Positions 1-64,000 of a DNA stretch of 64,000 nucleotides are shown here, piece by piece (position 1 is the stretch's first letter; each line of letters begins with the position of its first letter). Position numbers and translations under genes: made by a program. This DNA comes from Pirellulales bacterium (GTDB lineage Bacteria > Planctomycetota > Planctomycetia > Pirellulales > Thermoguttaceae). The DNA lies in NCBI GenBank assembly GCA_016928165.1, contig JAFGLH010000150.1, positions 1-64,000 of the forward strand, written 5' to 3'. The notes beneath the pieces were generated by a model. It had not been told where the DNA came from, ran no database searches, and saw only the letters and a program-made list of their open reading frames with translations.

Positions 1-839
1 AACCAATCGTGGAAGGCGCCGCCGACGCCCTCTGCTTGCGAAGTGCGGCCGGCCAGTTCCCAACCGTCGAGGATGGGGGCTATCGCCGGCAACTCGTGGC
101 GTTGCAGCCGTTCGGCGGCGGCTACTTGTTGCTGCAACTTCGCCCCGTCGATACCGGTGCGGAGGAGCATCTCCCGCTCCAGTTCGGCCGCTAGGCGGCC
201 GGCGATCACCTCGAGTAGATTCGTCTCGCGGTCGGAGAAATCGCGCGGATGATCGGCGAACACCCAAAGCGTTCCCAGCAGCGTAGTGGGGGTGGATACG
301 GGAACGCATACGGCGGCGGGAAAATTTTCGGGCATGTTCCAAGTGCGCATCGCGGGACCGTCGTCGAGCACCACGGCGTGGCCGAGCAGGGCCTCGAGGT
401 CGGCCAAGGCGCCTTCGAGCGGCCGGGCGGGAGCGGTCAGCCGGTCGAACGGCAATCCCCAGGAGCTGCGCAATTTCAGTTCGGTGGTGGCTTCGTCTAG
501 CATGTAGAGCGCGGCGGCGAAGCAACCGACCGCCTCGACGCCGGCTCGCAACACGGCCTCCAGACGCACGGCCAAGTGTTTCTCTTCGCTGCGGTGCGGA
601 ACGAGAGGAACGCCAGCGGCCAATTCGGCCTCGCGACGATGCAGGGCTTCACGCGCGGCAAACAACTCGTCGAGCAGGTCGGCAATCGAACCGGCAAGCC
701 GCTCGGCCGCGCTGCGGTCGATGCTTGATTCACTTGCTGCCGAGACGGACAATCCTTTCCGCCCTCCGCTCGCCAATTCATTTATGTATTCCATCGACCA
801 GCCGGTGGCCGTCTGGAACGAGCGGAGCAATTCGGGCAT
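1..839 (-). CDS. GAF domain / RsbU-type PP2C (SpoIIE-like) phosphatase, partial (runs off left edge)
   Basis: Minus-strand open frame reading MPELLRSFQTATGWSMEYINE...GTLWVFADHPRDFSDRETNLLEVIAGRLAAELEREMLLRTGID...LPAIAPILDGWELAGRTSQAEGVGGAFHDW; GAF-like, then the start of a SpoIIE/RsbU domain. Start codon uncertain; frame stays open upstream. Confidence 0.65.
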   Translation of the reverse strand, partial: MPELLRSFQTATGWSMEYINELASGGRKGLSVSAASESSIDRSAAERLAGSIADLLDELFAAREALHRREAELAAGVPLVPHRSEEKHLAVRLEAVLRAGVEAVGCFAAALYMLDEATTELKLRSSWGLPFDRLTAPARPLEGALADLEALLGHAVVLDDGPAMRTWNMPENFPAAVCVPVSTPTTLLGTLWVFADHPRDFSDRETNLLEVIAGRLAAELEREMLLRTGIDGAKLQQQVAAAERLQRHELPAIAPILDGWELAGRTSQAEGVGGAFHDW

Positions 840-1242
840 GCAGCCGAGCGATTCGATCCGCGGCCGGGCCGGTTTGGGCGGCTGCTCAGTATATAACTTC
901 AGATGTTTTGACTTCGACGTTGAACTGGCCACGATGATTTTTGGGGATGGTTAAGGTAGGCGGTCTAATAAACCATCCGTGGCCGTTTTTTCGTTGCAAT
1001 CGGCGGTTCCGGTTGAATCGTTCCAACCGAAATAGCGGATTGAAGATCCCTTTTTCGCCGGCGCTGCGCATGACACGCATATTCCGCAACCGGCATAGTT
1101 TAACATCGGCCGTCCCGAGCCGCGACGTTAGCCTGATTCGGCAAACAACAGGGGGGATTAGATTAAACCGACCGGCCCGGCGGATTGGCGGCACGCCCGG
1201 AAATCTTCGCTCCGCTTGCGAAGGAAGGACGCGCCCGGAAGA

Positions 1243-3567
1243 CTAGTTGAATTTGGCCTCCACCCTGGCCTTGCGCACCTTATCGACGAACTGATCGAAG
1301 TACTCTTTTGCTCCGATCCTCAACATTCGCAATACTTGGTCCTGGCGGGGCCTTGTTGTCGGCAGGGAGACGACAGACTCGGTTCGGTGCCACACGGCGG
1401 CCAGCTTTACCTTGGAAACGGGGCGACCCGCGCCGCCTGTTAGAACCACCGAAAACATGTCGGCGCTCTTGGATACTTTTATCTGAAGCAGCATCACCAT
1501 CTTGGTCGGGTCTTTCTCGTCGAAGTCCGCGTCGAGGCGATTGCTTGCGGGCAACTCCTCGACTTCGATGTCGAGTTCTTTGAGCGCGTCGAGCGCTTGA
1601 CGTTTGATGGTCAAGTTGATGGTGCTGTTAGGGTTCTGATTCGACTGAATCAGCAGGAACATTTTTTTAACGCCGGCGAGCAGTTCGTTGGGGCCTGGCT
1701 TGCGTTCGGCGGACGGTTTCGTCGGGTTCGGCCGCGGGTCTTCCGCTTTCGGCTGCGGCGCGCCCGGGGCCGCGGGCGACGGATCGGGAGCGGGTTCTTC
1801 CTGGGGGGGCGGTTCGGGCGCCGGCTCTTCGACGGGCCGAGGCGGCGTCTCGGCCGAGGGTTGGTCTTCGGGCGTTGGCAAATGCGTTTCGCTCGATTCC
1901 GCGTCGGACTCCAAAGGAGGCGAAAGAACGCCGGGAAGGGTCGTTGAAAGTTCAATCAACGGTTCCGAGTCGTCCAGGATCGAGATTTCGCCGGGAGTTT
2001 GTTCGCGTGGTGGTTCCGGGGGCGAAGAACGCAACAAGAGAACCAAAAGAATCAACAACGCGAAGACCCATATCAACGACGTCCAAAACCAGGGCGATTT
2101 CAAGACGGCTTTGATGCCGCCCGAGCGTTTGAATCTGGGCATGATCTGGTAGGGAAGGCGTCCTTCGTCGGGAGGGAGCGTCATCAGGGGATCGGACTGC
2201 GACGCGGCGACGGTGTCGGAGGGAAGCAGCTCCGCCAGCACGTCGGCGCGCAAGTTGGCCAGCGAAGGCTTGCTGTCGCCGTGAGGGTGCTTTTTAACGT
2301 GCGACGGCTTCTCTTTGGCGACGGACGGTTTAGCCTGTTCCGTCTTTTTGCCCTCGACGCCGTCGGAGTTCGGGGGCGTCGGTTCGTCCTCCAGCGCCGC
2401 CAATTCAAGCACCGAGGCCTCGGTTTCTTTTGTTCCGGGTTTCCTTGCGGTCTCTTGGTCCGAGGGTTGCTTGGACCGCATGGCGGCGGCCATCAGCGCG
2501 GAAATCCGCGAGTAATCGCCCCCCTCGGCCGACGCCTCCAGCCAGGCCTGGAGCTTATCGGCCACCTCGCGCGCCGTTTGGAAACGTCGGATCGGCTCCT
2601 TGGCCGTCATCCGCTCGATGAACTCGATCAACTCGTAGGGGACGTCGGGACGGAATTTGCCGACTGGCTCAGGTTGTTCCTTGCGGTGGGCCATGAGCAG
2701 TTCCACCAAAGTGGATTTGGGGAACGGGCGACGGCCGGTCAGGAGAAAGTAAAACGTGTGGCCGAGGCTGTAGATGTCCGCTCGGCCGTCTACATTGCGG
2801 CTGTCGGCCACCTGCTCCGGGGCGACGTAATCGGCCGTTCCCACCGCCGACGGCTCTCCTTCGGCGGTCTGCCACGGCCGTTCGCCTTCGAAGGTGACTC
2901 GCGCGAGTCCCAAGTCGAGAATTTTCAACACGCCGTTTGGATCGACCAGCAGGTTCGCCGGTTTAATGTCGCGATGAACAAAACCGGCTTGATGCGCGTG
3001 CGCCAGTCCGTCGGCGGCTTGGGCAATGAAGTCGGCGGCCTTGCGGTAGTCCAGCGGTCCTTGTTCTTCGACCAGCCGCCGAAGGTCCGGTCCATCGACG
3101 TACTCCATCACCAAATAATGGATTTCCTTGCCGTATCGAACGTCCCTGTTGAAATCGTATGCGCGGACGATGTGCGGATGGTCGAGCGCGGCGATGGCCC
3201 GCGCCTCGATGTGAAAGCGGGCCAACAGGTCGGGGTCCGATTGGTACTTGCTGGGCAAGACCTTGATGGCGCAACGGCGGCGCATCATTTCGTGTTCGGC
3301 CAGGAAAACCTTGCTCATCCCCCCCTGCCCCAAGGGTTTGAGGATGCGGTGAGGGCCGAGACGGAAGCCGCGATGTTTGCCCTTTAAGAGCATGTCGGCC
3401 TGCCAGCGGGTAAGAATTTCCCGCTTCACCAACTCGTCGGACAATCCACGAGCGCTTAACGGTTTGCCGCCGAACTCATCCTGTAGGGTCGGCATCAGGT
3501 CGTCTGGTACCAGACCACTCTGTCGGATGAGATCCAGGAATGAGTCGGCGGAATTATCTGGCGTCAT
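1243..3567 (-). CDS. PknB-type serine/threonine protein kinase, single TM, Pro-rich linker and extracytoplasmic tail
   Basis: Kinase motifs GQGGMSKVFLAEH, CAIKVLP, HRDIKPANLL, DLGLARV, GTADYVAPEQ; TM segment FWTSLIWVFALLILLVLLL. Confidence 0.92.
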   Translation of the reverse strand: MTPDNSADSFLDLIRQSGLVPDDLMPTLQDEFGGKPLSARGLSDELVKREILTRWQADMLLKGKHRGFRLGPHRILKPLGQGGMSKVFLAEHEMMRRRCAIKVLPSKYQSDPDLLARFHIEARAIAALDHPHIVRAYDFNRDVRYGKEIHYLVMEYVDGPDLRRLVEEQGPLDYRKAADFIAQAADGLAHAHQAGFVHRDIKPANLLVDPNGVLKILDLGLARVTFEGERPWQTAEGEPSAVGTADYVAPEQVADSRNVDGRADIYSLGHTFYFLLTGRRPFPKSTLVELLMAHRKEQPEPVGKFRPDVPYELIEFIERMTAKEPIRRFQTAREVADKLQAWLEASAEGGDYSRISALMAAAMRSKQPSDQETARKPGTKETEASVLELAALEDEPTPPNSDGVEGKKTEQAKPSVAKEKPSHVKKHPHGDSKPSLANLRADVLAELLPSDTVAASQSDPLMTLPPDEGRLPYQIMPRFKRSGGIKAVLKSPWFWTSLIWVFALLILLVLLLRSSPPEPPREQTPGEISILDDSEPLIELSTTLPGVLSPPLESDAESSETHLPTPEDQPSAETPPRPVEEPAPEPPPQEEPAPDPSPAAPGAPQPKAEDPRPNPTKPSAERKPGPNELLAGVKKMFLLIQSNQNPNSTINLTIKRQALDALKELDIEVEELPASNRLDADFDEKDPTKMVMLLQIKVSKSADMFSVVLTGGAGRPVSKVKLAAVWHRTESVVSLPTTRPRQDQVLRMLRIGAKEYFDQFVDKVRKARVEAKFN

Positions 3568-3699
3568 AGAGGTTGCGCGTGGGGCAACGTTCCAATAACA
3601 TAATGATACAATATATTATGATCGAGAACCCCCCGGCAGGCAAGGCGGCGTGAAACGTCGTCTTTCCGGCGCATTATTCGCTAAAACAGGAAAACGCCG

Positions 3700-5118
3700 C
3701 TAAAATTCCGCGTTGCCCGGCGTCCTGGGGAAGGGGATCACGTCGCGGATGTTCGCCATTCCGGTGATGAATTGTATCGCCCGTTCCAGCCCCAGTCCAA
3801 AGCCGGAGTGGGGCACGGTGCCGAACCGGCGCAGGTCGAGGTACCACCAATAACTTTGCGGATCGAGTCCCTGCTCCTTCATTTGCCGTTCGAGCAGGTC
3901 CAATCGCTCCTCGCGTTGGCTTCCGCCTATGATTTCGCCCACCTTCGGCACCAGCACGTCCATCGCCCGGACCGTCCGACCGTCGTCGTTCAGACGCATG
4001 TAGAACGGCTTTATTTCGCGCGGGTAGTCATAGAGGATCACCGGTTGGCGGAAATGCGTCTCGGTCAGAAAGCGTTCGTGTTCGGCTTGCAGGTCGTTTC
4101 CCCAGCGGGTGGGAAACTCAAAGCGCCGCCCGGATTTCCGTAGTATTTCGATGGCGTCGGTATACGAAACGCGGAGAAACTCGCTGGCCACGATGTGTTC
4201 GAGCGTTTCGACGACGGTCTTGTCGATCCGCTGGTTGAAGAACTGTATGTCCTCGGGACAGTATTGCAGCACGTCGCCGAAGAGGCGTTTTAGCAATCCC
4301 TCGGCCAACTCCATGTCGTCCCACAGGTCGAAGAAGGCGGCCTCCGGCTCCACCATCCAGAACTCCGCCAGGTGCCGGGGCGTGTTGCTGTTTTCGGCGC
4401 GAAAGGTCGGTCCAAAGGTATACGTCTTACCCAACGCACAGGCAAATGTCTCGGCTTCGAGTTGTCCGCTGACGGTCAGAAACGCGGGCCGCCCGAAAAA
4501 ATCCTTCGATAAATCATTCCCCCCACTCTTCACACTCTTCACACCCTTCTCACTCTCTTCCTTGCCGCTCTGATCGAGAGCGGTGACTTGGAACATCGCC
4601 CCCGCGCCCTCGCAATCGCTGGCGGTGATGATCGGCGTATGGACGTAAAGGAATCCTTGTTCCTGAAAAAACTGGTGGATCGAGTGGCAGGCGCGGTTCC
4701 GCACGCGGGCGACGGCGCCGAAGGTGTTCGTCCGCGGCCGCAGATGGGCGATCGTGCGGAGAAACTCGAAGGAGTGCCCCTTCTTTTGCAAGGGATATTT
4801 TTCCGCGTCCGCGAAACCGTACACCAGTATTTCGGCGGCCTGAATTTCGGTGGCCTGGCCCTTGCCGGGCGAGGACTTCACCAAACCCGCGACGGAGACG
4901 CAGGAGCCGGGCGAGAGCCGCTTGATTTCCGACTCGTAGTTGGGCAAGCTCGATTCGGCGATGACTTGCACGTTGCCGAAACAGGAGCCGTCGTTGATTT
5001 CGATGAAGCTCAATCCGGCCTTCGAGTCGCGGCGCGTGCGGACCCAGCCCCGGACGATCACTTCCCGACCGACGGTCTCCTCCCGACGTGCTTCGGCGAC
5101 GCTAATGATTTCAGGCAC
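3700..5118 (-). CDS. asnS: asparaginyl-tRNA synthetase
   Basis: OB fold [26 protein letters not shown]; class II motifs [25 protein letters not shown] and [37 protein letters not shown] start preferred over the upstream ATG at 5142. Confidence 0.93.
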
Positions 5119-5235
5119 TGGTCTCACCCATGGTAAATGCAAAGAATATCACGAAGTGGCGATTATATCGAGTATCGGCGATTGGGGCCATCGGTTGATT
5201 TGATTGGAACCCCTTGTAGTTTACTATCGTACCCC

Positions 5236-6723
5236 ATGTTATTATTGTTTATGGGAAAAAGAATCCCGGAAAACAGGGCAAGCATGGCCAGGCTGCATGT
5301 AGACGCGTTTCTCGATTTCGTGCGGCGGAGCGGATTGATCGAAAAAGACCGCCTGATCGCCCTGCTGCGCGAGTTGAAACGCGCCTCCGACGGCCATTCG
5401 ATAACCGACACGGATTTCGTCGCCGAGCGGCTCGTCGCGGCCGGATTGCTTACCCGCTGGCAGGTCGAAAAACTCCTAGAGGGTCGTCATAAGGGGTTTT
5501 TCCTGGGAAAATACAAGCTGCTCGAGCACCTCGGCACAGGGGGGATGAGCAGCGTCTATTTGGCCGAGCACGTTCTCATGCAGCGCCGGGTGGCGATCAA
5601 GGTCCTGCCGAAAAACCGCGTCGAGGACACTTCGTACCTCGCCCGCTTCTACCGCGAGGCCCAAGCCGCCGCCGCGCTGGACCACCGCAACATCGTCCGA
5701 GCTTACGATGTGGACAGCGAGGGAAACATCCACTACCTGGTCATGGAGTACGTCGAGGGGCGCGACCTTCAGCACATAGTCCAAGAAGAAGGCCCCTTGG
5801 ATTTCCTTGCCGCCGCCGATTACGTCCGGCAGGCGGCCGAGGGACTGGCCCACGCCCATCGGGCCGGATTAATCCACCGCGACGTGAAACCGGCCAACTT
5901 GTTGGTGACTCCAAAGAACGTGGTCAAATTGTTGGACTTGGGGCTGGCAAAATTCTCCGACGAAGACAAGGCATCGTTGACCGTGGCCTACGATGAAAAC
6001 GTGTTGGGCACCGCCGACTACCTGGCCCCGGAACAGGCGGTCGACAGCCACGGGGTGGACCAGCGGGCGGACATCTACGGACTCGGCTGCTCGTTCTATT
6101 TCCTGTTGACCGGCCATCCGCCGTTCGTCGGCGGCACGCTGCCGCAGCGGCTGGTACGCCACCAGAAAGAGCCGCCGCCGGACATCCGTCTCGATCGCCC
6201 GGACGCCCCCCAAGAGTTGATCGAGATTTGTTTGAAGATGTCGGCCAAAAAGCCCGAGGATCGGTTTCAATCGGCCGCCGAGGCAGCCGAGGCCTTAGCC
6301 AAGTGGCTGATCGCTCACGGTCGTGCGATCGACTCGGACGGCAGCGGATCCTCGTCGGCAAACCTTATGGAGGAGCCGCAAAGAACAATACCGTCGCAGG
6401 GGTCGGCGACATCTCGGCGAACCGGCAAATTGCCCCCTCCGCTCCCACAACGGACATCCCCGATGGACCACCCCGCCGCGGGGAAAAAGAAGCCTTTGCC
6501 GGTTGCCCAGCCATTGGAAGAAGACTCCTCTTCCGAGTTTGTACTCGATGTGGAGACGCCCCCCTTGCCCATTTGGAAACAGCATGGAGCGCGAAAAGGG
6601 GGCGACATCGAATCCTATCTTGCTCGACGCAAAGGCTCGCCCAGGTGGCTCTGGTTGTTAGCGACCGCAGGTGCTCTACTGGCAATCGGGCTAATGATCG
6701 CCGCTTATCAGATTGCTCGATAG
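5236..6723 (+). CDS. PknB-type serine/threonine protein kinase with C-terminal TM
   Basis: [49 protein letters not shown]-terminal TM; start uncertain (5236/5251/5284). Confidence 0.9.
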
Positions 6724-6945
6724 TCTCCCCACTCTAGCCGGTGGCAAGACTGGGCCGAAGCTCGTTTTCAGTGGAGTTTGCGGTTTCGGGAAAATGCGCA
6801 TTCTGCGCGGCACTGGGGCGATAGCGAGAGTTTTTGCCTTGGTGCCGAGATTGTCAAATTTCGCGTTATTTCCGCCGATTTATCACGTATGTATTTAGGA
6901 CGCCTATTTCCTTCAGACTTTTTGTTCAGACAAGGGGGACACGTC

Positions 6946-8043
6946 ATGAAGACGTTCGTAAGGTTTACGGTGGCGCTGGTTGCGATCGCCATCGTCTGTC
7001 AAGCAGGGATCGCCCTGGCCGATGATTATTATTGGGCCGAAGGGGGCAGCCACTCGGCAAAGTATGTCGGCGACGAGAAAGTCGCGGATAAAACGGCGGC
7101 ATGCGATACGGGCTGCGATCCGGTCGGCTGCGGCGAAGATCCCAACTGTGGATACGGAGACTGCTGCTCGCCGTATCTCGGCTGCGACTGCTGCCCGTCT
7201 CGGGGCGTTGTGGGGTTCTTCGGCATGGATGCCTTCAAGGGCATCAGCGATAATACCTTCAACAGCAACTTCGGCGCCGTGGCGGGATTGAACGCCGCGT
7301 TGCCGGTGTTCGGCTTGGCCGACTACGGCATCGGTTGGCAACTGGGCATGAGCTACGGCGTGTACGATTGGACCGGCGGATCTGTTATCAATCCGCGCGA
7401 AAGCCAACAACAGATGTTCGTCACCACCGGCTTCTACCGCAAGGCCGCCGGAGACCAGCGCCTAAGCTTTGGCATCGTCTACGACTGGATGTTCAACGAC
7501 CATTGGGGGATCTATGGCGTTAATCCCACGATGGGTCAATGGCGTGGGCAGTTCGAGTGGGCCGTAAGCGGAAGCAACGCCTTCGGCGTTTACGGCTGCT
7601 TTGACGACAGGTATTCCATACAAAGCTTGACTATCGGTGAAGCCCGCGTCAGCTTGCGGAACCAGTCGCTGATGCAAGTGAACATGTTCTGGCATCACAA
7701 GTTCGCCTCCGGCGCCGATAGCTGGTTGTGGATCGGTGCGCCCGAAGACATTCGCCTCTATGGGAATGGCAGTTTGGGCAATCTAATCTTCGGCGCCAAC
7801 GTCCAAGCGCCGATTTCCGATCGATTGGCCCTTTACGGCAATGCCCAGTACATGCATCCTAGCGCTACCGCCAGCATGACCGCCGCCATGGAGGAAGGCT
7901 GGAACATCGGCGCGGGCATCGTGTGGTACTTCGGCGGGCACGCCCGCAGCGACAAGATCAACGGAAAGTGCTGGCTGCCCTACATGCCGGTGGCCAACAA
8001 CAGCACCTTCCTGGTCGATCAGGCGGCTGTGGTCCCGAATTAA
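6946..8043 (+). CDS. secreted/outer-membrane beta-barrel-like protein (DUF6666-like)
   Basis: Signal peptide MKTFVRFTVALVAIAIVCQAGIALADD, Cys-rich N-terminus, amphipathic beta-strand pattern. Confidence 0.7.
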   Translation: MKTFVRFTVALVAIAIVCQAGIALADDYYWAEGGSHSAKYVGDEKVADKTAACDTGCDPVGCGEDPNCGYGDCCSPYLGCDCCPSRGVVGFFGMDAFKGISDNTFNSNFGAVAGLNAALPVFGLADYGIGWQLGMSYGVYDWTGGSVINPRESQQQMFVTTGFYRKAAGDQRLSFGIVYDWMFNDHWGIYGVNPTMGQWRGQFEWAVSGSNAFGVYGCFDDRYSIQSLTIGEARVSLRNQSLMQVNMFWHHKFASGADSWLWIGAPEDIRLYGNGSLGNLIFGANVQAPISDRLALYGNAQYMHPSATASMTAAMEEGWNIGAGIVWYFGGHARSDKINGKCWLPYMPVANNSTFLVDQAAVVPN

Positions 8044-8083
8044 AAATTACGTCGAAGGGAATTACCCTCTTGCCTTAAACGTC

Positions 8084-8126
8084 GTTGGGGCGGCAGTGAT
8101 CCCAGCACTGCCGCCCCAACTTTTTT
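8084..8126 (+). terminator. intrinsic terminator, perfect 15-bp stem plus T6
   Basis: GTTGGGGCGGCAGTG-ATCCCAG-CACTGCCGCCCCAAC-TTTTTT, 40 bp after the stop at 8043; arm resembles palindrome family D. Confidence 0.85.
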
Positions 8127-8231
8127 CTTGCCATCCGTATAGAACAGATTTCAATCCGATCCAAATAGACGGCGATTTTCCTGGAACGGATTAAATTCGT
8201 ATCTGTTGCGGAAAGTCAGTCCATTGTAGGA

Positions 8232-8291
8232 TGCGTGCTTGCACGCACCGATATTTTGCGAGAAAACTCCCATGGTGCGTGCAAGCACGCA
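8232..8291. repeat. palindromic element family B, two mirrored half-units
   Basis: TGCGTGCTTGCACGCACC (8232-8249) and its exact reverse complement GGTGCGTGCAAGCACGCA (8274-8291). Confidence 0.85.
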
Positions 8292-8355
8292 CTCTGCTTG
8301 ATGGTTCCACAACAGAAACAAATTCCGTTTTGCGATTGAATGGTTGAATAACAGT

Positions 8356-8865
8356 TTACCAACGGTTGCGGCGGACCCGCTCAGGCAAATAGCGGTCTTG
8401 CGGTGATGGCTGCTCGGCGGGATAACCGACGACTACCAGGCTGTGGGGCATGATCCCCTCGGGTAAACCGACCAACCGCCGCAGTCCGTCCATCCGCCCC
8501 TGGCGCGGATATACGCCGGTCCAGACCGCGCCCAGGCCCAGGGCGTGGGCGGCCAGCAGCATGTTCTCCACCGCCGCCGCGCAATCGACGACCCAATAGC
8601 CCTCCGTTATTTCCAGGCCCGGATCGCCGCAGACGAGTATCACCAGCGGCGCCCGTTGCGCCATTTTGGCGTTAGGGTTGATCTCGCCTATCTCGTGCAG
8701 CATGTCGCGGTCGTCGATCGCCACGAATTGCCACGGTTGTTGGTTCCGGGCGCTGGGGGCGTTCATCGCCGCGGCCAGCAGCTTTTGCACGAGTTCTTCC
8801 GGCACCGGTTTGTCCGCATACCGCCGCACGCTGCGACGGCTGAAAATAGCTTCCATCGCGTCCAT
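8356..8865 (-). CDS. nitroreductase family protein
   Basis: MDAMEAIFSRRSVRRYADKPVPEELVQKLLAAAMNAPSARNQQPWQFVAI, NfsA/NfnB-type FMN fold. Confidence 0.88.
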   Translation of the reverse strand: MDAMEAIFSRRSVRRYADKPVPEELVQKLLAAAMNAPSARNQQPWQFVAIDDRDMLHEIGEINPNAKMAQRAPLVILVCGDPGLEITEGYWVVDCAAAVENMLLAAHALGLGAVWTGVYPRQGRMDGLRRLVGLPEGIMPHSLVVVGYPAEQPSPQDRYLPERVRRNRW

Positions 8866-8898
8866 GGGGTCCTCCTTTATATGTAACAGGCATCCGTC

Positions 8899-10605
8899 TC
8901 AGGCATTCATGTCGCTCCAGCGTTTGGCGAGTTGGCCGAAGATCAACAGCCCGATGGCTGCTACAACGCCGATTAGCGCAAACGGTATCCAAATGTAATG
9001 AGGCGAGTAGGTGTTCCAGAGCATTTGTGTGGCCTCGACCGCATCCATGCCGGTGACCTCTTGCAATTTAATCATTGCCTTGGTGCGCGAGACGCCGAGG
9101 GTTTGTTCTAGCATGGCCATGTTGCCGTCCCAGTTTTTTCCGACGCCGAAAGGCGTTTTTTCGGCAAGGTACCTCAAAGCCAGATTGGCCTTTTCACCGT
9201 AATTGCCGTATACCCAGCCGGCGATCTGCGAACCGACAAACAAGCCCACGCCGACGGGAACATTCAAGTATCCCAGATAGAGTCCTTTTTTTCCGGGTGG
9301 AGCTATTAGAGCCAGGTATTCGCTTTTCTTCGGACCGGTCATCATCTCGCCCAAGGAGAAGAAGAGTATTCCGAAAATCAGTATCCATACGCTTTGCGTC
9401 CACCCTGCGATGACGAGTCCGGCGGTTGCCAACACCATGCCGATAAGCATCGCCGTGAGAGTGCGCATTTTTCTGTTCAGCCAGGAGACGCCCACCACGC
9501 CGATGATAATGAAGATGGCGTTGAAGCTAATCAGAATATTTTGCGGAATCATCGGCCCGCGCGGCGTCTGTTCGACCCAGCTATCGTAGAGGCTTTTCGG
9601 CAGCCAATCCAAGCGTTTGGCGATCGGGCCGCTGTCGACCCAATCGGTGATGAAATTGGGCTGGGTGTCCCAAAGTTGATACATCATCATCCAGAAGCAA
9701 GACATTATTACCATCCAAAGAAACAATCGTATTTCAAGGATGTTCAACAGCGTCCGCTTGAGGACTTGAAATATATTCTCCGTTTTAGACGCGCCCGAGG
9801 GGACGTCGCGGAAAGTCAGCATCACGAGTAGATTGACGGAGCTGAACAAGGCGGAAGCAAGGAACAGATTGCGCCAAGCTTCCGCGGAATTCTCTTCGCC
9901 GTGGAAGCAACCCGGAAATGCGACGCTTTGCAGCAGGAACAGCGACGGCAGGAAATGGCCGACGAAAGCCCCGATGTTTACCACCCAGTAAAAAATCCCC
10001 CAACCCACCGATGAATTTTCCTTGGTCAATTGGTGCGCCAAGGAACCTTGAATGCTCGGTTTAAAAAAGGCCGTTCCCGTGGCAAGAATGAGAATGCCCA
10101 GGAAAAACCCCCAGAAGTTGCCGGAGCCGGTGAACGCTCCTCCTATCGAATGTAATATCCCGTCGATGACATTGGCGGACCAGTTTGTCCCAACGTCGGC
10201 ATACGTCAAAGGTGAAACCCCAACGGCGAGATAATCGGCCGCCTGGTCGAGGATCGGCAGATCCCGAAGCAAGGCCATCATTAGATAGCCGGAAACCATC
10301 ATCACCACAGAAAAGCCCATTACGCGCTTATATCCAAAACGATCTGCGATCCCGCCGGTTACGAGCGGTAAAAAACATTGAAATACAGACCACCAGGCGT
10401 AAATAAATCCCTTGTCGGTGGCGGTGAGGTGCAGGCCGCCGACATTGTCGGCCTGCATGATGTAGATGGGCGCAACCACGCGGAGGTTGAAAAACGCCAG
10501 CCGTTCCCACATCTCGATGACGTTCAATGTCCAAAATGTTCGGCTGAAACGCGCTTTTGGCGCGGACGGGTCCGTGGATGGCGTGTTCGTGTCTGTTTGG
10601 TTCAT
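8899..10605 (-). CDS. MFS transporter, POT/PTR2-like
   Basis: Multiple TM helices; RFSRTFWTLNVIEMWERLAFFNLRVVAPIYIM and TAFFKPSIQGSLAHQL segments. Confidence 0.8.
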   Translation of the reverse strand: MNQTDTNTPSTDPSAPKARFSRTFWTLNVIEMWERLAFFNLRVVAPIYIMQADNVGGLHLTATDKGFIYAWWSVFQCFLPLVTGGIADRFGYKRVMGFSVVMMVSGYLMMALLRDLPILDQAADYLAVGVSPLTYADVGTNWSANVIDGILHSIGGAFTGSGNFWGFFLGILILATGTAFFKPSIQGSLAHQLTKENSSVGWGIFYWVVNIGAFVGHFLPSLFLLQSVAFPGCFHGEENSAEAWRNLFLASALFSSVNLLVMLTFRDVPSGASKTENIFQVLKRTLLNILEIRLFLWMVIMSCFWMMMYQLWDTQPNFITDWVDSGPIAKRLDWLPKSLYDSWVEQTPRGPMIPQNILISFNAIFIIIGVVGVSWLNRKMRTLTAMLIGMVLATAGLVIAGWTQSVWILIFGILFFSLGEMMTGPKKSEYLALIAPPGKKGLYLGYLNVPVGVGLFVGSQIAGWVYGNYGEKANLALRYLAEKTPFGVGKNWDGNMAMLEQTLGVSRTKAMIKLQEVTGMDAVEATQMLWNTYSPHYIWIPFALIGVVAAIGLLIFGQLAKRWSDMNA

Positions 10606-10856
10606 GTTGCTTTTCCAAAGTTCGTCGCAGCCACAAATGGCCCGAGAACGGGTAACTCGCGATCTGAGCGCGGATGGCTGTGTTGCAAATGCTTATGTCG
10701 GCCGCTATTTTACTCATCAGCGGCATCGACCACAACCACGTAGGGTGGTAAGTTTGACCGCTGATCGGCGGCGTTGCGCGAAATGTGAATCTTGCCGGCG
10801 TTTTTTTGCCGACAATGTATTTTAGGAAGCCGATTATTCGACAACGGAGCGCGCGA

Positions 10857-11537
10857 ATGAGTGCCGAACATCGAGCAAGCGTCTACTCCGCGGCCGCCGC
10901 GGAGTTCAACCGGCGGACCGGGCGGGAAACGGGCCGAAGCACGGCCGAAAAAATCGACCGGCGACTCACCCTCCTGCAAGACCTCCTCTACACACGGCTC
11001 CACGGCGACGTGCAAGAGAACGTCGGCGTGGATTCGATGCTGATGCCCGTCTCGGAACTGAAAACCCAACTGGCAGCGAAAACGGAAATGGCCGTCTATC
11101 AAACGGCCGAGGCGCGAGCGGCCGCAGAGGAGATTGGAATCGACGCAAAGCCCGACGATTGGTTCACGCGCTGGCTGCTCCGGCTGCTGTTGGGCGATTC
11201 GATCGACGACGACGCCTTGGCTCGGCTGGCCGAATACGGATCGCTACAGGCCCGCGAGCGGCTGCTGGCCTTCACGGACGTAATGGCCCGCGTCTTGCCG
11301 GAGTCGCGCCGCGCCCCGCTGGTGCTGTTCAATCTGTATCCGCTCTCAATCCGGATCGCCGTGTCAATCGCCCTGGGCGACCGCGTCCGCGCCGCTCAGT
11401 TGCGCAAGGAGCAAGTGGACCTCCAACCCGCCTTGGCCGATTGCACCGTCTGTCGCGGACAACTGCTGGCCACCGGCAAACAGTGCCGGCAATGCGGCAA
11501 TCCGGTCTGGAAGTACGAATGGCTGGTCGCCGATTGA
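10857..11537 (+). CDS. hypothetical protein with C-terminal zinc ribbon
   Basis: MSAEHRASVYSAAAAEFNRRTGRETGRSTAEK...CTVCRGQLLATGKQCRQCGNPVWKYEWLVAD. Confidence 0.65.
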   Translation: MSAEHRASVYSAAAAEFNRRTGRETGRSTAEKIDRRLTLLQDLLYTRLHGDVQENVGVDSMLMPVSELKTQLAAKTEMAVYQTAEARAAAEEIGIDAKPDDWFTRWLLRLLLGDSIDDDALARLAEYGSLQARERLLAFTDVMARVLPESRRAPLVLFNLYPLSIRIAVSIALGDRVRAAQLRKEQVDLQPALADCTVCRGQLLATGKQCRQCGNPVWKYEWLVAD

Positions 11538-11547
11538 GGGCGGTGAA

Positions 11548-11600
11548 GGGGACAGACACATTTTTCGCCCTTGAAAGGGCGGAAAAATGAGCCTGTCCCC
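11548..11600. repeat. palindromic element family F, imperfect
   Basis: GGGGACAGACACATTTTTCGCCCTTGAAAGGGCGGAAAAATGAGCCTGTCCCC; flank and arm match the 42234 copy in opposite orientation. Confidence 0.85.
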
Positions 11601-11662
11601 GGCCCGTGAACGGTTGCCGGCAATCGAAGGTTAGGCAAAGCCCGACCTGCGCGCCGTGCTTG

Positions 11663-12655
11663 CTATGGCTTCGGCAATTCGACCATCAGCGTACGAACCT
11701 TTTGCAGCATCTGCCGTTGCAGATCGAGTTTTTTAATTTTCTCGGCCGCCGACTCGGCTTGTTTGAGCACTTCGTGGGCCGCTTCGTGAAAGCCGGCCGC
11801 CGAAAGCTTTTTGGCCAATTCGCCCATTGCGTAGGCTTTCACGTAGGCGTCCTCGATGTCGCCGGCCGATTCTAAGCTCGACTGGAAAATCCTTTCCGCC
11901 GCCTCACGCCGCCCCAAATCGGCATGTTCCGAGGCAATCGCGGCCAACGCCGAGGAGCGCTGCTTCAAATTGTCCACCGACTCGGCGAAATCCTCCGCCG
12001 CGCTGAGCACTCTGTCCGCCTGTTCTTTTTGCCCGACGTGCCAATACGCCTCGGCCACCGCGCAGAGGGCGAGTATTTTTCCTTTCGGATCGTCGATCTT
12101 CGCGGACATTTTTTCGGACGACTGGAGCGCGGCCTCCGCCGCCGATTGGTCTTTGGCGACAGATAGGGCCTCGGCGGCGCGGGCCAGGGCAATGACCTTG
12201 CCCTCGGTCGAGTCGATTTTTTCCGCGGCGGCGAGCGATTCGGCGGCCGCCCGTTTGGCCGGCGATCGATTGTCCAATCCCGCCTGTGCTTCGGCCATCA
12301 GCGCCCAGGCGTTCGCGCGGGCCGCCGCGTCGTCGATCGACTCGCAGTCTTTCCAGGCCATTTTCAGGGTCACGACGGCCCCCGCCCGGTCCGCCGCTTT
12401 GCCTTGAAGACAACCGATGACGATCAACCTCCTGGCGCGAAAGGCGGGATCCGTCTCGCCCTGCGCAGCGGCGATTTGCTCCCGGAAAGAGGGCCTGTCG
12501 GAACCGGAATCCGATCTTCCCGAGCATCCGCCGACGATCAGGCAGGCCGCACAAATTGCATAAAATATCATTCTGCCAGAAGGCATTTTCGACACCAACA
12601 TTGGAATTTGCGCATCATTCATAGTATACCGGAAAATATTATGGGATGACGGCAA
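11663..12655 (-). CDS. TPR-like repeat lipoprotein
   Basis: Lipobox-like LIVGGCSG after a hydrophobic segment; repeated A-rich helical units; start uncertain. Confidence 0.6.
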
Positions 12656-13568
12656 GTGGTCGGCGTTTAAGCCAATCGACGTTTGAGAGCCGAGCCAGGG
12701 CGAGTTGCAGGGCCTGGGTGCCCGATCCGCCTAGGCCGTGAGCGACCAGCGAGAGATACAACTGATCGGCCAGCGCAAGCCCGGGGAGCGAGAGCCGCAT
12801 CCGCCGGGCCTCGTCCAAGGCAATGCCCAGATCCTTGACGAAATGTTCGACGAAGAATCCGGGGGCGAAATCGTCGGCGATGATCCGTTTTCCCAGGTTC
12901 GACAACGACCAACTTCCCGCCGCCCCGTCGGCGATCGATCGCATCGCCGTTTCCAGGTCCAGCCCGGCCTTGTAGGCGTAGAGCAACCCCTCGCAGACGC
13001 CAATCATATTCGCGGCAATCGCGATCTGGTTGACCATTTTCGCGTGCTGGCCGGCGCCGGGGCCGCCTTGGCGAACGAATGTCTTTCCCATCGCTTCCCA
13101 GCAGGGACGCAGCGATTCGACCACCTGGGCGTCGCCGCCGATCATGATTGAAAGCGTCGCCTCGCGGGCGCCCACGTCTCCGCCGGACACCGGGGCATCG
13201 ACGGCCGCGACCTTTTTGTCCGCCGCCGCTCGGGCGATCTCCACCGCCAACGACGGCTCGCTGGTCGTCATGTCCACGATCGCGTTGCCCGGCTTGCACC
13301 CGGCCAGCACTCCGTTGGGGCCGAGCACCACCTCTCGCACGTCGGCCGGGAACCCGACGATGGTGAAAATCACGTCTGACGCCTCGGCCACCGCCCGCGG
13401 GTCGTCGGCCCAAACGGCGCCGGCCTCCAACAGCGGCACCGCCTTGGATTTGGTGCGGTTGAACACCGTGGCGGCGAAGCCCGCGCGGAGCAGGTGTCCG
13501 CACATCGCCGCCCCCATCACGCCGGCGCCGATCCAGCCGATGCGGGATTTTTTCGGTTCGATAATCAT
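12639..13568 (-). CDS. 3-hydroxyisobutyrate / 2-hydroxy-3-oxopropionate dehydrogenase family (beta-hydroxyacid dehydrogenase)
   Basis: [68 protein letters not shown]. Confidence 0.9.
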
Positions 13569-13649
13569 GATTCCGTGGCACGTTATAAAGCCGCAACCGT
13601 TGGTCGCGCCCGGAAAACGTCGTTCAATGCGACATTTATCCCGGGTGAC

Positions 13650-13664
13650 GCGACCGCCGGTCGC
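13650..13664. repeat. palindromic element family I
   Basis: GCGACC-GCC-GGTCGC in context GCGCGACCGCCGGTCGCGGCTTT, like the copy at 56719. Confidence 0.55.
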
Positions 13665-13691
13665 GGCTTTTTATATGCAACGCGAGTTTTT

Positions 13692-14066
13692 TCACCACGG
13701 ACCGCGAATATAGTAATTGCCGAACTGATCTGTGCTAGACGGCCAAGGCGGAGTGGGACGGAACCAAGAGCGTCTGAACTCGCCCGGCCCCGGATAACCG
13801 CGTTGAAATTGGTGCTGGATCGGGGTGACGCGGGTGGCGCCGACGCCCCAACCCCAATGTGTCTGGGCCTCGGCTGTCGGCGGCACGACCACCGCCACCG
13901 GCGTTCCCCATGCAACGTCGTAGTATCCGCCGTGCCAAGGATACATTTGCGCCTGACGGTATGCCACGCGCCCCTTGATCGTGCGATATCCGGCGGAGGC
14001 CTGATCGGTCCAGCCCCAAACGGCCAGCAGCGCCGCGGCGGCGGATAGCAAGAGTATTCGCTTCAT
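13692..14066 (-). CDS. small secreted hypothetical protein
   Basis: Signal peptide MKRILLLSAAAALLAVWGWTDQASAG; the longer ORF start at 14114 reads through repeat A and is rejected. Confidence 0.65.
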   Translation of the reverse strand: MKRILLLSAAAALLAVWGWTDQASAGYRTIKGRVAYRQAQMYPWHGGYYDVAWGTPVAVVVPPTAEAQTHWGWGVGATRVTPIQHQFQRGYPGPGEFRRSWFRPTPPWPSSTDQFGNYYIRGPW

Positions 14067-14087
14067 TGTATAATGCTCCTTGGTATG

Positions 14088-14163
14088 GTAGGTCAGGTAC
14101 CCCGTACCTGACAATTTATGGTGGTATCGTCTTTCAATGTCAGGTACGGGATACCTGACCTAC
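14088..14163. repeat. palindromic element family A, double hairpin
   Basis: GTAGGTCAGGTACCCCGTACCTGAC ... GTCAGGTACGGGATACCTGACCTAC. Confidence 0.9.
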
Positions 14164-14176
14164 ACTGATAACTTGC

Positions 14177-14515
14177 CTACCGCCACCGCACTTTAGTGCG
14201 GGTCTTCGGCGCGTCGACGTGTTTGGTCTTGTATATCCGCTTGTGCCTGTAGAGGAACTCGTGGGGCATCAACGGCTGATAGGTGATGTAGGTGTGTCCG
14301 ACCCAAGCGGGCACGGGCCGGGGGCAGGGATACAACTGCGCCCCGACGCTGCCGTATCCGACCGGCGGCACGTAGAAGTTGTAGAACAAGTCGCCGGCGG
14401 CGCTGTGGCGGACCAGGGCGGCGTCGGCCCGGTCGGCTGCGGAGAACAATAATCCGGCCGCGACCAACGCGCCAACGGCAAATGCTATTATCGCGCGAGA
14501 GAAAGTTCGATTCAT
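14177..14515 (-). CDS. small secreted hypothetical protein
   Basis: Signal peptide MNRTFSRAIIAFAVGALVAAGLLFSAADRADA; VRHSAAGDLFYNFYVPPVGYGSVGAQLYPCPRPVPAWVGHTYITYQPLMPHEFLYRHKR. Confidence 0.65.
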   Translation of the reverse strand: MNRTFSRAIIAFAVGALVAAGLLFSAADRADAALVRHSAAGDLFYNFYVPPVGYGSVGAQLYPCPRPVPAWVGHTYITYQPLMPHEFLYRHKRIYKTKHVDAPKTRTKVRWR

Positions 14516-14729
14516 GGGATAATCCTCTTTTCGGGTCGGCGAACGCCCCGCGACTGCGGCCGCGCTTCGACGCCTGTTGCGGTTTACAAGCCATACTCAT
14601 TACCAGTCTCGGCAATGTCCGGCCGTAGGGGTGAAACTTTATCTGCGGGGTGGGAAAAATGCCCGCAATATGCCGAGAATAAGGTAAAAGTTAGCTGTGA
14701 CGCAGCCGGGAAAAGCGTTATAATCAGCC

Positions 14730-16829
14730 ATGTTTATGCCACCGGCACAAGCGGCCGTTCGCCCGCCACACCTTCCCGAAAGAGGAGTCAAAGGATTGAG
14801 CCTTAGCGTTGTCAGAAAGCCAATAGTAAGATCACTTCCGCAATCTTCCGCCCAGGCCGGCGCCAACGGAGACGCTCCGTCCGGCAACGGTTCGCCGAGG
14901 CCCCGCCGCCGCGCCACGGCTCAGTCGATGGCCGCCGGACAGCGAGACATATCGGTCAGCGAGTTTTTCGCCAAGAATCGACACCTGCTCGGATTCGACA
15001 ACCCCCGCAAGGCATTGCTGACCACCGTCAAGGAGGCCATGGACAACGGCCTGGACGCCTGCGAGGAGGCCGGCATCCTGCCAGAAATCTGGGTCCATAT
15101 CCAACGGGTCGGGCAAGACCGTTACAAAGTCGGGGTGCAAGACAATGGGCCGGGAATTCTCCGCAAGCAAATTCCCCTGATCTTCGGCAAGCTCCTCTAC
15201 GGCTCGAAGTTCCATCGCCTGCGAATGAGCCGCGGGCAGCAGGGCATCGGCATCAGCGCCGCGGGAATGCACGGCGTGTTGACCACCGGCAAGCCGGTCA
15301 AAATCATGTCAAAAATCTCCCGCCGCAAGCCCGCCCACTATTACGAAATCCAAATCAACACGAAAAAGAACGTGCCCGAGATTCTCAACGGGCGCGGTTC
15401 GGGCGTGGAAGTCCCGCCCAACCATCTCGGACAAAAGACCATCGAAAAACATGGCATCGAGTGGATCGAGCAGGACCACGGCACGCGGGTCACGATCGAA
15501 TTGGAGGCCCGGTTCCAACGCGGCCGAGGAAGCGTGGACGAGTATCTCGAACAAACCGCCATCGCCAACCCCCACGTAGCGATCCACTACATCGACCCCG
15601 ACGACAACCAAAAAGAGTATCCTCGCGTGTTGGATGTCCTGCCGCCCGAGCCGAAAGAGATCAAGCCCCACCCCTACGGCGTCGAGTTGGGCCGGCTGGT
15701 CTCGATGCTCCAACAGACGGAAGCCCCGACGCTCTCCAAGTTTTTCTGCCATTCCTTTTCGCGGGTCGGCGGCGGCGTGGCGCGGCGGATTTGCAAGGCG
15801 GCGAAGATCGGCGCACGGGCCAACCCGCGGAAGATCGGCCGCCGCGAGGCCGACCTGCTCCACAAGGCAATTCAAGCCACCAAGATTCCCGCCCCGGCGA
15901 GCGACTGCGTGGTGCCCATCGGCGAGGAGTCGATCCTCAAGGGACTCAGCCAGGTGGTGCCGGGCGAGTTCTACACGGCCGCCACCCGGCCGCCGGCCGT
16001 CTATCGCGGCAACCCTTTCCAGATCGAGGTCGGACTGGCCTACGGCGGCACCTCGCCGGTCAGCCGCGTCGGCCGAGACGAGCTGAGCGAGATGCTCGGC
16101 GAGAGCGACGCCCGCACGCTGCGCCAGTTCCTCATCACTACGTTTCAGGGCATCGGGCCGGACGGAGCCGACAAAATCCTCGCCGAGGCCAAGGTCGGCA
16201 CGCGCGTCTCGCCCGGCCGGCTGAAAGAGGCCGACATCGACCGCCTGCACCACGCCCTGAAGGAGGTAAACCTCAGCGAAGGCCAGACGATGAACGTGCT
16301 CCGATACGCCAACCGAGCGCCGTTGCAGTTCCAGGCCGGCGGTTGCGCAATCACGCAGACAGTGATGTCCACCAACTGGCGGGCCTACGGCCTGAGCCAG
16401 TCGCGCGGCTCGTTGCCCAGCGGACCGATCACGGTCATGGTCCACATGGCCAGCGTCTGGGTCCCGTTTACCAACGAATCGAAGGAGGCGGTTGCCTCGT
16501 ATCCAGAGATTCAAAAAGAGCTGCGGCTGGCGTTGCAAGCGGTCGGGCGAAAGTTGGGCATGTATCTCCGCCGCCGATTGAAGGTCCGCCACGAAGGCCA
16601 GCGGCGGAACATTTTTCTCCGTTACATCGGCGAGGTGGCCACGGCCGTCAGCCGCATCAACTTGACCGACCGCGACAAGCTCTACGAGCGTTTGTTGACC
16701 GTCGCGAAAAAGCGAACCGCCGAGGCCGACGTAAAGCTGAACGATCGCGGCAAGGTGATCGAGGACGAGGATTTCGGCGACAACGTATTGATTGTGGGGA
16801 CTGGGGACGAAAAGAATCATACACAATGA
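14730..16829 (+). CDS. top6B: DNA topoisomerase VI subunit B (GHKL ATPase)
   Basis: [73 protein letters not shown]; start uncertain, could be further in. Confidence 0.92.
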
Positions 16830-16856
16830 GGATGGTGACGGAAGGAGTGACAAATA

Positions 16857-17568
16857 ATGGCCTATGACATCTGCGCCTATTGTGGTGTTGCCCAAGGCTC
16901 AACACGAGATCACATCCCGCCTAAGAATCTTTTTCCTTCACCTAAACCAACAAACCTCATTACTGTTCCCAGTTGTCCTGCATGCAATCTCGGTACGTCA
17001 AAAGACGATATGTATTTTCGCGATTGCCTGATCTTGTGACAACATACTAGTGGCCACTCGGCTGCAGATCAAGTTGCCGAATCGGCGCCGCGGTCATTTC
17101 GAATGCCAAAACGGATACAATACTGTTTGTCACTTCTGAACAATGTCATTGATGTTAATCTTGCCAGTCGAGACGGCATCCTTTTTGGAAAAGCCGCAGC
17201 TTTGAAAATTGATAAAAATCGGCTAACGAACACGACAAGCAAAATTATACGGGGGGCTCTTTTTTCACGCGTACGGTGAGATTCTTCCTCCAAGCCATGC
17301 GGCTTATACGATGCCCTTGGTTAATGAGTATTTGCCGGATATCGATCAGCGAAAAGGTGTTCTCGAAACCTGCAAACAGTTGATACGCATTCGACGTACG
17401 ACAATCGGACAAGGCGTATTCTCATATTGGTGCCATCGCTACGACGACGATCCACACAAGAGCTTATGGCTGTTGTTGTTTTATGAGAAGATTGCTTTTT
17501 TGGGAATGACCCCCGATTGCACCAGTCTTGGGGTAGAAAACATGGGGCTTCTGGGTGCCCGTGTTTGA
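16857..17568 (+). pseudogene. degraded HNH endonuclease-like gene
   Basis: CAYCGVAQGSTRDHIPPKNLFPSPKPTNLITVPSCPACNLGTSKDDMYF, in-frame TGA at 17037-17039, same frame continues QHTSGHSAADQVAESAPRSF...KIDKNRLTNTTSKIIRG, then a frameshift near the G run at about 17251 to LFFHAYGEILPPSHAAYTMPLVNEYLP... Confidence 0.7.
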
Positions 17569-17621
17569 CGATCGAAATGAAGTGAAAGCAATCGTGCCGG
17601 TTCAACCCGGCCTACTACTTT

Positions 17622-18017
17622 TTACGGCACAACCGTGACGGAACCGAACTGGTGAAAATGGCGATCAAAGCTGAATGCTTCGGACACATGCAACCGTTCC
17701 AAAACAACCTTGCTGGTGCAATCCGTGAAACTCCACTGCTTATCGCGATACTGTCGGAACGTTTGCCATGCCCGGCGAATGTCGTCCTCGGTCACCAACA
17801 TAATGTCGGCCAATTCTCCGGCGAAAAGCGATTCCCCCAAGTCCAACGCCAGCGGCGTATGTCCTCGTACTTTGAGAAGCGTCAATGTTTCATCGACGAC
17901 GAAATCGGTGGTGACCAGCGATTGCGTGTTGGCGTCCAACCATGCCCGCGCCGCGATATGGTTTACATCGTCGGGCACGACTCCGACGTACCAGGCCCCG
18001 GTATCAACGAATATCAT
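17622..18017 (-). CDS. PIN-domain toxin (VapC-like)
   Basis: MIFVDTGAWYVGVVPDDVNHIAA...TTDFVVDETLTLL...QWSFTDCTSKVVLERL; conserved PIN acidic residues. Confidence 0.85.
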   Translation of the reverse strand: MIFVDTGAWYVGVVPDDVNHIAARAWLDANTQSLVTTDFVVDETLTLLKVRGHTPLALDLGESLFAGELADIMLVTEDDIRRAWQTFRQYRDKQWSFTDCTSKVVLERLHVSEAFSFDRHFHQFGSVTVVP

Positions 18018-18253
18018 TGATTCGACGTTTCGCCGTAAAGGAATTTGTCGTGATCTCGACTAGCGGAGTCGGTTTGACCGCCGCGGACGGCCTTGTCCGC
18101 AATCCGGGCGAGCCGGGAGGCCACGGCCTTCGGATCGCGCGCGGGCAAATCCGTCGGCACTATCACCTCGACGTGCGTTCCTTCGGTCAAGGAAACCTGC
18201 CGGGTAGGCCGAAAAACCCCCCCCTCATACACGGCTTCGATTGTAGTACTCAT
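18014..18253 (-). CDS. antitoxin, AF2212/DUF104-like, partner of the PIN toxin
   Basis: MSTTIEAVYEGGVFRPTRQVSLTEGTHVEVIVP; overlaps the toxin start by 4 nt. Confidence 0.8.
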   Translation of the reverse strand: MSTTIEAVYEGGVFRPTRQVSLTEGTHVEVIVPTDLPARDPKAVASRLARIADKAVRGGQTDSASRDHDKFLYGETSNQ

Positions 18254-18346
18254 GGGCGGACTCCCAATCAAGACTTCACGCAACCACACAATTTTATCAT
18301 ACTGGATACCGTCTTGCAAAGATGGCAAGCGAACAGATTACTTCGT

Positions 18347-18414
18347 TTAGCCCGGCCACTTGTGGCCGGTGGTGGACAAGACACATTTTCCCCGGTCACA
18401 AGTGACCGGGCTAA
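18347..18414. repeat. palindromic element family G, double hairpin
   Basis: TTAGCCCGGCCACTTGTGGCCGG ... CCGGTCACAAGTGACCGGGCTAA. Confidence 0.85.
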
Positions 18415-18445
18415 CCAGACAACTGACTACTGATAACTGACAACT

Positions 18446-19555
18446 ATGGCAACCAAACTCAACGCCCGCGACGCGAAAACCATCGAACGACTCCAAGAAT
18501 TGGCCGACGGCGTTGTCAAGGCGGCCGGACGGAAAACGGACCCGTTCGTCGATGTGCCAACCAGATCGTTGTCGAATGTCCGCTACAACAAACGGCGGAA
18601 GTATATCGAGATGGGCAAGAATACCAACCGCCGCCACCTCTTCAACCTCTCCCAGGCGAAGACCTACATGCAGACGATGCTCGTGGCCAGCGGGGCCACG
18701 CAACTGATCGAACAGGGAAAAACAACCAGCATCCGAGGTCTCTACTACCTGCTGAAACACACCATCGAAGGGACCAAGGAAGAAACATTCGCCGACCAGG
18801 GCGAGTGCGATCCGGTCATCGAGGATTGCGAAGTCCTGTTGGGCAGCCTCCGCGAGGAATTGCATCTCTACGCACAGAAGAAAGGGGACATGGTCGGCGA
18901 GATTACCCTCCTCGACCGGGGCGACGAAATCGACTGCTCCCGGATGGGCTCCGGCGGATACGGCATCCCCTCGATCGTCGAGCCGGAGGTGATCCGCTTC
19001 AAACGCTGCGCGGCCGAGTTCATCCTCCACGTCGAAAAAGACACCGTCTGGCAACGGTTCAACGAGGACAAGTTCTGGCGCAAGCACAAGTGCATCCTCA
19101 CCCACGGCGGAGGGCAGCCCCCGCGCGGCGTCCGACGATTGCTCCACCGCATGCACAGTGAATTAAAGTTGCCGGTCTACTGTCTCTTGGACAACGATCC
19201 CTGGGGGTATTACATCTACAGCGTCATCAAACAGGGGTCGATCAATCTGGCCTACGAATCCGAGCGAATGGCGATTCCGGAGGCGAAGTTTCTCGGGCTG
19301 CGCTCGAAGGATTTCCGCGAATGTAAACTTTCCGACAGCGTGAAGATCGCGCTCAGCGAAACGGACCGGAAACGGGCAAAACAGATCGCCGCGTACCCTT
19401 GGTTCGTCGACAAACCGAAGTGGCAAAATGAGATCAAGCTGATGTTGGAAAACGGCTTCAAGCTGGAGGTCGAGGCCCTGATTAGCAAGGACATCAGCTA
19501 TGTGACCGAGCAATACGCGCCGCAGCGGTTGAAGTCGAAAGACTGGCTGGACTAG
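18446..19555 (+). CDS. top6A: DNA topoisomerase VI subunit A (Spo11-like)
   Basis: TTSIRGLYYLLKHTIEGTKEETFADQGECDPVIEDCEVLLGSLREELHL; toprim-like LPVYCLLDNDPWGYYIYSVIKQGS. Confidence 0.92.
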   Translation: MATKLNARDAKTIERLQELADGVVKAAGRKTDPFVDVPTRSLSNVRYNKRRKYIEMGKNTNRRHLFNLSQAKTYMQTMLVASGATQLIEQGKTTSIRGLYYLLKHTIEGTKEETFADQGECDPVIEDCEVLLGSLREELHLYAQKKGDMVGEITLLDRGDEIDCSRMGSGGYGIPSIVEPEVIRFKRCAAEFILHVEKDTVWQRFNEDKFWRKHKCILTHGGGQPPRGVRRLLHRMHSELKLPVYCLLDNDPWGYYIYSVIKQGSINLAYESERMAIPEAKFLGLRSKDFRECKLSDSVKIALSETDRKRAKQIAAYPWFVDKPKWQNEIKLMLENGFKLEVEALISKDISYVTEQYAPQRLKSKDWLD

Positions 19556-19686
19556 CCGGCCCCTGCTTCCGCGCTTTATTCCGCTAATCCGCATAGTCGG
19601 CGTAATCGGTATGGCGTCGGCCGGAAACATGCGGTTGTCCACACTCAGCAGCGCCCACCCCCCCGGTTGTCCACGGTAAACTTACG

Positions 19687-22167
19687 GTGGAACCGAACTA
19701 TTGTCGGATTTCGTACCGTTTCAAATTTCGGCGCCGCCAGCGCATCGTGGTTCCGGGGAATGTTATGCACCATAAACCACATCGTCATTCCAATGCGACA
19801 GATTGGCGCTGGGTTCGTTACCACCCTGTTTTATGGCTGATTCTTTCAGGCGCGGCGCTGTCGGTAATGGTTTTCGCGGTTTCGCGGAACCGGGAAGAGC
19901 AACAGATCGAAGCGAGTCTGGCCTCGGCGGCCTATAGTCGATCGGCGGCCATCGCGGCGGGAGTGGACGTGGTCGAAGACGCCGAGGACGCCATTTGCCT
20001 GTTTTGCGACGTTACCGAAGACCTGACTGGCGAAAAGTTCAGGGCCTTTGCCGATCCCTTCGCGGTTCACGAACCGGGCGTAATCACTTTCGCCTGGATT
20101 GCCCGCGTCCCCATCTCGCATCGCGCGGCGGACGAGCGGGCCGTCGGAGAAGAGAATTCGCCAAACATTCATCCCCCAAAAGACGCCTCAAAGCGGTCCG
20201 TCGCCGCCGATAATCGGGACTATTATTTCCCCATCTTGTACGCCGTTCCCGACGCCCGAAGCCGAGACCTTCCGGGATTCGACATGAGTTCCGATCCCCT
20301 GCAACGCCGAGCCATGGAACACGCTCTGGACACCGGCAAACCGGCGGTCATCTCCAGCGCTCCCTCGATCCACGGCGAAGGCGAAACGAAGGCGATGTAC
20401 TTTTATAAGCCCGTCTATCGCCGCGGCGTCGAAAACGATACCGCGGCACGGCGCCGGGAGTACTTTCGCGGTTTCGTGCTGGGCGTATTTTCTCTTGCCG
20501 AGATCGTCGAGGATGCCTTGGCGCCGTTTTCGCCGGAAGACATGCACGTAGTATTCCTCGACATGTCAGCGCCGAAAGAACGGCGGCTGTTTTATTCCTA
20601 TTGCCTTGACGAGACGCCTAGCGACGCGGACGCCGCGGAGATCGCCGACGCTTCGTTGCGCAAGGAAGTCGATTACCAACTGCAAATCGGCGGCAGCACC
20701 TGGCGAATGGCATTCGTTCCCGGCGCCGACTTCGTGGCCCGGCATCGCTCGTGGCAACTATGGCTCGACTTGGCGTTCGGCCTGACAATGACCGTCGTAT
20801 GGTCGACATTCTTGTTTATCATCATTTATCGTTTGTTTGGCAACGAGCGCGCGGCCGTTGAGCGGGCGGTCCAGTGCGAGCGGGCCGAAAAGGCAGCGAA
20901 AGAATACGCCGCCGCCCTGGAAGAGGCCAACAATGTATTGGAGCGGTGTTCGGTGGCCGCCCAATCCGCCTCGCAATCGAAGAGCGAATTCCTGGCCAAC
21001 ATGAGTCACGAAATCCGCACGCCCCTGACGGCGATCCTCGGCTACGCCGACTTGCTGCTCGGCGCCGATCCGCGCGTCTCGGATGAACAGCGTCAGGCGG
21101 TCTCGACCATAAAAAGGAACGGCGAATTCCTGCTGGCGATCATCAACGACATCCTCGACTTGTCGAAAATCGAAGCCGGACGACTGGAGGTCGAACGCAC
21201 CGTCTGCTCGCCGGGTAAAATACTGGCCGATTTGCGGTCGTTGATGAGCGTCGGCGCGGAAGCCAAGGGATTAACCTTCACCGTCGAATACGAGGGCGCG
21301 CTGCCAGAAACCATTCTTTCCGATCCCGTTCGCCTGCGGCAGATACTGTTGAACCTGATCGCCAACGCCATCAAGTTCACCCGCGCCGGCGGGGTGCGAG
21401 TTACGGCCCGCTTCGAGTCCGACCCTTCGCTGGAACACAAGTTGCGGTTCGACGTGGCCGACACCGGCATCGGCATCAGCGAGGAACAAATGCGGCGGCT
21501 GTTCCAGCCGTTTTCACAGGCAGACGGCGCGACGACCCGTCGGTTCGGCGGGTCCGGCCTGGGGCTGACGATCAGCAAACGACTGGCCCTCATGCTCGGC
21601 GGCGACATCACCGTCCGCAGCACGCCCGGCGAAGGGAGCGTTTTCAGCGTCACGGTGGCTACCGGCCCGTTGGAGAGCGTTACCTTTCGCGACCACTCGC
21701 CGGACGAGGCGGTCGAAGAGGCGGCCGCCTCCTCGGCCGCGTCTCCGGCGCTCCACGGCCGCATCCTCCTGGCCGAGGACGGGCCGGACAATCAACGCTT
21801 GATCTCCTTCCTGCTCCGCAAGGCCGGCGCCGAGGTGGAGGTGGCCGAAAACGGAAAGGAAGCGGTTCGCATGGTGCTCGCCTCCAACGGCGGCCAAACC
21901 CGCAAAGAATGGCCCTTCGATCTGGTTTTGATGGACATCCAAATGCCGGTGATGGACGGCTACGAGGCCACGCAACGTCTGCGGGAAGGGGGCTACCCCG
22001 GGCCGATCATCGCGCTGACCGCGTACGCCATGCCCAAGGACGTGCAGCGCTGCCTGGAAGTCGGTTGCGACTTGCATCTGTCCAAGCCGATCAACTTCGA
22101 CACGCTGCTGCAAGCGGTGGCTCAAAACCTGAAGGTTCGCTCGCCCGCCGGCGAAAGAACTGTCTAG
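19687..22167 (+). CDS. CHASE-domain hybrid sensor histidine kinase with C-terminal receiver
   Basis: Periplasmic CHASE-like region; HisKA FLANMSHEIRTPLTAILGYADLLL; HATPase GTGIGISEEQMRRLF / GSGLGLTISKRLALMLGG; REC VLMDIQMPVMDGYEATQRLR. Confidence 0.92.
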   Translation: MEPNYCRISYRFKFRRRQRIVVPGNVMHHKPHRHSNATDWRWVRYHPVLWLILSGAALSVMVFAVSRNREEQQIEASLASAAYSRSAAIAAGVDVVEDAEDAICLFCDVTEDLTGEKFRAFADPFAVHEPGVITFAWIARVPISHRAADERAVGEENSPNIHPPKDASKRSVAADNRDYYFPILYAVPDARSRDLPGFDMSSDPLQRRAMEHALDTGKPAVISSAPSIHGEGETKAMYFYKPVYRRGVENDTAARRREYFRGFVLGVFSLAEIVEDALAPFSPEDMHVVFLDMSAPKERRLFYSYCLDETPSDADAAEIADASLRKEVDYQLQIGGSTWRMAFVPGADFVARHRSWQLWLDLAFGLTMTVVWSTFLFIIIYRLFGNERAAVERAVQCERAEKAAKEYAAALEEANNVLERCSVAAQSASQSKSEFLANMSHEIRTPLTAILGYADLLLGADPRVSDEQRQAVSTIKRNGEFLLAIINDILDLSKIEAGRLEVERTVCSPGKILADLRSLMSVGAEAKGLTFTVEYEGALPETILSDPVRLRQILLNLIANAIKFTRAGGVRVTARFESDPSLEHKLRFDVADTGIGISEEQMRRLFQPFSQADGATTRRFGGSGLGLTISKRLALMLGGDITVRSTPGEGSVFSVTVATGPLESVTFRDHSPDEAVEEAAASSAASPALHGRILLAEDGPDNQRLISFLLRKAGAEVEVAENGKEAVRMVLASNGGQTRKEWPFDLVLMDIQMPVMDGYEATQRLREGGYPGPIIALTAYAMPKDVQRCLEVGCDLHLSKPINFDTLLQAVAQNLKVRSPAGERTV

Positions 22168-22185
22168 GGTGGGACCGGCCCCGCG

Positions 22186-23649
22186 TCATTCTTCGGTTTT
22201 CAGGCCGACGCCCCGCGGTTCGGGAAAATCGTCGGCGTCGGTCGAAATGTCCACGTCGATGGCCGCGTGGAATATCCTCCCGCGGTCGTCGAACTCGCGG
22301 ACCAATTCGAGCATCGTTTTCATGTCCGGCTCGACCTTCTCGTCGAATACCTTCTCGCCGTTCACTTCGACCACGATCGGCTCGGAGAAATCGACCATTT
22401 TCGGATGGAGATAGATGCGCACTTTGCGGGCGTTTTCCGAAATCAGCTTGAAGCGGTTGTCGCCTTCGTACACGGCCCACACCCGTTGCTCGCGTTTTCC
22501 TTCCGGCGCGTCTAGCGTCAGGGGATACATGCGGAGCCAGTGGAAGGTGGAACGCTGGATGGGGCGGTCGGAGTTCCACGTGTGCTGCTGCGACCATTTC
22601 GGGTTCGTGCCCGGCGTGTCGTAAACGACGGTGGTTGTAGCGTATCCGTAAACGCGGTCGCGGTAGAGATTTCGCGGTCGGGCAAGCATGAAGGCGGCGA
22701 TTTTCGGCAGCTCGTCGGAGAAAATTTCGTGTCCCCCCGGCTTCTCCACGTGAATCCAATCGAATTTGTTCGCCTTGGCCCAGTTGTCGATTTTATGGTT
22801 GTACTTGTTTATGTCGTACGGTTCCTTCTTTCCGAAGGTTGCGTAGCCGGGCACGTTGATCATGGCCCGCGACGCCTTGGGGTGTTTCTCGTCGACGTAG
22901 TCGTATCCGCCGCTCATTGGGGAGACGGCCGCCCAACGGTCGGGCAAAAAGATGGCGCTGCGATGGCACAGGTGTCCGCCCATCGAGTGGCCCGTCAGAT
23001 AAATCCGGTCGGGATCGATGTTGACCTGCCGCTGCGTCCATGAGATTAGCGAGAGAATGATTGAGTTTCCGATGGCGCCCCAGCCGCGCTCGCTCAGCGG
23101 CGCGACGAGTATCATCCCGTTCTTTTCGACGATCGGCAGCCAGGGAAGAATGCCGCTGAGCGTCGCCTTGGTGGCGTAGTCGGCGCTCATGGCGCCGTTG
23201 CCGCCGTGGCCGACGATAAGCAACGGGGCCGCGTTTTCCGGCTTGTACGACTTGGGAACGACGAGAAAGAAAGAAGTTTTATAATCGACGTGTTCGCAGG
23301 GCAAATCGAGCAAGGGTAGTTGCAGCGTTTTGTTTACTTTTCCGTTTTTTCCCTTGAACTGCATCTTCAGCACTTTGCCCTTGGCTTTCACGCTGCCGTA
23401 GCCGACCCTGCCCATTCGCAGCAGGCGTTCCACCTCATCGATCGAACATCCCTCTTCCTTGATCTTTTCGATGATTTCCTCGGTTGCCTCGTCTGCCTTG
23501 TCTTTCGGCAGCCATCGGCCGTCGAGATATTCGTCCAGCGCTTTGCGAAGCTCCGGGTCTCCGCTTTCGGCGGCAGCGGTCGAATGTTGGACGATGGCAC
23601 AACACGCGACTAGAACAACAAGCAGGCACGTCGTTATCGAACGTTTCAT
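22186..23649 (-). CDS. secreted alpha/beta hydrolase (esterase/depolymerase-like)
   Basis: Signal peptide MKRSITTCLLVVLVACCAIVQHSTAAAE; LIVGHGGNGAMS; nucleophile elbow YLTGHSMGGHLCH. Confidence 0.78.
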   Translation of the reverse strand: MKRSITTCLLVVLVACCAIVQHSTAAAESGDPELRKALDEYLDGRWLPKDKADEATEEIIEKIKEEGCSIDEVERLLRMGRVGYGSVKAKGKVLKMQFKGKNGKVNKTLQLPLLDLPCEHVDYKTSFFLVVPKSYKPENAAPLLIVGHGGNGAMSADYATKATLSGILPWLPIVEKNGMILVAPLSERGWGAIGNSIILSLISWTQRQVNIDPDRIYLTGHSMGGHLCHRSAIFLPDRWAAVSPMSGGYDYVDEKHPKASRAMINVPGYATFGKKEPYDINKYNHKIDNWAKANKFDWIHVEKPGGHEIFSDELPKIAAFMLARPRNLYRDRVYGYATTTVVYDTPGTNPKWSQQHTWNSDRPIQRSTFHWLRMYPLTLDAPEGKREQRVWAVYEGDNRFKLISENARKVRIYLHPKMVDFSEPIVVEVNGEKVFDEKVEPDMKTMLELVREFDDRGRIFHAAIDVDISTDADDFPEPRGVGLKTEE

Positions 23650-23838
23650 AAAAATATCCCTTGGCGTGTGTGGTGGCGGGAGCAAGCTGAAAGCGTTCCG
23701 GCGCTTATCGGGCGTTAGGCGGGCCGCTATTCGTATCCTATTCGATTGGCCGCCGATCCGCAAGCCCCGCGCCGAATAGCGGACCTTCGGCATTGGGCAT
23801 AATAATTTACCCCGCGTCAGAGGGTTGATCGATAACCG

Positions 23839-26478
23839 TTATTGCGCCTGGGTTGGAAACCGGAACGGCGTCGGCTCGACTCCCGCGTCGGTTTTCCCGG
23901 GGCCGATTTCGACGGCCTGGCAGATCGCTTGGCCCTTGCCGGTATGCCAAAAACGGACGGCGATCACTCCATGCTCCGGCGAAATGTCGTTAAACGTCAA
24001 ATCGACCGCTTTTCCGTGGCCTTTTGCCGTGGCGGCGACGTCCACGTCCCGCGCCACGTTCTGCCCCTGAATGTCGATGCTCGTGGCAGAACGGCCGTCG
24101 GCCGCCTTGGCATCCGGTTCACAAAGCTTGATCCGCACGTAGTATTTTTCCACCGATGGATCGACGGTGAAGTAGGCCGTGAACTCATTGCCATGCACTC
24201 CGTAGCGATAGAGTTCGGGATCGGCGGTGTTTTCCACGTTTTGAAGCCTCGGCTCGGTCCAGAAAGAAATGGGCACGAGGTCGGCGCCGTTCCTCAGCCG
24301 CATCACGAACTCGGTGGCCGGCCGCCACGAGTTGCCCGCCGAATCGACGTAATCCTTTCGGCCCGTGTAGCCGAAGATTACCCGTTGGGGTCCGGCCGGA
24401 CCGCTGCCCGCTCCAAAGTCGTTTGCGCCCTCGGCGGCCGACCACTGCAATCCTTCGAGGCAAACTTCCGTGCCGCGGGCGGAAGGATTCCTTGTTCCCG
24501 TGGCCACGATTTTCAACGTGTGTTTTCCCTGGGGTAAACCGTTCTTGTAGTAGACCACCTGTCCGCATCGAGTCATTGGACACCAGAAGTCGATGCCGCA
24601 AAGCTGCTTCGCGCCGTCGAGATAGACGTCGGCCCGCCCGCCGCCCGGACCGACCGATCCGATCACCCGCACTTGATTGCCGGTGAATTCGAACTCGGCG
24701 CCGGCCCCGGCCGCGTCGGCGGCGCGGAACGGCCCGCTTAAAGCGTCGGGCGAAGGCCTGCTCGACCACTTGCCCGTGTACTTCAAGCCGTCGGCGGAGA
24801 TCGTCTCTTGCGGATCGTCTCCCCGAATCTCGACGCGGCGGCAGCCGACGCGGCGGACAACCACGAGAAAATCGCCGTTGGAGAGCGGTTTTACCGAGTA
24901 GCCGTTTTCCGAGAGCTTTTCGCGCGGCGGTAAAAGTGTGCCGTTGGCAGTGACGGACGCGGGGCGAAAGGCCAAACGCAGCACGTCCTCGCCGCCGCTC
25001 GGGGCGTAAAGCGACGTGTAGCGGACGATCCCCTTGCCGTAATGCACGTTATCAACAACCGATGCCGATCGCATAATGTGGTTCTCGCGGCCGGCCCCCA
25101 TCTTTTCGGGTTGCCAGGCGAGCATGTCCAGAACGCAGCGCAGCGGCCAAGGATGGGCGAGGTTGAACCAATCTCCGGCCGTGACGACTCCGCCCCGAAC
25201 GCCGTCGATCACCACGCCCGTTTCCAATGCGTCGTAGGTCGTCAGTATGGTTTGCCGCCGGGCCACTTCCTCGGCCCAAGCGCTGTCGGCAAGCGCGCCG
25301 TAACGGGCCAACGTCGCCGCGAACACCACGGTCGGATATTGCAACGCGTCGGCGCAGCAACTGCTCGATTCGGGGAACGCCCAGGCGCCCGAGTATATCC
25401 CGCCGGCCGAAAGGTCATAAACGCTCGAACGGCAAAAGAACACCGATGTTACGTTGCGGACGTCGTTTCGCCAGTTGGGAAACGCCTCGCGCCGGTCCAT
25501 CATATATTCGGCCGCCAAACAGGGAACCGAGCAAGTGGCCACCGGATTTTGCCAATCCCAAAAATGATGTCCGAACGTCGGGTCGAGGGTCCACCGGGGA
25601 AGCAAAACCTTGCGGAAATACTTTTCTCCGACGGCGCGGGCCTCGACCAGCGCGCCGTCCTTGCCGGTATATCCCAAGTCGATTATTTCGTTGAGAAATT
25701 TTAGAATATAGACGATCGATCCGGTCAGGGTGTTGTCTTTCCAAGGGATGTCCTCGGGGTTGGCGTATCGGCCCCAAGGCTGTGCGCCGGGGCGACGGTC
25801 GCGGTGTTCGGCCAGCACGTCGGCCCAGTGCTTCGCCGCCTCCCAGTAACGTTTGTTGCCCGTCAGTTGATATGCCTCCAACATTCCCGATCCGACGTAG
25901 GCGGTCAAATCCAACTGGATGTATCCGTGCGGATCGGCGCGGCCGTACGCCTTCCCTTTGACCGGGCAACTGATGAAAAACTTCGGCCAGGGGTGGTCGG
26001 CCGGCGTCTGGCAGAAGTCCAACAGATAGTCGGCGGTCAGGGCGACGATCCCGATTGCGGCCGGGTCGCCCGTGTAACGGTAGTAATCGGTCATTCCGAA
26101 CAGTAAAGAGGCCGATCGTTGGCCAAGGTCGCCGTTGATCAATTGCGCCCTGGGGACATCGACGGAGATAGCGCCGTCGAGAGATATTTTCCATCCGCCG
26201 TTAAAGATGTAGTGCGGCCCTGGAGCCTCGGATTGAGCTGCATCGGCCCACGGATATCGCTTCAGCGTTTCCGCGGCTATCCGAACGCGAAAGTCGCATT
26301 GCCCGTTCTGCCCGCGATACCAAGGCGCAATCACTCCGTATTGGTCCTCGACCGCCGGATGCGCGAAATACTTCGCGGCGCTTGCGGCGCCCGGCGGCTC
26401 GGCGGTCGCGGCAACCGAAGCATATAAAAAAACTATTTCCAACAGTAAAACGGTCGTGAGAGAATGTCGCTTCTCCAT
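23839..26478 (-). CDS. large secreted protein, six-hairpin glycosidase-like with C-terminal carbohydrate-binding/malectin-like region
   Basis: Signal peptide; helical-barrel W/Y-rich segments TDYYRYTGDPAAIGIVALTADYLLDF, MLEAYQLTGNKRYWEAAKHWADVLAEH; C-terminal beta-rich YYVRIKLCEPDA. Confidence 0.6.
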   Translation of the reverse strand: MEKRHSLTTVLLLEIVFLYASVAATAEPPGAASAAKYFAHPAVEDQYGVIAPWYRGQNGQCDFRVRIAAETLKRYPWADAAQSEAPGPHYIFNGGWKISLDGAISVDVPRAQLINGDLGQRSASLLFGMTDYYRYTGDPAAIGIVALTADYLLDFCQTPADHPWPKFFISCPVKGKAYGRADPHGYIQLDLTAYVGSGMLEAYQLTGNKRYWEAAKHWADVLAEHRDRRPGAQPWGRYANPEDIPWKDNTLTGSIVYILKFLNEIIDLGYTGKDGALVEARAVGEKYFRKVLLPRWTLDPTFGHHFWDWQNPVATCSVPCLAAEYMMDRREAFPNWRNDVRNVTSVFFCRSSVYDLSAGGIYSGAWAFPESSSCCADALQYPTVVFAATLARYGALADSAWAEEVARRQTILTTYDALETGVVIDGVRGGVVTAGDWFNLAHPWPLRCVLDMLAWQPEKMGAGRENHIMRSASVVDNVHYGKGIVRYTSLYAPSGGEDVLRLAFRPASVTANGTLLPPREKLSENGYSVKPLSNGDFLVVVRRVGCRRVEIRGDDPQETISADGLKYTGKWSSRPSPDALSGPFRAADAAGAGAEFEFTGNQVRVIGSVGPGGGRADVYLDGAKQLCGIDFWCPMTRCGQVVYYKNGLPQGKHTLKIVATGTRNPSARGTEVCLEGLQWSAAEGANDFGAGSGPAGPQRVIFGYTGRKDYVDSAGNSWRPATEFVMRLRNGADLVPISFWTEPRLQNVENTADPELYRYGVHGNEFTAYFTVDPSVEKYYVRIKLCEPDAKAADGRSATSIDIQGQNVARDVDVAATAKGHGKAVDLTFNDISPEHGVIAVRFWHTGKGQAICQAVEIGPGKTDAGVEPTPFRFPTQAQ

Positions 26479-26652
26479 CGGAAAATCCTCGTCTGAAGTT
26501 GGGAAGGTGGGAAATGAGGGAAACAATCGGAGCGATTGCGACCGCAAGGCGGGATTACGGGAGGGCTTCATTGTACCAATACCGGAGCGACGGTCAATCA
26601 TCCCCCGCCGTCGATTATGCGAGGAAAGAGTGGGCCGCGAGTGTCTATCCGG

Positions 26653-27192
26653 CTACGGCAGCTTGAAGAGCGACTCGCTTTTCACCACCGCATAGTCGTC
26701 GGGGAAGGTGTGAAAAGCCTGTACGAACAGACTGCGTTCGCGGGCGTCGAAGTTCAGGTAGCTCACCGCCCCCAGCGGCATCCGCCGACTGGAGTTGAAG
26801 CGGTGCAGCAGTCCCTCGCGCAATCCGGCGGCGGACAATTCCCGCTGAAAGGTCCAAAAAACCTCCGCGCTGGTCGGTTCGAGTTGGAAGTTCGTCCGAT
26901 AGGTGACCCCGCCGCGACATTCCACCCGGTCCGCCCGTTGCCCTTTCAGCGAATATGACATCAAGCGGCGTGTTTTAGGCAGCGGCTGGCGGGCGGAAGC
27001 CGCCACTTCGGTCAAAGTCATGCCCGCGTAACGCCAGCAAACCACGTGTCCCGCCCCGGTTATGTCGATTTTCGCGGTGTATCGCCGGCGTTCGATCGTA
27101 TGGGTCTCGAAGACCTCGAACAACTCCGGATGAAGTGGGCGCCCGTATAACTGAAAAGTCAGTTCCGCGACTTTTGGTCGAACACTGAGCAC
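26653..27192 (-). CDS. DUF2617-like family protein
   Basis: VLSVRPKVAELTFQLYGRPLHPELFEVFETHTIERRRYTAKIDITGAGHVVCWRYAGMTLTEV; GTG start inferred. Confidence 0.7.
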   Translation of the reverse strand: MLSVRPKVAELTFQLYGRPLHPELFEVFETHTIERRRYTAKIDITGAGHVVCWRYAGMTLTEVAASARQPLPKTRRLMSYSLKGQRADRVECRGGVTYRTNFQLEPTSAEVFWTFQRELSAAGLREGLLHRFNSSRRMPLGAVSYLNFDARERSLFVQAFHTFPDDYAVVKSESLFKLP

Positions 27193-27392
27193 GCCGGGCC
27201 TCCTTGTATTCGTTTTTTTCGATAGGCGGAAGAATAATCCACCTGCGATTTCCCTCATTATACTTCTTCCTTGCGACCGGCGCGAAGGGCGCTTTGGCGA
27301 AAAACGGTTTTCGGAAATTTCGCGGCCGGATTGCTCTTGACAAAAACGCGACGTGCGCGCCCGTTCAGCGAAAGCATATCGGTCGACTGATT

Positions 27393-27459
27393 GTTTAGCG
27401 GCCGTCGGCACGACGGCCCTTGTTCGCATCGCAAGTCGCCGTGCCGGCGGCTGCTAAAC
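27393..27459. repeat. palindromic element family E, double hairpin
   Basis: GTTTAGCGGCCGTCGGCACGACGGCC...GTCGCCGTGCCGGCGGCTGCTAAAC. Confidence 0.88.
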
Positions 27460-27484
27460 TGACATTTTCAAAACCAACTATGCG

Positions 27485-28204
27485 TTAAATATCCAACTCT
27501 TCGCCGAAGTAATGCTTGCGCGCCTCGGGATTGTCCAGCACCTCGTCGGGACGGCCGTGGCAGAGCACCTTGCCGGCGCGGATCACGTAGCTGCGGTCGG
27601 TGATTTGCAGCGTCTCGCGGACCTGGTGGTCGGTGATCAGAATGGCGATTCCCTCTTCGCGCAGCCGGCGAATGATCTGCTGGATGCTGGCGATGGTCAC
27701 CGGGTCGATGCCCGTAAAAGGCTCGTCCAACAGAATAATCTTCGGATTGGAGACCAGGCATCGGGCGATCTCCAGCCGCCGCCGCTCGCCGCCGGAAAGC
27801 GACAGCGCCTTCGCCTTCCGCAATTTGACGATGTCGAACTGTTCGAGCAGCTCTACGCAACGTCTCTGGCGGGCCTTGCGGTCGAATCCCAACAGTTCCA
27901 TCACGCAGAGCAGGTTCTTCTCGACCGACAGCTTGCGGAAGACGCTCGACTCCTGGGAAAGGTAGCCCATTCCCCCGTCGCGGGCACGGCGGTACATCGG
28001 CCAGTCGGTGATCTCCTTGCCGCCCAGCCGGACTTTTCCCGCATTGGGAACGATCATTCCGCACGTCATGCGGAAACTGGTGGTTTTGCCCGCCCCGTTC
28101 GGCCCCAACAGCCCCACGATCTCGCCGCTGTCGACGCGAAAATCGACCCCGTCGACCACCCGCCGGGCGCCGTATATCTTCACCAGTCCTTGGGCTTCGA
28201 GCAT
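27485..28204 (-). CDS. lptB: LPS export ABC transporter ATP-binding protein
   Basis: MLEAQGLVKIYGARRVVDGVDFRVDSGEIVGLLGPNGAGKTTSFRMTCGMI; LSLSGGERRRLEIARCLVSNPKIILLDEPFTGIDPVTI. Confidence 0.93.
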   Translation of the reverse strand: MLEAQGLVKIYGARRVVDGVDFRVDSGEIVGLLGPNGAGKTTSFRMTCGMIVPNAGKVRLGGKEITDWPMYRRARDGGMGYLSQESSVFRKLSVEKNLLCVMELLGFDRKARQRRCVELLEQFDIVKLRKAKALSLSGGERRRLEIARCLVSNPKIILLDEPFTGIDPVTIASIQQIIRRLREEGIAILITDHQVRETLQITDRSYVIRAGKVLCHGRPDEVLDNPEARKHYFGEELDI

Positions 28205-28221
28205 CGTGTGGGGAAAACATG

Positions 28222-28287
28222 GTAGGTCAGGTACCCCGTACCTGACGCTGGTTGTGGCTGATGTCAGGTACGGGGTACCTGACCTAC
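28222..28287. repeat. palindromic element family A
   Basis: GTAGGTCAGGTACCCCGTACCTGAC ... GTCAGGTACGGGGTACCTGACCTAC. Confidence 0.9.
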
Positions 28288-28293
28288 GAAATC

Positions 28294-29967
28294 TCACCTC
28301 ACCAATCCCATCTCCCTGAAGTTGGGAAAGAAGGGGAAAGGAATATGTACGTATGGAATCCGGTCCCAGGAATGGGGCCAATATATGAACAGGGCCTTGC
28401 CGATCAGCAACTCGCGGGGAACATAATGGTTGCCTTGTCCCCAAAGCCGGCCGTCCTTGCTAAAGGCGCTGTTGTCGCCGAGGGCGAAAAACTGATCGGC
28501 CTCCAATGAAAATTCGACGTGGCGGCGCAGTTTTGACAGATCCCGCGGGAAAAAGACTCCATCGCGGTCGAGCGGATAAACAACGTCGTAGTTTGATTGA
28601 TCGTCGGCGTCCCCTTCGATGGCGATGTAATAAATGTCGCGCAGAACGCATAAATCGCCGATTTCCACCGCCGCGCCGACCGACGCCACGCCGACGGGTT
28701 GCAAATCTCCGTCGTTGGGCCAAACGTTTCCCAAGTTTTCGTCGTAGTCGGTCGCCGAATCGAACTCCACGAGCCGGCCGTCGATCCACAGCAGCATTTG
28801 GTTGTCGCAGTTGCCGAAGAGGACTTCGTGCCGGCCGGGACCGCGAAGGGCGGTCGCCGCCGCGGGACGGAAGCGCCTCATGTCGTTTCCGCCGATCGAA
28901 AGGGTCGCTTTTCCCGTCGAAACGTCGATGCGGCAGCGGAAATCCCGCCCCCCTTTGCGCAACTCGAAGATCAACTCTCCGCTCTCGCCTTGCACGTCCA
29001 CCGTGCAGCGCAGGACCAGGTCGCCGACCCAATGTTGGCCAAGACTGTTCGGCGGCGGGGCCGGATGCTGGCCCATCTCGCGGCTGGTGTCGTAGGCCTC
29101 GAAGTCGGTAATCAATCGCGGTTTGACTTCTTCCGACACGATCCCGTTGTTCCGGTAGTAATCGCCCCATTGCTCGTATGATGGGACGCGGTGTTCGTAG
29201 CGGAGCCAGTTTTCGCCCTCCCCGTCGGTTTGGAACGCGACGTGGTCGTCGCATTTCCAATTTCCTTCCCTTCGCCACCGGTCGGGCCAGCCGAGCGCGG
29301 CTATGCGGGGCATATATCGGTTGTCGAACACCGGTTGCAGCATTGCCAGCAGTTTATCCGGCGGCTTGCGTTCGAGGTGGAAGTCGGCGTCTTCCTTTCC
29401 GTCGCGGCTGATCCATATATTGCCGTCTTGGATGCGGACCGTCTCGTTCGGCAGGCCGATCAGACGCTTGATGAAGTTCGTATCCGAATTGGTCTTCTCG
29501 TCGCCCGGAAATTTAAAGACGATCACGTCCCACCGCTCCGGCTCGCGGAACTGATAGATCAGCTTGCCCACCAGTATCCTGTCGCCGCTGTACGACTTTT
29601 GATATTCCTTGAAATCGTACGCGCTGAAATCCTTGGCGTTCGGCGGCGGCAGCGCGGCGGTGTATCGGCACATCGGACACGTGCCGGCGGCCACCGGCGC
29701 GCCGCCGGGTTCCACTTCGCGGCTGGCGCTGAGTTGATAGGGGCAGCCGCACCGCGGACATACCAAATCCTTGTGGAGGCCCATCAGCGTCGGGGCCATC
29801 GAGCCGGTGGGAATCACGAACGCCTCGGCCTCGAACGCGCGAAACAAGAACGCCAGAATAAAGGCGATGACGACCGACTCGATCGTCTCGCGGACGGCGG
29901 CCGAGGAGAGGACGTGGCCGTGGGAGGGGGATTGCTGCTGTTTATGCGGAGTGTATTTTTTGCTCAT
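28294..29967 (-). CDS. lepB: signal peptidase I, enlarged (zinc ribbon plus LamG-like insert)
   Basis: VIPTGSMAPTLMG; FIKRLIGLPNETVRI; FALGDNSAFSKDGRLWG; inserted CPRCGCPY...GTCPMCRY. Confidence 0.9.
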   Translation of the reverse strand: MSKKYTPHKQQQSPSHGHVLSSAAVRETIESVVIAFILAFLFRAFEAEAFVIPTGSMAPTLMGLHKDLVCPRCGCPYQLSASREVEPGGAPVAAGTCPMCRYTAALPPPNAKDFSAYDFKEYQKSYSGDRILVGKLIYQFREPERWDVIVFKFPGDEKTNSDTNFIKRLIGLPNETVRIQDGNIWISRDGKEDADFHLERKPPDKLLAMLQPVFDNRYMPRIAALGWPDRWRREGNWKCDDHVAFQTDGEGENWLRYEHRVPSYEQWGDYYRNNGIVSEEVKPRLITDFEAYDTSREMGQHPAPPPNSLGQHWVGDLVLRCTVDVQGESGELIFELRKGGRDFRCRIDVSTGKATLSIGGNDMRRFRPAAATALRGPGRHEVLFGNCDNQMLLWIDGRLVEFDSATDYDENLGNVWPNDGDLQPVGVASVGAAVEIGDLCVLRDIYYIAIEGDADDQSNYDVVYPLDRDGVFFPRDLSKLRRHVEFSLEADQFFALGDNSAFSKDGRLWGQGNHYVPRELLIGKALFIYWPHSWDRIPYVHIPFPFFPNFREMGLVR

Positions 29968-29992
29968 TCAGGTAACAAGTTGTTTAACATGG

Positions 29993-30048
29993 GTAGGTCA
30001 GGCTATGCCTGACAATGGCCTAATTACGTCAGGCACAGCCTGACCTAC
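29993..30048. repeat. palindromic element family A, variant arms
   Basis: GTAGGTCAGGCTATGCCTGAC ... GTCAGGCACAGCCTGACCTAC. Confidence 0.88.
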
Positions 30049-30054
30049 AAGCAA

Positions 30055-31512
30055 CTACTGAATATACCGGATTCCGGCCGGATTCGGAACGCTAAATCTC
30101 CAGGTGGAAAATGGGTTGACTGAAATCGAGGGAATGGCGCACAACGGCTTTCCCACCAACAAGTCGGCCCCGACCGCCCCGCCGTCGGGCCAGTGGCGGC
30201 TGTCTTCCGAGACGGGGCTGTTGTCGCCCAGCACGTAGTATTCCCCCGGCCCGAGCCGCGTCGCGCCCCGCGAGGCGACGCCGATCGGCTGCGTGTAATA
30301 AACGTCCCGATACACCCGCAAATCCTCGACCGTCGCTTCCATCCCCTCGGCCCCTATCGCCAGAGGGGCGGCAACGGGCGACTGGTTTTCCTCCGCAATG
30401 GGCCGTGCGAACACCGTTTTCCCGTCGATGGCCAATAAGAAGCAGCGGTCGAAAAGCGACGCCTCGATCAACCGCCGTCCGCCCCCGCCGAGAACCACTC
30501 CTTCCTCGCCTCGAACTTCATACGCCAGCCGATCTCCGTCGAACCGCAGCGTGGCCTCGAACCGCTCGCCGCCGTCGGTCGCACGGACGTGGAACGACCC
30601 CCGGCCCGACTCGCAGGTCAGCCGCAACGAAAGCAACAGGTCGGCCACGGCGTGAACGTCCTCGTCGCGGCGGGGGCGCCGCTGGTTGTAGCCGTAAAGA
30701 TCGAGAACGGGCGAGGCGACGAATCCGCTTGAGTCTCGCCGACCGTGATGGTAAACGAGCCAGTCGATCGGCTCTTTGTCGTTGCCCGCCCGGCAAACAA
30801 ACCGCCTGTTGTCCCACATCCATTGGCTTCGGCTGTTTTCCGGTTGCCACTGAGGCAGAAAGGTCGTTTTCGAGCTGGTGCGATGAGTGTTGGGGTGACA
30901 GTTGTTCTGCCACTCCGAATTTACCGCGAATCCAAGGGTGGCAGTACAACTGCCACCCCAACGATAGGAGCGATAGGCGGCGTCGTGTACCGGGACGGCC
31001 AAGGCCCGTTGTTGCTCCAAGGTTTTCCGCGCGATGCGTCCGTCTATATATACATCCCCGCGGCGGATTTCGATTTCCTCGCCGGGCAATCCGACGATCC
31101 GCTTGAGCACGATTTTTTCCGCCCGCGTCGGCTGGCGCAGAGCGGCGACTTCCCAACGACGCGGCGCCCGCACGGAGAAAGTCGCGCGGTCGATCAACAA
31201 CCGATCGCCGCGGACGCGCTCGATTCGTTGCAGATCGTTTTCGGCGTGTCCGCAGTTGGGACACACGGTCCTCGGCGGCGGGGGCGGCCCGTCCGCGCCG
31301 CAGTTGAACGGGAATCCGCAATCCGCGCAGACTACCTTGCGGTGATCTCCGAGGGCGGCCTCCGCCATCGATCCGCCGACGACCCGGCAGGGAGCAACCA
31401 GGCCTTTAAGCAGCCACGTTTCGACCAGCAGCGTCGCCAGCACCAAGTACGCCGTCCACTCGATCAGGAGCCGGGAAGGCGATCGTCCGGTTGTTGCGGC
31501 GGAGACGTTCAT
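30055..31512 (-). CDS. signal peptidase I paralogue, enlarged
   Basis: VGGSMAEAALGDHRKVVCADCGFPFNCGADGPPPPPRTVCPNCGH; VLKRIVGLPGEEIEI; VLGDNSPVSEDSRHW; start inferred (MNVSAATTG). Confidence 0.87.
   Translation of the reverse strand: MNVSAATTGRSPSRLLIEWTAYLVLATLLVETWLLKGLVAPCRVVGGSMAEAALGDHRKVVCADCGFPFNCGADGPPPPPRTVCPNCGHAENDLQRIERVRGDRLLIDRATFSVRAPRRWEVAALRQPTRAEKIVLKRIVGLPGEEIEIRRGDVYIDGRIARKTLEQQRALAVPVHDAAYRSYRWGGSCTATLGFAVNSEWQNNCHPNTHRTSSKTTFLPQWQPENSRSQWMWDNRRFVCRAGNDKEPIDWLVYHHGRRDSSGFVASPVLDLYGYNQRRPRRDEDVHAVADLLLSLRLTCESGRGSFHVRATDGGERFEATLRFDGDRLAYEVRGEEGVVLGGGGRRLIEASLFDRCFLLAIDGKTVFARPIAEENQSPVAAPLAIGAEGMEATVEDLRVYRDVYYTQPIGVASRGATRLGPGEYYVLGDNSPVSEDSRHWPDGGAVGADLLVGKPLCAIPSISVNPFSTWRFSVPNPAGIRYIQ
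30889..30962. repeat. palindromic element family D inside signal peptidase CDS
   Basis: GTTGGGGTGACAGTTGTTCTGCCACTC (30889-30915) and GGGTGGCAGTACAACTGCCACCCCAAC (30936-30962). Confidence 0.88.
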
Positions 31513-31625
31513 GCGTAAATCCGTGCGGCGCGCGATACCCCCTACTTGCGGAGGGGACGCAATGTTGCAGTTATATACTAGAGTTTTGTAGTAACGCAAT
31601 CTCCATATAACCGTTTTTTCGGCCC

Positions 31626-32603
31626 ATGAACGTGCCCGACTTGCTCCATGACATGCGGACCACGTTTCGCTGCCCCGTGGCGGAATCGCGCAGCCCGTGC
31701 ACTTTGGTGCTTGGCGGCGAGACGCTGCCGGCGAGGTTGGTCGACGAGTCGGCCGGCGGATTTGCGGTTTATGTCGATTACCCGATTAACCTCGAGATCG
31801 GACAAACCATTCAACTCGAAACCGACAGCGGCCGGTTTAAGGTCTCGGTCCGGTCAATCGAGGACGTCTCATCGCCGGAGAATCGCGAGGATGGGGACGG
31901 GGAAAATTTGCGCCGCCTAGGTCTGCAACGCCTGGGCGACGCCGTGCCCGAGATCGGGCCGTGGCCCTCGCCGTTTGCCTGGGGCTTTCGTCGCCGGCTG
32001 CGGCAATGGTTTCCGTCCAACCAGTGGCTCTCGCTATCCGGCGTGTTGCTGATGTTGGGCACGCTGTTTGTTCCGCTCGGATTGGCGGTCATGTTGTGGA
32101 CCGCTCGGACCGTCAAAAACGACGACAAGATCTCCGTTGCCGATCCGTGGTCGTCGCACTCGCGGGAGGAGCCGGGGCGCGGCACATTACCCATATCGCC
32201 GCCTTCAAGCGACGAACCCGTGGACCGGCCGCAAAGCGCACTTTCATTTTTGTCGGGTTGGGGAGAAAATCCCCGCGAAACCCATGTCAACTCCGAAACG
32301 GAACTGCGCAAACTGGTGCGTTGGCTGCCGGGACCGACGTCGTTGGGGTTGCCGGAAGTCGCGCGAAGATTGAAATTGAGCGAGGAACAACAAAAAACGA
32401 TCCGGCGAATAATCGACGCAATGGCGGCGGCGATGCGCGAAATCGACCTCGACCCCCTGCTGCGCGGCGTCGAACGAAGTCGGATCGGCCAACTGCGGGA
32501 AAAGTTATTCGACGATCATCTTCGTCAAGCCGTCGAGGTCCTCACCCCAGAGCAGCAAGCGGAATGGAAAATGCTACGCGACAAGCCGGCGGTTGAACAA
32601 TAG
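31626..32603 (+). CDS. PilZ-like domain membrane protein
   Basis: MRTTFRCPVAESRSPCTLVLGGETLPARLVDESAGGFAVYVDYPINLEIGQTIQLET; TM segment WLSLSGVLLMLGTLFVPLGLAVML. Confidence 0.55.
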   Translation: MNVPDLLHDMRTTFRCPVAESRSPCTLVLGGETLPARLVDESAGGFAVYVDYPINLEIGQTIQLETDSGRFKVSVRSIEDVSSPENREDGDGENLRRLGLQRLGDAVPEIGPWPSPFAWGFRRRLRQWFPSNQWLSLSGVLLMLGTLFVPLGLAVMLWTARTVKNDDKISVADPWSSHSREEPGRGTLPISPPSSDEPVDRPQSALSFLSGWGENPRETHVNSETELRKLVRWLPGPTSLGLPEVARRLKLSEEQQKTIRRIIDAMAAAMREIDLDPLLRGVERSRIGQLREKLFDDHLRQAVEVLTPEQQAEWKMLRDKPAVEQ

Positions 32604-32617
32604 TCCGCGGGGCCGCG

Positions 32618-33781
32618 TTACGCCGCTTCGCGCAGTTTCGCGGGGGTTGTTTCCGCCCGCCAATCTTGACGGAGCATCAGTTCGACGATCCGCTCGGCGG
32701 CACGGCCGTCGCCGTAAGGACTGTTTTCTATTTGACGGGAGCGATAAGCGTTTTGATCGGTCAACAAGAGGCTGGCCCGATCGACGATCCGCCGCGGATC
32801 GGTCCCCACCAGTTCGACGGCGCCGGCCTCGACGGCCTCGGGCCGCTCGGTTGTTTCCCGCATCACCAGCACGGGTTTCCGCAGCGACGGGGCTTCCTCC
32901 TGCACTCCGCCCGAGTCGGTCAGTATCAGCGTCGCGCGGTCCATCAACCAGACGAACTCTGGATACGGTGCCGGCTCGCGGAGATGGACGTTCGGCACGG
33001 CCGGCAGCAGGCGCCCGACCGGCTCGCGGACGCGGGGATTCAGATGGACCGGATAAAGGAATTCGACTTGCGGAAATCGTTCGGCCAACCGCGCGACGGC
33101 CGCGCAGATATGCTCCATTCCGTCGCCGAAGTTTTCGCGTCGGTGTCCGGTTATCAGCACCATGCGGCGGTCGCCCAGCGCGGCGTATTTTGTCCGCCAT
33201 TGTCGGTCGTTGCCCCGTTCGCGGGCGACGGTCCACAGCAGGGCGTCGATCACCGTGTTTCCGGTCACCCGCACCGTTTCGGCGGGAGTTCCTTCCCGAA
33301 GAAGGTTTTCCGCCGCCCGGGCGGTGGGGGCGCAGTGCAGCGCGGCGGACAATCCGGCGACGCGGCGGTTGAGTTCCTCGGGCCAGGGGGCCAAGAGATT
33401 GCCGGTCCGCAATCCCGCCTCGACGTGCACGAAGGGCAGCCGGCGGTAGAACGCGGCCAGCGAAGCCGCCATCACGGTGGTCGTGTCGCCCTGGGCGACC
33501 ACGCAATCCGGCCGCCGTTCGGCCAACACGGCGTCCAGGGCCGTCAGACATCGGGCCGTCACGTCGGCCAGGGTCTGATCGGGCGTCATCAGGTCCAAAT
33601 CGCAATCGGCCTCCAGAGCGAAATAATCCGTCACCTGATCGAGCATCTCGCGGTGTTGGCCGGTGAGGCAAACGACCGTTTCGATCTCCGCGGCGCGGCG
33701 GCGGCACTCATGGACCAGCGGGGCCATTTTGATCGCCTCGGGCCGGGTGCCGAACGTCAATAGTGCTCGCAACCTGCTCAT
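32618..33781 (-). CDS. wecB: UDP-N-acetylglucosamine 2-epimerase (non-hydrolysing)
   Basis: LLTFGTRPEAIKMAPLV; VCLTGQHREMLDQV; VQGDTTTVMA; HVEAGLRTGN; ITGHRRENFG; TDSGGVQEEAPSLRKPVLVMRETTERPE. Confidence 0.95.
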   Translation of the reverse strand: MSRLRALLTFGTRPEAIKMAPLVHECRRRAAEIETVVCLTGQHREMLDQVTDYFALEADCDLDLMTPDQTLADVTARCLTALDAVLAERRPDCVVAQGDTTTVMAASLAAFYRRLPFVHVEAGLRTGNLLAPWPEELNRRVAGLSAALHCAPTARAAENLLREGTPAETVRVTGNTVIDALLWTVARERGNDRQWRTKYAALGDRRMVLITGHRRENFGDGMEHICAAVARLAERFPQVEFLYPVHLNPRVREPVGRLLPAVPNVHLREPAPYPEFVWLMDRATLILTDSGGVQEEAPSLRKPVLVMRETTERPEAVEAGAVELVGTDPRRIVDRASLLLTDQNAYRSRQIENSPYGDGRAAERIVELMLRQDWRAETTPAKLREAA

Positions 33782-34746
33782 GCCGCGCGTCGCTCCACGT
33801 TCGAGGGGCCGTTCGCATTCTCGTTCCGCGCGCTCGACGGTCGGTCCACCCAATGCATCAGGTCGCGTCCCAACAAACGCCCGAGCCGTTCCACGTCGGC
33901 CGCGAACTCGGCTTGCAGACGACGGCGAGTATTTCCGCTCATCGGCGGCCGCGGCCGATAACCGACGTTCCAAGCGTCCAGCCGCTCGAACCACCGCCGT
34001 CGGACCGCTTCCCAGGGAATCATCGTTTCGCATAAGCGGCGCAACGCCGGCGACGGACGATTCATCAGCTTCCGCAACCGCACGCTGCGGACCCGCTTGT
34101 TCGGATTTATGACCGGCATCTCGATGTGGCGCCGCGGATCGACTTCGAGGAACTCCAGCACCGCCCGATACACGCCGTGCGAATCCCGCCGCAAGTCGTC
34201 GTAGATGATGACGTGCACGTTTCTCGCCCCGAAGGCGTCGAGGTAGCGTTCGACCTGCACGGCGTATTTTGCCGTTTCGCGATAGAAGAGCACCTCGGGC
34301 GGGACGGAATATACCGAATTGGGCAGCCGCTTGCCCCTTTTGCGGTCTTCCTCGGCGGCTAGCGCGCGGCGGAAATCGACGATGTCCTCGACCCACTGAT
34401 AGACAAACTCGCTGTGTTGCGCGTAGACCATGTCCACGGGGTTTCGCAACATAACGAGGATTTTCGCGCGGGGGAGTTCTCGGCGGATTTCCTCGGCCGC
34501 CCGACGGGAATAGAGCGCCCAGATGCAGGTTTCGCCCGCTATTTGGTCGGCCTTCGCTTCGGCGAACAGGGCCGCGTGCCGCTCGGCGCTCAACTGAGAG
34601 GCCAGACGGCTCAAATCGCTGCCGTAATAGTGGATCTCCTTGGCTTGCGGCATGAATATCCGGGGATGCAGCTTCAAATAGGCGTGCATCGCGGTGGTGC
34701 CGCATTTGGGCGCTCCGACCAGAAAGAAATCGGGATGCCGCGTCAT
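33778..34746 (-). CDS. sulfotransferase family protein
   Basis: DFFLVGAPKCGTTAMHAYLKLHPRIFMPQAKEIHYYGSDL (PAPS-binding KxGTT); ILVMLRNPVDMVYAQHSEFVY; overlaps wecB start by 4 nt. Confidence 0.88.
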   Translation of the reverse strand: MTRHPDFFLVGAPKCGTTAMHAYLKLHPRIFMPQAKEIHYYGSDLSRLASQLSAERHAALFAEAKADQIAGETCIWALYSRRAAEEIRRELPRAKILVMLRNPVDMVYAQHSEFVYQWVEDIVDFRRALAAEEDRKRGKRLPNSVYSVPPEVLFYRETAKYAVQVERYLDAFGARNVHVIIYDDLRRDSHGVYRAVLEFLEVDPRRHIEMPVINPNKRVRSVRLRKLMNRPSPALRRLCETMIPWEAVRRRWFERLDAWNVGYRPRPPMSGNTRRRLQAEFAADVERLGRLLGRDLMHWVDRPSSARNENANGPSNVERRAA

Positions 34747-34755
34747 TTTCGATCC

Positions 34756-37032
34756 TCAATACGCGCCGGCCATGCTGTCGGCGCCCCATTTGCTTTCGAA
34801 CTGGCGCCGATTTTGGCGGTATATGTCGGCGAAGGCCCCGTCGCCCAACAGTCGGAACGACGCGCCCTGCCAATGGTGCACGAAAGCGTCGCGGACGTTA
34901 TACAACTCGTATCCTTCTCGGCGGACGCGGTAGCAGTAGTCCGTATCCTCGAAGTAGCCGACGCCGAACCGTTCGTCCAGATCGCCCACTATTTCGAGGA
35001 TTTTTCGCGGAAACAACACGCAGAAGAAACCCAGCATTATCATCCGCATCGTCTCGCCGTCGTGTTGTCGGCAATAGGACGCGGCCCAGCGGTGCATTTG
35101 TTCGATGGTCGTGTATCCGACGGGCACTTTGGCCTTGTTGCCGACCATGTTGCTGACCGGCCCGACCATTCCCGCCTTGGGCGTGGTCCGCAGGCGGTGG
35201 ATCAACGTCGAGAGCCAACCGCGCGTAACCACGGTGTCGTTGTTCAACAGGCAGAGGAACTCTCCGCTAGCCGCTCGCAACCCTTGATTGTTGGCCGCCG
35301 CGAAGCCGCGGTTGTCCTCGTTGAAAATCACCCGCAGGTCGGGGCGCAGCGCCTCTTGCTCGGCCAACCATTGGGCCGTGCCGTCGCTCGACGCGTTGTC
35401 CACCACGATCACTTCGTAGTTCGGCCAATCGGTGCGATGAAAAATGCTTTCCAAACAACCCTGGTTCAAGTGCAGATTGTTGTAGGTGACGACAATGATC
35501 GACGCCTTGGGGAACAAATCGCGCAGTTCGCGGTCGAACGTTGCGGCGCGTTCCGCCCAGGTGTTGCCGGCGGCAAAGTCTTGACGCAGCCGACGCCGCT
35601 CGGGACCGTCCTCGCCCAACTCTCGTTCGATCTCCGCGGCGAAACCGCGGGCGTCGTCGGCCAGCGAGAGGAGCCGCCGGCGGGCCAGCGGCCTCAGCTC
35701 CGGCAAATCGACCGCCACAACCGGCTTGCCGGTGGCCAGCATCTCGTACGCCTTCACCGGATTGGTGGCCTCGGTCAGCGGGATCCGCTTAAAAGGAATG
35801 ATAAACGCGTCCCAATCGGCAACGAGCCGGGGAAGGTCGGCGTAGGGTTGTTCGCCCAGAAGCTTCACGTTAGGCAGCCGCTCTAGACGCGATACGTTTC
35901 CGGTGAAGGTGCTGCCGATCAACTCGAACCGCCAAGCGGGCCGCAACTCGGCCAGATCGGCCGCCAGGTCCGCGTCGAACCATTCGGCGATCGCGCCATA
36001 GAAGCCAACGGTGACGCCGGTGGCGGCGGGCCGTTTAGCGGCCGACGGTGCGTCGGCCTCCGATTTTCCCCGAGCCGCCGCGCCGACGGCTGCCAAACAA
36101 TGTGAAAAATGTTCGTAGTCGCACCCGTTGCGGATCAGCGCCGTGCGGCGCGCCCTCGGCCGGACCTTCGCCTCGAGTGCGTCGGACGTAACCACCGTCA
36201 AATCGGCCTCGGCAATGGTCCGCTCCTCGACGGACAGCATCTCCGGGCAATTCGTCGAGAACCCGGAATGGTCGTCCATGCAGTCGTAGACGATCGGCCA
36301 GCCGAACCGCCCGCGCAATTCCTCGGCAAGCGCGGTCCAGAAGGGCAACTGCACCACGATCACGGCGGAAGATATTCGCCATTGGCGGCGGAGTTGATCG
36401 ACGGCCGCCGCCATTCGCCGCACGTCGTCGCCGCGGGGAGATTGTCGATAGACGTTAGTCCCGGTCGTGCCGGGAAAGCCCATTTCGTAGACGTTCGACT
36501 CCCGTTTGGCGAGCAGCGCGGTTTTTCCGTCGTGGAAGCCGAAGGAAGCATAAAATACGCGGTGGCCGGCTGCCGCTTGCCGCCGGGCCATCTGTTGCGG
36601 CCGTTGAAAGCGGGAGTTCCATTGTATCACCGGCAAACAGATCACGTCGTAACCTTCGGAGGCGTCCACTTCGGGCCGCGGCGCGCCTGAATGCGCCGTC
36701 GAAACCGACGCGGACGACCCACCCCGGCCGCCGACCGCGACGCTTTTCAGGCGGCGAATCCGCCGCCAGACCCTCGCCGCCAGTGGATACAAACCGACCG
36801 GCCGCAACAGGGCCGCGGCGCAGGCCTTGCCGCGAGGAATGAACGACTCGACGAAAAATTTCCGGCTCCGCCCGCCGACGCCATGCACGCACCGCACCAG
36901 GCGCCAAGTCATTCGGGACGTAATCCAGTCCATCTGGGCGCGTACGGCGAGCAGTTCGGACTCCAAGGCGCGCACTCGTTTTTGCGAGTATTCCAAGCGG
37001 TCTTCCAAGGTGTAGCGACTCGAATCCATCAA
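34756..37032 (-). CDS. bifunctional glycosyltransferase (GT-B-like N-terminal, GT2 C-terminal)
   Basis: VICLPVIQWNSRFQRPQQMARR...; GT2 SIIVVTYNNLHLNQGCLESIFHRTDWPNYEVIVVDNASSDGTAQWL. Confidence 0.87.
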   Translation of the reverse strand: MMDSSRYTLEDRLEYSQKRVRALESELLAVRAQMDWITSRMTWRLVRCVHGVGGRSRKFFVESFIPRGKACAAALLRPVGLYPLAARVWRRIRRLKSVAVGGRGGSSASVSTAHSGAPRPEVDASEGYDVICLPVIQWNSRFQRPQQMARRQAAAGHRVFYASFGFHDGKTALLAKRESNVYEMGFPGTTGTNVYRQSPRGDDVRRMAAAVDQLRRQWRISSAVIVVQLPFWTALAEELRGRFGWPIVYDCMDDHSGFSTNCPEMLSVEERTIAEADLTVVTSDALEAKVRPRARRTALIRNGCDYEHFSHCLAAVGAAARGKSEADAPSAAKRPAATGVTVGFYGAIAEWFDADLAADLAELRPAWRFELIGSTFTGNVSRLERLPNVKLLGEQPYADLPRLVADWDAFIIPFKRIPLTEATNPVKAYEMLATGKPVVAVDLPELRPLARRRLLSLADDARGFAAEIERELGEDGPERRRLRQDFAAGNTWAERAATFDRELRDLFPKASIIVVTYNNLHLNQGCLESIFHRTDWPNYEVIVVDNASSDGTAQWLAEQEALRPDLRVIFNEDNRGFAAANNQGLRAASGEFLCLLNNDTVVTRGWLSTLIHRLRTTPKAGMVGPVSNMVGNKAKVPVGYTTIEQMHRWAASYCRQHDGETMRMIMLGFFCVLFPRKILEIVGDLDERFGVGYFEDTDYCYRVRREGYELYNVRDAFVHHWQGASFRLLGDGAFADIYRQNRRQFESKWGADSMAGAY
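36033..36098. repeat. palindromic element family E inside glycosyltransferase CDS
   Basis: GTTTAGCGGCCGACGGTGCGTCGGCC...CCGCCGCGCCGACGGCTGCCAAAC; same arms as 27393, different spacer. Confidence 0.85.
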
Positions 37033-37048
37033 CCATGCTCCTTGCCGC

Positions 37049-39958
37049 TCAGGCGGACTGCAACCGTTCTTTCGCGTCGAGGGCCTCCAGCCGGTCGATA
37101 ATCTGTTGCAACCGCGCCTCCCAGGTATTTTTCCGGGCCGCCTCGTCGACCGCCCGGCGATACGAATCGGTCGCGCCGCGGCGGGCGGCCTCTTCGATCG
37201 CAGCCACGTACTCTTCCGCGTTCCCGGCCACCATCACGCAACTTTGCGCGCGGCATTCCGGCATGTCGGTGGTGACGATCGGCTTCGTCGCCGCCATGTA
37301 TTCGAAGAGCTTCACCGGCGAGGTAGACCTGGTGATGTCGTTTATCAAGAAGGGGATCGTGGCCACGGAAAAATGGTGCAGATAGGCCGGCAACTCATCG
37401 TACTTCTTTTCGCCCAGCCAACGGACGTTGGGCAAACCGACGAGATTGTGGGCCGCCAGCGAGTGGTCGAAGTCCGGACCGATCAGCAAAAACGTCCATT
37501 CTTTCCGCAGCGATGCGGCGCGGGCCACCAACTCGTAATCGAACCAGTGGGCCAATGCCCCATAGTAACCGACGATCGTTCGTCCGGCGGCGACTAGATC
37601 GGCGACGTCGTCCGGCGGCGGAGGCGGCGACGCCAAATGAAAATGATCGTAGTCCACGCCATTCGGGCAGTAGAGCGCGTCGGGGCGTTGCCGCTTGACT
37701 TCGTCGTGCAGACGCCGCGCCGTGGCCAGCACCACCCTCGATGTGGAGACCAGCCTTCTGTGCCTGCTCTGCTTGTATTCCTGCGACGCCCAACTCTCCG
37801 CCACGCCCAGATCGTCGAGGTAATCGTAGATCACCGCCGGGCGGGAGAAATTCTTCACCTGCTCCCACCCGGACCATCCGGTCAGCAGCAAGCAATTGGG
37901 CAAAGTATAGAGCGGCTTCGGATCGTCGCACAGATACAATCGCTCGGCCACGCGAACGAATCCGCGGAAGCTGTCGGTTTGGCGTTGGGGCGAACAAAAC
38001 AACGACAAGTAGCCGGCCTTGGCGAATTGGGCCATCAGTTGGTGCGGCCGCTGCCGCATCCAGCCCCAGTCGATAAACGGCGGATAGACGACAATGCCCC
38101 GACATTGTCCGACTTCGCGCAGTATTTGCTCCAAGCCCAAGCCCGAATGTGCGGCGGGGCCGTTGCGGAGACGGCGAATTTTTTCCGCGGCCGCCCGGGC
38201 GTAGCGATTGCGGACGGTGCCCTCCGGGGCCATCCGGCGGACAATCCGCAGCAAGCGGCGGCGAACGGCCATCCGCAACCGCGCCGACGACCAAATTCGT
38301 TTCGGCGGCAAGCGTCCGTCTCTCTCGACGGGCGCCGCTTTTATGCGGGAAAGCTCGTCGTTCAGCCGGGCGATCTCAGCTGCGCTTTGCCGCAATTCCC
38401 GTTGCAGCGAGTCGGTCGTTTCCCCGCCGGCGGCGATGAGCTTGTCTTTTTCCAGCAACGCCGATTCATAGTATTGGCGGCGGTGCTCGACGGCGACCGT
38501 CGCGGCCAGCGAGTCGGCCAGGGAGGCGGTAAGTTGATCGATGGTGAAGTCGCTCGAGTCGGTCGAAGCGTCCCAACAAGAAGGCACGGCGGGGACGTTT
38601 CCCTTGCAACCCAGCGCCGCCACCAGGTAAGCGCGTTGCTTTTCCGGCACGACGAACGAATGATGCACGGCCATGATTTCGTCGCGCAACCGATCGTCCA
38701 GTCCGCTCAGGTCGCGGATGAAAAAGTCGCTCCAGGTGATCCCGCCGAACCAATGGCCGAGAAACCGCAAGCCGGCGGCCTCGAAGGCGGCGGACATGTC
38801 GGACATCGGCATCTCCTTGCCGAACGGCCAGTTGCCGCCGGCCGAACGCTGCATGCGCCACAGCCAATACCAGTAACACATTCGATTCGGCACCATCGCC
38901 ATGACGTATTTTGTGCTCCGGCTGGCCATGCCCCGCAAGAACGCCACCTGCTGATCGAAGGTGTAGTGTTCCAGGACGCCGGCGTTGTAGACGAGATCGT
39001 ACTCCGCCTCGCCGATCGAAAACACGTCGCCTTCGACGAACTCGGCCCGCTGTTGATGTTGCGCGAAAATGCGTTCGGCGTAGCGCAGCGCTTCGGCGGA
39101 AAAGTCCATCAGCGAGAGCCGCAACCGCTCGTTTTTCGCCAACACGAGGCTTTGCCACCCCGCCCCGCAGCCGGCTTCCAACACCTTGCCGCCGCGCGGC
39201 AGCAGTTCGCCGATCCGCTGGGCCAGATCGTGGCCGATGTCTTGCATCGCGTCGTCGATCTCCAGCATCGGCAGCGTGGCGTAGTAATCGTTCCACTTCC
39301 GCCGCTCGCGGATTTGAAGGTCGCGTTTCCTCCGCTCGCGGAAGTACGTCGCCGAAGCGTAGACGACCATAATCCACTTGTCCCGCCGGCCCTGAAAATC
39401 GCCATCGACGACCTTAACGGCGACGCGGGTGAATCCGTCCAACCGCTCGGGAAAACATTCCTCGCGAAACTGTGAAAGATGGCCCGGCCGCAACGGCGCC
39501 TCGCGATACGGCGCCAGCGCCGCGTAAAAGTCGCGGCAACGCCGAAAATGTCCGCGCATCACCTCCAGCGGATCGGTGAAACGCTCCAAACAACAGACGG
39601 CGACTATTGCATCGTAACGGTCGTCCGGCGTTCCTTCCGGGGCATGATGAAACTCGTGCCGCGGAAAGCGACGGCGGGCTTCCGCCGCCGCGCGCTCGTC
39701 GAGTTCCAAACCCGACACGCGGCAAGCGGGAAACTGCCCAGCCAACACGTCGACTCCGTCGCCGCCGGCACAGCCCCAGTCGAGAAGCGAGATTTTTTCA
39801 GAGGCGAGATAGTCGCGCTCGGCCGCCGGCAGGTTTTCAACCAGCCGCTGCATGAAGTATCTTTTTCGGCCGCGTTCGTTTTCGCCGCCCGATTGATTTT
39901 CCAAATCGTCGTCCCAACCGCGGTGGGAGTCGGCCGTCAGTTTGACTGTCTTGTCCAT
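37049..39958 (-). CDS. fusion of two SAM methyltransferase domains and a glycosyltransferase
   Basis: LLDWGCAGGDGVDVLAGQFP; KVLEAGCGAGWQSLVLAKNERLRLSLMDFSAEAL; GIVVYPPFIDWGWMRQRPHQLMAQFAKAGY...PNGVDYDHF...IVGYYGALAHWFDYELV. Confidence 0.85.
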   Translation of the reverse strand: MDKTVKLTADSHRGWDDDLENQSGGENERGRKRYFMQRLVENLPAAERDYLASEKISLLDWGCAGGDGVDVLAGQFPACRVSGLELDERAAAEARRRFPRHEFHHAPEGTPDDRYDAIVAVCCLERFTDPLEVMRGHFRRCRDFYAALAPYREAPLRPGHLSQFREECFPERLDGFTRVAVKVVDGDFQGRRDKWIMVVYASATYFRERRKRDLQIRERRKWNDYYATLPMLEIDDAMQDIGHDLAQRIGELLPRGGKVLEAGCGAGWQSLVLAKNERLRLSLMDFSAEALRYAERIFAQHQQRAEFVEGDVFSIGEAEYDLVYNAGVLEHYTFDQQVAFLRGMASRSTKYVMAMVPNRMCYWYWLWRMQRSAGGNWPFGKEMPMSDMSAAFEAAGLRFLGHWFGGITWSDFFIRDLSGLDDRLRDEIMAVHHSFVVPEKQRAYLVAALGCKGNVPAVPSCWDASTDSSDFTIDQLTASLADSLAATVAVEHRRQYYESALLEKDKLIAAGGETTDSLQRELRQSAAEIARLNDELSRIKAAPVERDGRLPPKRIWSSARLRMAVRRRLLRIVRRMAPEGTVRNRYARAAAEKIRRLRNGPAAHSGLGLEQILREVGQCRGIVVYPPFIDWGWMRQRPHQLMAQFAKAGYLSLFCSPQRQTDSFRGFVRVAERLYLCDDPKPLYTLPNCLLLTGWSGWEQVKNFSRPAVIYDYLDDLGVAESWASQEYKQSRHRRLVSTSRVVLATARRLHDEVKRQRPDALYCPNGVDYDHFHLASPPPPPDDVADLVAAGRTIVGYYGALAHWFDYELVARAASLRKEWTFLLIGPDFDHSLAAHNLVGLPNVRWLGEKKYDELPAYLHHFSVATIPFLINDITRSTSPVKLFEYMAATKPIVTTDMPECRAQSCVMVAGNAEEYVAAIEEAARRGATDSYRRAVDEAARKNTWEARLQQIIDRLEALDAKERLQSA

Positions 39959-40206
39959 GAACCTACCCCGAGCGTCCGTGCATGTTACCGCAAAGCATTG
40001 TGGAGCGTGATCTTACATCATTCGGCCCATGCGGCACAAGACGGATTGTTTCCGGGCGGTCCGAAACCGCGGAGAACGCGAAATTCGATCTTGTCTCAGT
40101 CGAAAGATAAGGTTTATACTGCCGCTCCCGCTAACGCGCGGCCGTGCAGGGAAGCGCTTCCATGCGCACAAAGCACGGCATGCCAAAGGTTTAAGGAGGA
40201 ACCGAG

Positions 40207-42162
40207 ATGATCCGCGAGACAAAACGCACCGAAACCGTCGAGAAAAACCATTCCTGCAGGCGCCGCATCGCGCTTATCCTCGCCAGCTTGCTGCTGGTGG
40301 CCGTCTGCGTTGCGATACGCTATTACTGGGGCGCCAAGCCGGCAAACGCGGACGCCCCTGCGCGGGCCGAAAATCGTTCGCCCCGAAACGCCGCGCCAAG
40401 GGCGCCGTCCTCATCCGCGGAACGCTCCCCGTCGGCCGAACCCCGAGTCGGCCCCGCGGTCCCGGAAGTGGTGGCCGTGGTGAATAACCGGAGAATTACC
40501 CGAGGAGACCTCGCCCGCGAGTGCATTTTCCACTACGGGGAAGACGTGCTCGAAAGCATGGTCAATAAACGGCTGATTGCCGACGAATGTCGTCGCCGAG
40601 GGATCAGCGTGACGCGCGACGAGGTAGACGCGGAAATCGAGCGGATGGCCAAGCGGTTCGGCATCCCGAAAGATCAATGGTTCAAAATGCTCGAGCGGGA
40701 GCGGAACGTCACGGCCGACCAGTACGCCGACGACATTATATGGCCGACGCTTGCCTTGCGCAAATTGGCGGGCGATCGGTTGAAGATTTCCCGGGACGAA
40801 GTGGCACGGGAGTTTGAAACTCGTTACGGCGAGGCCGTCCGCGCTCGGCTGATAGCGGTGCGCGATTTGGAGAAGGCCAAAAAGCTCCGTGCCCAAGCGG
40901 CGGCCAATCCGGACGATTTCGGCAACTTGGCCAAGCACCATTCGGAAGACGCCGCCAGCGCCAGCGTGAAAGGGGTCATACATCCGATCCGCAAGCACGG
41001 CAGCTACAAGGAGATCGAGGAAGCGGCGTTCAATATGGCCGACGGCGAGATTTCGCCCGTGATTCACGCCGGCGGTCAGTACGTAATCTTGAAGCGCGAC
41101 GGCTTGATACCGGCCCGCCGAATTAGCTTCGAGCGGGTCGCGCCGCAGTTGGAGGAAATCATCCGCGACCGCAGGATGCGCGGCGTCGCCCAAGACGTAT
41201 TCAAGCAACTGCAAGACGCGGCTAAAGAGTCCCACGGCATCGAGAACGTGTGGAACAACCCCGCGAAGCGGAAGCGCATGCCGGGCGTGGCGGCCTTGGT
41301 CAACGGCGCGCAAATTTCCATGGACGAGTTGGCCGCCGAGTGCATCGCCCGGCATGGCCGCGAGACCTTGGAAGGGATGATCAGCCGCGAAATTCTCGAG
41401 CAGGCCTGCGAGAGGCAGGGCGTCGCCGTGACCGAGGGGGACATGGACGCGGAGATCGCCCGCGCCGCGCTGGCCGGCGTATTGCCCAAGCCGGACGGTT
41501 CGCCGGACGTCGAGGCCTGGCTGGAACTAGTGCAGAAAAATCAAGGCGTTTCGCTGGAGGTTTACCGCCGCGACTCGGTATGGCCCACCGCGGCCCTGAA
41601 AAAACTCGTCGGCGACAAGATGCAAATCACCGAGGAAGACCTCCGCAAGGGCTTCGAGGCCAACTTTGGACCGCGTGTCCGATGCCTGGCGATCGTGTTG
41701 GACAATCTCCGCCGCGCCCAGCAGGTCTTCGAAATGGCCCGGCAAAACAACACCGCCGAATACTTTGGCGATCTGGCGGGCGAGTATTCGATCGAGCCGG
41801 GAAGCCAGGCCCTGCGCGGCGAAATACCGCCGATAAAAAGACACGGCGGACAACCGCGATTGGAGGAAGAGGCGTTCTCGCTGCAACCGGGCGAAATCTC
41901 CGGCATCATCCAAATCGCCGATAAGTTCATCATCCTCCGCTGCGAGGGGTTCACCGAGCCGATCAACGTCAAATACAACGAGGTCCGCGACGAAATCTAC
42001 CGCGACCTGCGCGAAAAGAAGCACCGCCTGGCAATGGCCGAGCGTTTCGAAGCGTTGCGGGAAGCGGCCCAGGTGGACAACTATCTCACCGGCGAGAGCC
42101 ATGCTCCCAGTCCCCTTCGCCCGCCCGCCCCGACCGCCGGCCGTCAAATGCCGACAAAGTGA
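40207..42162 (+). CDS. membrane-anchored peptidyl-prolyl isomerase, duplicated SurA/PpiC-like module
   Basis: N-terminal TM; two parvulin-like cores FGNLAKHHSED...GEISPVIHAGGQYVILKRDG and FGDLAGEYSIEPGSQ...GEISGIIQIADKFIILRCEG. Confidence 0.82.
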   Translation: MIRETKRTETVEKNHSCRRRIALILASLLLVAVCVAIRYYWGAKPANADAPARAENRSPRNAAPRAPSSSAERSPSAEPRVGPAVPEVVAVVNNRRITRGDLARECIFHYGEDVLESMVNKRLIADECRRRGISVTRDEVDAEIERMAKRFGIPKDQWFKMLERERNVTADQYADDIIWPTLALRKLAGDRLKISRDEVAREFETRYGEAVRARLIAVRDLEKAKKLRAQAAANPDDFGNLAKHHSEDAASASVKGVIHPIRKHGSYKEIEEAAFNMADGEISPVIHAGGQYVILKRDGLIPARRISFERVAPQLEEIIRDRRMRGVAQDVFKQLQDAAKESHGIENVWNNPAKRKRMPGVAALVNGAQISMDELAAECIARHGRETLEGMISREILEQACERQGVAVTEGDMDAEIARAALAGVLPKPDGSPDVEAWLELVQKNQGVSLEVYRRDSVWPTAALKKLVGDKMQITEEDLRKGFEANFGPRVRCLAIVLDNLRRAQQVFEMARQNNTAEYFGDLAGEYSIEPGSQALRGEIPPIKRHGGQPRLEEEAFSLQPGEISGIIQIADKFIILRCEGFTEPINVKYNEVRDEIYRDLREKKHRLAMAERFEALREAAQVDNYLTGESHAPSPLRPPAPTAGRQMPTK

Positions 42163-42233
42163 GCGCGGCGGGCGGTGGCGGCATGATTAACTCGGCTGTC
42201 GTTCAATAAAAACATTGTAACCGTTCATGGGCT

Positions 42234-42285
42234 GGGGACTGGCTCATATTTCGCCCTTTCAAGGGCGAAATATGAGCCAGTCCCC
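42234..42285. repeat. palindromic element family F, perfect 25-bp arms and 2-nt loop
   Basis: GGGGACTGGCTCATATTTCGCCCTT-TC-AAGGGCGAAATATGAGCCAGTCCCC. Confidence 0.92.
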
Positions 42286-42457
42286 TTCACCGCCAGGGAG
42301 TAAAAGCTCCGCGCGTGCGCGGTCGTGCCGTCACCGGCCGCATATCCCGTATAATCTCATCCCTTTGTCGCCGGCGACGGTTGACTCCCGCGCCGTAGAA
42401 CCTAAGTTTGAGAAAAGCTCTGAACTCCCAAGCGGGGTATGCGGGGGTGTAAAAGAT

Positions 42458-42868
42458 ATGTTTTCCGCCAGCTTGTACTTTTTGGGTGTTGCCGGATTCA
42501 TCGTTGCCGCGCTGGTTTGCCTGTCAAAAGGGAGACGCACGGAGCGCTGCGTGGAAGTCGATCTAGGCTCGCTGCGCGCCGCGGCGGTTTGTTTCCTGGG
42601 CGGGTGCCGAATGGCGGAACGGAACCATCAGTTCGAGGGCGATAATCCGCCGGAGAGGACGACGCCGAAATGGCGGGAAATGAAATCACTCTGGTTGCAA
42701 TGGTACGCCCACTGCCAGCAACAAGCTCAACTGAAGCGAAAGACATTGCTTTCCTGGGGACGCACGCTGGTCGTTTGCGCCTTGCTCTGCATAGTGGGGG
42801 TCTATCTCGAAGTGCGCTTCGACGAAACCGTATCGTGGGAAAACATCTTCGACGGCCTCCTGCAATAG
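42458..42868 (+). CDS. small membrane protein, hypothetical
   Basis: MFSASLYFLGVAGFIVAALVCLSKG and second TM LVVCALLCIVGVYLEV; longer ORF start at 42227 reads through repeat F. Confidence 0.5.
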   Translation: MFSASLYFLGVAGFIVAALVCLSKGRRTERCVEVDLGSLRAAAVCFLGGCRMAERNHQFEGDNPPERTTPKWREMKSLWLQWYAHCQQQAQLKRKTLLSWGRTLVVCALLCIVGVYLEVRFDETVSWENIFDGLLQ

Positions 42869-42889
42869 GGGAAGCAATTGCAGTCGCCG

Positions 42890-43723
42890 TTATTTACCAT
42901 CGCCCCTCGTTCCCCGTGTCTCGCCCCTACGATAAAACTGCGAGAGGTTGATTCCGCCGCGACGCTCTTCCTCCAATAACTTCAAGCGGGTCTCCAACCG
43001 CTCGACCCTGCGCTGCAAGGCGGGCAACAGGTAGCGGTTCGTATCCTCCGGCTTGGGGCGCGGCACGGTGGGATAACCCAGGTGACGCTGCAACGCGGAA
43101 AACAGATAGAGCTGGTCTTTGCGGCGGTTGGCCAGCGCGATTCGCCCCTCCTTCTCGCCGAAGAGGATCGGCTTCTCCGCCTTGCCCCGCGTCTTGCGGT
43201 AAAGCTCGCTGCGGACGTAGATCATGTCGGCGAAGTCGATCAGGCCCACCTGGCGGCGGACCATGTCGATCCACTCGCGCCAGTCGTCGTCGTAGATCGG
43301 GTCGCCGGCCGCCGCCTCCAGGCCGCGGTCGTAGCCCAGCCGGTTTCGGCAGAGAGTCTCGAACTGGTAAAGGAACATGCCTTGCTGCGTCGCTCCGGCG
43401 GCGCGGTACTCCACCTCCCGCTGCAATATCTCCAGGGCGATGCGGAAATCGAAGCGGCCCTCGGCCTTCTCCGCCTCGCCGACGACGTAGGTTTGAAAGC
43501 TGGTGAAGTAATGGGGTAGCCGGGCCATGGCCGTGGCGAACCCGCCGGTCAGACGCAGTTCGCCGACCATGAAATCGACCGCCAGCGGAAGCATCGTCGT
43601 CGCCAGAATTTCTTGCTGGATAGCCTCCAGCAAGTCCTGGGTGGACATCTCCTGCTGCATCCGCTCGCGGAGCGTCTGGAACAGATAAGCCTGTTCGACG
43701 TATTCCTCGCGGTCCAAGGGCAT
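42890..43723 (-). CDS. conserved hypothetical protein
   Basis: Long ORF MPLDREEYVEQAYLFQTLRERMQQEMSTQDLLEAIQQEILATT...; no antisense ORF competes convincingly. Confidence 0.7.
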   Translation of the reverse strand: MPLDREEYVEQAYLFQTLRERMQQEMSTQDLLEAIQQEILATTMLPLAVDFMVGELRLTGGFATAMARLPHYFTSFQTYVVGEAEKAEGRFDFRIALEILQREVEYRAAGATQQGMFLYQFETLCRNRLGYDRGLEAAAGDPIYDDDWREWIDMVRRQVGLIDFADMIYVRSELYRKTRGKAEKPILFGEKEGRIALANRRKDQLYLFSALQRHLGYPTVPRPKPEDTNRYLLPALQRRVERLETRLKLLEEERRGGINLSQFYRRGETRGTRGDGK

Positions 43724-43813
43724 GCGGGCCTCTCGCGGAGTCGGGCGCTTTGGTATATTCAGTGGCGAAGCCGGATTTCGCTTTCACCATTTTAACCACC
43801 GACGACCTCCCCC

Positions 43814-44455
43814 GTGAATACCCCCGACGACCACATATCAACGGCGCTAGCTCGGCACCAGATCGTTCTGCCGCCGCCGCAAATCGACCGACTGGATAGC
43901 TACTGCCGACTGCTCTGGGAGTGGAACGAAAAAATCAATCTAACCCGGCACGCCGATTACGAAAAGTTCGTCGCCCGAGACTTGGTCGATAGTATGACGC
44001 TCTCGAAATATCTTAATCCGGGCGAGCGGGTGCTCGACGTGGGCAGCGGCGGCGGCGTCCCCGGCGTGCCGCTGGCCGTGCTAAGGAACGATCTCAAAAT
44101 ATCGCTCTGCGAATCGGTGGGCAAGAAGGCCGCCGCACTGGCGGATATAGTTAATCGGCTCGGACTGCCGACCCCCGTCTTGCACGCACGGGCTGAAGAC
44201 GTATTGACCGAGCGGCGTTTCGATACGCTTATCGTCCGCGCGGTGGCGCGGATGCGGAAGCTGTTGGAATGGTTCCGGCCCCATTGGGATGCGTTCGATC
44301 GCCTGTTGTTGGTCAAGGGTCCGGCCTGGGTCGAGGAGCGGGGCGAGGCCCGACATCGCGGACTGCTCGGCGATCTTGCCCTGCGAAAGCTGGCGAGCTA
44401 TCCCGTGCCGGGCGCGGAGTCGCAGAGCGTAATCCTGCAAATCAGGCGGAAGTGA
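43814..44455 (+). CDS. rsmG: 16S rRNA (guanine-527-N7)-methyltransferase
   Basis: LDSYCRLLWEWNEKINLTRHADYEKFVARDLVDSMTLSKYLNPGERVLDVGSGGGVPGVPLAV. Confidence 0.92.
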   Translation: MNTPDDHISTALARHQIVLPPPQIDRLDSYCRLLWEWNEKINLTRHADYEKFVARDLVDSMTLSKYLNPGERVLDVGSGGGVPGVPLAVLRNDLKISLCESVGKKAAALADIVNRLGLPTPVLHARAEDVLTERRFDTLIVRAVARMRKLLEWFRPHWDAFDRLLLVKGPAWVEERGEARHRGLLGDLALRKLASYPVPGAESQSVILQIRRK

Positions 44456-44475
44456 CGAGTCCGCGAGCCGGGAAA

Positions 44476-44691
44476 TCACGTCATCCAGGAAAGCCATTCC
44501 AACGCTACGCCCACGACGATCATAAAGCCGACGATCCAGCCGGCCACGCGCGCGGCGTGGAGCCAGATCGGCCGCATCCGCTCGTGGCGCGTGGCGGCGT
44601 AGACCAGGCTGATGGCCGCGATCGCCGGCAGCGCGTACCACACGTCGTTGCTCCAAATTCGGACACTGTCGGCAAAGAGCAAGTTGAACAT
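44476..44691 (-). CDS. small two-TM membrane protein
   Basis: MFNLLFADSVRIWSNDVWYALPAIAAISLVYAATRHERMRPIWLHAARVAGWIVGFMIVVGVALEWLSWMT. Confidence 0.55.
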   Translation of the reverse strand: MFNLLFADSVRIWSNDVWYALPAIAAISLVYAATRHERMRPIWLHAARVAGWIVGFMIVVGVALEWLSWMT

Positions 44692-44707
44692 AATTTCTGA
44701 ATAAGCG

Positions 44708-45310
44708 TTATTTGGGGCTTTCCGATTCGGCTTCTTCTTTTTTCTTTACGCCGGGGGCGATTGTCACCGGACCGGCATAAGCGTCGTAGATCGCCAGCAC
44801 GTTCAGCAGCCCGGCGACGGTGGCGAAGAACCGGCCCAAGTCGAAGCGGCGATTCAAGACTCGGTGCAGGTCGTGCAGGGTCGGTTGTTCTTTGTTCGGT
44901 CCCTTATCGTTGTCGTTGTTTGGTCTCGGCGGGGCCATGAATCCGCCACACCAAACCTTTTGGTTATGGTTCATTCGATAGGCCTGGATTACGGCGGGCA
45001 GCGCCGGCAGTCCGACGCAGACTTGGCATATATAGGCCCAGGTCCTATCCCCTTTTTTCCAGGAAAAATAGACGGCCCGGCCGTAGCCGATTTTTCCCTC
45101 GCTGTTGATGCACTGCTCGTTGCTGCTGCCGAGACATAGTCCGAAGACGAACAGCCCCATGATGCAGACGAAATAAAGCGCGGCCTTCGCCCGGCGCCCT
45201 TGGTAGAAGTGTCCCAGGCCGGGGAGCATCCATGCCAAGAAGGCGGCCAACCCCGCGTCCTTGAGGTTGATCTGCTCGCCGGCCGGTTTTTCCGTTGATT
45301 CTGAAGTCAT
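44708..45310 (-). CDS. TM2/DUF6677-like membrane protein
   Basis: LKDAGLAAFLAWMLPGLGHFYQGRRAKAALYFVCIMGLFVFGLCLG. Confidence 0.65.
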   Translation of the reverse strand: MTSESTEKPAGEQINLKDAGLAAFLAWMLPGLGHFYQGRRAKAALYFVCIMGLFVFGLCLGSSNEQCINSEGKIGYGRAVYFSWKKGDRTWAYICQVCVGLPALPAVIQAYRMNHNQKVWCGGFMAPPRPNNDNDKGPNKEQPTLHDLHRVLNRRFDLGRFFATVAGLLNVLAIYDAYAGPVTIAPGVKKKEEAESESPK

Positions 45311-45380
45311 TCATTCATTGTAGCCGTCCTCGACGACTAAGGAAAGGGAGGAAGCGGAGGGAGATATGCCCGTCCACGGT

Positions 45381-46406
45381 TCATGCGTGCATAGGCATGG
45401 GGACGAGCCATTGCTCGAAGAACGCGGCGACCGTTTGCAGCTTCACCTCGGGGGTCCACTCGCATTGGGCGATCACACCGCCAGCGCCAAAATCCAACTC
45501 TCGGCGAGTGGAAAGGACCGCCTCGCGGAATGCATCGACGCAGCCAGGCTCGCGCAGCAAGCGGGCGTCGGGATGTCCGCCCCAGAAAGTTACCCGGCCG
45601 CGATAGCGCTTGACCAAACGATCGAACGCCATCAGATGCAACTGGGAATGGATCGCGTCGACGCTCAGCTTCACCAGGTCGCCGAAGATGTCGCGGATGT
45701 TCCCCGCGCCGTGGAAAAAGACGAACTTGTCGCCGTCGTGAAGGATTTTGCAGTATTCCTTGTAGAGCGGGCGAAACAGTTCGCGCCACATCTCCGGCGC
45801 GATCAATAAACCGTCGGGCGTAGCCCAATCGTCGCGGAAGGCGACGCCGTCAACCTCTGTCTCCGCCCAGCGGCGCAGCTCCTCGCAGGCGGCCTCGTGG
45901 AGCGCGGCCAGCAGTCCGCGAATCTCCTTGTTGCCGCGGGCCAACTCGATCGTGGCCGCCTCGCCGCCACGGAGGAACCGCAGCCGGTCGAACGGACGCA
46001 CCTCCGACCAGGCCAGCACGAACCGATCGGTGTCGGGACATAGTTTGTTGGCCCGATTGAATCGAGAGCGATCGAACAACTCCGCCGGCGGCTGGAACGA
46101 ATCAAACCGCTCCGCCTCGGCCAAAGGCGAACGGATCAACTCCGGCGAATCGCCGTTGTTCGAGTCGCGCCACACGCACCCCCAAGCATCGGTCCACTGC
46201 TTCCGTTTGACTGTCTTCGCGCCCGATTGCTTCCGCGGCGACGGCGCGGTGCGAGGCGCGACGATGTCGCTCGGATAACGAACGGACATCTCCGCCGCCT
46301 CATCGGCCCGCGACGATTCCACTTCGGGCGATATCCAGAGGTCTCTGGGAACGCGGGGGACGGGTTCGTGGTTTAAGGTTCTGACGACTAGTTCGCGCGA
46401 TGTCAT
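45381..46406 (-). CDS. uroporphyrinogen decarboxylase (URO-D) family / corrinoid methyltransferase-like
   Basis: MTSRELVVRTLNHEPVPRVPRDLW; DDWATPDGLLIAPEMWRELFRPLYKEYCKILHDGDKFVFFHGAGNIRDIFGDLVKLSVDAIHSQ. Confidence 0.8.
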   Translation of the reverse strand: MTSRELVVRTLNHEPVPRVPRDLWISPEVESSRADEAAEMSVRYPSDIVAPRTAPSPRKQSGAKTVKRKQWTDAWGCVWRDSNNGDSPELIRSPLAEAERFDSFQPPAELFDRSRFNRANKLCPDTDRFVLAWSEVRPFDRLRFLRGGEAATIELARGNKEIRGLLAALHEAACEELRRWAETEVDGVAFRDDWATPDGLLIAPEMWRELFRPLYKEYCKILHDGDKFVFFHGAGNIRDIFGDLVKLSVDAIHSQLHLMAFDRLVKRYRGRVTFWGGHPDARLLREPGCVDAFREAVLSTRRELDFGAGGVIAQCEWTPEVKLQTVAAFFEQWLVPMPMHA

Positions 46407-46642
46407 GGGAGTGAAATTATGGCTGACCTTCGGAAACGGAGAGAGCATGTTGCTGTTTGCCCCCGAAGGGGGTGTCGAATGGAAAAATTATACCACGGCA
46501 AACGCGGCGTCAACCGGTCAATCGAAAAATCGTTTTCACCCCCCCCCGCCCCCCCGCGGTAGGCTATAATATAATATCTGGGATTCCTGGATACCATTGA
46601 CGAGACGGAACAATCCCAAAGGGTGAAATTATCAGCAATAGT

Positions 46643-47068
46643 ATGTCTTTTATGCCTTTATTTACTGAAAACATAGAATCTCGGGTAAAAAGCTTTTTGA
46701 TCAAGCTGGTCAACAACAATTGCCCGGAAGTGAAATCGCTGATGGATGGCCCTCGGCGGGACAGCCGGGTGAACCTGACCGTGGTCGTGATGGTGGTTCC
46801 GCTGGAAGGAAAGACGCTCCAGGCGGGCCAGGCGCTGATGGCCGTCACAAAGGAGTTTTCGGCAACCGGCGTAGCGGTCGTGCTCGACCACCCGCGGCCA
46901 ATGGACGAGGCCGTTTTGGGGTTCCGCTTCGAGGGCGAGATGACCTACATTCGAGGCAAGGCAAAACATCTCAGTCCCCTGGGCGGCGGGTTTTATCAGC
47001 TCGGGTTTGAACTCTCGGAAATCGTCGCCCCGAGCGACTATCCAACGCTGAAAACGATGAACTTCTAG
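46643..47068 (+). CDS. PilZ-like small protein
   Basis: GPRRDSRVNLTVVVMVVPLEG...FSATGVAVVLDHP...GGGFYQLGFELSEI. Confidence 0.5.
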   Translation: MSFMPLFTENIESRVKSFLIKLVNNNCPEVKSLMDGPRRDSRVNLTVVVMVVPLEGKTLQAGQALMAVTKEFSATGVAVVLDHPRPMDEAVLGFRFEGEMTYIRGKAKHLSPLGGGFYQLGFELSEIVAPSDYPTLKTMNF

Positions 47069-47094
47069 CCCGCGTTTCTCGCCGGTCGAACACC

Positions 47095-47152
47095 AGCCCG
47101 AAGCGCAAGCAAGGGACGTACCTTGCGGGTTCCTCGCTTGCGCGTCGGGCTA
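47095..47152. repeat. palindromic element family H, inverted pair
   Basis: AGCCCGAAGCGCAAGCAAGGGA ... TCCTCGCTTGCGCGTCGGGCTA. Confidence 0.75.
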
Positions 47153-47187
47153 GCGCTGATCTTTTCCCCGCCGACCACTCCCACGGT

Positions 47188-48399
47188 TTGCCTCTCTCGC
47201 GTATAATTGAACGGTTACAGAAGATGCGACGCAGCGAAATCCTCAATTGGCTCCGAGAAACCGATGCCGGCCGGCTGGAAGAACTCTGGCGGCTGGCCGA
47301 CCGAACGCGGCAACAATACGTCGGCGGCGAGGTTCATCTGCGCGGACTTATCGAGCTTTCCAACCATTGCGTCAGGCTCTGCGGCTACTGCGGCCTGCGG
47401 GCCGGAAACACCGCTCTGCAAAGATACCGCATGTCCGACGACGAGGTGCTCGATTGCGCCCGGCGGGCCGTCGAATACGGCTACGGAACCGTGGTGCTCC
47501 AGTCGGGCGAAGACCCGCTTTTGACCCGCGAGCGCATGAGCGGTTTGATCCGGCGAATCAAGGCCGAGACGCCGATGGCCGTCACGCTTAGCCTTGGCGA
47601 GCGAGCGGACGACGAGTTGGCCGAGTGGCGCCGCGCTGGGGCCGACCGCTACCTGCTGCGGTTCGAGACCTCCAACCGGGAATTATTCGCGCGGATCCAT
47701 CCGCCCAGGGCCGACCAAATCTCCCTTCTCCCGCAAGCGGGAGAAGGGTCGGTGTTTAGAACGGCCGCTAAACGAAACAATCGACTGGCGATCTTGGAAA
47801 CGCTCCGAGACTTGGGTTACGAGGTCGGCAGCGGCGCGATGATCGGCATCCCAGGACAAACATACGACGACCTGGCCGACGACATTGAACTGTTCGGTCG
47901 ATTGGATTTGGACATGGTCGGCGTCGGTCCGTATTTGCGCCATCCCAAAACCCCGCTGGCCGATCGGCGCAACTGGCCCGAGGCGCCCGAGGGAGAACAA
48001 GTCCCGGTCGATGAAACGATGACTTGCAAAGTTGTCGCCTTGACGCGGCTGGCATGTCCTCGCGCGAACATCCCGGCCACCACGGCGCTGGCGACGCTAA
48101 ACACCGCAAACGGGCGGGAATTGGGGCTGGCGCGCGGGGCCAACGTGGTGATGCCAAACGTTACTCCCAAGAAATACCGTATACTATATGAGATTTATCC
48201 CGACAAAGCCTGCATCGCCGAGACCGGTCGAGAGTGTCGCCGATGCCTGATTGAGCGGATCGAGGCCCTCGGTCGCCGTCTCGGCTCGGGCAGAGGCGAT
48301 TCGCCCAATTATCAACAACGTTCGGCGGCCGACGGCGCCGGTCGGGGTGGCGGTCCAACTGCCGCTCCAACGAGAGAAATGCGAGGAAAAAAATGTTGA
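47188..48399 (+). CDS. hydE: [FeFe]-hydrogenase H-cluster radical SAM maturase HydE
   Basis: Radical SAM CVRLCGYCGLRAGN; GYGTVVLQSGEDP; GYEVGSGAMIGIPGQTYDDLADDI; start could be the in-frame ATG at 47224. Confidence 0.92.
   Translation: MPLSRIIERLQKMRRSEILNWLRETDAGRLEELWRLADRTRQQYVGGEVHLRGLIELSNHCVRLCGYCGLRAGNTALQRYRMSDDEVLDCARRAVEYGYGTVVLQSGEDPLLTRERMSGLIRRIKAETPMAVTLSLGERADDELAEWRRAGADRYLLRFETSNRELFARIHPPRADQISLLPQAGEGSVFRTAAKRNNRLAILETLRDLGYEVGSGAMIGIPGQTYDDLADDIELFGRLDLDMVGVGPYLRHPKTPLADRRNWPEAPEGEQVPVDETMTCKVVALTRLACPRANIPATTALATLNTANGRELGLARGANVVMPNVTPKKYRILYEIYPDKACIAETGRECRRCLIERIEALGRRLGSGRGDSPNYQQRSAADGAGRGGGPTAAPTREMRGKKC
47721..47773. repeat. composite palindromic insert (family C plus half of family E) inside hydE
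   Basis: CCCTTCTCCCGC-AA-GCGGGAGAAGGG (47723-47748) followed by GTTTAGAACGGCCGCTAAAC (47754-47773). Confidence 0.8.
48341..48371. repeat. palindromic element family D half-unit in hydE 3' end
   Basis: GTCGGGGTGGCGGTCCAACTGCCGCTCCAAC, similar to GTTGGGGTGGCAGTTGTACTGCCACCCCAAC. Confidence 0.65.
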
Positions 48400-49817
48400 G
48401 CCTCATCGACCGCCGCAAACTCAGCCGCAGCGCGCACGACTTCATCGACGAAAATCGGTTGCACTCGCTCTTGGACCTTCGCGTCGGGCCGGAGCGGCTC
48501 GACGACGTGATCGCCAAAAGCATGTCGAAGCAGCCGCTGTCGGTCGACGAAACGGCCGTCCTGCTGGCCGCCGACCGGCCGGAGATGGTCGAAAAAATCT
48601 ACGACGCCGCCCGGCGGCTGAAGCAAGACGTTTACGGCAACCGAATCGTGTTGTTCGCCCCGTTGTACGTGGGCAACGAATGCACCAACGATTGCCAATA
48701 CTGCGCGTTCCGCCGCTCGAATCCCGACGTGGTCCGCCGCACGTTGGACGAAGACGAACTTCGGCAACAGGTGCTGGCCTTGGAACGCAAGGGGCACAAG
48801 CGGCTGATCCTCGTCTTCGGCGAGCACCCGCACTACGACGCCGACTTCATCGCCGACTGCGTCCGCCACGTCTACGCCACGCGGACCGGCCGGGGCGAAA
48901 TCCGCCGCCTGAACATCAACGCCGCCCCGCTCGACCACGACGGCTACCGTATCGTCAAGGAGGCCGGCATCGGCACCTACCAAATCTTCCAAGAAACCTA
49001 CCACCACGATACTTATCGCCGCGTCCATCCAGCCGATACCCGCAAGGGAAATTATCTCTGGCGGCTCGACGGCGTGGCCCGGGCGATGGAGGCCGAGTGC
49101 GACGACGTGGGAATCGGCGCCCTGTTCGGGCTGTACGACTGGCGGTTCGAGGTCCTCGGCTTGGTCGCCCACGCCCTGCACCTGCAAAAACACTACAACG
49201 TCGGCCCGCACACAATCAGCTTTCCCCGGCTGCGACCGGCGCTGGGAGTGAAACTGCACGAAACGCACCTGGTTGGCGACAAGGACTTCAAGCGCTTGGT
49301 GGCCATCATCCGCTTGGCGGTCCCATACACGGGCATGATCCTCACCGCCCGCGAGCCGGCCGAGATTCGCCGCGCGGTGCTCGGCTTCGGCGTTTCCCAG
49401 ATCGACGCCGGCAGCCGCATCGAATTGGGCGGATATACCGAAGTCGGCGACGCGCAAGTAATGGAGCGCGAGCAGTTCGAGTTGGGCGACATCCGCTCGC
49501 TGGACGTGGTGATGCGCGAGTTGCTGGTCGACGGCTACATTCCCAGTTTCTGCACGGCCTGCTACCGGCTGGGCCGCACCGGCGAGCATTTCATGGAGTT
49601 CGCCATCCCCGGCTTCATCCGCAACTTTTGCACGCCCAACGCGCTGACCACCTTGATGGAATACCTGGTCGACTATGCCTCGCCGGAGACGCGAAAAGCC
49701 GGCGAGGAAGCCGTCCGCCGCGAACTGGAAAAGCTGCCCGAGGGCGAACGCAAAAACCAGTTAAGGGACCGTTTGCGTCGGATCGCCGAGAGCGACGAAA
49801 GGGACTTGTATTTCTGA
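48393..49817 (+). CDS. hydG: [FeFe]-hydrogenase H-cluster radical SAM maturase HydG
   Basis: CTNDCQYCAFRRSN; C-terminal CX2CX22C CTACYRLGRTGEHFMEFAIPGFIRNFC. Confidence 0.95.
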   Translation: MLSLIDRRKLSRSAHDFIDENRLHSLLDLRVGPERLDDVIAKSMSKQPLSVDETAVLLAADRPEMVEKIYDAARRLKQDVYGNRIVLFAPLYVGNECTNDCQYCAFRRSNPDVVRRTLDEDELRQQVLALERKGHKRLILVFGEHPHYDADFIADCVRHVYATRTGRGEIRRLNINAAPLDHDGYRIVKEAGIGTYQIFQETYHHDTYRRVHPADTRKGNYLWRLDGVARAMEAECDDVGIGALFGLYDWRFEVLGLVAHALHLQKHYNVGPHTISFPRLRPALGVKLHETHLVGDKDFKRLVAIIRLAVPYTGMILTAREPAEIRRAVLGFGVSQIDAGSRIELGGYTEVGDAQVMEREQFELGDIRSLDVVMRELLVDGYIPSFCTACYRLGRTGEHFMEFAIPGFIRNFCTPNALTTLMEYLVDYASPETRKAGEEAVRRELEKLPEGERKNQLRDRLRRIAESDERDLYF

Positions 49818-49827
49818 CGGTGACCGC

Positions 49828-51081
49828 ATGAAAACCACCCCCAAGGGCCTCCGTCTGCACATCGGCATCTTCGGCCGCCGCAACGCAGGCAAGTCGTCGC
49901 TGCTCAACGCTATGACCAGGCAGGAAGTTTCGATCGTCTCGCCGGTCGCCGGAACCACCACCGATCCGGTGGAAAAGCCGATGGAGATGCTCCCCCTGGG
50001 ACCGGTCCTCTGGATCGACACCGCGGGAATCGACGACAGCGGCGCATTGGGAACACTACGCGTCGAGAAAACCCGTCGAATATTCGACCGCACGGACGTG
50101 GGCATCCTGGTCGTCGACGCCGGTTGCTGGAGCGATTTCGAGGAAGGGATGCTGCGCGAACTGCGCCAGCGAGACGTTCCGGTCATCGTCGCTTTCAACA
50201 AGTCGGACGTTGCCGGGCCGCCCGCGGCTTTGCGGGAGAAATTGCGGTTGGAAAACGTCCCTTTCGTCGAGACGGCGGCCAGCCTGGGACGGGGCGCGTT
50301 GGAGATGCGCGAGTCGTTGATCGGCGTCGTGCCCGAGGATTTTCTCAGCCCTCCGCCGCTGCTGTCCGATTTGGTTCCGGCGGGCGAAATGGCGGTCTTG
50401 GTGGTGCCGATCGACCTGGAGGCGCCCAAGGGCCGGCTGATCCTGCCGCAAGTGCAGGCGATACGCGACTTGCTCGACGGCGACGCCTACTGCGCGGTCG
50501 TTAAGGAGGACAAGTTGCCCGCCGCGCTGGAGCGTTTGAATCGACCTCCGGCGTTGGTGGTCACCGATTCGCAGGCCTTCCGCGAAGTCGCCGCCGACAC
50601 GCCGCCGGACGTGAAAATGACCTCCTTTTCGATTCTCATGGCGCGTCAGAAGGGAGACCTCTGCCAGTTCGTGGAAGGAGCGCTGGCCATTGACCGGCTC
50701 CGGGTGGGCGACCGCGTGTTGGTGGCCGAGGCGTGCACGCACCATCCGGTGACGGACGACATCGGCCGGGTGAAAATACCACGCTGGTTGAAGCGACGCG
50801 CCGGCGGCGAACTGGCCTTCGACACCGTGCAGGGGCACGATTTTCCCGACGATTTGAGCGGGTATCGGCTGGTGGTCCATTGCGGGGCCTGCATGTGGAA
50901 CCGCCGCGAGATGCTCGCGCGGATGACCCGATGCCGACGCGAGGGGGTGCCGATCTGCAACTACGGCGTGACGATCGCCTACACGTTCGGAATTCTGGAA
51001 CGTGCGTTGGCCCCCTTTCCCGACGCATTAAAGGCGTTCCGAGCGGCAAGCATGTCGGGAATGGCCGAGGCGGCCCCGTAA
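49828..51081 (+). CDS. hydF: [FeFe]-hydrogenase H-cluster maturation GTPase HydF
   Basis: G1 GRRNAGKSSLLNAM; SPVAGTTTDPVEKPMEMLPLGPVLWIDTAGIDD; cluster ligands CTHH...HCGAC. Confidence 0.95.
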   Translation: MKTTPKGLRLHIGIFGRRNAGKSSLLNAMTRQEVSIVSPVAGTTTDPVEKPMEMLPLGPVLWIDTAGIDDSGALGTLRVEKTRRIFDRTDVGILVVDAGCWSDFEEGMLRELRQRDVPVIVAFNKSDVAGPPAALREKLRLENVPFVETAASLGRGALEMRESLIGVVPEDFLSPPPLLSDLVPAGEMAVLVVPIDLEAPKGRLILPQVQAIRDLLDGDAYCAVVKEDKLPAALERLNRPPALVVTDSQAFREVAADTPPDVKMTSFSILMARQKGDLCQFVEGALAIDRLRVGDRVLVAEACTHHPVTDDIGRVKIPRWLKRRAGGELAFDTVQGHDFPDDLSGYRLVVHCGACMWNRREMLARMTRCRREGVPICNYGVTIAYTFGILERALAPFPDALKAFRAASMSGMAEAAP

Positions 51082-51229
51082 TCAGGGGGGAAGCCGCTTC
51101 GCCCTGCCGCGGCCGCCGCGGAACGATGTAAAATCGGGCTTGCGGCCGCCGAGCGTTGCCGCTATTCTTCGTCCTCTTTTCTTGCTCTTGCGGTATCCCC
51201 TTTACGCGCTTCACACGCGAGGTGGTTCG

Positions 51230-51886
51230 ATGGCTCGCCCCCCCATTCGTCGCAGTCTGATTTTACTGACAATCCTGGCGATTGCCGCCTTGCCGGCCGC
51301 CGGGTGTCAAAGCGTCATGCTGACCGCCATGTATCTGATTAAAGGCACGGACGTCGATCCCGAGTACAAGGGCTTGAAGGGCAAGAAGGTGGCCGTCGTC
51401 TGCCGGCCGCTGGTCTCCTTGCAATATCGCAACGCGAACGTCGGTCGCGACCTGGCCGAGAAAATCACCCGCCTGCTGCAAGCGAAGGTGCCCAAAATTA
51501 AAACCGTGGATCAGCAGACAGTCGCCCAGTGGCTCGACGAAAATACCTGGGACGAGTACGTCGAGGTGGGCAAGGCCCTCGACGTGGACGCGATCGTGGG
51601 CATCGACCTCGAGGGGTTCGATATTTTCCAGGGGCAGACGCTTTATCAGGGAAAAGCCAACGCCGCGATCCAGGTCGTCGATTGCCGCGACGGCGGCAAG
51701 GTGGTATTTGAAAAGACTCTGCCGCAATCGGTCTATCCGCCTAACATTGGCATTCCCGCCTCAGAGCGGACGGAGGGTGGATTCCGCGCCGAGTTCGTGA
51801 CCGTGTTGGCCGACCAAATCGCCCGCCACTTCTATGCCCACGATCCCCACGCCGACATGGCCCTGGACGCCAAGGCGTTGGACTGA
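51230..51886 (+). CDS. lipoprotein, hypothetical
   Basis: Lipobox LPAAGCQS after signal peptide MARPPIRRSLILLTILAIAA. Confidence 0.7.
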   Translation: MARPPIRRSLILLTILAIAALPAAGCQSVMLTAMYLIKGTDVDPEYKGLKGKKVAVVCRPLVSLQYRNANVGRDLAEKITRLLQAKVPKIKTVDQQTVAQWLDENTWDEYVEVGKALDVDAIVGIDLEGFDIFQGQTLYQGKANAAIQVVDCRDGGKVVFEKTLPQSVYPPNIGIPASERTEGGFRAEFVTVLADQIARHFYAHDPHADMALDAKALD

Positions 51887-52131
51887 TGAGCGTTTAATGA
51901 CCCGGCTGCGGGCGGCCGTGCTCGTTTCACTCCAGTTCTCGTGACGCTAGACGTAATACGGGCCGCGCCGCCGGTGTTCCGGTCGTCTCCCCACGCTGCG
52001 ATGGGCGCGACCCCGCTCGATTTGACCGCATATTTTTGAGATTTTTTTCGGCACATAACCGCCATCGCCCAAATCATAATAGATAGGAAATGCCCATTTC
52101 GGATGGTCTCCTCTTTATGGGTGGGCGAGTA

Positions 52132-52677
52132 ATGTCGGCCGATATACTTCCAGTCTCCGACGGCGATGCGAAACACAACGAGTTCACTCGTTTGTTCACG
52201 GTAAACCAGCGGGCAATTTATCTCTATATCCGCTCGCTGGTGGCCAACGGCGCCGACGTGGACGAACTGTGGCAGGAAACGAACCTCGTGCTCTGGCAGC
52301 GGTTCGCCGATTACCGGCCGGGCACGAACTTCTTGGCTTGGGCGCGACGGATTGCCTACAACAAGGTCCTCAACTACCGCACGCGCCGCCGTCCGCCGCT
52401 CCAGTTCAGCGACGACTTCTTCCAGAAGCTGGCCGCTTCGGACCGCGTCTTCGATCAGCACTTGCCCTGGCTGGACGCCCTGAAACGCTGCGCCGAGAAA
52501 CTAACTCCGACCGATCGAGAACTGATCGAGCTTCGTTACAGCCCAAACGCCGACTGTAACATGGTGGCGAAAGCGCTCCGGCGGCCGATCCGGTCCGTTT
52601 ATAAGGCCGTCGGACGAATTCGGTCCTTATTGCTGGAGTGCATTCGGCGGGAAATCGCCAAGGAGGACCGCAAGTGA
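52132..52677 (+). CDS. ECF-type RNA polymerase sigma factor (planctomycete family)
   Basis: HNEFTRLFTVNQRAIYLYIRSLVANGADVDELWQETNLVLWQRFADYRPGTNFLAWARRIAYNKVLNYR; region 4 LTPTDRELIELRYSPNADCNMVAKALRRPIRSVYKAVGRIR. Confidence 0.92.
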   Translation: MSADILPVSDGDAKHNEFTRLFTVNQRAIYLYIRSLVANGADVDELWQETNLVLWQRFADYRPGTNFLAWARRIAYNKVLNYRTRRRPPLQFSDDFFQKLAASDRVFDQHLPWLDALKRCAEKLTPTDRELIELRYSPNADCNMVAKALRRPIRSVYKAVGRIRSLLLECIRREIAKEDRK

Positions 52678-54512
52678 CCGACCAGCGCGATCAATACCGC
52701 GATTTGGACGCCTTGCTGGCCGCCGTTTGTGACCGGACGGCTTCGCGGGAAAATATCCGGAGGATCGAGGCGCTGGCCGATCGGGCCGAAGGGCTTGACC
52801 ACGTTCTCGATTACCTGCAACTCGACGGACTGCTGCGCTGGGAGTTCGGCCTGGGCGCGGAAGAAACGGAAATGGGGGCCGAAGGACAAGCTCCCGGCAT
52901 GTCGGCACATTCGCCTTCTCTTCCGATTATCGTCCAGGCGTCCCCGGCGACGCAGACGCCGTGGTTCAGTCTCCAATCGCCGCTGGCCGCCGGAGCGTTC
53001 TCGTATGCGGTCGCCATTTTAATCGTATGCCTGATGTTGCTTGGGGCCTGGAAATACAAAATCAAGCATGATTATCGTGATTTCGCTCAAGACGATAGCC
53101 GCAGATCAACGACTTCCGGCGCATTGGAGCAACCGCAATTAGTCTTCGTCGGCCGCGTCATCGGCATGAAGGACTGCCGCTGGTCCGACCCCAACACCCG
53201 CACATACATCGGCGCGTCGGCGCCGCTGGGCCGCGAATACGCCCTGGCCTCCGGCCTGATGGAGGTTGCCTATAGCGGCGGCGCGAGAGTGATTCTCGAA
53301 GGCCCCTGTTCGTATAAGGTGGAATCCACCGCTGGCGGCTTTTTAGAGCGGGGCAAGCTGACGGCTAATATCAAAACTCAAAGCTCAAAGCCCAAAGCTC
53401 AAAGCTCCGAACACTCTCCCCTCTCCCCTCTCAACTTCCCACTTTTCTCCGTCCGCACTCCTACCGCGATCGTCACCGATCTGGGCACCGAGTTCGGCGT
53501 CGAGGTGGCCGAAAACGGCGAGACCGCCTCGCACGTCTTTCAAGGATCGGTGCAAGTGAAAATTCTCTCCTCTCCCGCAAGCGGGAGAGGGGCCGGGGGT
53601 GAGGGCGGCCTGGTCCTACTTGCCGCCGGCGAGTCGATCATCGTGAGTAGGGTGCGTGCCGGCACGCACCATGACTCCGCGACGGGTGGCGCCGGCTCAG
53701 CCAGTGGCACACTGCGTTTCACGCAACCCGCAACTCCGCCCGAGTTCGTCCGACAAATCCCGCAACCGCCGACGGCATCTTATGGGTCCATGCCGATCAT
53801 GGACTCGGCGGATTTCGCCTGGAAATATGAAATGGACGTCGATCCGACCGCGCAAGATTTGGACGCTAATCCCGGTCCCGACTGGAGACTGCACCGTGGA
53901 GTCGTGCAAGTCGGCGGCGACGGGATCGTGACGTTGGCGTATTTGGACGATCATTCCGGTTGCTTGATCAGCGCCGGACCCGGCGATTCAGAACACTCGC
54001 CAAGCCACGTCTGGAACAACGTCGGCGACGACACCGGTTACACGGTCGAACTGCGCGTCAAGGCCGGCGGAACGACTGATTGGCATGGATATACCCTGGG
54101 GCTGTACTTCACGGCCGTCGATTCCACGACCGATAAATCCTCGGTGGCGGTCATCGCCAATGAATGTACGTTGTGGGACCACACGTCGAAATATCTCGTC
54201 GACAACAACCGCAACGACGATGATTTCCACGTCTTCCGCGTTGCCCAGGAACCGAACGGCGGAAAATATCTCGTGTGGCGCGACGGCGTTTTGATTCGGC
54301 TTTCGGAAGGCTTTCAAACAACAAATTGGAACCGAGTCCAATTCGGCGACATGGGCGCCCGCGGCGGTCCGAACGTGGTCGATTACGTCCGCATCACCAC
54401 CGGCGCGTACGCGCCGCCGAAGCGGACAACGCCTATTCCTTCTTCCACGGAGTTTGAAAAAATGAAAGGAGGTACTTATCGGGGGAAAGCTGAAAGTGGG
54501 CGCTCGTCATGA
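52674..54512 (+). CDS. FecR-like / LamG-like anti-sigma-type membrane protein
   Basis: GTG start overlapping the sigma stop; TM; FecR core LFSVRTPTAIVTDLGTEFGVEVAENGETASHVFQGSVQVKI; LamG-like C-terminal domain. Confidence 0.85.
   Translation: MTDQRDQYRDLDALLAAVCDRTASRENIRRIEALADRAEGLDHVLDYLQLDGLLRWEFGLGAEETEMGAEGQAPGMSAHSPSLPIIVQASPATQTPWFSLQSPLAAGAFSYAVAILIVCLMLLGAWKYKIKHDYRDFAQDDSRRSTTSGALEQPQLVFVGRVIGMKDCRWSDPNTRTYIGASAPLGREYALASGLMEVAYSGGARVILEGPCSYKVESTAGGFLERGKLTANIKTQSSKPKAQSSEHSPLSPLNFPLFSVRTPTAIVTDLGTEFGVEVAENGETASHVFQGSVQVKILSSPASGRGAGGEGGLVLLAAGESIIVSRVRAGTHHDSATGGAGSASGTLRFTQPATPPEFVRQIPQPPTASYGSMPIMDSADFAWKYEMDVDPTAQDLDANPGPDWRLHRGVVQVGGDGIVTLAYLDDHSGCLISAGPGDSEHSPSHVWNNVGDDTGYTVELRVKAGGTTDWHGYTLGLYFTAVDSTTDKSSVAVIANECTLWDHTSKYLVDNNRNDDDFHVFRVAQEPNGGKYLVWRDGVLIRLSEGFQTTNWNRVQFGDMGARGGPNVVDYVRITTGAYAPPKRTTPIPSSTEFEKMKGGTYRGKAESGRSS
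53372..53450. repeat. short tandem/low-complexity tract inside FecR-like CDS
   Basis: CAAAACTCAAAGCTCAAAGCCCAAAGCTCAAAGCTC followed by CTCTCCCCTCTCCCCTCTC. Confidence 0.8.
53569..53605. repeat. palindromic element family C inside FecR-like CDS
   Basis: CCTCTCCCGC-AA-GCGGGAGAGG then GGCCGGGGGTGAGGG. Confidence 0.8.
53651..53670. repeat. palindromic element family B inside FecR-like CDS
   Basis: GGTGCGTGCCGGCACGCACC, perfect 20-bp palindrome. Confidence 0.85.
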
Positions 54513-54576
54513 GTTCCCATTAAACGGTTAGAGAATAATTTTTGTATGTTTCACCTTTTTTTTGGAGAGACGAATC

Positions 54577-55440
54577 ATGTCAAGCAAGTACTATCTGTTC
54601 GTGTTGCTGATCGTGGCGCTGGCGGCGTGCCCGGCCTCCGCCTACATCATCAATGAAACCGACAACACCCCGTTGTTTTTCGACGATTTCGATTCGCAAC
54701 CGGCCGCCAACGTGTCGCACATCGCCTATCCCGACACCGCCACCGCGGGCCAACCGGTTTCCGCAAACGTCCTCTACGGCGGTTACTACGATTACAATTA
54801 TGGCGGCAGCGGCTGGGGCGCCGGCGGCATGACGCCGAATCGCTATATCCAGGTCACGGATCACAATGACGTGGGCATGGGAGGCGATGATCCGGGGGCG
54901 TACGCCGGATCGAATTACCTGCGACACTACCGCGGGTCTGATACCGCCGGCTATATGGCACAGATCGTTCAAACACCCCAAGATGCCGGCGATCTTATTC
55001 ACTGGGAAATGATGTATTACATTTCGGAAGTCGCGAACGGCAGCGCGCTAACATACTTCCGAAACTTCAATACCAGTAAAATTGCATTTTACTTTGAAGC
55101 GGGAAAAGACGCGTCGGATAACCTGATAATCCGCAATAGCGCCACTACCGGGGTTGGAATATCCGGCATCACTTACGAAATCGATAAGTGGCAAAAGTGG
55201 GAGGTGGATTATGTCGTCGGCGCATCTACTTACTCGCTGACCGTTGACGGCACAACGGTATCGGGGATTTCCGTTTCCGATAGCACCGCTGGATTCAACG
55301 CCGTGTCCTATGGCATGTTCGCGAGCAATTACAACAACGGCCCATGGCACATGGACGAGGTGCCCGAGCCGTCGACGCTGGCGCTGTTGGGCTGTGGTCT
55401 GATCGGACTGCTGGCTTACGCCTGGAGAAAGCGCAAGTAA
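54577..55440 (+). CDS. PEP-CTERM sorting-signal protein
   Basis: Signal peptide MSSKYYLFVLLIVALAACPASA and C-terminal VPEPSTLALLGCGLIGLLAYAWRKRK. Confidence 0.9.
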   Translation: MSSKYYLFVLLIVALAACPASAYIINETDNTPLFFDDFDSQPAANVSHIAYPDTATAGQPVSANVLYGGYYDYNYGGSGWGAGGMTPNRYIQVTDHNDVGMGGDDPGAYAGSNYLRHYRGSDTAGYMAQIVQTPQDAGDLIHWEMMYYISEVANGSALTYFRNFNTSKIAFYFEAGKDASDNLIIRNSATTGVGISGITYEIDKWQKWEVDYVVGASTYSLTVDGTTVSGISVSDSTAGFNAVSYGMFASNYNNGPWHMDEVPEPSTLALLGCGLIGLLAYAWRKRK

Positions 55441-55511
55441 AACGGAATTCATTCCGTTCGTTTTTGAAATGATCGTTGGGGGGGTGGTTTAACCACCCCC
55501 CCAACTGAAAA

Positions 55512-55556
55512 TACTCCCCTCTCCCGTAAACGGGAGAGGGGTCGGGGAGAGGGCGG
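55512..55556. repeat. palindromic element family C, intergenic
   Basis: CTCCCCTCTCCCGTAAACGGGAGAGGGGTCGGGGAGAGGGC. Confidence 0.8.
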
Positions 55557-55599
55557 ATCGAATAACGACACACCGACATAATTCAATTGGATTTGTGTT

Positions 55600-56691
55600 A
55601 TGAAAACACCTTATCAAACCACATCCGCCGCGAGGACGCGGCGGCTAAATAGCCACCCCCGCGAGCGCAGTCGCGTGGCGTTTCCCGAATCCCCGCATCC
55701 CCGCATCCCCAAATGCCCACGAGCGTTTACGCTCGTCGAGCTGCTTGTCGTTATCACGATCATCGGCGTGTTGATCGCCTTGTTGCTTCCGGCCGTCCAA
55801 GCCGCCCGCGAGGCGGCGCGAAGGGCGCAGTGCGCTAACAACTTCCATCAGGTCAGCGTGGCCTTGCATAACTACGCCGAAAAAATCGGCGCCTTTCCGC
55901 CCGGCTATATGCACTATGGCTGGTCGAGCGACGCGGTCGATTGCGGGCCGATCCCGTTTCCCGGCGGATCGAACGCCGGAACCGGCCCCAACGGCCCCAT
56001 GTACGCCGGCGCCGGCTGGTTCGCCTTCATTCTTCCGCAGATGGAACAACAGGCCGTGTGGAACATGTTCGATTTCTCCGTGGCCGCCTGGAATCGGCCG
56101 AACTTCACGGCCGCCGGAAATATCTTTCCCACAATCCTCTGTCCCAGCGACGCGGGCAACGACGAACTGATCAATTATACCAATACCGGAACGAACGGCG
56201 TTTTGCCCGAGGAAGATGTGGGGCAGACGAACATCGCCGGCGTTGCCGACACGCTCAACTGGACGTGCAGCGAAGGCTCGTGGGCGAAGACCTTCGGACG
56301 CAACGACGGCATGTTCGGCGGACGCGGCTGCTGTCGGGTCGCAGACGTCGCCGACGGACTAAGCCACACCATCATGCTGATCGAAGTCACCGGCGGCGGA
56401 CCAGGCTCTCATAAGGGATTCTCATGGGTAGGACAGGCCATGATCGACATGGAACACGGCATTAACAGCGACACCACGCTCCCCGGCGGGGGAGAGCTTT
56501 CCGATCCCTCGGGCGGGACGATCTGGCAGTCGCGGCTGGCCGGCCCGTCGAGCTGGCATCCCGGCGGATGTAACTGCGCGCTGGGCGACGGCAGCGCCCA
56601 TTTCCTTTACGAAGACATCGACCAGAGTGTTTTGGAGGCCCTGACCACCCGCGCCGGCGGGGAGGTGATCAGCGCCAACGCCGCGTTTTGA
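55600..56691 (+). CDS. DUF1559 domain protein with type IV pilin-like N-methylation site
   Basis: AFTLVELLVVITIIGVLIALLLPAVQAAREAARRAQCANN; C-terminal H-X9-DG variant HPGGCNCALGDGSAHFL. Confidence 0.93.
   Translation: MKTPYQTTSAARTRRLNSHPRERSRVAFPESPHPRIPKCPRAFTLVELLVVITIIGVLIALLLPAVQAAREAARRAQCANNFHQVSVALHNYAEKIGAFPPGYMHYGWSSDAVDCGPIPFPGGSNAGTGPNGPMYAGAGWFAFILPQMEQQAVWNMFDFSVAAWNRPNFTAAGNIFPTILCPSDAGNDELINYTNTGTNGVLPEEDVGQTNIAGVADTLNWTCSEGSWAKTFGRNDGMFGGRGCCRVADVADGLSHTIMLIEVTGGGPGSHKGFSWVGQAMIDMEHGINSDTTLPGGGELSDPSGGTIWQSRLAGPSSWHPGGCNCALGDGSAHFLYEDIDQSVLEALTTRAGGEVISANAAF
55625..55679. repeat. palindromic sequence in DUF1559 leader
   Basis: CCGCCGCG-AGGA-CGCGGCGG followed by CCACCCCCGCGAGCGCAGTCGCGTGG. 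Confidence 0.65.
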
Positions 56692-56718
56692 TTTTCCGAT
56701 ATATCCGAATGTAAAGCC

Positions 56719-56733
56719 GCGACCAGTGGTCGC
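56719..56733. repeat. palindromic element family I
   Basis: GCGACC-AGT-GGTCGC in context AAAGCCGCGACCAGTGGTCGCGC. Confidence 0.55.
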
Positions 56734-56749
56734 GCAAAAGAGGAACGCC

Positions 56750-57172
56750 ATGACAGCTCGGGCGCAGATTGTATGTTTGACTCTACTCCTGCTCATCCCA
56801 GTCGGTTGCGGTTATCGCAGCAGCCTCGACCGAAAGGTGATCTCCGGCACGATAACCATTGGCGGCGAGAAGGCGCCGCGGGGATTCGTGCGATTCGTTC
56901 CGATCGAGGGCACTCAAGGTCCGGCCACCTCGGCCCGCATTTCCGACGGCGAATATCGCGCGACCAACCGCGGCGGCGTCCCCTTCGGCAAGCATCGCGT
57001 CGAGATCGCCGCCCAACGCCCGACCGGCGAGATGATCGACCTGGGCGGCGGCCAATTTACCGAAAAATTGGAGCAGATCGGCGACAAGAAGTACGCCGGC
57101 AAGGACTCGCCGCTCAGAGTTGAAGTCAACGCCGACAGTAAAGATCGAATGGACTTCGAGATTACCGAGTAG
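56750..57172 (+). CDS. small lipoprotein, carboxypeptidase-regulatory-like fold
   Basis: MTARAQIVCLTLLLLIPVGCGY lipobox; KVISGTITIGGEKAPRGFVRFVPIEG. Confidence 0.75.
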   Translation: MTARAQIVCLTLLLLIPVGCGYRSSLDRKVISGTITIGGEKAPRGFVRFVPIEGTQGPATSARISDGEYRATNRGGVPFGKHRVEIAAQRPTGEMIDLGGGQFTEKLEQIGDKKYAGKDSPLRVEVNADSKDRMDFEITE

Positions 57173-57249
57173 GTCAGGTACCCCGTACCTGACAATTTCT
57201 TCCAATCCGTTCTCGGGCGATCGTGTCAGGTACGGCGTACCTGACCTAC
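57169..57249. repeat. palindromic element family A overlapping a stop codon
   Basis: GTAGGTCAGGTACCCCGTACCTGAC ... GTCAGGTACGGCGTACCTGACCTAC; contains TAG stop 57170-57172. Confidence 0.9.
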
Positions 57250-57404
57250 AATACTACAATACTGACCTACGACCTACAAAAACAGGTGGCAAATGGGCCA
57301 GTGAGTCTGTTATAATGTAGCCGTCATTTTGTATAGCAATCTTACCAAACAACTTACCATCCTGCCGGTCTTATCGCACTGACGGGCGGGCGAGGGGGAT
57401 TAAA

Positions 57405-58631
57405 ATGGAAATACGCGATTTTGATGACCAACACCAACAATTACCCAATTCAACGCTAAATCGCCGTAAAATGCTGATCGGCGCCGGCGCGGCGGCGGCT
57501 TGGGTTGCCCTGGGCGGCGGACGCCGGGCCGCGGCCGAATCGCCGAAGGCCGTCGTCCATGAAACCAAAATCATCAGCCGACAACCGGACTATTACCACG
57601 GCTGGCCGACCATCGCGCGGCGAAAAAACGGCGAACTGCTCGTCGTCTACTCCGGCGGACGCGAACGCCACGTCGGTCCATTCGGTCGCGTGGAAATGAT
57701 GCGATCGCACGACGACGGAAAGACCTGGGGGTGGCCCTGCGTGATACTCGACATGGAAATCGACGTCCGCGACGCCGGCGTCATGGAGACCGACAAGAGA
57801 ACGCTGCTGGTCACCACATTCACCTCCACGGCCTACCTCAAGCGGCTAGAGGCGGAAATCAAACGAGCGGAGGAAAAAAAGAAAGGTGCTTGGACCCCCG
57901 AACACATCGACAACTGGCGGGCCGCGCACGAAAGACTCACCGACGAACAACGCAAGCAACTCATTGGCGCGTGGATGATCCGCTCGACCGACGACGGCCT
58001 GACCTGGTCTCAGCCGTATAAGTGCCCGGTGGACGCGCCCCACGGCCCGATTCAATTAGCCGACGGCCGACAGCTTTACGCGGGCAAGGAGATCGGCGGC
58101 GACGGCCGGATCGGCGTTTGCCAATCGACCGACGATGGACAGACGTGGCAATGGTTGGCCGAGATTCCGGCGCGACCCGGCGACGATCCGGCAAAAGACT
58201 ATCACGAGCTGCACGGCGTCGAGGCCGTCGACGGCCGGGTCATCGTACAGATCAGAAACCACAACAAGCGGAACAACAACGAAACGTTGCAAACCGAATC
58301 GTCCGACGGCGGGAGGACTTGGACCGCGCCGCATCCGATCGGCGCGTGGGGATTGCCCTCGCATCTGCTGCGATTGAAAGACAACCGGCTGCTGATGACC
58401 TACGGCTATCGGCGCAAGCCGTACGGAAATCAAGCGAGAATCAGCGCGGACAACGGCCGCGCGTGGTCCGGGCCAATCGTCGTCTCCGCCGACGGCGCCA
58501 ACGGAGACCTCGGCTATCCGTCGACCGTGCAACTCGCCGACGGCGCGCTGTTGACCGTTTGGTACGAGCAATCGCACGGGGGCAAGTTCCCCGCCGTCTT
58601 GCGGCAGGCACGTTGGTCGCTCGATCAGTAA
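57405..58631 (+). CDS. sialidase/BNR-repeat family secreted protein (Tat-like leader)
   Basis: NRRKMLIGAGAAAAWVALGGGRRAAA leader; Asp-box-like SHDDGKTWGWP, STDDGLTWSQP, STDDGQTWQW, SSDGGRTWTAP, SADNGRAWSGP. Confidence 0.87.
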   Translation: MEIRDFDDQHQQLPNSTLNRRKMLIGAGAAAAWVALGGGRRAAAESPKAVVHETKIISRQPDYYHGWPTIARRKNGELLVVYSGGRERHVGPFGRVEMMRSHDDGKTWGWPCVILDMEIDVRDAGVMETDKRTLLVTTFTSTAYLKRLEAEIKRAEEKKKGAWTPEHIDNWRAAHERLTDEQRKQLIGAWMIRSTDDGLTWSQPYKCPVDAPHGPIQLADGRQLYAGKEIGGDGRIGVCQSTDDGQTWQWLAEIPARPGDDPAKDYHELHGVEAVDGRVIVQIRNHNKRNNNETLQTESSDGGRTWTAPHPIGAWGLPSHLLRLKDNRLLMTYGYRRKPYGNQARISADNGRAWSGPIVVSADGANGDLGYPSTVQLADGALLTVWYEQSHGGKFPAVLRQARWSLDQ

Positions 58632-58702
58632 TCGCGCGACGGAAAAACACTGCCGGACAAGCCGGCCGTGGCGCCCGACTCCCATTTGGCATATTCAATA
58701 CC

Positions 58703-60694
58703 ATGAAACGATTCCCAAGATGGTTCTTGTTGTGCTGGATGGCCTTTAGTTCGGCGTCGGCGTTTGCTTCCGGCATCCGGCCGATTGAAATCGACGGGCA
58801 TGGACCGGGGCGGGTATTCGAGGGGATTGGCGCGCTGAGCGCCGGCGCGTCGTCGCGATTGTTGATCGACTATCCCGGGCCTCAACGCGGCGAAATACTC
58901 GATCTGTTGTTCAAGCCGAACTTCGGCGCCGCCTTTCATCATCTGAAAGTGGAGGTCGGCGGCGACGTCAATTCGACCGACGGCACGGAACCGAGCCACG
59001 CCCGAACGCGCGAAGAATTCGATAACCCCCGGCCCGAGTATTTCCGGCGGGGATACGAGTGGTGGCTGATGCGCGAGGCGAAACGCCGCGACCCGCGGAT
59101 CGCCTTGGACGTGCTCCAATGGGGCGCGCCGGCCTGGATCGGCGAAAAGGATCATCCCTGGCCCGACGATCCCGACGCGCTCGAATGGCCGCAAAGAAAA
59201 TCGCTCAACGCCAGGAAGTTCTACACTCGGGACAATGCCGAGTTCGTCGCCGCGTTCATCCGCGGAGCGAAGAAATATCACGATCTGGATATCGACTTCT
59301 GCGGAATCTGGAACGAAACGCCCCACGACCTGGAGTGGATCAAACTGCTGCGGCGGACGCTCGACGGCGGCGGGCTGGAACGGGTGAAGATCGTCGCTTC
59401 GGACCAGACCGACGATTGGAACATCGTCGAGGCCATGGAGCGCGACCCGGCGTTGAAGGCCGCCGTTCACGCCGTCGGCGTTCATTACCCGAAGTATCGC
59501 AGCAGCGACGCGGCCCGGCGGTGCGGCAAGCCGCTCTCGGCCAGCGAGGACGGCCCGCTGCGGCCGTTGAACGATTGGTCGGCGGCCGGGGCCTTGGCGA
59601 AAATCTACAACCGCAACTACGTCCTCGGCCGCATGACCCGCACGGTGATCTGGAGCCTGGCGACGGCCTACTACGACGCGCTGCCTTGGCCCGACTCGGG
59701 TCCGATCAAGGCCGACTCGCCGTGGTCGGGCCACTACGAAGTGCATCCCGCCCTGTGGGCCGTCGCCCATACGACGCAGTTCGTTCGCCCGGGGTGGCAA
59801 TACCTCGACTGCGCCTGCGGAATGCTCCGCTATCAGGGAAGCTACGTATCGTTGCGAAGCCCCGCGCCGGACGACGATTACAGCATCGTCGCCGAGACGG
59901 TCGACGCCCGGCGACCGCAGACGCTGGTGTTTCGCGTCGGCGGCGGGCTATCGGCCAAACCGTTGCACGTCTGGCGGAGCGACCGCCGCAGCCAATTCGA
60001 GCGGCTCGACGATCTGCCCGTGCTCGACGGCTTGCTGACCGTCACTTTTGAGCCGGGATGCATCTACTCGCTGACCACGACCACCGGGCAGCAAAAGGGC
60101 CGGACGAATCCGCCGCCGTCCGCCGACTTCCCGTTCCCGTATACCGATGATTTCGACGACGGCCGGGTGGGCGGATTGCCGAACTATTTTTCCGACCAGG
60201 GCGGCGTGTTCGAGATCGCCGACCGGCCCGACGGCGGACGCTGTCTGCGGCAGTCGCTCGCCCGGCAAGGCATCGATTGGCACAGCCATCCCAACCCCGA
60301 GCCGTACACCATGATCGGCTCGAAGGACTGGCGCGACTACGGCGTAAGCTGCCAGGCGTTCGTGGAGGACTCGGGCTACGCGGCCGTTTACGGACGAATT
60401 GCCGAGGGCCTGCAAAGCGAGCAGCCGCCGCGCGGATACTGGTTGAAGGCGAACGCCGACGGCCGTTGGGAATTGAAGGCCTCCACAAAAACATTGGCTA
60501 GCGGGCGGGCGCCGTTCCCCGCCGACCGCTGGCATACGCTCGAGTTGCGGTTCGACGGGCCGCGAATCACCGCCCTGATTGACGGCGAACAGATGGCTTC
60601 CATCGAGGACCGCGCCTACAGCGGCGGCATGGCCGGACTGGGCAGCGGATGGAACCGCGCCCGCTTCGACGATTTTGCGGTCCGGGCACTATGA
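58703..60694 (+). CDS. galactosylceramidase-like glycoside hydrolase (GH59-like)
   Basis: GPGRVFEGIGALSAGASSRLLIDYPGPQRGEILDLLFKPNFGAAFHHLKVEVGGDVNSTDGTEPSHAR; DIDFCGIWNETPHD; LSASEDGPLRPLNDWSAAGALAKIYNRNYVLGRMTRTVIWSL. Confidence 0.85.
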   Translation: MKRFPRWFLLCWMAFSSASAFASGIRPIEIDGHGPGRVFEGIGALSAGASSRLLIDYPGPQRGEILDLLFKPNFGAAFHHLKVEVGGDVNSTDGTEPSHARTREEFDNPRPEYFRRGYEWWLMREAKRRDPRIALDVLQWGAPAWIGEKDHPWPDDPDALEWPQRKSLNARKFYTRDNAEFVAAFIRGAKKYHDLDIDFCGIWNETPHDLEWIKLLRRTLDGGGLERVKIVASDQTDDWNIVEAMERDPALKAAVHAVGVHYPKYRSSDAARRCGKPLSASEDGPLRPLNDWSAAGALAKIYNRNYVLGRMTRTVIWSLATAYYDALPWPDSGPIKADSPWSGHYEVHPALWAVAHTTQFVRPGWQYLDCACGMLRYQGSYVSLRSPAPDDDYSIVAETVDARRPQTLVFRVGGGLSAKPLHVWRSDRRSQFERLDDLPVLDGLLTVTFEPGCIYSLTTTTGQQKGRTNPPPSADFPFPYTDDFDDGRVGGLPNYFSDQGGVFEIADRPDGGRCLRQSLARQGIDWHSHPNPEPYTMIGSKDWRDYGVSCQAFVEDSGYAAVYGRIAEGLQSEQPPRGYWLKANADGRWELKASTKTLASGRAPFPADRWHTLELRFDGPRITALIDGEQMASIEDRAYSGGMAGLGSGWNRARFDDFAVRAL

Positions 60695-60799
60695 TTTTTA
60701 TTCGGAATTGCTCCGGCGGTTGGGATTGATCCGCAAACTGGACCTTGGCGGAGGGCAGGCCCGCTTTCACGGCAACGCCGAACAACACGCCCATATCTA

Positions 60800-60964
60800 A
60801 GAACGTGTTTTGAAAATCTCCCCTCCCCCTTTGGGAGATGGATCGGGGGTGAGGGCGGCTTGGATTGCATCGTCAACTTACGATGTTTTTCAGTCGATCG
60901 GCCCTTGTCCTAGCCCTCTCCCAAAGGGAGAGGGGACTAATTTTTCAATTTCAAAACACGTTCT
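60800..60964. mobile_element. MITE-like 165-bp element with 16-bp perfect terminal inverted repeats
   Basis: AGAACGTGTTTTGAAA (60800-60815) and TTTCAAAACACGTTCT (60949-60964); encloses two family C motifs, no ORF for a transposase. Confidence 0.65.
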
Positions 60965-61136
60965 AAGGTGTCCGCCGCGGCAGGGTGGACAATATCGACC
61001 CGCCGCGACTTGACTTTGCCGGGCCAGAGACGAAAAATTGCAGCGGCTACCGGATTATCGGTTGCACGTTGCGGTATTGCGGCGTCTGCCCGCGCTGCGG
61101 GAAGACTTCAACCCATATAAAAAAGGAGAAGCAAAG

Positions 61137-61646
61137 ATGTTGGAACCCAAGTTGCAAGAATCGCTGGATCGACAGATCAACGCGGAGTTGTATTCGTCGT
61201 ATCTGTACCTTTCGATGGCGGCCCATTTGGAGGCGGAGAACTTCCGCGGCATGGCACAATGGATGCGCGCGCAGTCGGGCGAAGAGACCGCCCACGCCAT
61301 GAAAATCTACGATTACGTGCTGGAACGCAACGGGCGGGTGACGCTCGCGCGGATCGACGGACCGAAGACGAAGTGGGCTTCGCCGTTGGAGCTGTTCGAG
61401 GACGCCTACGCCCACGAACAGAAAGTGACGGCGATGATCAACAACTTGATGGACCTGGCGGTGGAAGAAAAAGACCACGCCAGCCACGATTTTCTCGAAT
61501 GGTTCGTCACCGAACAGGTCGAGGAGGAGTCCAATGCGTCGGCGATCGTCGAGCAACTCAAGCTGGTCGGCGACAGCGGCGTGGGCCTGTACATGATCGA
61601 CCAACAACTCGGCCAGCGGACGCCATCGACATCGGCGGCCGAGTAG
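61137..61646 (+). CDS. ftnA: bacterial non-heme ferritin
   Basis: MLEPKLQESLDRQINAELYSSYLYLSMAAHLEAENFRGMAQWMRAQSGEETAHAMKIYDYVLERNGRVTL. Confidence 0.92.
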   Translation: MLEPKLQESLDRQINAELYSSYLYLSMAAHLEAENFRGMAQWMRAQSGEETAHAMKIYDYVLERNGRVTLARIDGPKTKWASPLELFEDAYAHEQKVTAMINNLMDLAVEEKDHASHDFLEWFVTEQVEEESNASAIVEQLKLVGDSGVGLYMIDQQLGQRTPSTSAAE

Positions 61647-61686
61647 CGGTTTATTCCACTACAAATCAATCAAGGAGTATTACTAC

Positions 61687-62277
61687 ATGTGTACGCTGGT
61701 TACCAAAGAGGCCCCGGACTTCGCCGCCCAGGCGGTGATGCCGGACGGCTCGTTCGACGAGGTGAAATTGTCGTCGTATCGGGGCAAGCACGTGGTGATC
61801 TTTTTCTATCCCCTGGACTTCACGTTCGTTTGCCCCTCGGAGATAGTCGCCTTCGACGCGGCGTTGGAGAAATTCGAGCGGAAAGGGGCACAGGTGTTGG
61901 GCTGCTCGGTCGATTCGCACTTCACGCACCTCGCCTGGCGCAACACGCCGCGCAAACAGGGAGGGATCGGTCCGATCCGCTATCCGCTGATCTCCGACCT
62001 GTCGAAGCAGATATCGAAGGATTTCGGCGTCTATTTGGACCCGCCGGGGGTGGCGCTGCGGGGGCTGTTCCTAATCGACAAGGAAGGCATAGTCCGCCAC
62101 GCCTTGATCAACGACCTGCCTATCGGCCGCAGCGTGGACGAGGCCCTGCGCGTGCTCGACGCGCTCCGCTACCACGAGGAGCACGGCGACGTTTGCCCCG
62201 CCGACTGGCACGAGGGCGAGGAGGCAATGAAGCCCACGGCCGAGGGCGTGGCCTCGTATCTGGCGAAACACGGCTAG
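61687..62277 (+). CDS. ahpC: 2-Cys peroxiredoxin (AhpC/TSA)
   Basis: FFYPLDFTFVCPSEIVAFDAALEKFERKGAQVLGCSVDSHFTHLAW; resolving HGDVCPADW. Confidence 0.93.
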   Translation: MCTLVTKEAPDFAAQAVMPDGSFDEVKLSSYRGKHVVIFFYPLDFTFVCPSEIVAFDAALEKFERKGAQVLGCSVDSHFTHLAWRNTPRKQGGIGPIRYPLISDLSKQISKDFGVYLDPPGVALRGLFLIDKEGIVRHALINDLPIGRSVDEALRVLDALRYHEEHGDVCPADWHEGEEAMKPTAEGVASYLAKHG

Positions 62278-62279
62278 GT

Positions 62280-62295
62280 CGGATTCCAGAATCCG
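62280..62295. repeat. short palindrome CGGATTC-CA-GAATCCG
   Basis: Immediately after the peroxiredoxin stop codon. Confidence 0.6.
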
Positions 62296-62336
62296 TCGAA
62301 TGTGGTAAGATGGCAGCCTGATTATTCGAAAATGGT

Positions 62337-62364
62337 CCTCTCTCCCTTTGGGAGAGGGGAGAGG
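62337..62364. repeat. palindromic element family C, intergenic
   Basis: CCTCTCTCCCTTTGGGAGAGGGGAGAGG. Confidence 0.75.
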
Positions 62365-62389
62365 CTTTCAGAAAAAATTGGGTTAGACG

Positions 62390-63424
62390 GTGAAAATCGG
62401 ATTGGTCGGCTATCAAGGCTCGGGCAAGAGCACGTTGTTCCATTGGCTCACCGGCGTTGCGCCGGATCCGGCGGCGGCCCACGTCGGCCAAAGCGCGATG
62501 GCCGCCATACCCGATCCGCGCATCGAAAAACTTTGCGAGGTCTATCATCCCAAAAAGGTCACCATCGCCTCCTTGGAGCTGGTCGATACGCCCGGCATGA
62601 GCCGCGCGCACGAGGGCAACGCCGCCCGGCTGGCGATGATCCGCGAGGCCGGTTGCCTGGTCCTGGTGGCCGCCGCGTTCGACGGCGGCGATACCATGGC
62701 CGACATCCGCTCGTTCGACGAAGACCTCATGCTGGCTGATATGGAAATCGTCACCGGGCGCATCGAGCGGTTGGAAGAATCGCTTAAAAAGCCGCTCCCC
62801 CGACCCGAACATCTGCAACTCGAACACGAGCGCGAGACGCTGGGAATCGTCCTGCGGGCGATCGAGTCGGGCAATCCGCTCCGCGAGTCGCACATGAGCG
62901 AGGAGCAGCGGAAGGTGACCCGCGCGTTCCGCCTGCTAAGCGAGAAGCCGCGGCTGGTGATCGTCAACACGGCCGACGACGAATCGGACCCGGAGCGTTT
63001 TACCTCCCGCTCCACGCCCGAGCTGCCCATCTTGGCCGTTCCCGCCGGGCTGGAGTTGGAACTGTCGAAGATGAGCGCGGAGGACCGCGCCGAATTCGAG
63101 CGCGAGATGGACCTGGTGGCCACCGACCGCGACCATCTGATCCGCACATTGATGGACGTATCGGGCCAGATGATCTTCTTCACCGCCGGCGAGAAGGAGG
63201 TCCGCACATGGCTCTTGCGTCGCGGCGGGACGGCCCTCGAGGCGGCCGACAACATCCACACCGACCTGGCCCGCGGCTTCATCCGCGCCGAGGTGATGGC
63301 CGTCGCCGACCTGTTGCGAGTCGGCGGCGAGCGCGAGATAAAGGCCCAGCACTTAATGCGTCAGGAACCGAAGGACTACGTCATCCAGGACGACGACATC
63401 ATTTTCATCAGGTTCAGCGTATAG
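62390..63424 (+). CDS. OBG/YchF-type GTPase with C-terminal TGS-like domain
   Basis: MKIGLVGYQGSGKSTLFHWLTG; LVDTPGMSR; C-terminal AEVMAVADLLRVGGEREIKAQHLMRQEPKDYVIQDDDIIFIRFSV. Confidence 0.85.
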   Translation: MKIGLVGYQGSGKSTLFHWLTGVAPDPAAAHVGQSAMAAIPDPRIEKLCEVYHPKKVTIASLELVDTPGMSRAHEGNAARLAMIREAGCLVLVAAAFDGGDTMADIRSFDEDLMLADMEIVTGRIERLEESLKKPLPRPEHLQLEHERETLGIVLRAIESGNPLRESHMSEEQRKVTRAFRLLSEKPRLVIVNTADDESDPERFTSRSTPELPILAVPAGLELELSKMSAEDRAEFEREMDLVATDRDHLIRTLMDVSGQMIFFTAGEKEVRTWLLRRGGTALEAADNIHTDLARGFIRAEVMAVADLLRVGGEREIKAQHLMRQEPKDYVIQDDDIIFIRFSV

Positions 63425-63558
63425 TAGTTTCGTTTAGCACGAGTCGGGCGAATCAAGATCGCACATATTTTTGGCAGGGCCGCGCCGACGACCGCCATCT
63501 GGCCGATCCAGGCGGCTTGCATTTTGTCGCGGAATGTTTATGGGGGCAGACGGCGGAA

Positions 63559-64000
63559 CTACCGGTCCACCACGCAGCGGAAGCCGATCGTGCCCGAACG
63601 GTCGCGGCTGGGCGCCATCAACAAGTATTTTCCGTGCTGGTCGAGCTTGGTGTTCCGGGGAAAATACCACCATCCCTTGGCGGGCCGATAGTAGCTGCCG
63701 CCGCGAAGCACTGCCGCGCGGGTGTGTTCGTCGTGATATTCGTCGGTCCAATGCCAGATGTTGCCCATCATGTCCATCGCGTCGAAGGGGCTTGCGCCGC
63801 GGGGATGGGCGTCGACGTCGTCCGGCCCGCGAAGCTCCGGGGCGTCGTCGGGTTTCGGCATGGCCTCGGGGTTCGGTTCTTTGCCCCAGGGGAACGGCCG
63901 TCCGTCCGTTCCCTGGGCGGCGTACTGCCATTCCCATTCGTGCGGCAGGCGTTTACCTGCCCAAGCCGCGTAGGCCCGGGCGTCCTCGATCGAAACCCAT
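63559..64000 (-). CDS. formylglycine-generating enzyme / SUMF1-type protein, partial (runs off right edge)
   Basis: WVSIEDARAYAAWAGKRLPHEWEWQYAAQGTDGRPFPWGKEPNPE...GASPFDAMDMMGNIWHWTDEY...LRGGSYY...IGFRCVVDR. Confidence 0.88.
   Translation of the reverse strand, partial: WVSIEDARAYAAWAGKRLPHEWEWQYAAQGTDGRPFPWGKEPNPEAMPKPDDAPELRGPDDVDAHPRGASPFDAMDMMGNIWHWTDEYHDEHTRAAVLRGGSYYRPAKGWWYFPRNTKLDQHGKYLLMAPSRDRSGTIGFRCVVDR

Follow-up and report, generated by a model that had tools for sequence, protein, structure and literature searches.

The signal peptidase I locus and its palindromic element

The window, i.e. the whole stretch of 64,000 nucleotides that was analysed, carries two tandem signal peptidase I genes on the minus strand (Table 1). 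The open reading frame with the element scores 74.5 bits with PF10502 and 60.6 bits with TIGR02227, both above cut-off, and runs through the palindrome: the identity as signal peptidase I and the peptide quoted in the first-pass annotation both hold. The family hairpin is absent from the neighbouring paralogue, as had also been claimed.

Table 1. Coordinates of the genes and palindromic elements described in the text (window positions)
Feature	Position	Strand	Remarks
Tandem signal peptidase I paralogue	28294..29967	-	without palindrome
Signal peptidase I gene (Peptidase_S26) with insert	30055..31599	-	PF10502, TIGR02227; probable start ATG at 31512-31510
REP doublet (REPIN), family D	30889..30962	-	74 nt; in frame in the signal peptidase I gene
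3' REP (gene orientation)	30889..30915	-	GTTGGGGTGACAGTTGTTCTGCCACTC; inverted relative to the 5' REP; 2 stem substitutions
Spacer	30916..30935	-	20 nt; TTGGATTCGCGGTAAATTCG on the gene strand; partly conserved among the doublets of this genome
5' REP (gene orientation)	30936..30962	-	GGGTGGCAGTACAACTGCCACCCCAAC; head GTTG, loop TTGTA
Family-D-related palindrome	8084..8120	.	GTTGGGGCGGCAG...CTGCCGCCCCAAC; outside predicted genes
Degenerate family D singlet	48341..48371	.	3 stem mismatches; last codons of the radical SAM gene 47224-48399

Read on the plus strand, the element consists of a 27-nt hairpin, the spacer and an inverted second 27-nt hairpin, with the arms exactly at the positions that had been assigned to them. 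The stem of the 5' REP has 9 bp (GGGTGGCAG/CTGCCACCC) and is perfect. The outer arms of the doublet are 25 nt long, 24 nt apart and 92% complementary and, because each arm is also a hairpin on its own, the earlier label 'double hairpin' is correct. As a single strand, the element folds with -24.9 kcal/mol, compared with -9.5 +/- 2.5 kcal/mol for shuffled sequences (z = -6.1), and none of 200 shuffles folded as well. Its identity to the working consensus of family D is 96% over 74 nt, with the consensus being drawn partly from the window copy.

Family D and its probable transposase link in the genome and its relatives

In the window's genome (G000; 269 contigs totalling 3.6 Mb, 88.5% complete), the core GGGGTGGCAG has 145 exact sites, versus 5 for the reversed control: what the first-pass annotation had named family D is indeed a dispersed family, and the window element is one of its copies. 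BLAST finds 75 places in G000, including full-length copies at 72-85% identity and many single hairpins. Our catalogue, compiled from retrieved stretches of the genome, lists 85 distinct copies, nine of them doublets and 76 singlets, the latter mostly of 31 nt. A GTTG/CAAC head is present at both ends in 57 of the 76 singlets, with loops such as TTGAA and TTCAA, and the 31-nt singlets probably are doublets that have collapsed through loss of their interior.

Together with the relatives, 49 doublets are available: their modal length is 74 nt (22/49), conservation ends sharply outside GTTG...CAAC and the GTTG head is found in 46-49 of the 49 at each of the left-end positions. With 27-nt units, a 9-bp stem and many dispersed copies, family D falls within the definition of REPs (imperfect palindromes of 20-60 nt), and the 49 doublets have the features of REPINs: an inverted REP pair with a short spacer and a fixed length that forms a long hairpin. 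The palindrome at the beginning of the window is related to family D and differs in having a C-G instead of a T-A pair in the stem and a longer loop.

The 13-mer GTTGGGGTGGCAG was searched in G000 and its relatives (about 60 genomes, one Pirellulales family) and is abundant in only seven of them (G000, G001, G002, G005, G017, G049 and G052), all from one Pirellulales family; the remaining genomes have 0-3 matches, near the level of the reversed control. A scan of genome contigs found family D in MAGs of Pirellulales/Planctomycetota and in one labelled Nealsonbacteria. This MAG (JABMRB01, L212 and others), named Candidatus Nealsonbacteria bin.20, corresponds to G017, a genome assigned to the same family as G000, and the label is probably wrong. 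In G049, many doublets (L145, L148, L155, L220 and others) have the 74-nt core enclosed by a further inverted repeat (TCCCAAAACCAT...AGGTTTTGGGA), perhaps reflecting a longer mobile unit.

Contig C17 of G052 encodes a protein of 177 amino acids that matches NF047646 ('REP-associated tyrosine transposase') with 114 bits (cut-off 80) and the TnpAREP structure 4er8 with E = 2e-7. Its sequence includes THMH, the HUH motif, and EYIHNNPVKAG, which fits the RAYT motif NP(L/V)(R/K)xG (PMC2817692). Family D REPs lie on both sides of this gene, the arrangement expected of a cognate RAYT, and this was found in G052 C17 only; the RAYTs inspected in the other family D genomes have no adjoining family D copies. 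The link between family D and a RAYT comes from this one genome. In G000 (88.5% complete) no RAYT flanked by family D REPs was found: the sole RAYT found in this genome (C83) has no family D REPs nearby and a different palindrome, TGCGTTCCCATGCGGAGCATGGGAACGAG, just downstream. Since this is the only RAYT found in G000, the enzyme belonging to family D is either absent from the assembly, no longer present in the genome or too far diverged, and the mechanism in the window's lineage is therefore deduced from a relative.

Other palindromes accompany RAYT genes in these genomes. The RAYT genes of G000 (L187) and G001 (L181) adjoin a CGTTCCCACGCGGAGCGTGGGAACG-type palindrome, present on both sides in G001 and only downstream in G000. 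The RAYT of G017:C906 (L314:1-1320) is flanked by a different palindrome (CGGGTGGCAG...CTGCCACCCG) with a stem resembling family D, possibly a related REP-RAYT pair. Two IS200-type TnpA genes (L061 and L062), identified in a search with Y1_Tnp (PF01797), were considered as mobilisers and rejected: neither is flanked by family D.

A dispersed 74-nt unit with defined terminal inverted repeats could also be a MITE, moved by a DDE-type insertion sequence via these repeats and with target duplication, and the additional outer inverted repeat (TCCCAAAACC...GGTTTTGGGA) of some G049 copies would suit such an element. However, the best 9-nt flank match at the signal peptidase site is 7/9 (P ~0.18), i.e. 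there is no significant target duplication; for the same reason the exact ends of the insertion are unproven. In addition, no autonomous element bounded by family D ends was noticed in a non-systematic look, the gene flanked in G052 is a RAYT and each arm is a REP-like hairpin by itself. We consider an origin as a MITE improbable.

In-frame copies in signal peptidase I and in other genes

The REPIN codes for about 25 amino acids (approximately residues 197-221) of the 498-aa signal peptidase translation. All 23 orthologues lack the insert and align cleanly on both flanks; two of these are from the same genus and have 66% identity. An orthologue with a conserved peptide and no DNA palindrome, the observation that the first-pass annotation had named as speaking against its reading, was looked for among the 23 and none was found. 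The net gain relative to the orthologues is 30 amino acids and the element has only 74 nt; the 16 extra nucleotides are therefore flanking gain or divergence.

The AlphaFold model used was built with 24 sequences (a run with three sequences had a pLDDT of 30) and has a mean pLDDT of 82 and a pTM of 0.81, with values below 50 at residues 1-21 and 198-226 only. A membrane helix is predicted at residues 25-48 and is followed by the S26 domain, and the catalytic residues Ser61 and Lys150 (498-aa numbering) are invariant across the 24 aligned sequences. As the low pLDDT coincides with the REPIN-encoded stretch, the rest is well modelled and both catalytic residues are kept, the insert reads as a tolerated, disordered surface loop, and the enzyme has presumably retained its activity despite the insertion.

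About nine of the 85 G000 copies lie inside genes predicted with a simple home-made codon-usage caller, compared with 79% coding DNA (binomial P ~3e-41), so that family D of this genome is predominantly extragenic, as REPs are. Of 87 copies from six further genomes and a lone contig, three are within predicted genes; the higher in-gene rate of G000 is suggestive only, since Fisher's test gives P 0.08. The insertions in signal peptidase I, HypF and SpoU were compared with orthologues, and those in the other genes are based on ORF reading and Pfam. In terms of Pfam matches, the Sua5 and HypF_C domains enclose the HypF doublet, the SpoU singlet separates the substrate-binding from the methylase domain and a singlet in a kinase gene comes after the kinase domain; the copy in a FolC-like ligase is inside the Mur_ligase_C match. 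At the HypF loop, G001 and G002 have palindromic sequences of other kinds, and in G005 the loop is short. At the SpoU linker, a family D REP is also present in G002 and there is none in G001. The degenerate singlet in the radical SAM gene of the window codes for GRGGGPTAAPT. This singlet, the in-frame copies outside signal peptidase I and the connection to RAYTs and REPINs go beyond the first-pass annotation.

It is very improbable that the insert in signal peptidase I is a functional protein module with an incidental palindrome, in which the two cysteines serve as a disulfide or metal site in an extracytoplasmic part of the protein. The insert does introduce two cysteines, and the S26 domain does come after the predicted membrane helix, but the peptide is found in no orthologue (0/23), the stretch is disordered in the AlphaFold model and the DNA belongs to a mostly extragenic repeat family. 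The disulfide role that the first-pass annotation had suggested for the cysteines finds no support: they are merely what the REP encodes in the frame used (WGGSC... / ...NNCHPN), and in-gene copies in other proteins are read in different frames, free of cysteine (VGVAVELPPQ). A structured regulatory RNA, terminator or attenuator of the signal peptidase operon would account for the strong hairpin but is the least probable reading of all, given that the element is in frame, in one gene of one species only, has no match in Rfam and gives no hit in a terminator scan.

Several further repeats were seen alongside family D. The HypF linker (L365, L370 and L329) has three different palindromic sequences at one place in three congeneric species. 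A second family (CTCCCCTCTCCCGCAAGCGGGAGAGGGGCCGGGGGTGAGGGC) has 33 close copies in 324 kb of G000: four tandem 54-nt units are in frame in a PQQ beta-propeller gene (L352:737-950), and two copies are in frame in the FolC-like gene that also bears a family D REP (L048:1048 and 1537). In the window, the radical SAM gene (47224-48399) has an in-frame palindrome at 47698-47796 (CTCCCTTCTCCCGCAAGCGGGAGAAGGGTCGG), which is similar to this second family and encodes the peptide ISLLPQAGEGSVFRT. The peptides DATDGRGF, DASDGRGF and NATDGRGF follow family D singlets in three unrelated genes (L016, L342 and L353), which suggests that a third repeat often adjoins family D. Tentatively, and with more doubt than confidence, several palindromic families (family D, CTCCCCTCTCCCGCAAGCGGGAGAGGGGCCGGGGGTGAGGGC and others) might repeatedly supply the proteins of this Pirellulales genus with new segments, with permissive loops of conserved enzymes being re-entered in frame by different palindromes in each congener, as at the HypF loop and the SpoU linker.

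Proposed origin and comparison with known systems

Taken as a whole, the most probable reading by far is that the window element is a REPIN that entered the signal peptidase I gene, was mobilised by a RAYT and is tolerated there as a loop. The insertion would have occurred after the lineage had split from the nearest sampled congeners, and an HUH-type RAYT would have moved the element in trans, as single-stranded hairpin DNA. It would have survived because the number of bases added by insert and flanks is divisible by three (net 30 codons), no stop occurs in the frame that is read and the insertion lies in a variable surface segment that separates two parts of the S26 fold, where the additional 25-30 or so residues form a disordered loop. 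Both the transposition mechanism and the near-neutrality of the insert are what we infer from these data.

In-frame palindromic repeats are already known; family D itself is undescribed as far as we found, with no earlier description in the open-licence literature. The signal peptidase gene provides a clear in-frame REPIN in a conserved gene, with insert-free congeneric orthologues, beyond Rickettsia and the genomes surveyed before, and one relative (G052) supplies a testable RAYT/REP pair. The contrast between congeneric species at identical loops is of additional interest: since three congeners are unlike one another there, mobile palindromes that add segments to proteins could be studied in this lineage as a natural experiment. 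In practical terms, annotation will mistake segments of this kind for lineage-specific domains.

REPs, REPINs and RAYTs are established (Bertels and Rainey 2011, PMC3116915; Nunvar 2010, PMC2817692). Family D shares with these systems the short palindromes, their pairing as inverted, spacer-separated doublets of fixed length, the mostly extragenic position, copy numbers of dozens to hundreds in a genome and, in G052, a RAYT flanked by REPs of the family. It differs in its host (Pirellulales), in that no cognate RAYT was found in G000, in that most G000 copies are collapsed 31-nt singlets with heads at both ends, and in its head, which is GTTG rather than GTAG/GTRG. The GTAG super-family is defined by the head GTAG or its variants GTRG, GYAG and GTMG (PMC3733652), and family D is outside this definition because of its GTTG head.

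Intragenic REPs have been described by Di Nocera (2013, PMC3733652), including in PVC bacteria such as Opitutus terrae: monomers and dimers are in frame in conserved genes, dimers encode 20-30 amino acids and the segments are thought to occupy flexible linkers or loops. Family D likewise has in-frame monomers and dimers in conserved genes; the family, the host and the genes (signal peptidase I, HypF, SpoU methylase and FolC-like ligase) are different. The classical in-frame case are the Rickettsia palindromic elements (Ogata 2000, 2002), here taken as they are summarised in PMC10969869 and PMC3733652. By these descriptions, family D resembles them in being a palindromic repeat that is translated in frame within unrelated conserved protein genes, in our case signal peptidase I, HypF and SpoU by comparison with orthologues. 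In contrast to these elements, the longer of which have about 150 bp, family D copies have 31 or 74 nt, are extragenic in about nine of ten cases and have a link to a RAYT in a relative.

Follow-up and report, generated by a model that had tools for sequence, protein, structure and literature searches.

How does a short palindromic repeat come to be read as part of an enzyme? The question is raised by a glycosyltransferase (GT) gene at 34756-37029 on the minus strand of the window, the 64,000-nucleotide stretch of Pirellulales DNA that was analysed here. The original prediction placed a repeat, element E, within this gene, and E is indeed found at 36033-36098 (plus strand) as a unit of 66 bp lying in frame in the minus-strand ORF. 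Most descriptions of protein-coding palindromes concern the reduced intracellular bacteria Rickettsia and Wolbachia, and a clear planctomycete case would show that such elements do not depend on that lifestyle. We consider it very probable that E is a mobile repeat which spreads with an enzyme supplied in trans and survives in frame in tolerant loops, here the linker of a GT-B enzyme.

The consensus of E consists of GTTTAGC, two hairpins with some 15 bases of variable spacer between them, and GCTAAAC. The two ends are terminal inverted repeats, forming an outer stem that is 88-95% paired. In the copy at 36033-36098 the right end is GCCAAAC where most copies have GCTAAAC. Between its ends lie hairpin 1 (36040-36058, plus strand, GGCCGACGGTGCGTCGGCC), for which covariation is found in the original set as well as in held-out copies, a spacer that differs among copies (36059-36072, plus strand), and hairpin 2 (36073-36091, plus strand, AGCCGCCGCGCCGACGGCT), one pair of which is broken in this copy by a C-A combination. 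A covariance model made from 18 copies scores the element at 74.5 and 65.9 bits on the two strands (E-values of about 1e-15 and 1e-13 in the window); searching Rfam with E returned no match. The second copy in the window (27393-27459, plus strand, 67 bp) is intergenic, and both of its flanking genes are on the minus strand. Solo 33-bp perfect palindromes of the form GTTTAGCGGCCGTCG-GCA/TGC-CGACGGCCGCTAAAC also occur in the window's genome (C205:143-175 and C225:6545-6577); these are the single-hairpin form of E, of which few exist.

E could fold as two hairpins or as one long hairpin. Across the 18 copies, 16 cells of the two-hairpin pairing were changed on both sides (0/500 shuffles), compared with just 2 cells of the long-hairpin pairing. 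A second set of 27 copies, mostly outside the covariance model (the exception, L048:3584-3649, is the same place as model row L022), gave 25 cells for two hairpins (0/500 shuffles) and 11 for the long hairpin (24/500 shuffles). With fewer supporting pair changes in both sets, the single long hairpin was rejected. The pattern supports a fold of two separate hairpins whose pairing is kept via alternate pair types, although it falls short of proving selection on that fold, as arm-to-arm palindrome correction or subfamilies could mimic it. Folded alone as DNA, the 36033-36098 copy is unexceptional against shuffles (z = -1.3), and the case for E therefore rests on the repeat family.

That family is well represented in the window's own genome. 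With E as query, blastn found 31 hits, while the covariance model gave 130 rows at E<=0.01 (both strands counted) and about 55 places at or above 38 bits in 3.6 Mb. E is strongly biased to intergenic DNA: among 53 copies classified with a simple codon-score caller rather than a standard gene finder, run on genome stretches, 47 are intergenic and 6 lie in genes, even though coding sequence makes up 88% of the DNA examined. Under a strict threshold E is present in 12 of the 119 genomes of its family, and it is absent from all genomes of other families of the order among 60 relatives. In two congeneric genomes, G001 and G002, 31 of the 39 sampled copies are exactly 66 bp; the arms are 96% alike (31 copies), the spacer consensus is recognisable, and some copies have flanking inverted sequence. 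This near-identity suggests a recent spread, in a sample that leans to young copies, being composed mostly of the best-scoring ones with a few at the same place in both genomes. We take E to be a REP/MITE-like, non-autonomous palindromic repeat of a small group of Pirellulales-type planctomycetes.

The host gene encodes a GT-B glycosyltransferase fused to a family-2 glycosyltransferase, with Pfam matches of GT-B type at residues 146-303 and 356-470 and of family 2 at 511-626. With numbering from 37032, E encodes approximately residues 312-334; these fall between the GT-B matches, where the minus-strand translation is NGCDYEHF-SHCLAAVGAAARGKSEADAPSAAKRPAATGV-TVGFYGAIAEWF. The peptide had been described beforehand with its sequence right apart from two omissions, an S ahead of HCL and TGV ahead of TVG. 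The observation that a paralogous domain in the neighbouring gene (37049-39958, minus strand) has no insert at the same place holds as well, its sequence there being PNGVDYDHF-HLASPPPPPDDVADLVAAGRT-IVGYYGALAHWF. E presumably adds a translated, flexible, alanine-rich peptide of about 22 residues between the GT-B domains. Structure prediction had been proposed as a check on the loop, and in an AlphaFold2 model of the GT (12 homologues, mean pLDDT 89) the sole segment below 50, residues 191-210, overlaps the element-encoded residues 187-209. The model supports a disordered inter-domain loop, with the qualification that low pLDDT is also expected where no relatives align. A fold search with the model found GT-B enzymes as nearest, MshA at the top; a PDB sequence search with the GT alignment gave nothing at E<=1e-5.

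Comparison of linkers across homologues shows where the insert is present and where it is not. The GT linker has 31 aa in the window's gene, 12 aa in orthologues from Actinomycetes, Holophagae, Verrucomicrobia and Acidobacteria records, and 15 aa in several proteobacterial homologues; in G068, a genome of the same family, two homologues have 22-24 aa and no E match. The element-free versions sought by aligning orthologues are therefore at hand, in four distant groups and within the family. Linkers of homologues vary in length (12 to about 40 aa) and composition, as they might if the peptide were a native linker resembling the repeat through convergence of alanine-rich, GC-rich codons, and half of E is common to the neighbouring genus. 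Such convergence would nevertheless have to produce a match over the full 66 bp of the family, at 74.5 bits and with conserved ends, to a sequence that intergenic copies carry too and that distant orthologues lack at the peptide level, and we regard it as scarcely credible.

The half-element has its own history. G001, G002 and G031, the last from the neighbouring genus, keep one E arm in the GT (23-24 of 26 bases), and beside it lies an unrelated CTCTCCC...GGGAGAGG palindrome that encodes SPLPKGEG or a longer peptide. Since half of E is common to the neighbouring genus, the GT insertion must be old, and a retained half next to an unrelated palindromic repeat indicates that the loop took in repeats more than once. 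A complete E may have lost an arm to the second repeat, or a solo arm may have been there first. The original prediction had held that the same peptide in distant genera would mark it as native; distant orthologues are free of it, but with half of E reaching the neighbouring genus the comparison is not one of a simple empty and filled pair. No exact empty site for E was found among the orthologues compared. Minus the exact 66 bp, the linker would be 9 aa, below every orthologue seen, and so the native linker was probably partly lost or replaced. The GT orthologue of G002 (L084, about 3090-3210) has a different in-frame insert in its GT2 domain, EKGDSPHLCEAPEGPFRQMGTVPFF, absent from the window's genome and from G001.

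The GT is one of six host genes in the window's genome, together with a DEAD helicase, a TreZ-like amylase, a kinase-like gene, a BatA/vWA gene and one ORF without a Pfam match; the congeners add an MmeI-like gene (both G001 and G002) and a histidine kinase (G002). In all eight there is no stop across the element, and the peptide is shared. With seven other genes showing the same in-frame event, and the same-place paralogue lacking E, the proposal of an insert in a permissive loop is borne out. On either strand just one frame of the 66-bp consensus is open, and it encodes LAAAGTAA...VPAAAK in both cases; the use of the same frame in all coding copies is not independent evidence, because the other frames have stops and an open ORF was required. 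At the E site of the helicase, LLHxx runs straight into FDF in 11 of 17 orthologues; of the other six, five carry a short linker and one a long insert, all unrelated. The TreZ-like insert is common to the window's genome, G001 and G002, its spacer peptide is similar in all three, and it was probably inherited by these congeneric species. In the BatA-like gene of G002 (L143, 1256-1327) one end of the peptide derived from E is partly duplicated, RLAAAGADVPSAAKHQTDVPSAAKQ. In the histidine kinase of G002 (L174), E lies within the HATPase_c domain, and another repeat-like peptide, KKGTGPICAQHPPGRSGKLDLSPF, is found in the same protein.

E might instead function chiefly as a signal in RNA or DNA, acting in mRNA stability, RNase processing or as a supercoiling site, with the genic copies a side effect. 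The maintenance of hairpins through alternate pairs and the intergenic bias would suit such a role, as would two orientation biases, both spotted post hoc: relative to transcription E has the same orientation in all eight coding copies (p = 0.008), an orientation that tandem intergenic copies also favour (28 vs 15, p = 0.066). The intergenic context in the window's genome (28 tandem, 12 divergent, 2 convergent) is, however, not that of terminators, Rfam offers no match, the distribution within the family (12/119 genomes) is patchy, and arm correction or subfamilies could yield the covariation too. A primarily regulatory role is in our judgement rather unlikely.

Even as a mobile repeat, E may have been domesticated in the GT, the longer linker altering how the two GT domains are spaced or move and being kept by selection. 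The inheritance of the TreZ-like insert in three congeneric species with a similar spacer, and the persistence of half of E in the GT of G001, G002 and G031, do indicate that such peptides can last, yet persistence by itself is no sign of selection, the content of the GT loop varies by species to the point of including an unrelated repeat, and the loop is disordered in the model. Domestication thus appears improbable, and the insert most likely just lengthens the linker, in a passive and nearly neutral way. A broader reading, in which the same loops are remodelled again and again by the in-frame entry of several unrelated palindromic families, with E entering in one orientation, is possible but doubtful; the families concerned are E and the CTCTCCC...GGGAGAGG palindrome at the GT linker and the third repeat in the GT2 domain of G002. 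If true, entry in one orientation would suggest that insertion follows a route linked to transcription or strand.

To return to E as a mobile repeat, its dispersal and palindromic ends point to a spread by transposition, with the enzyme supplied in trans. The 66-bp length and the single open frame per strand would then permit read-through whenever E inserts in phase within a loop that tolerates it, which may be why it survives in genes. The search for a mobiliser turned to Y1_Tnp genes, which occur in the genomes examined. A scan of 30 Y1_Tnp (RAYT-type) loci yielded no strong copy of E, the best match scoring 27.9 bits, and a local RAYT was set aside as the mobiliser, a distant one acting in trans still being compatible. 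The Y1_Tnp gene on C242 of the window's genome (L105, 1595-2700) has other hairpins to its left and right (CCCAGGGC...GCCCTGGG and GGCCCAACGGGCC), and the locus resembles a REP-transposase unit. An autonomous copy of E was sought between nearby E pairs on C222 and C56, where the intervening genes proved ordinary. By eye, no consistent target-site duplication was seen in the flanks of E.

Among known systems, the closest in behaviour are the Rickettsia RPE and the Wolbachia protein-coding palindromes. RPE of 105-146 bp are fused in frame in Rickettsia genes, including a translated, active guanylate kinase (reviewed in PMC2229807). Like E, the elements of both genera are short dispersed palindromes found in intergenic DNA and in frame in many protein genes, with a tolerated peptide, conserved enzymes among the hosts and a mobiliser that is not known (PMC2229807). 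E shares the functional traits of an RPE, being a dispersed palindrome, in frame in eight unrelated genes with orthologues that lack the insert. It is not an RPE proper, which is a single long stem-loop of 105-146 bp from Rickettsia, whereas E has 66 bp, is G+C-rich, forms two hairpins and belongs to Planctomycetota. We liken E to these elements by function, as appearing to work in the same way, and claim no sequence relationship. MITEs such as Correia/NEMIS, ERIC and RUP are also short and non-autonomous with inverted ends, and some have open frames that fuse to genes (PMC2229807), but E is shorter than most, and neither a target-site duplication nor a parent transposon was seen for it at the loci inspected. 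No report of protein-coding palindromes in Planctomycetota was found in the open-licence papers searched, which is weak evidence of novelty, and nothing was found on a MITE in Pirellulales or on the LPLGEGPGVR peptide. The E insertions, being variously shared, absent and half-replaced, offer a comparable set for testing how mobile DNA turns into protein sequence.

REP elements and BIMEs resemble E as small dispersed hairpins, mostly intergenic, in inverted pairs and with some in genes, and REP elements tagged with GTAG/CGTC have been reported from Planctomycetes among other phyla (PMC3733652). E differs in its ends, GTTTAGC/GCTAAAC in nearly all copies and without a GTAG or CGTC tag, in its nearly fixed two-hairpin length, and in not being found beside the scanned Y1_Tnp genes; a RAYT flanked by the same repeat is a mark of the tagged REP elements. 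The window does hold three copies of a GTAG-starting palindrome, GTAGGTCAGGTACCCCGTACCTGAC, similar to a GTAG-tagged REP (14088-14117, 28222-28251 and 57169-57198). Another palindromic repeat, of the CTCTCCCGCAAGCGGGAGAGG type, is found at 53561-53610 in frame in ORF 52638-54512 (...VKILSSPASGRGAGGEGGLVLLAAGES...), the product of which has a weak FecR match, under the Pfam cut-off.
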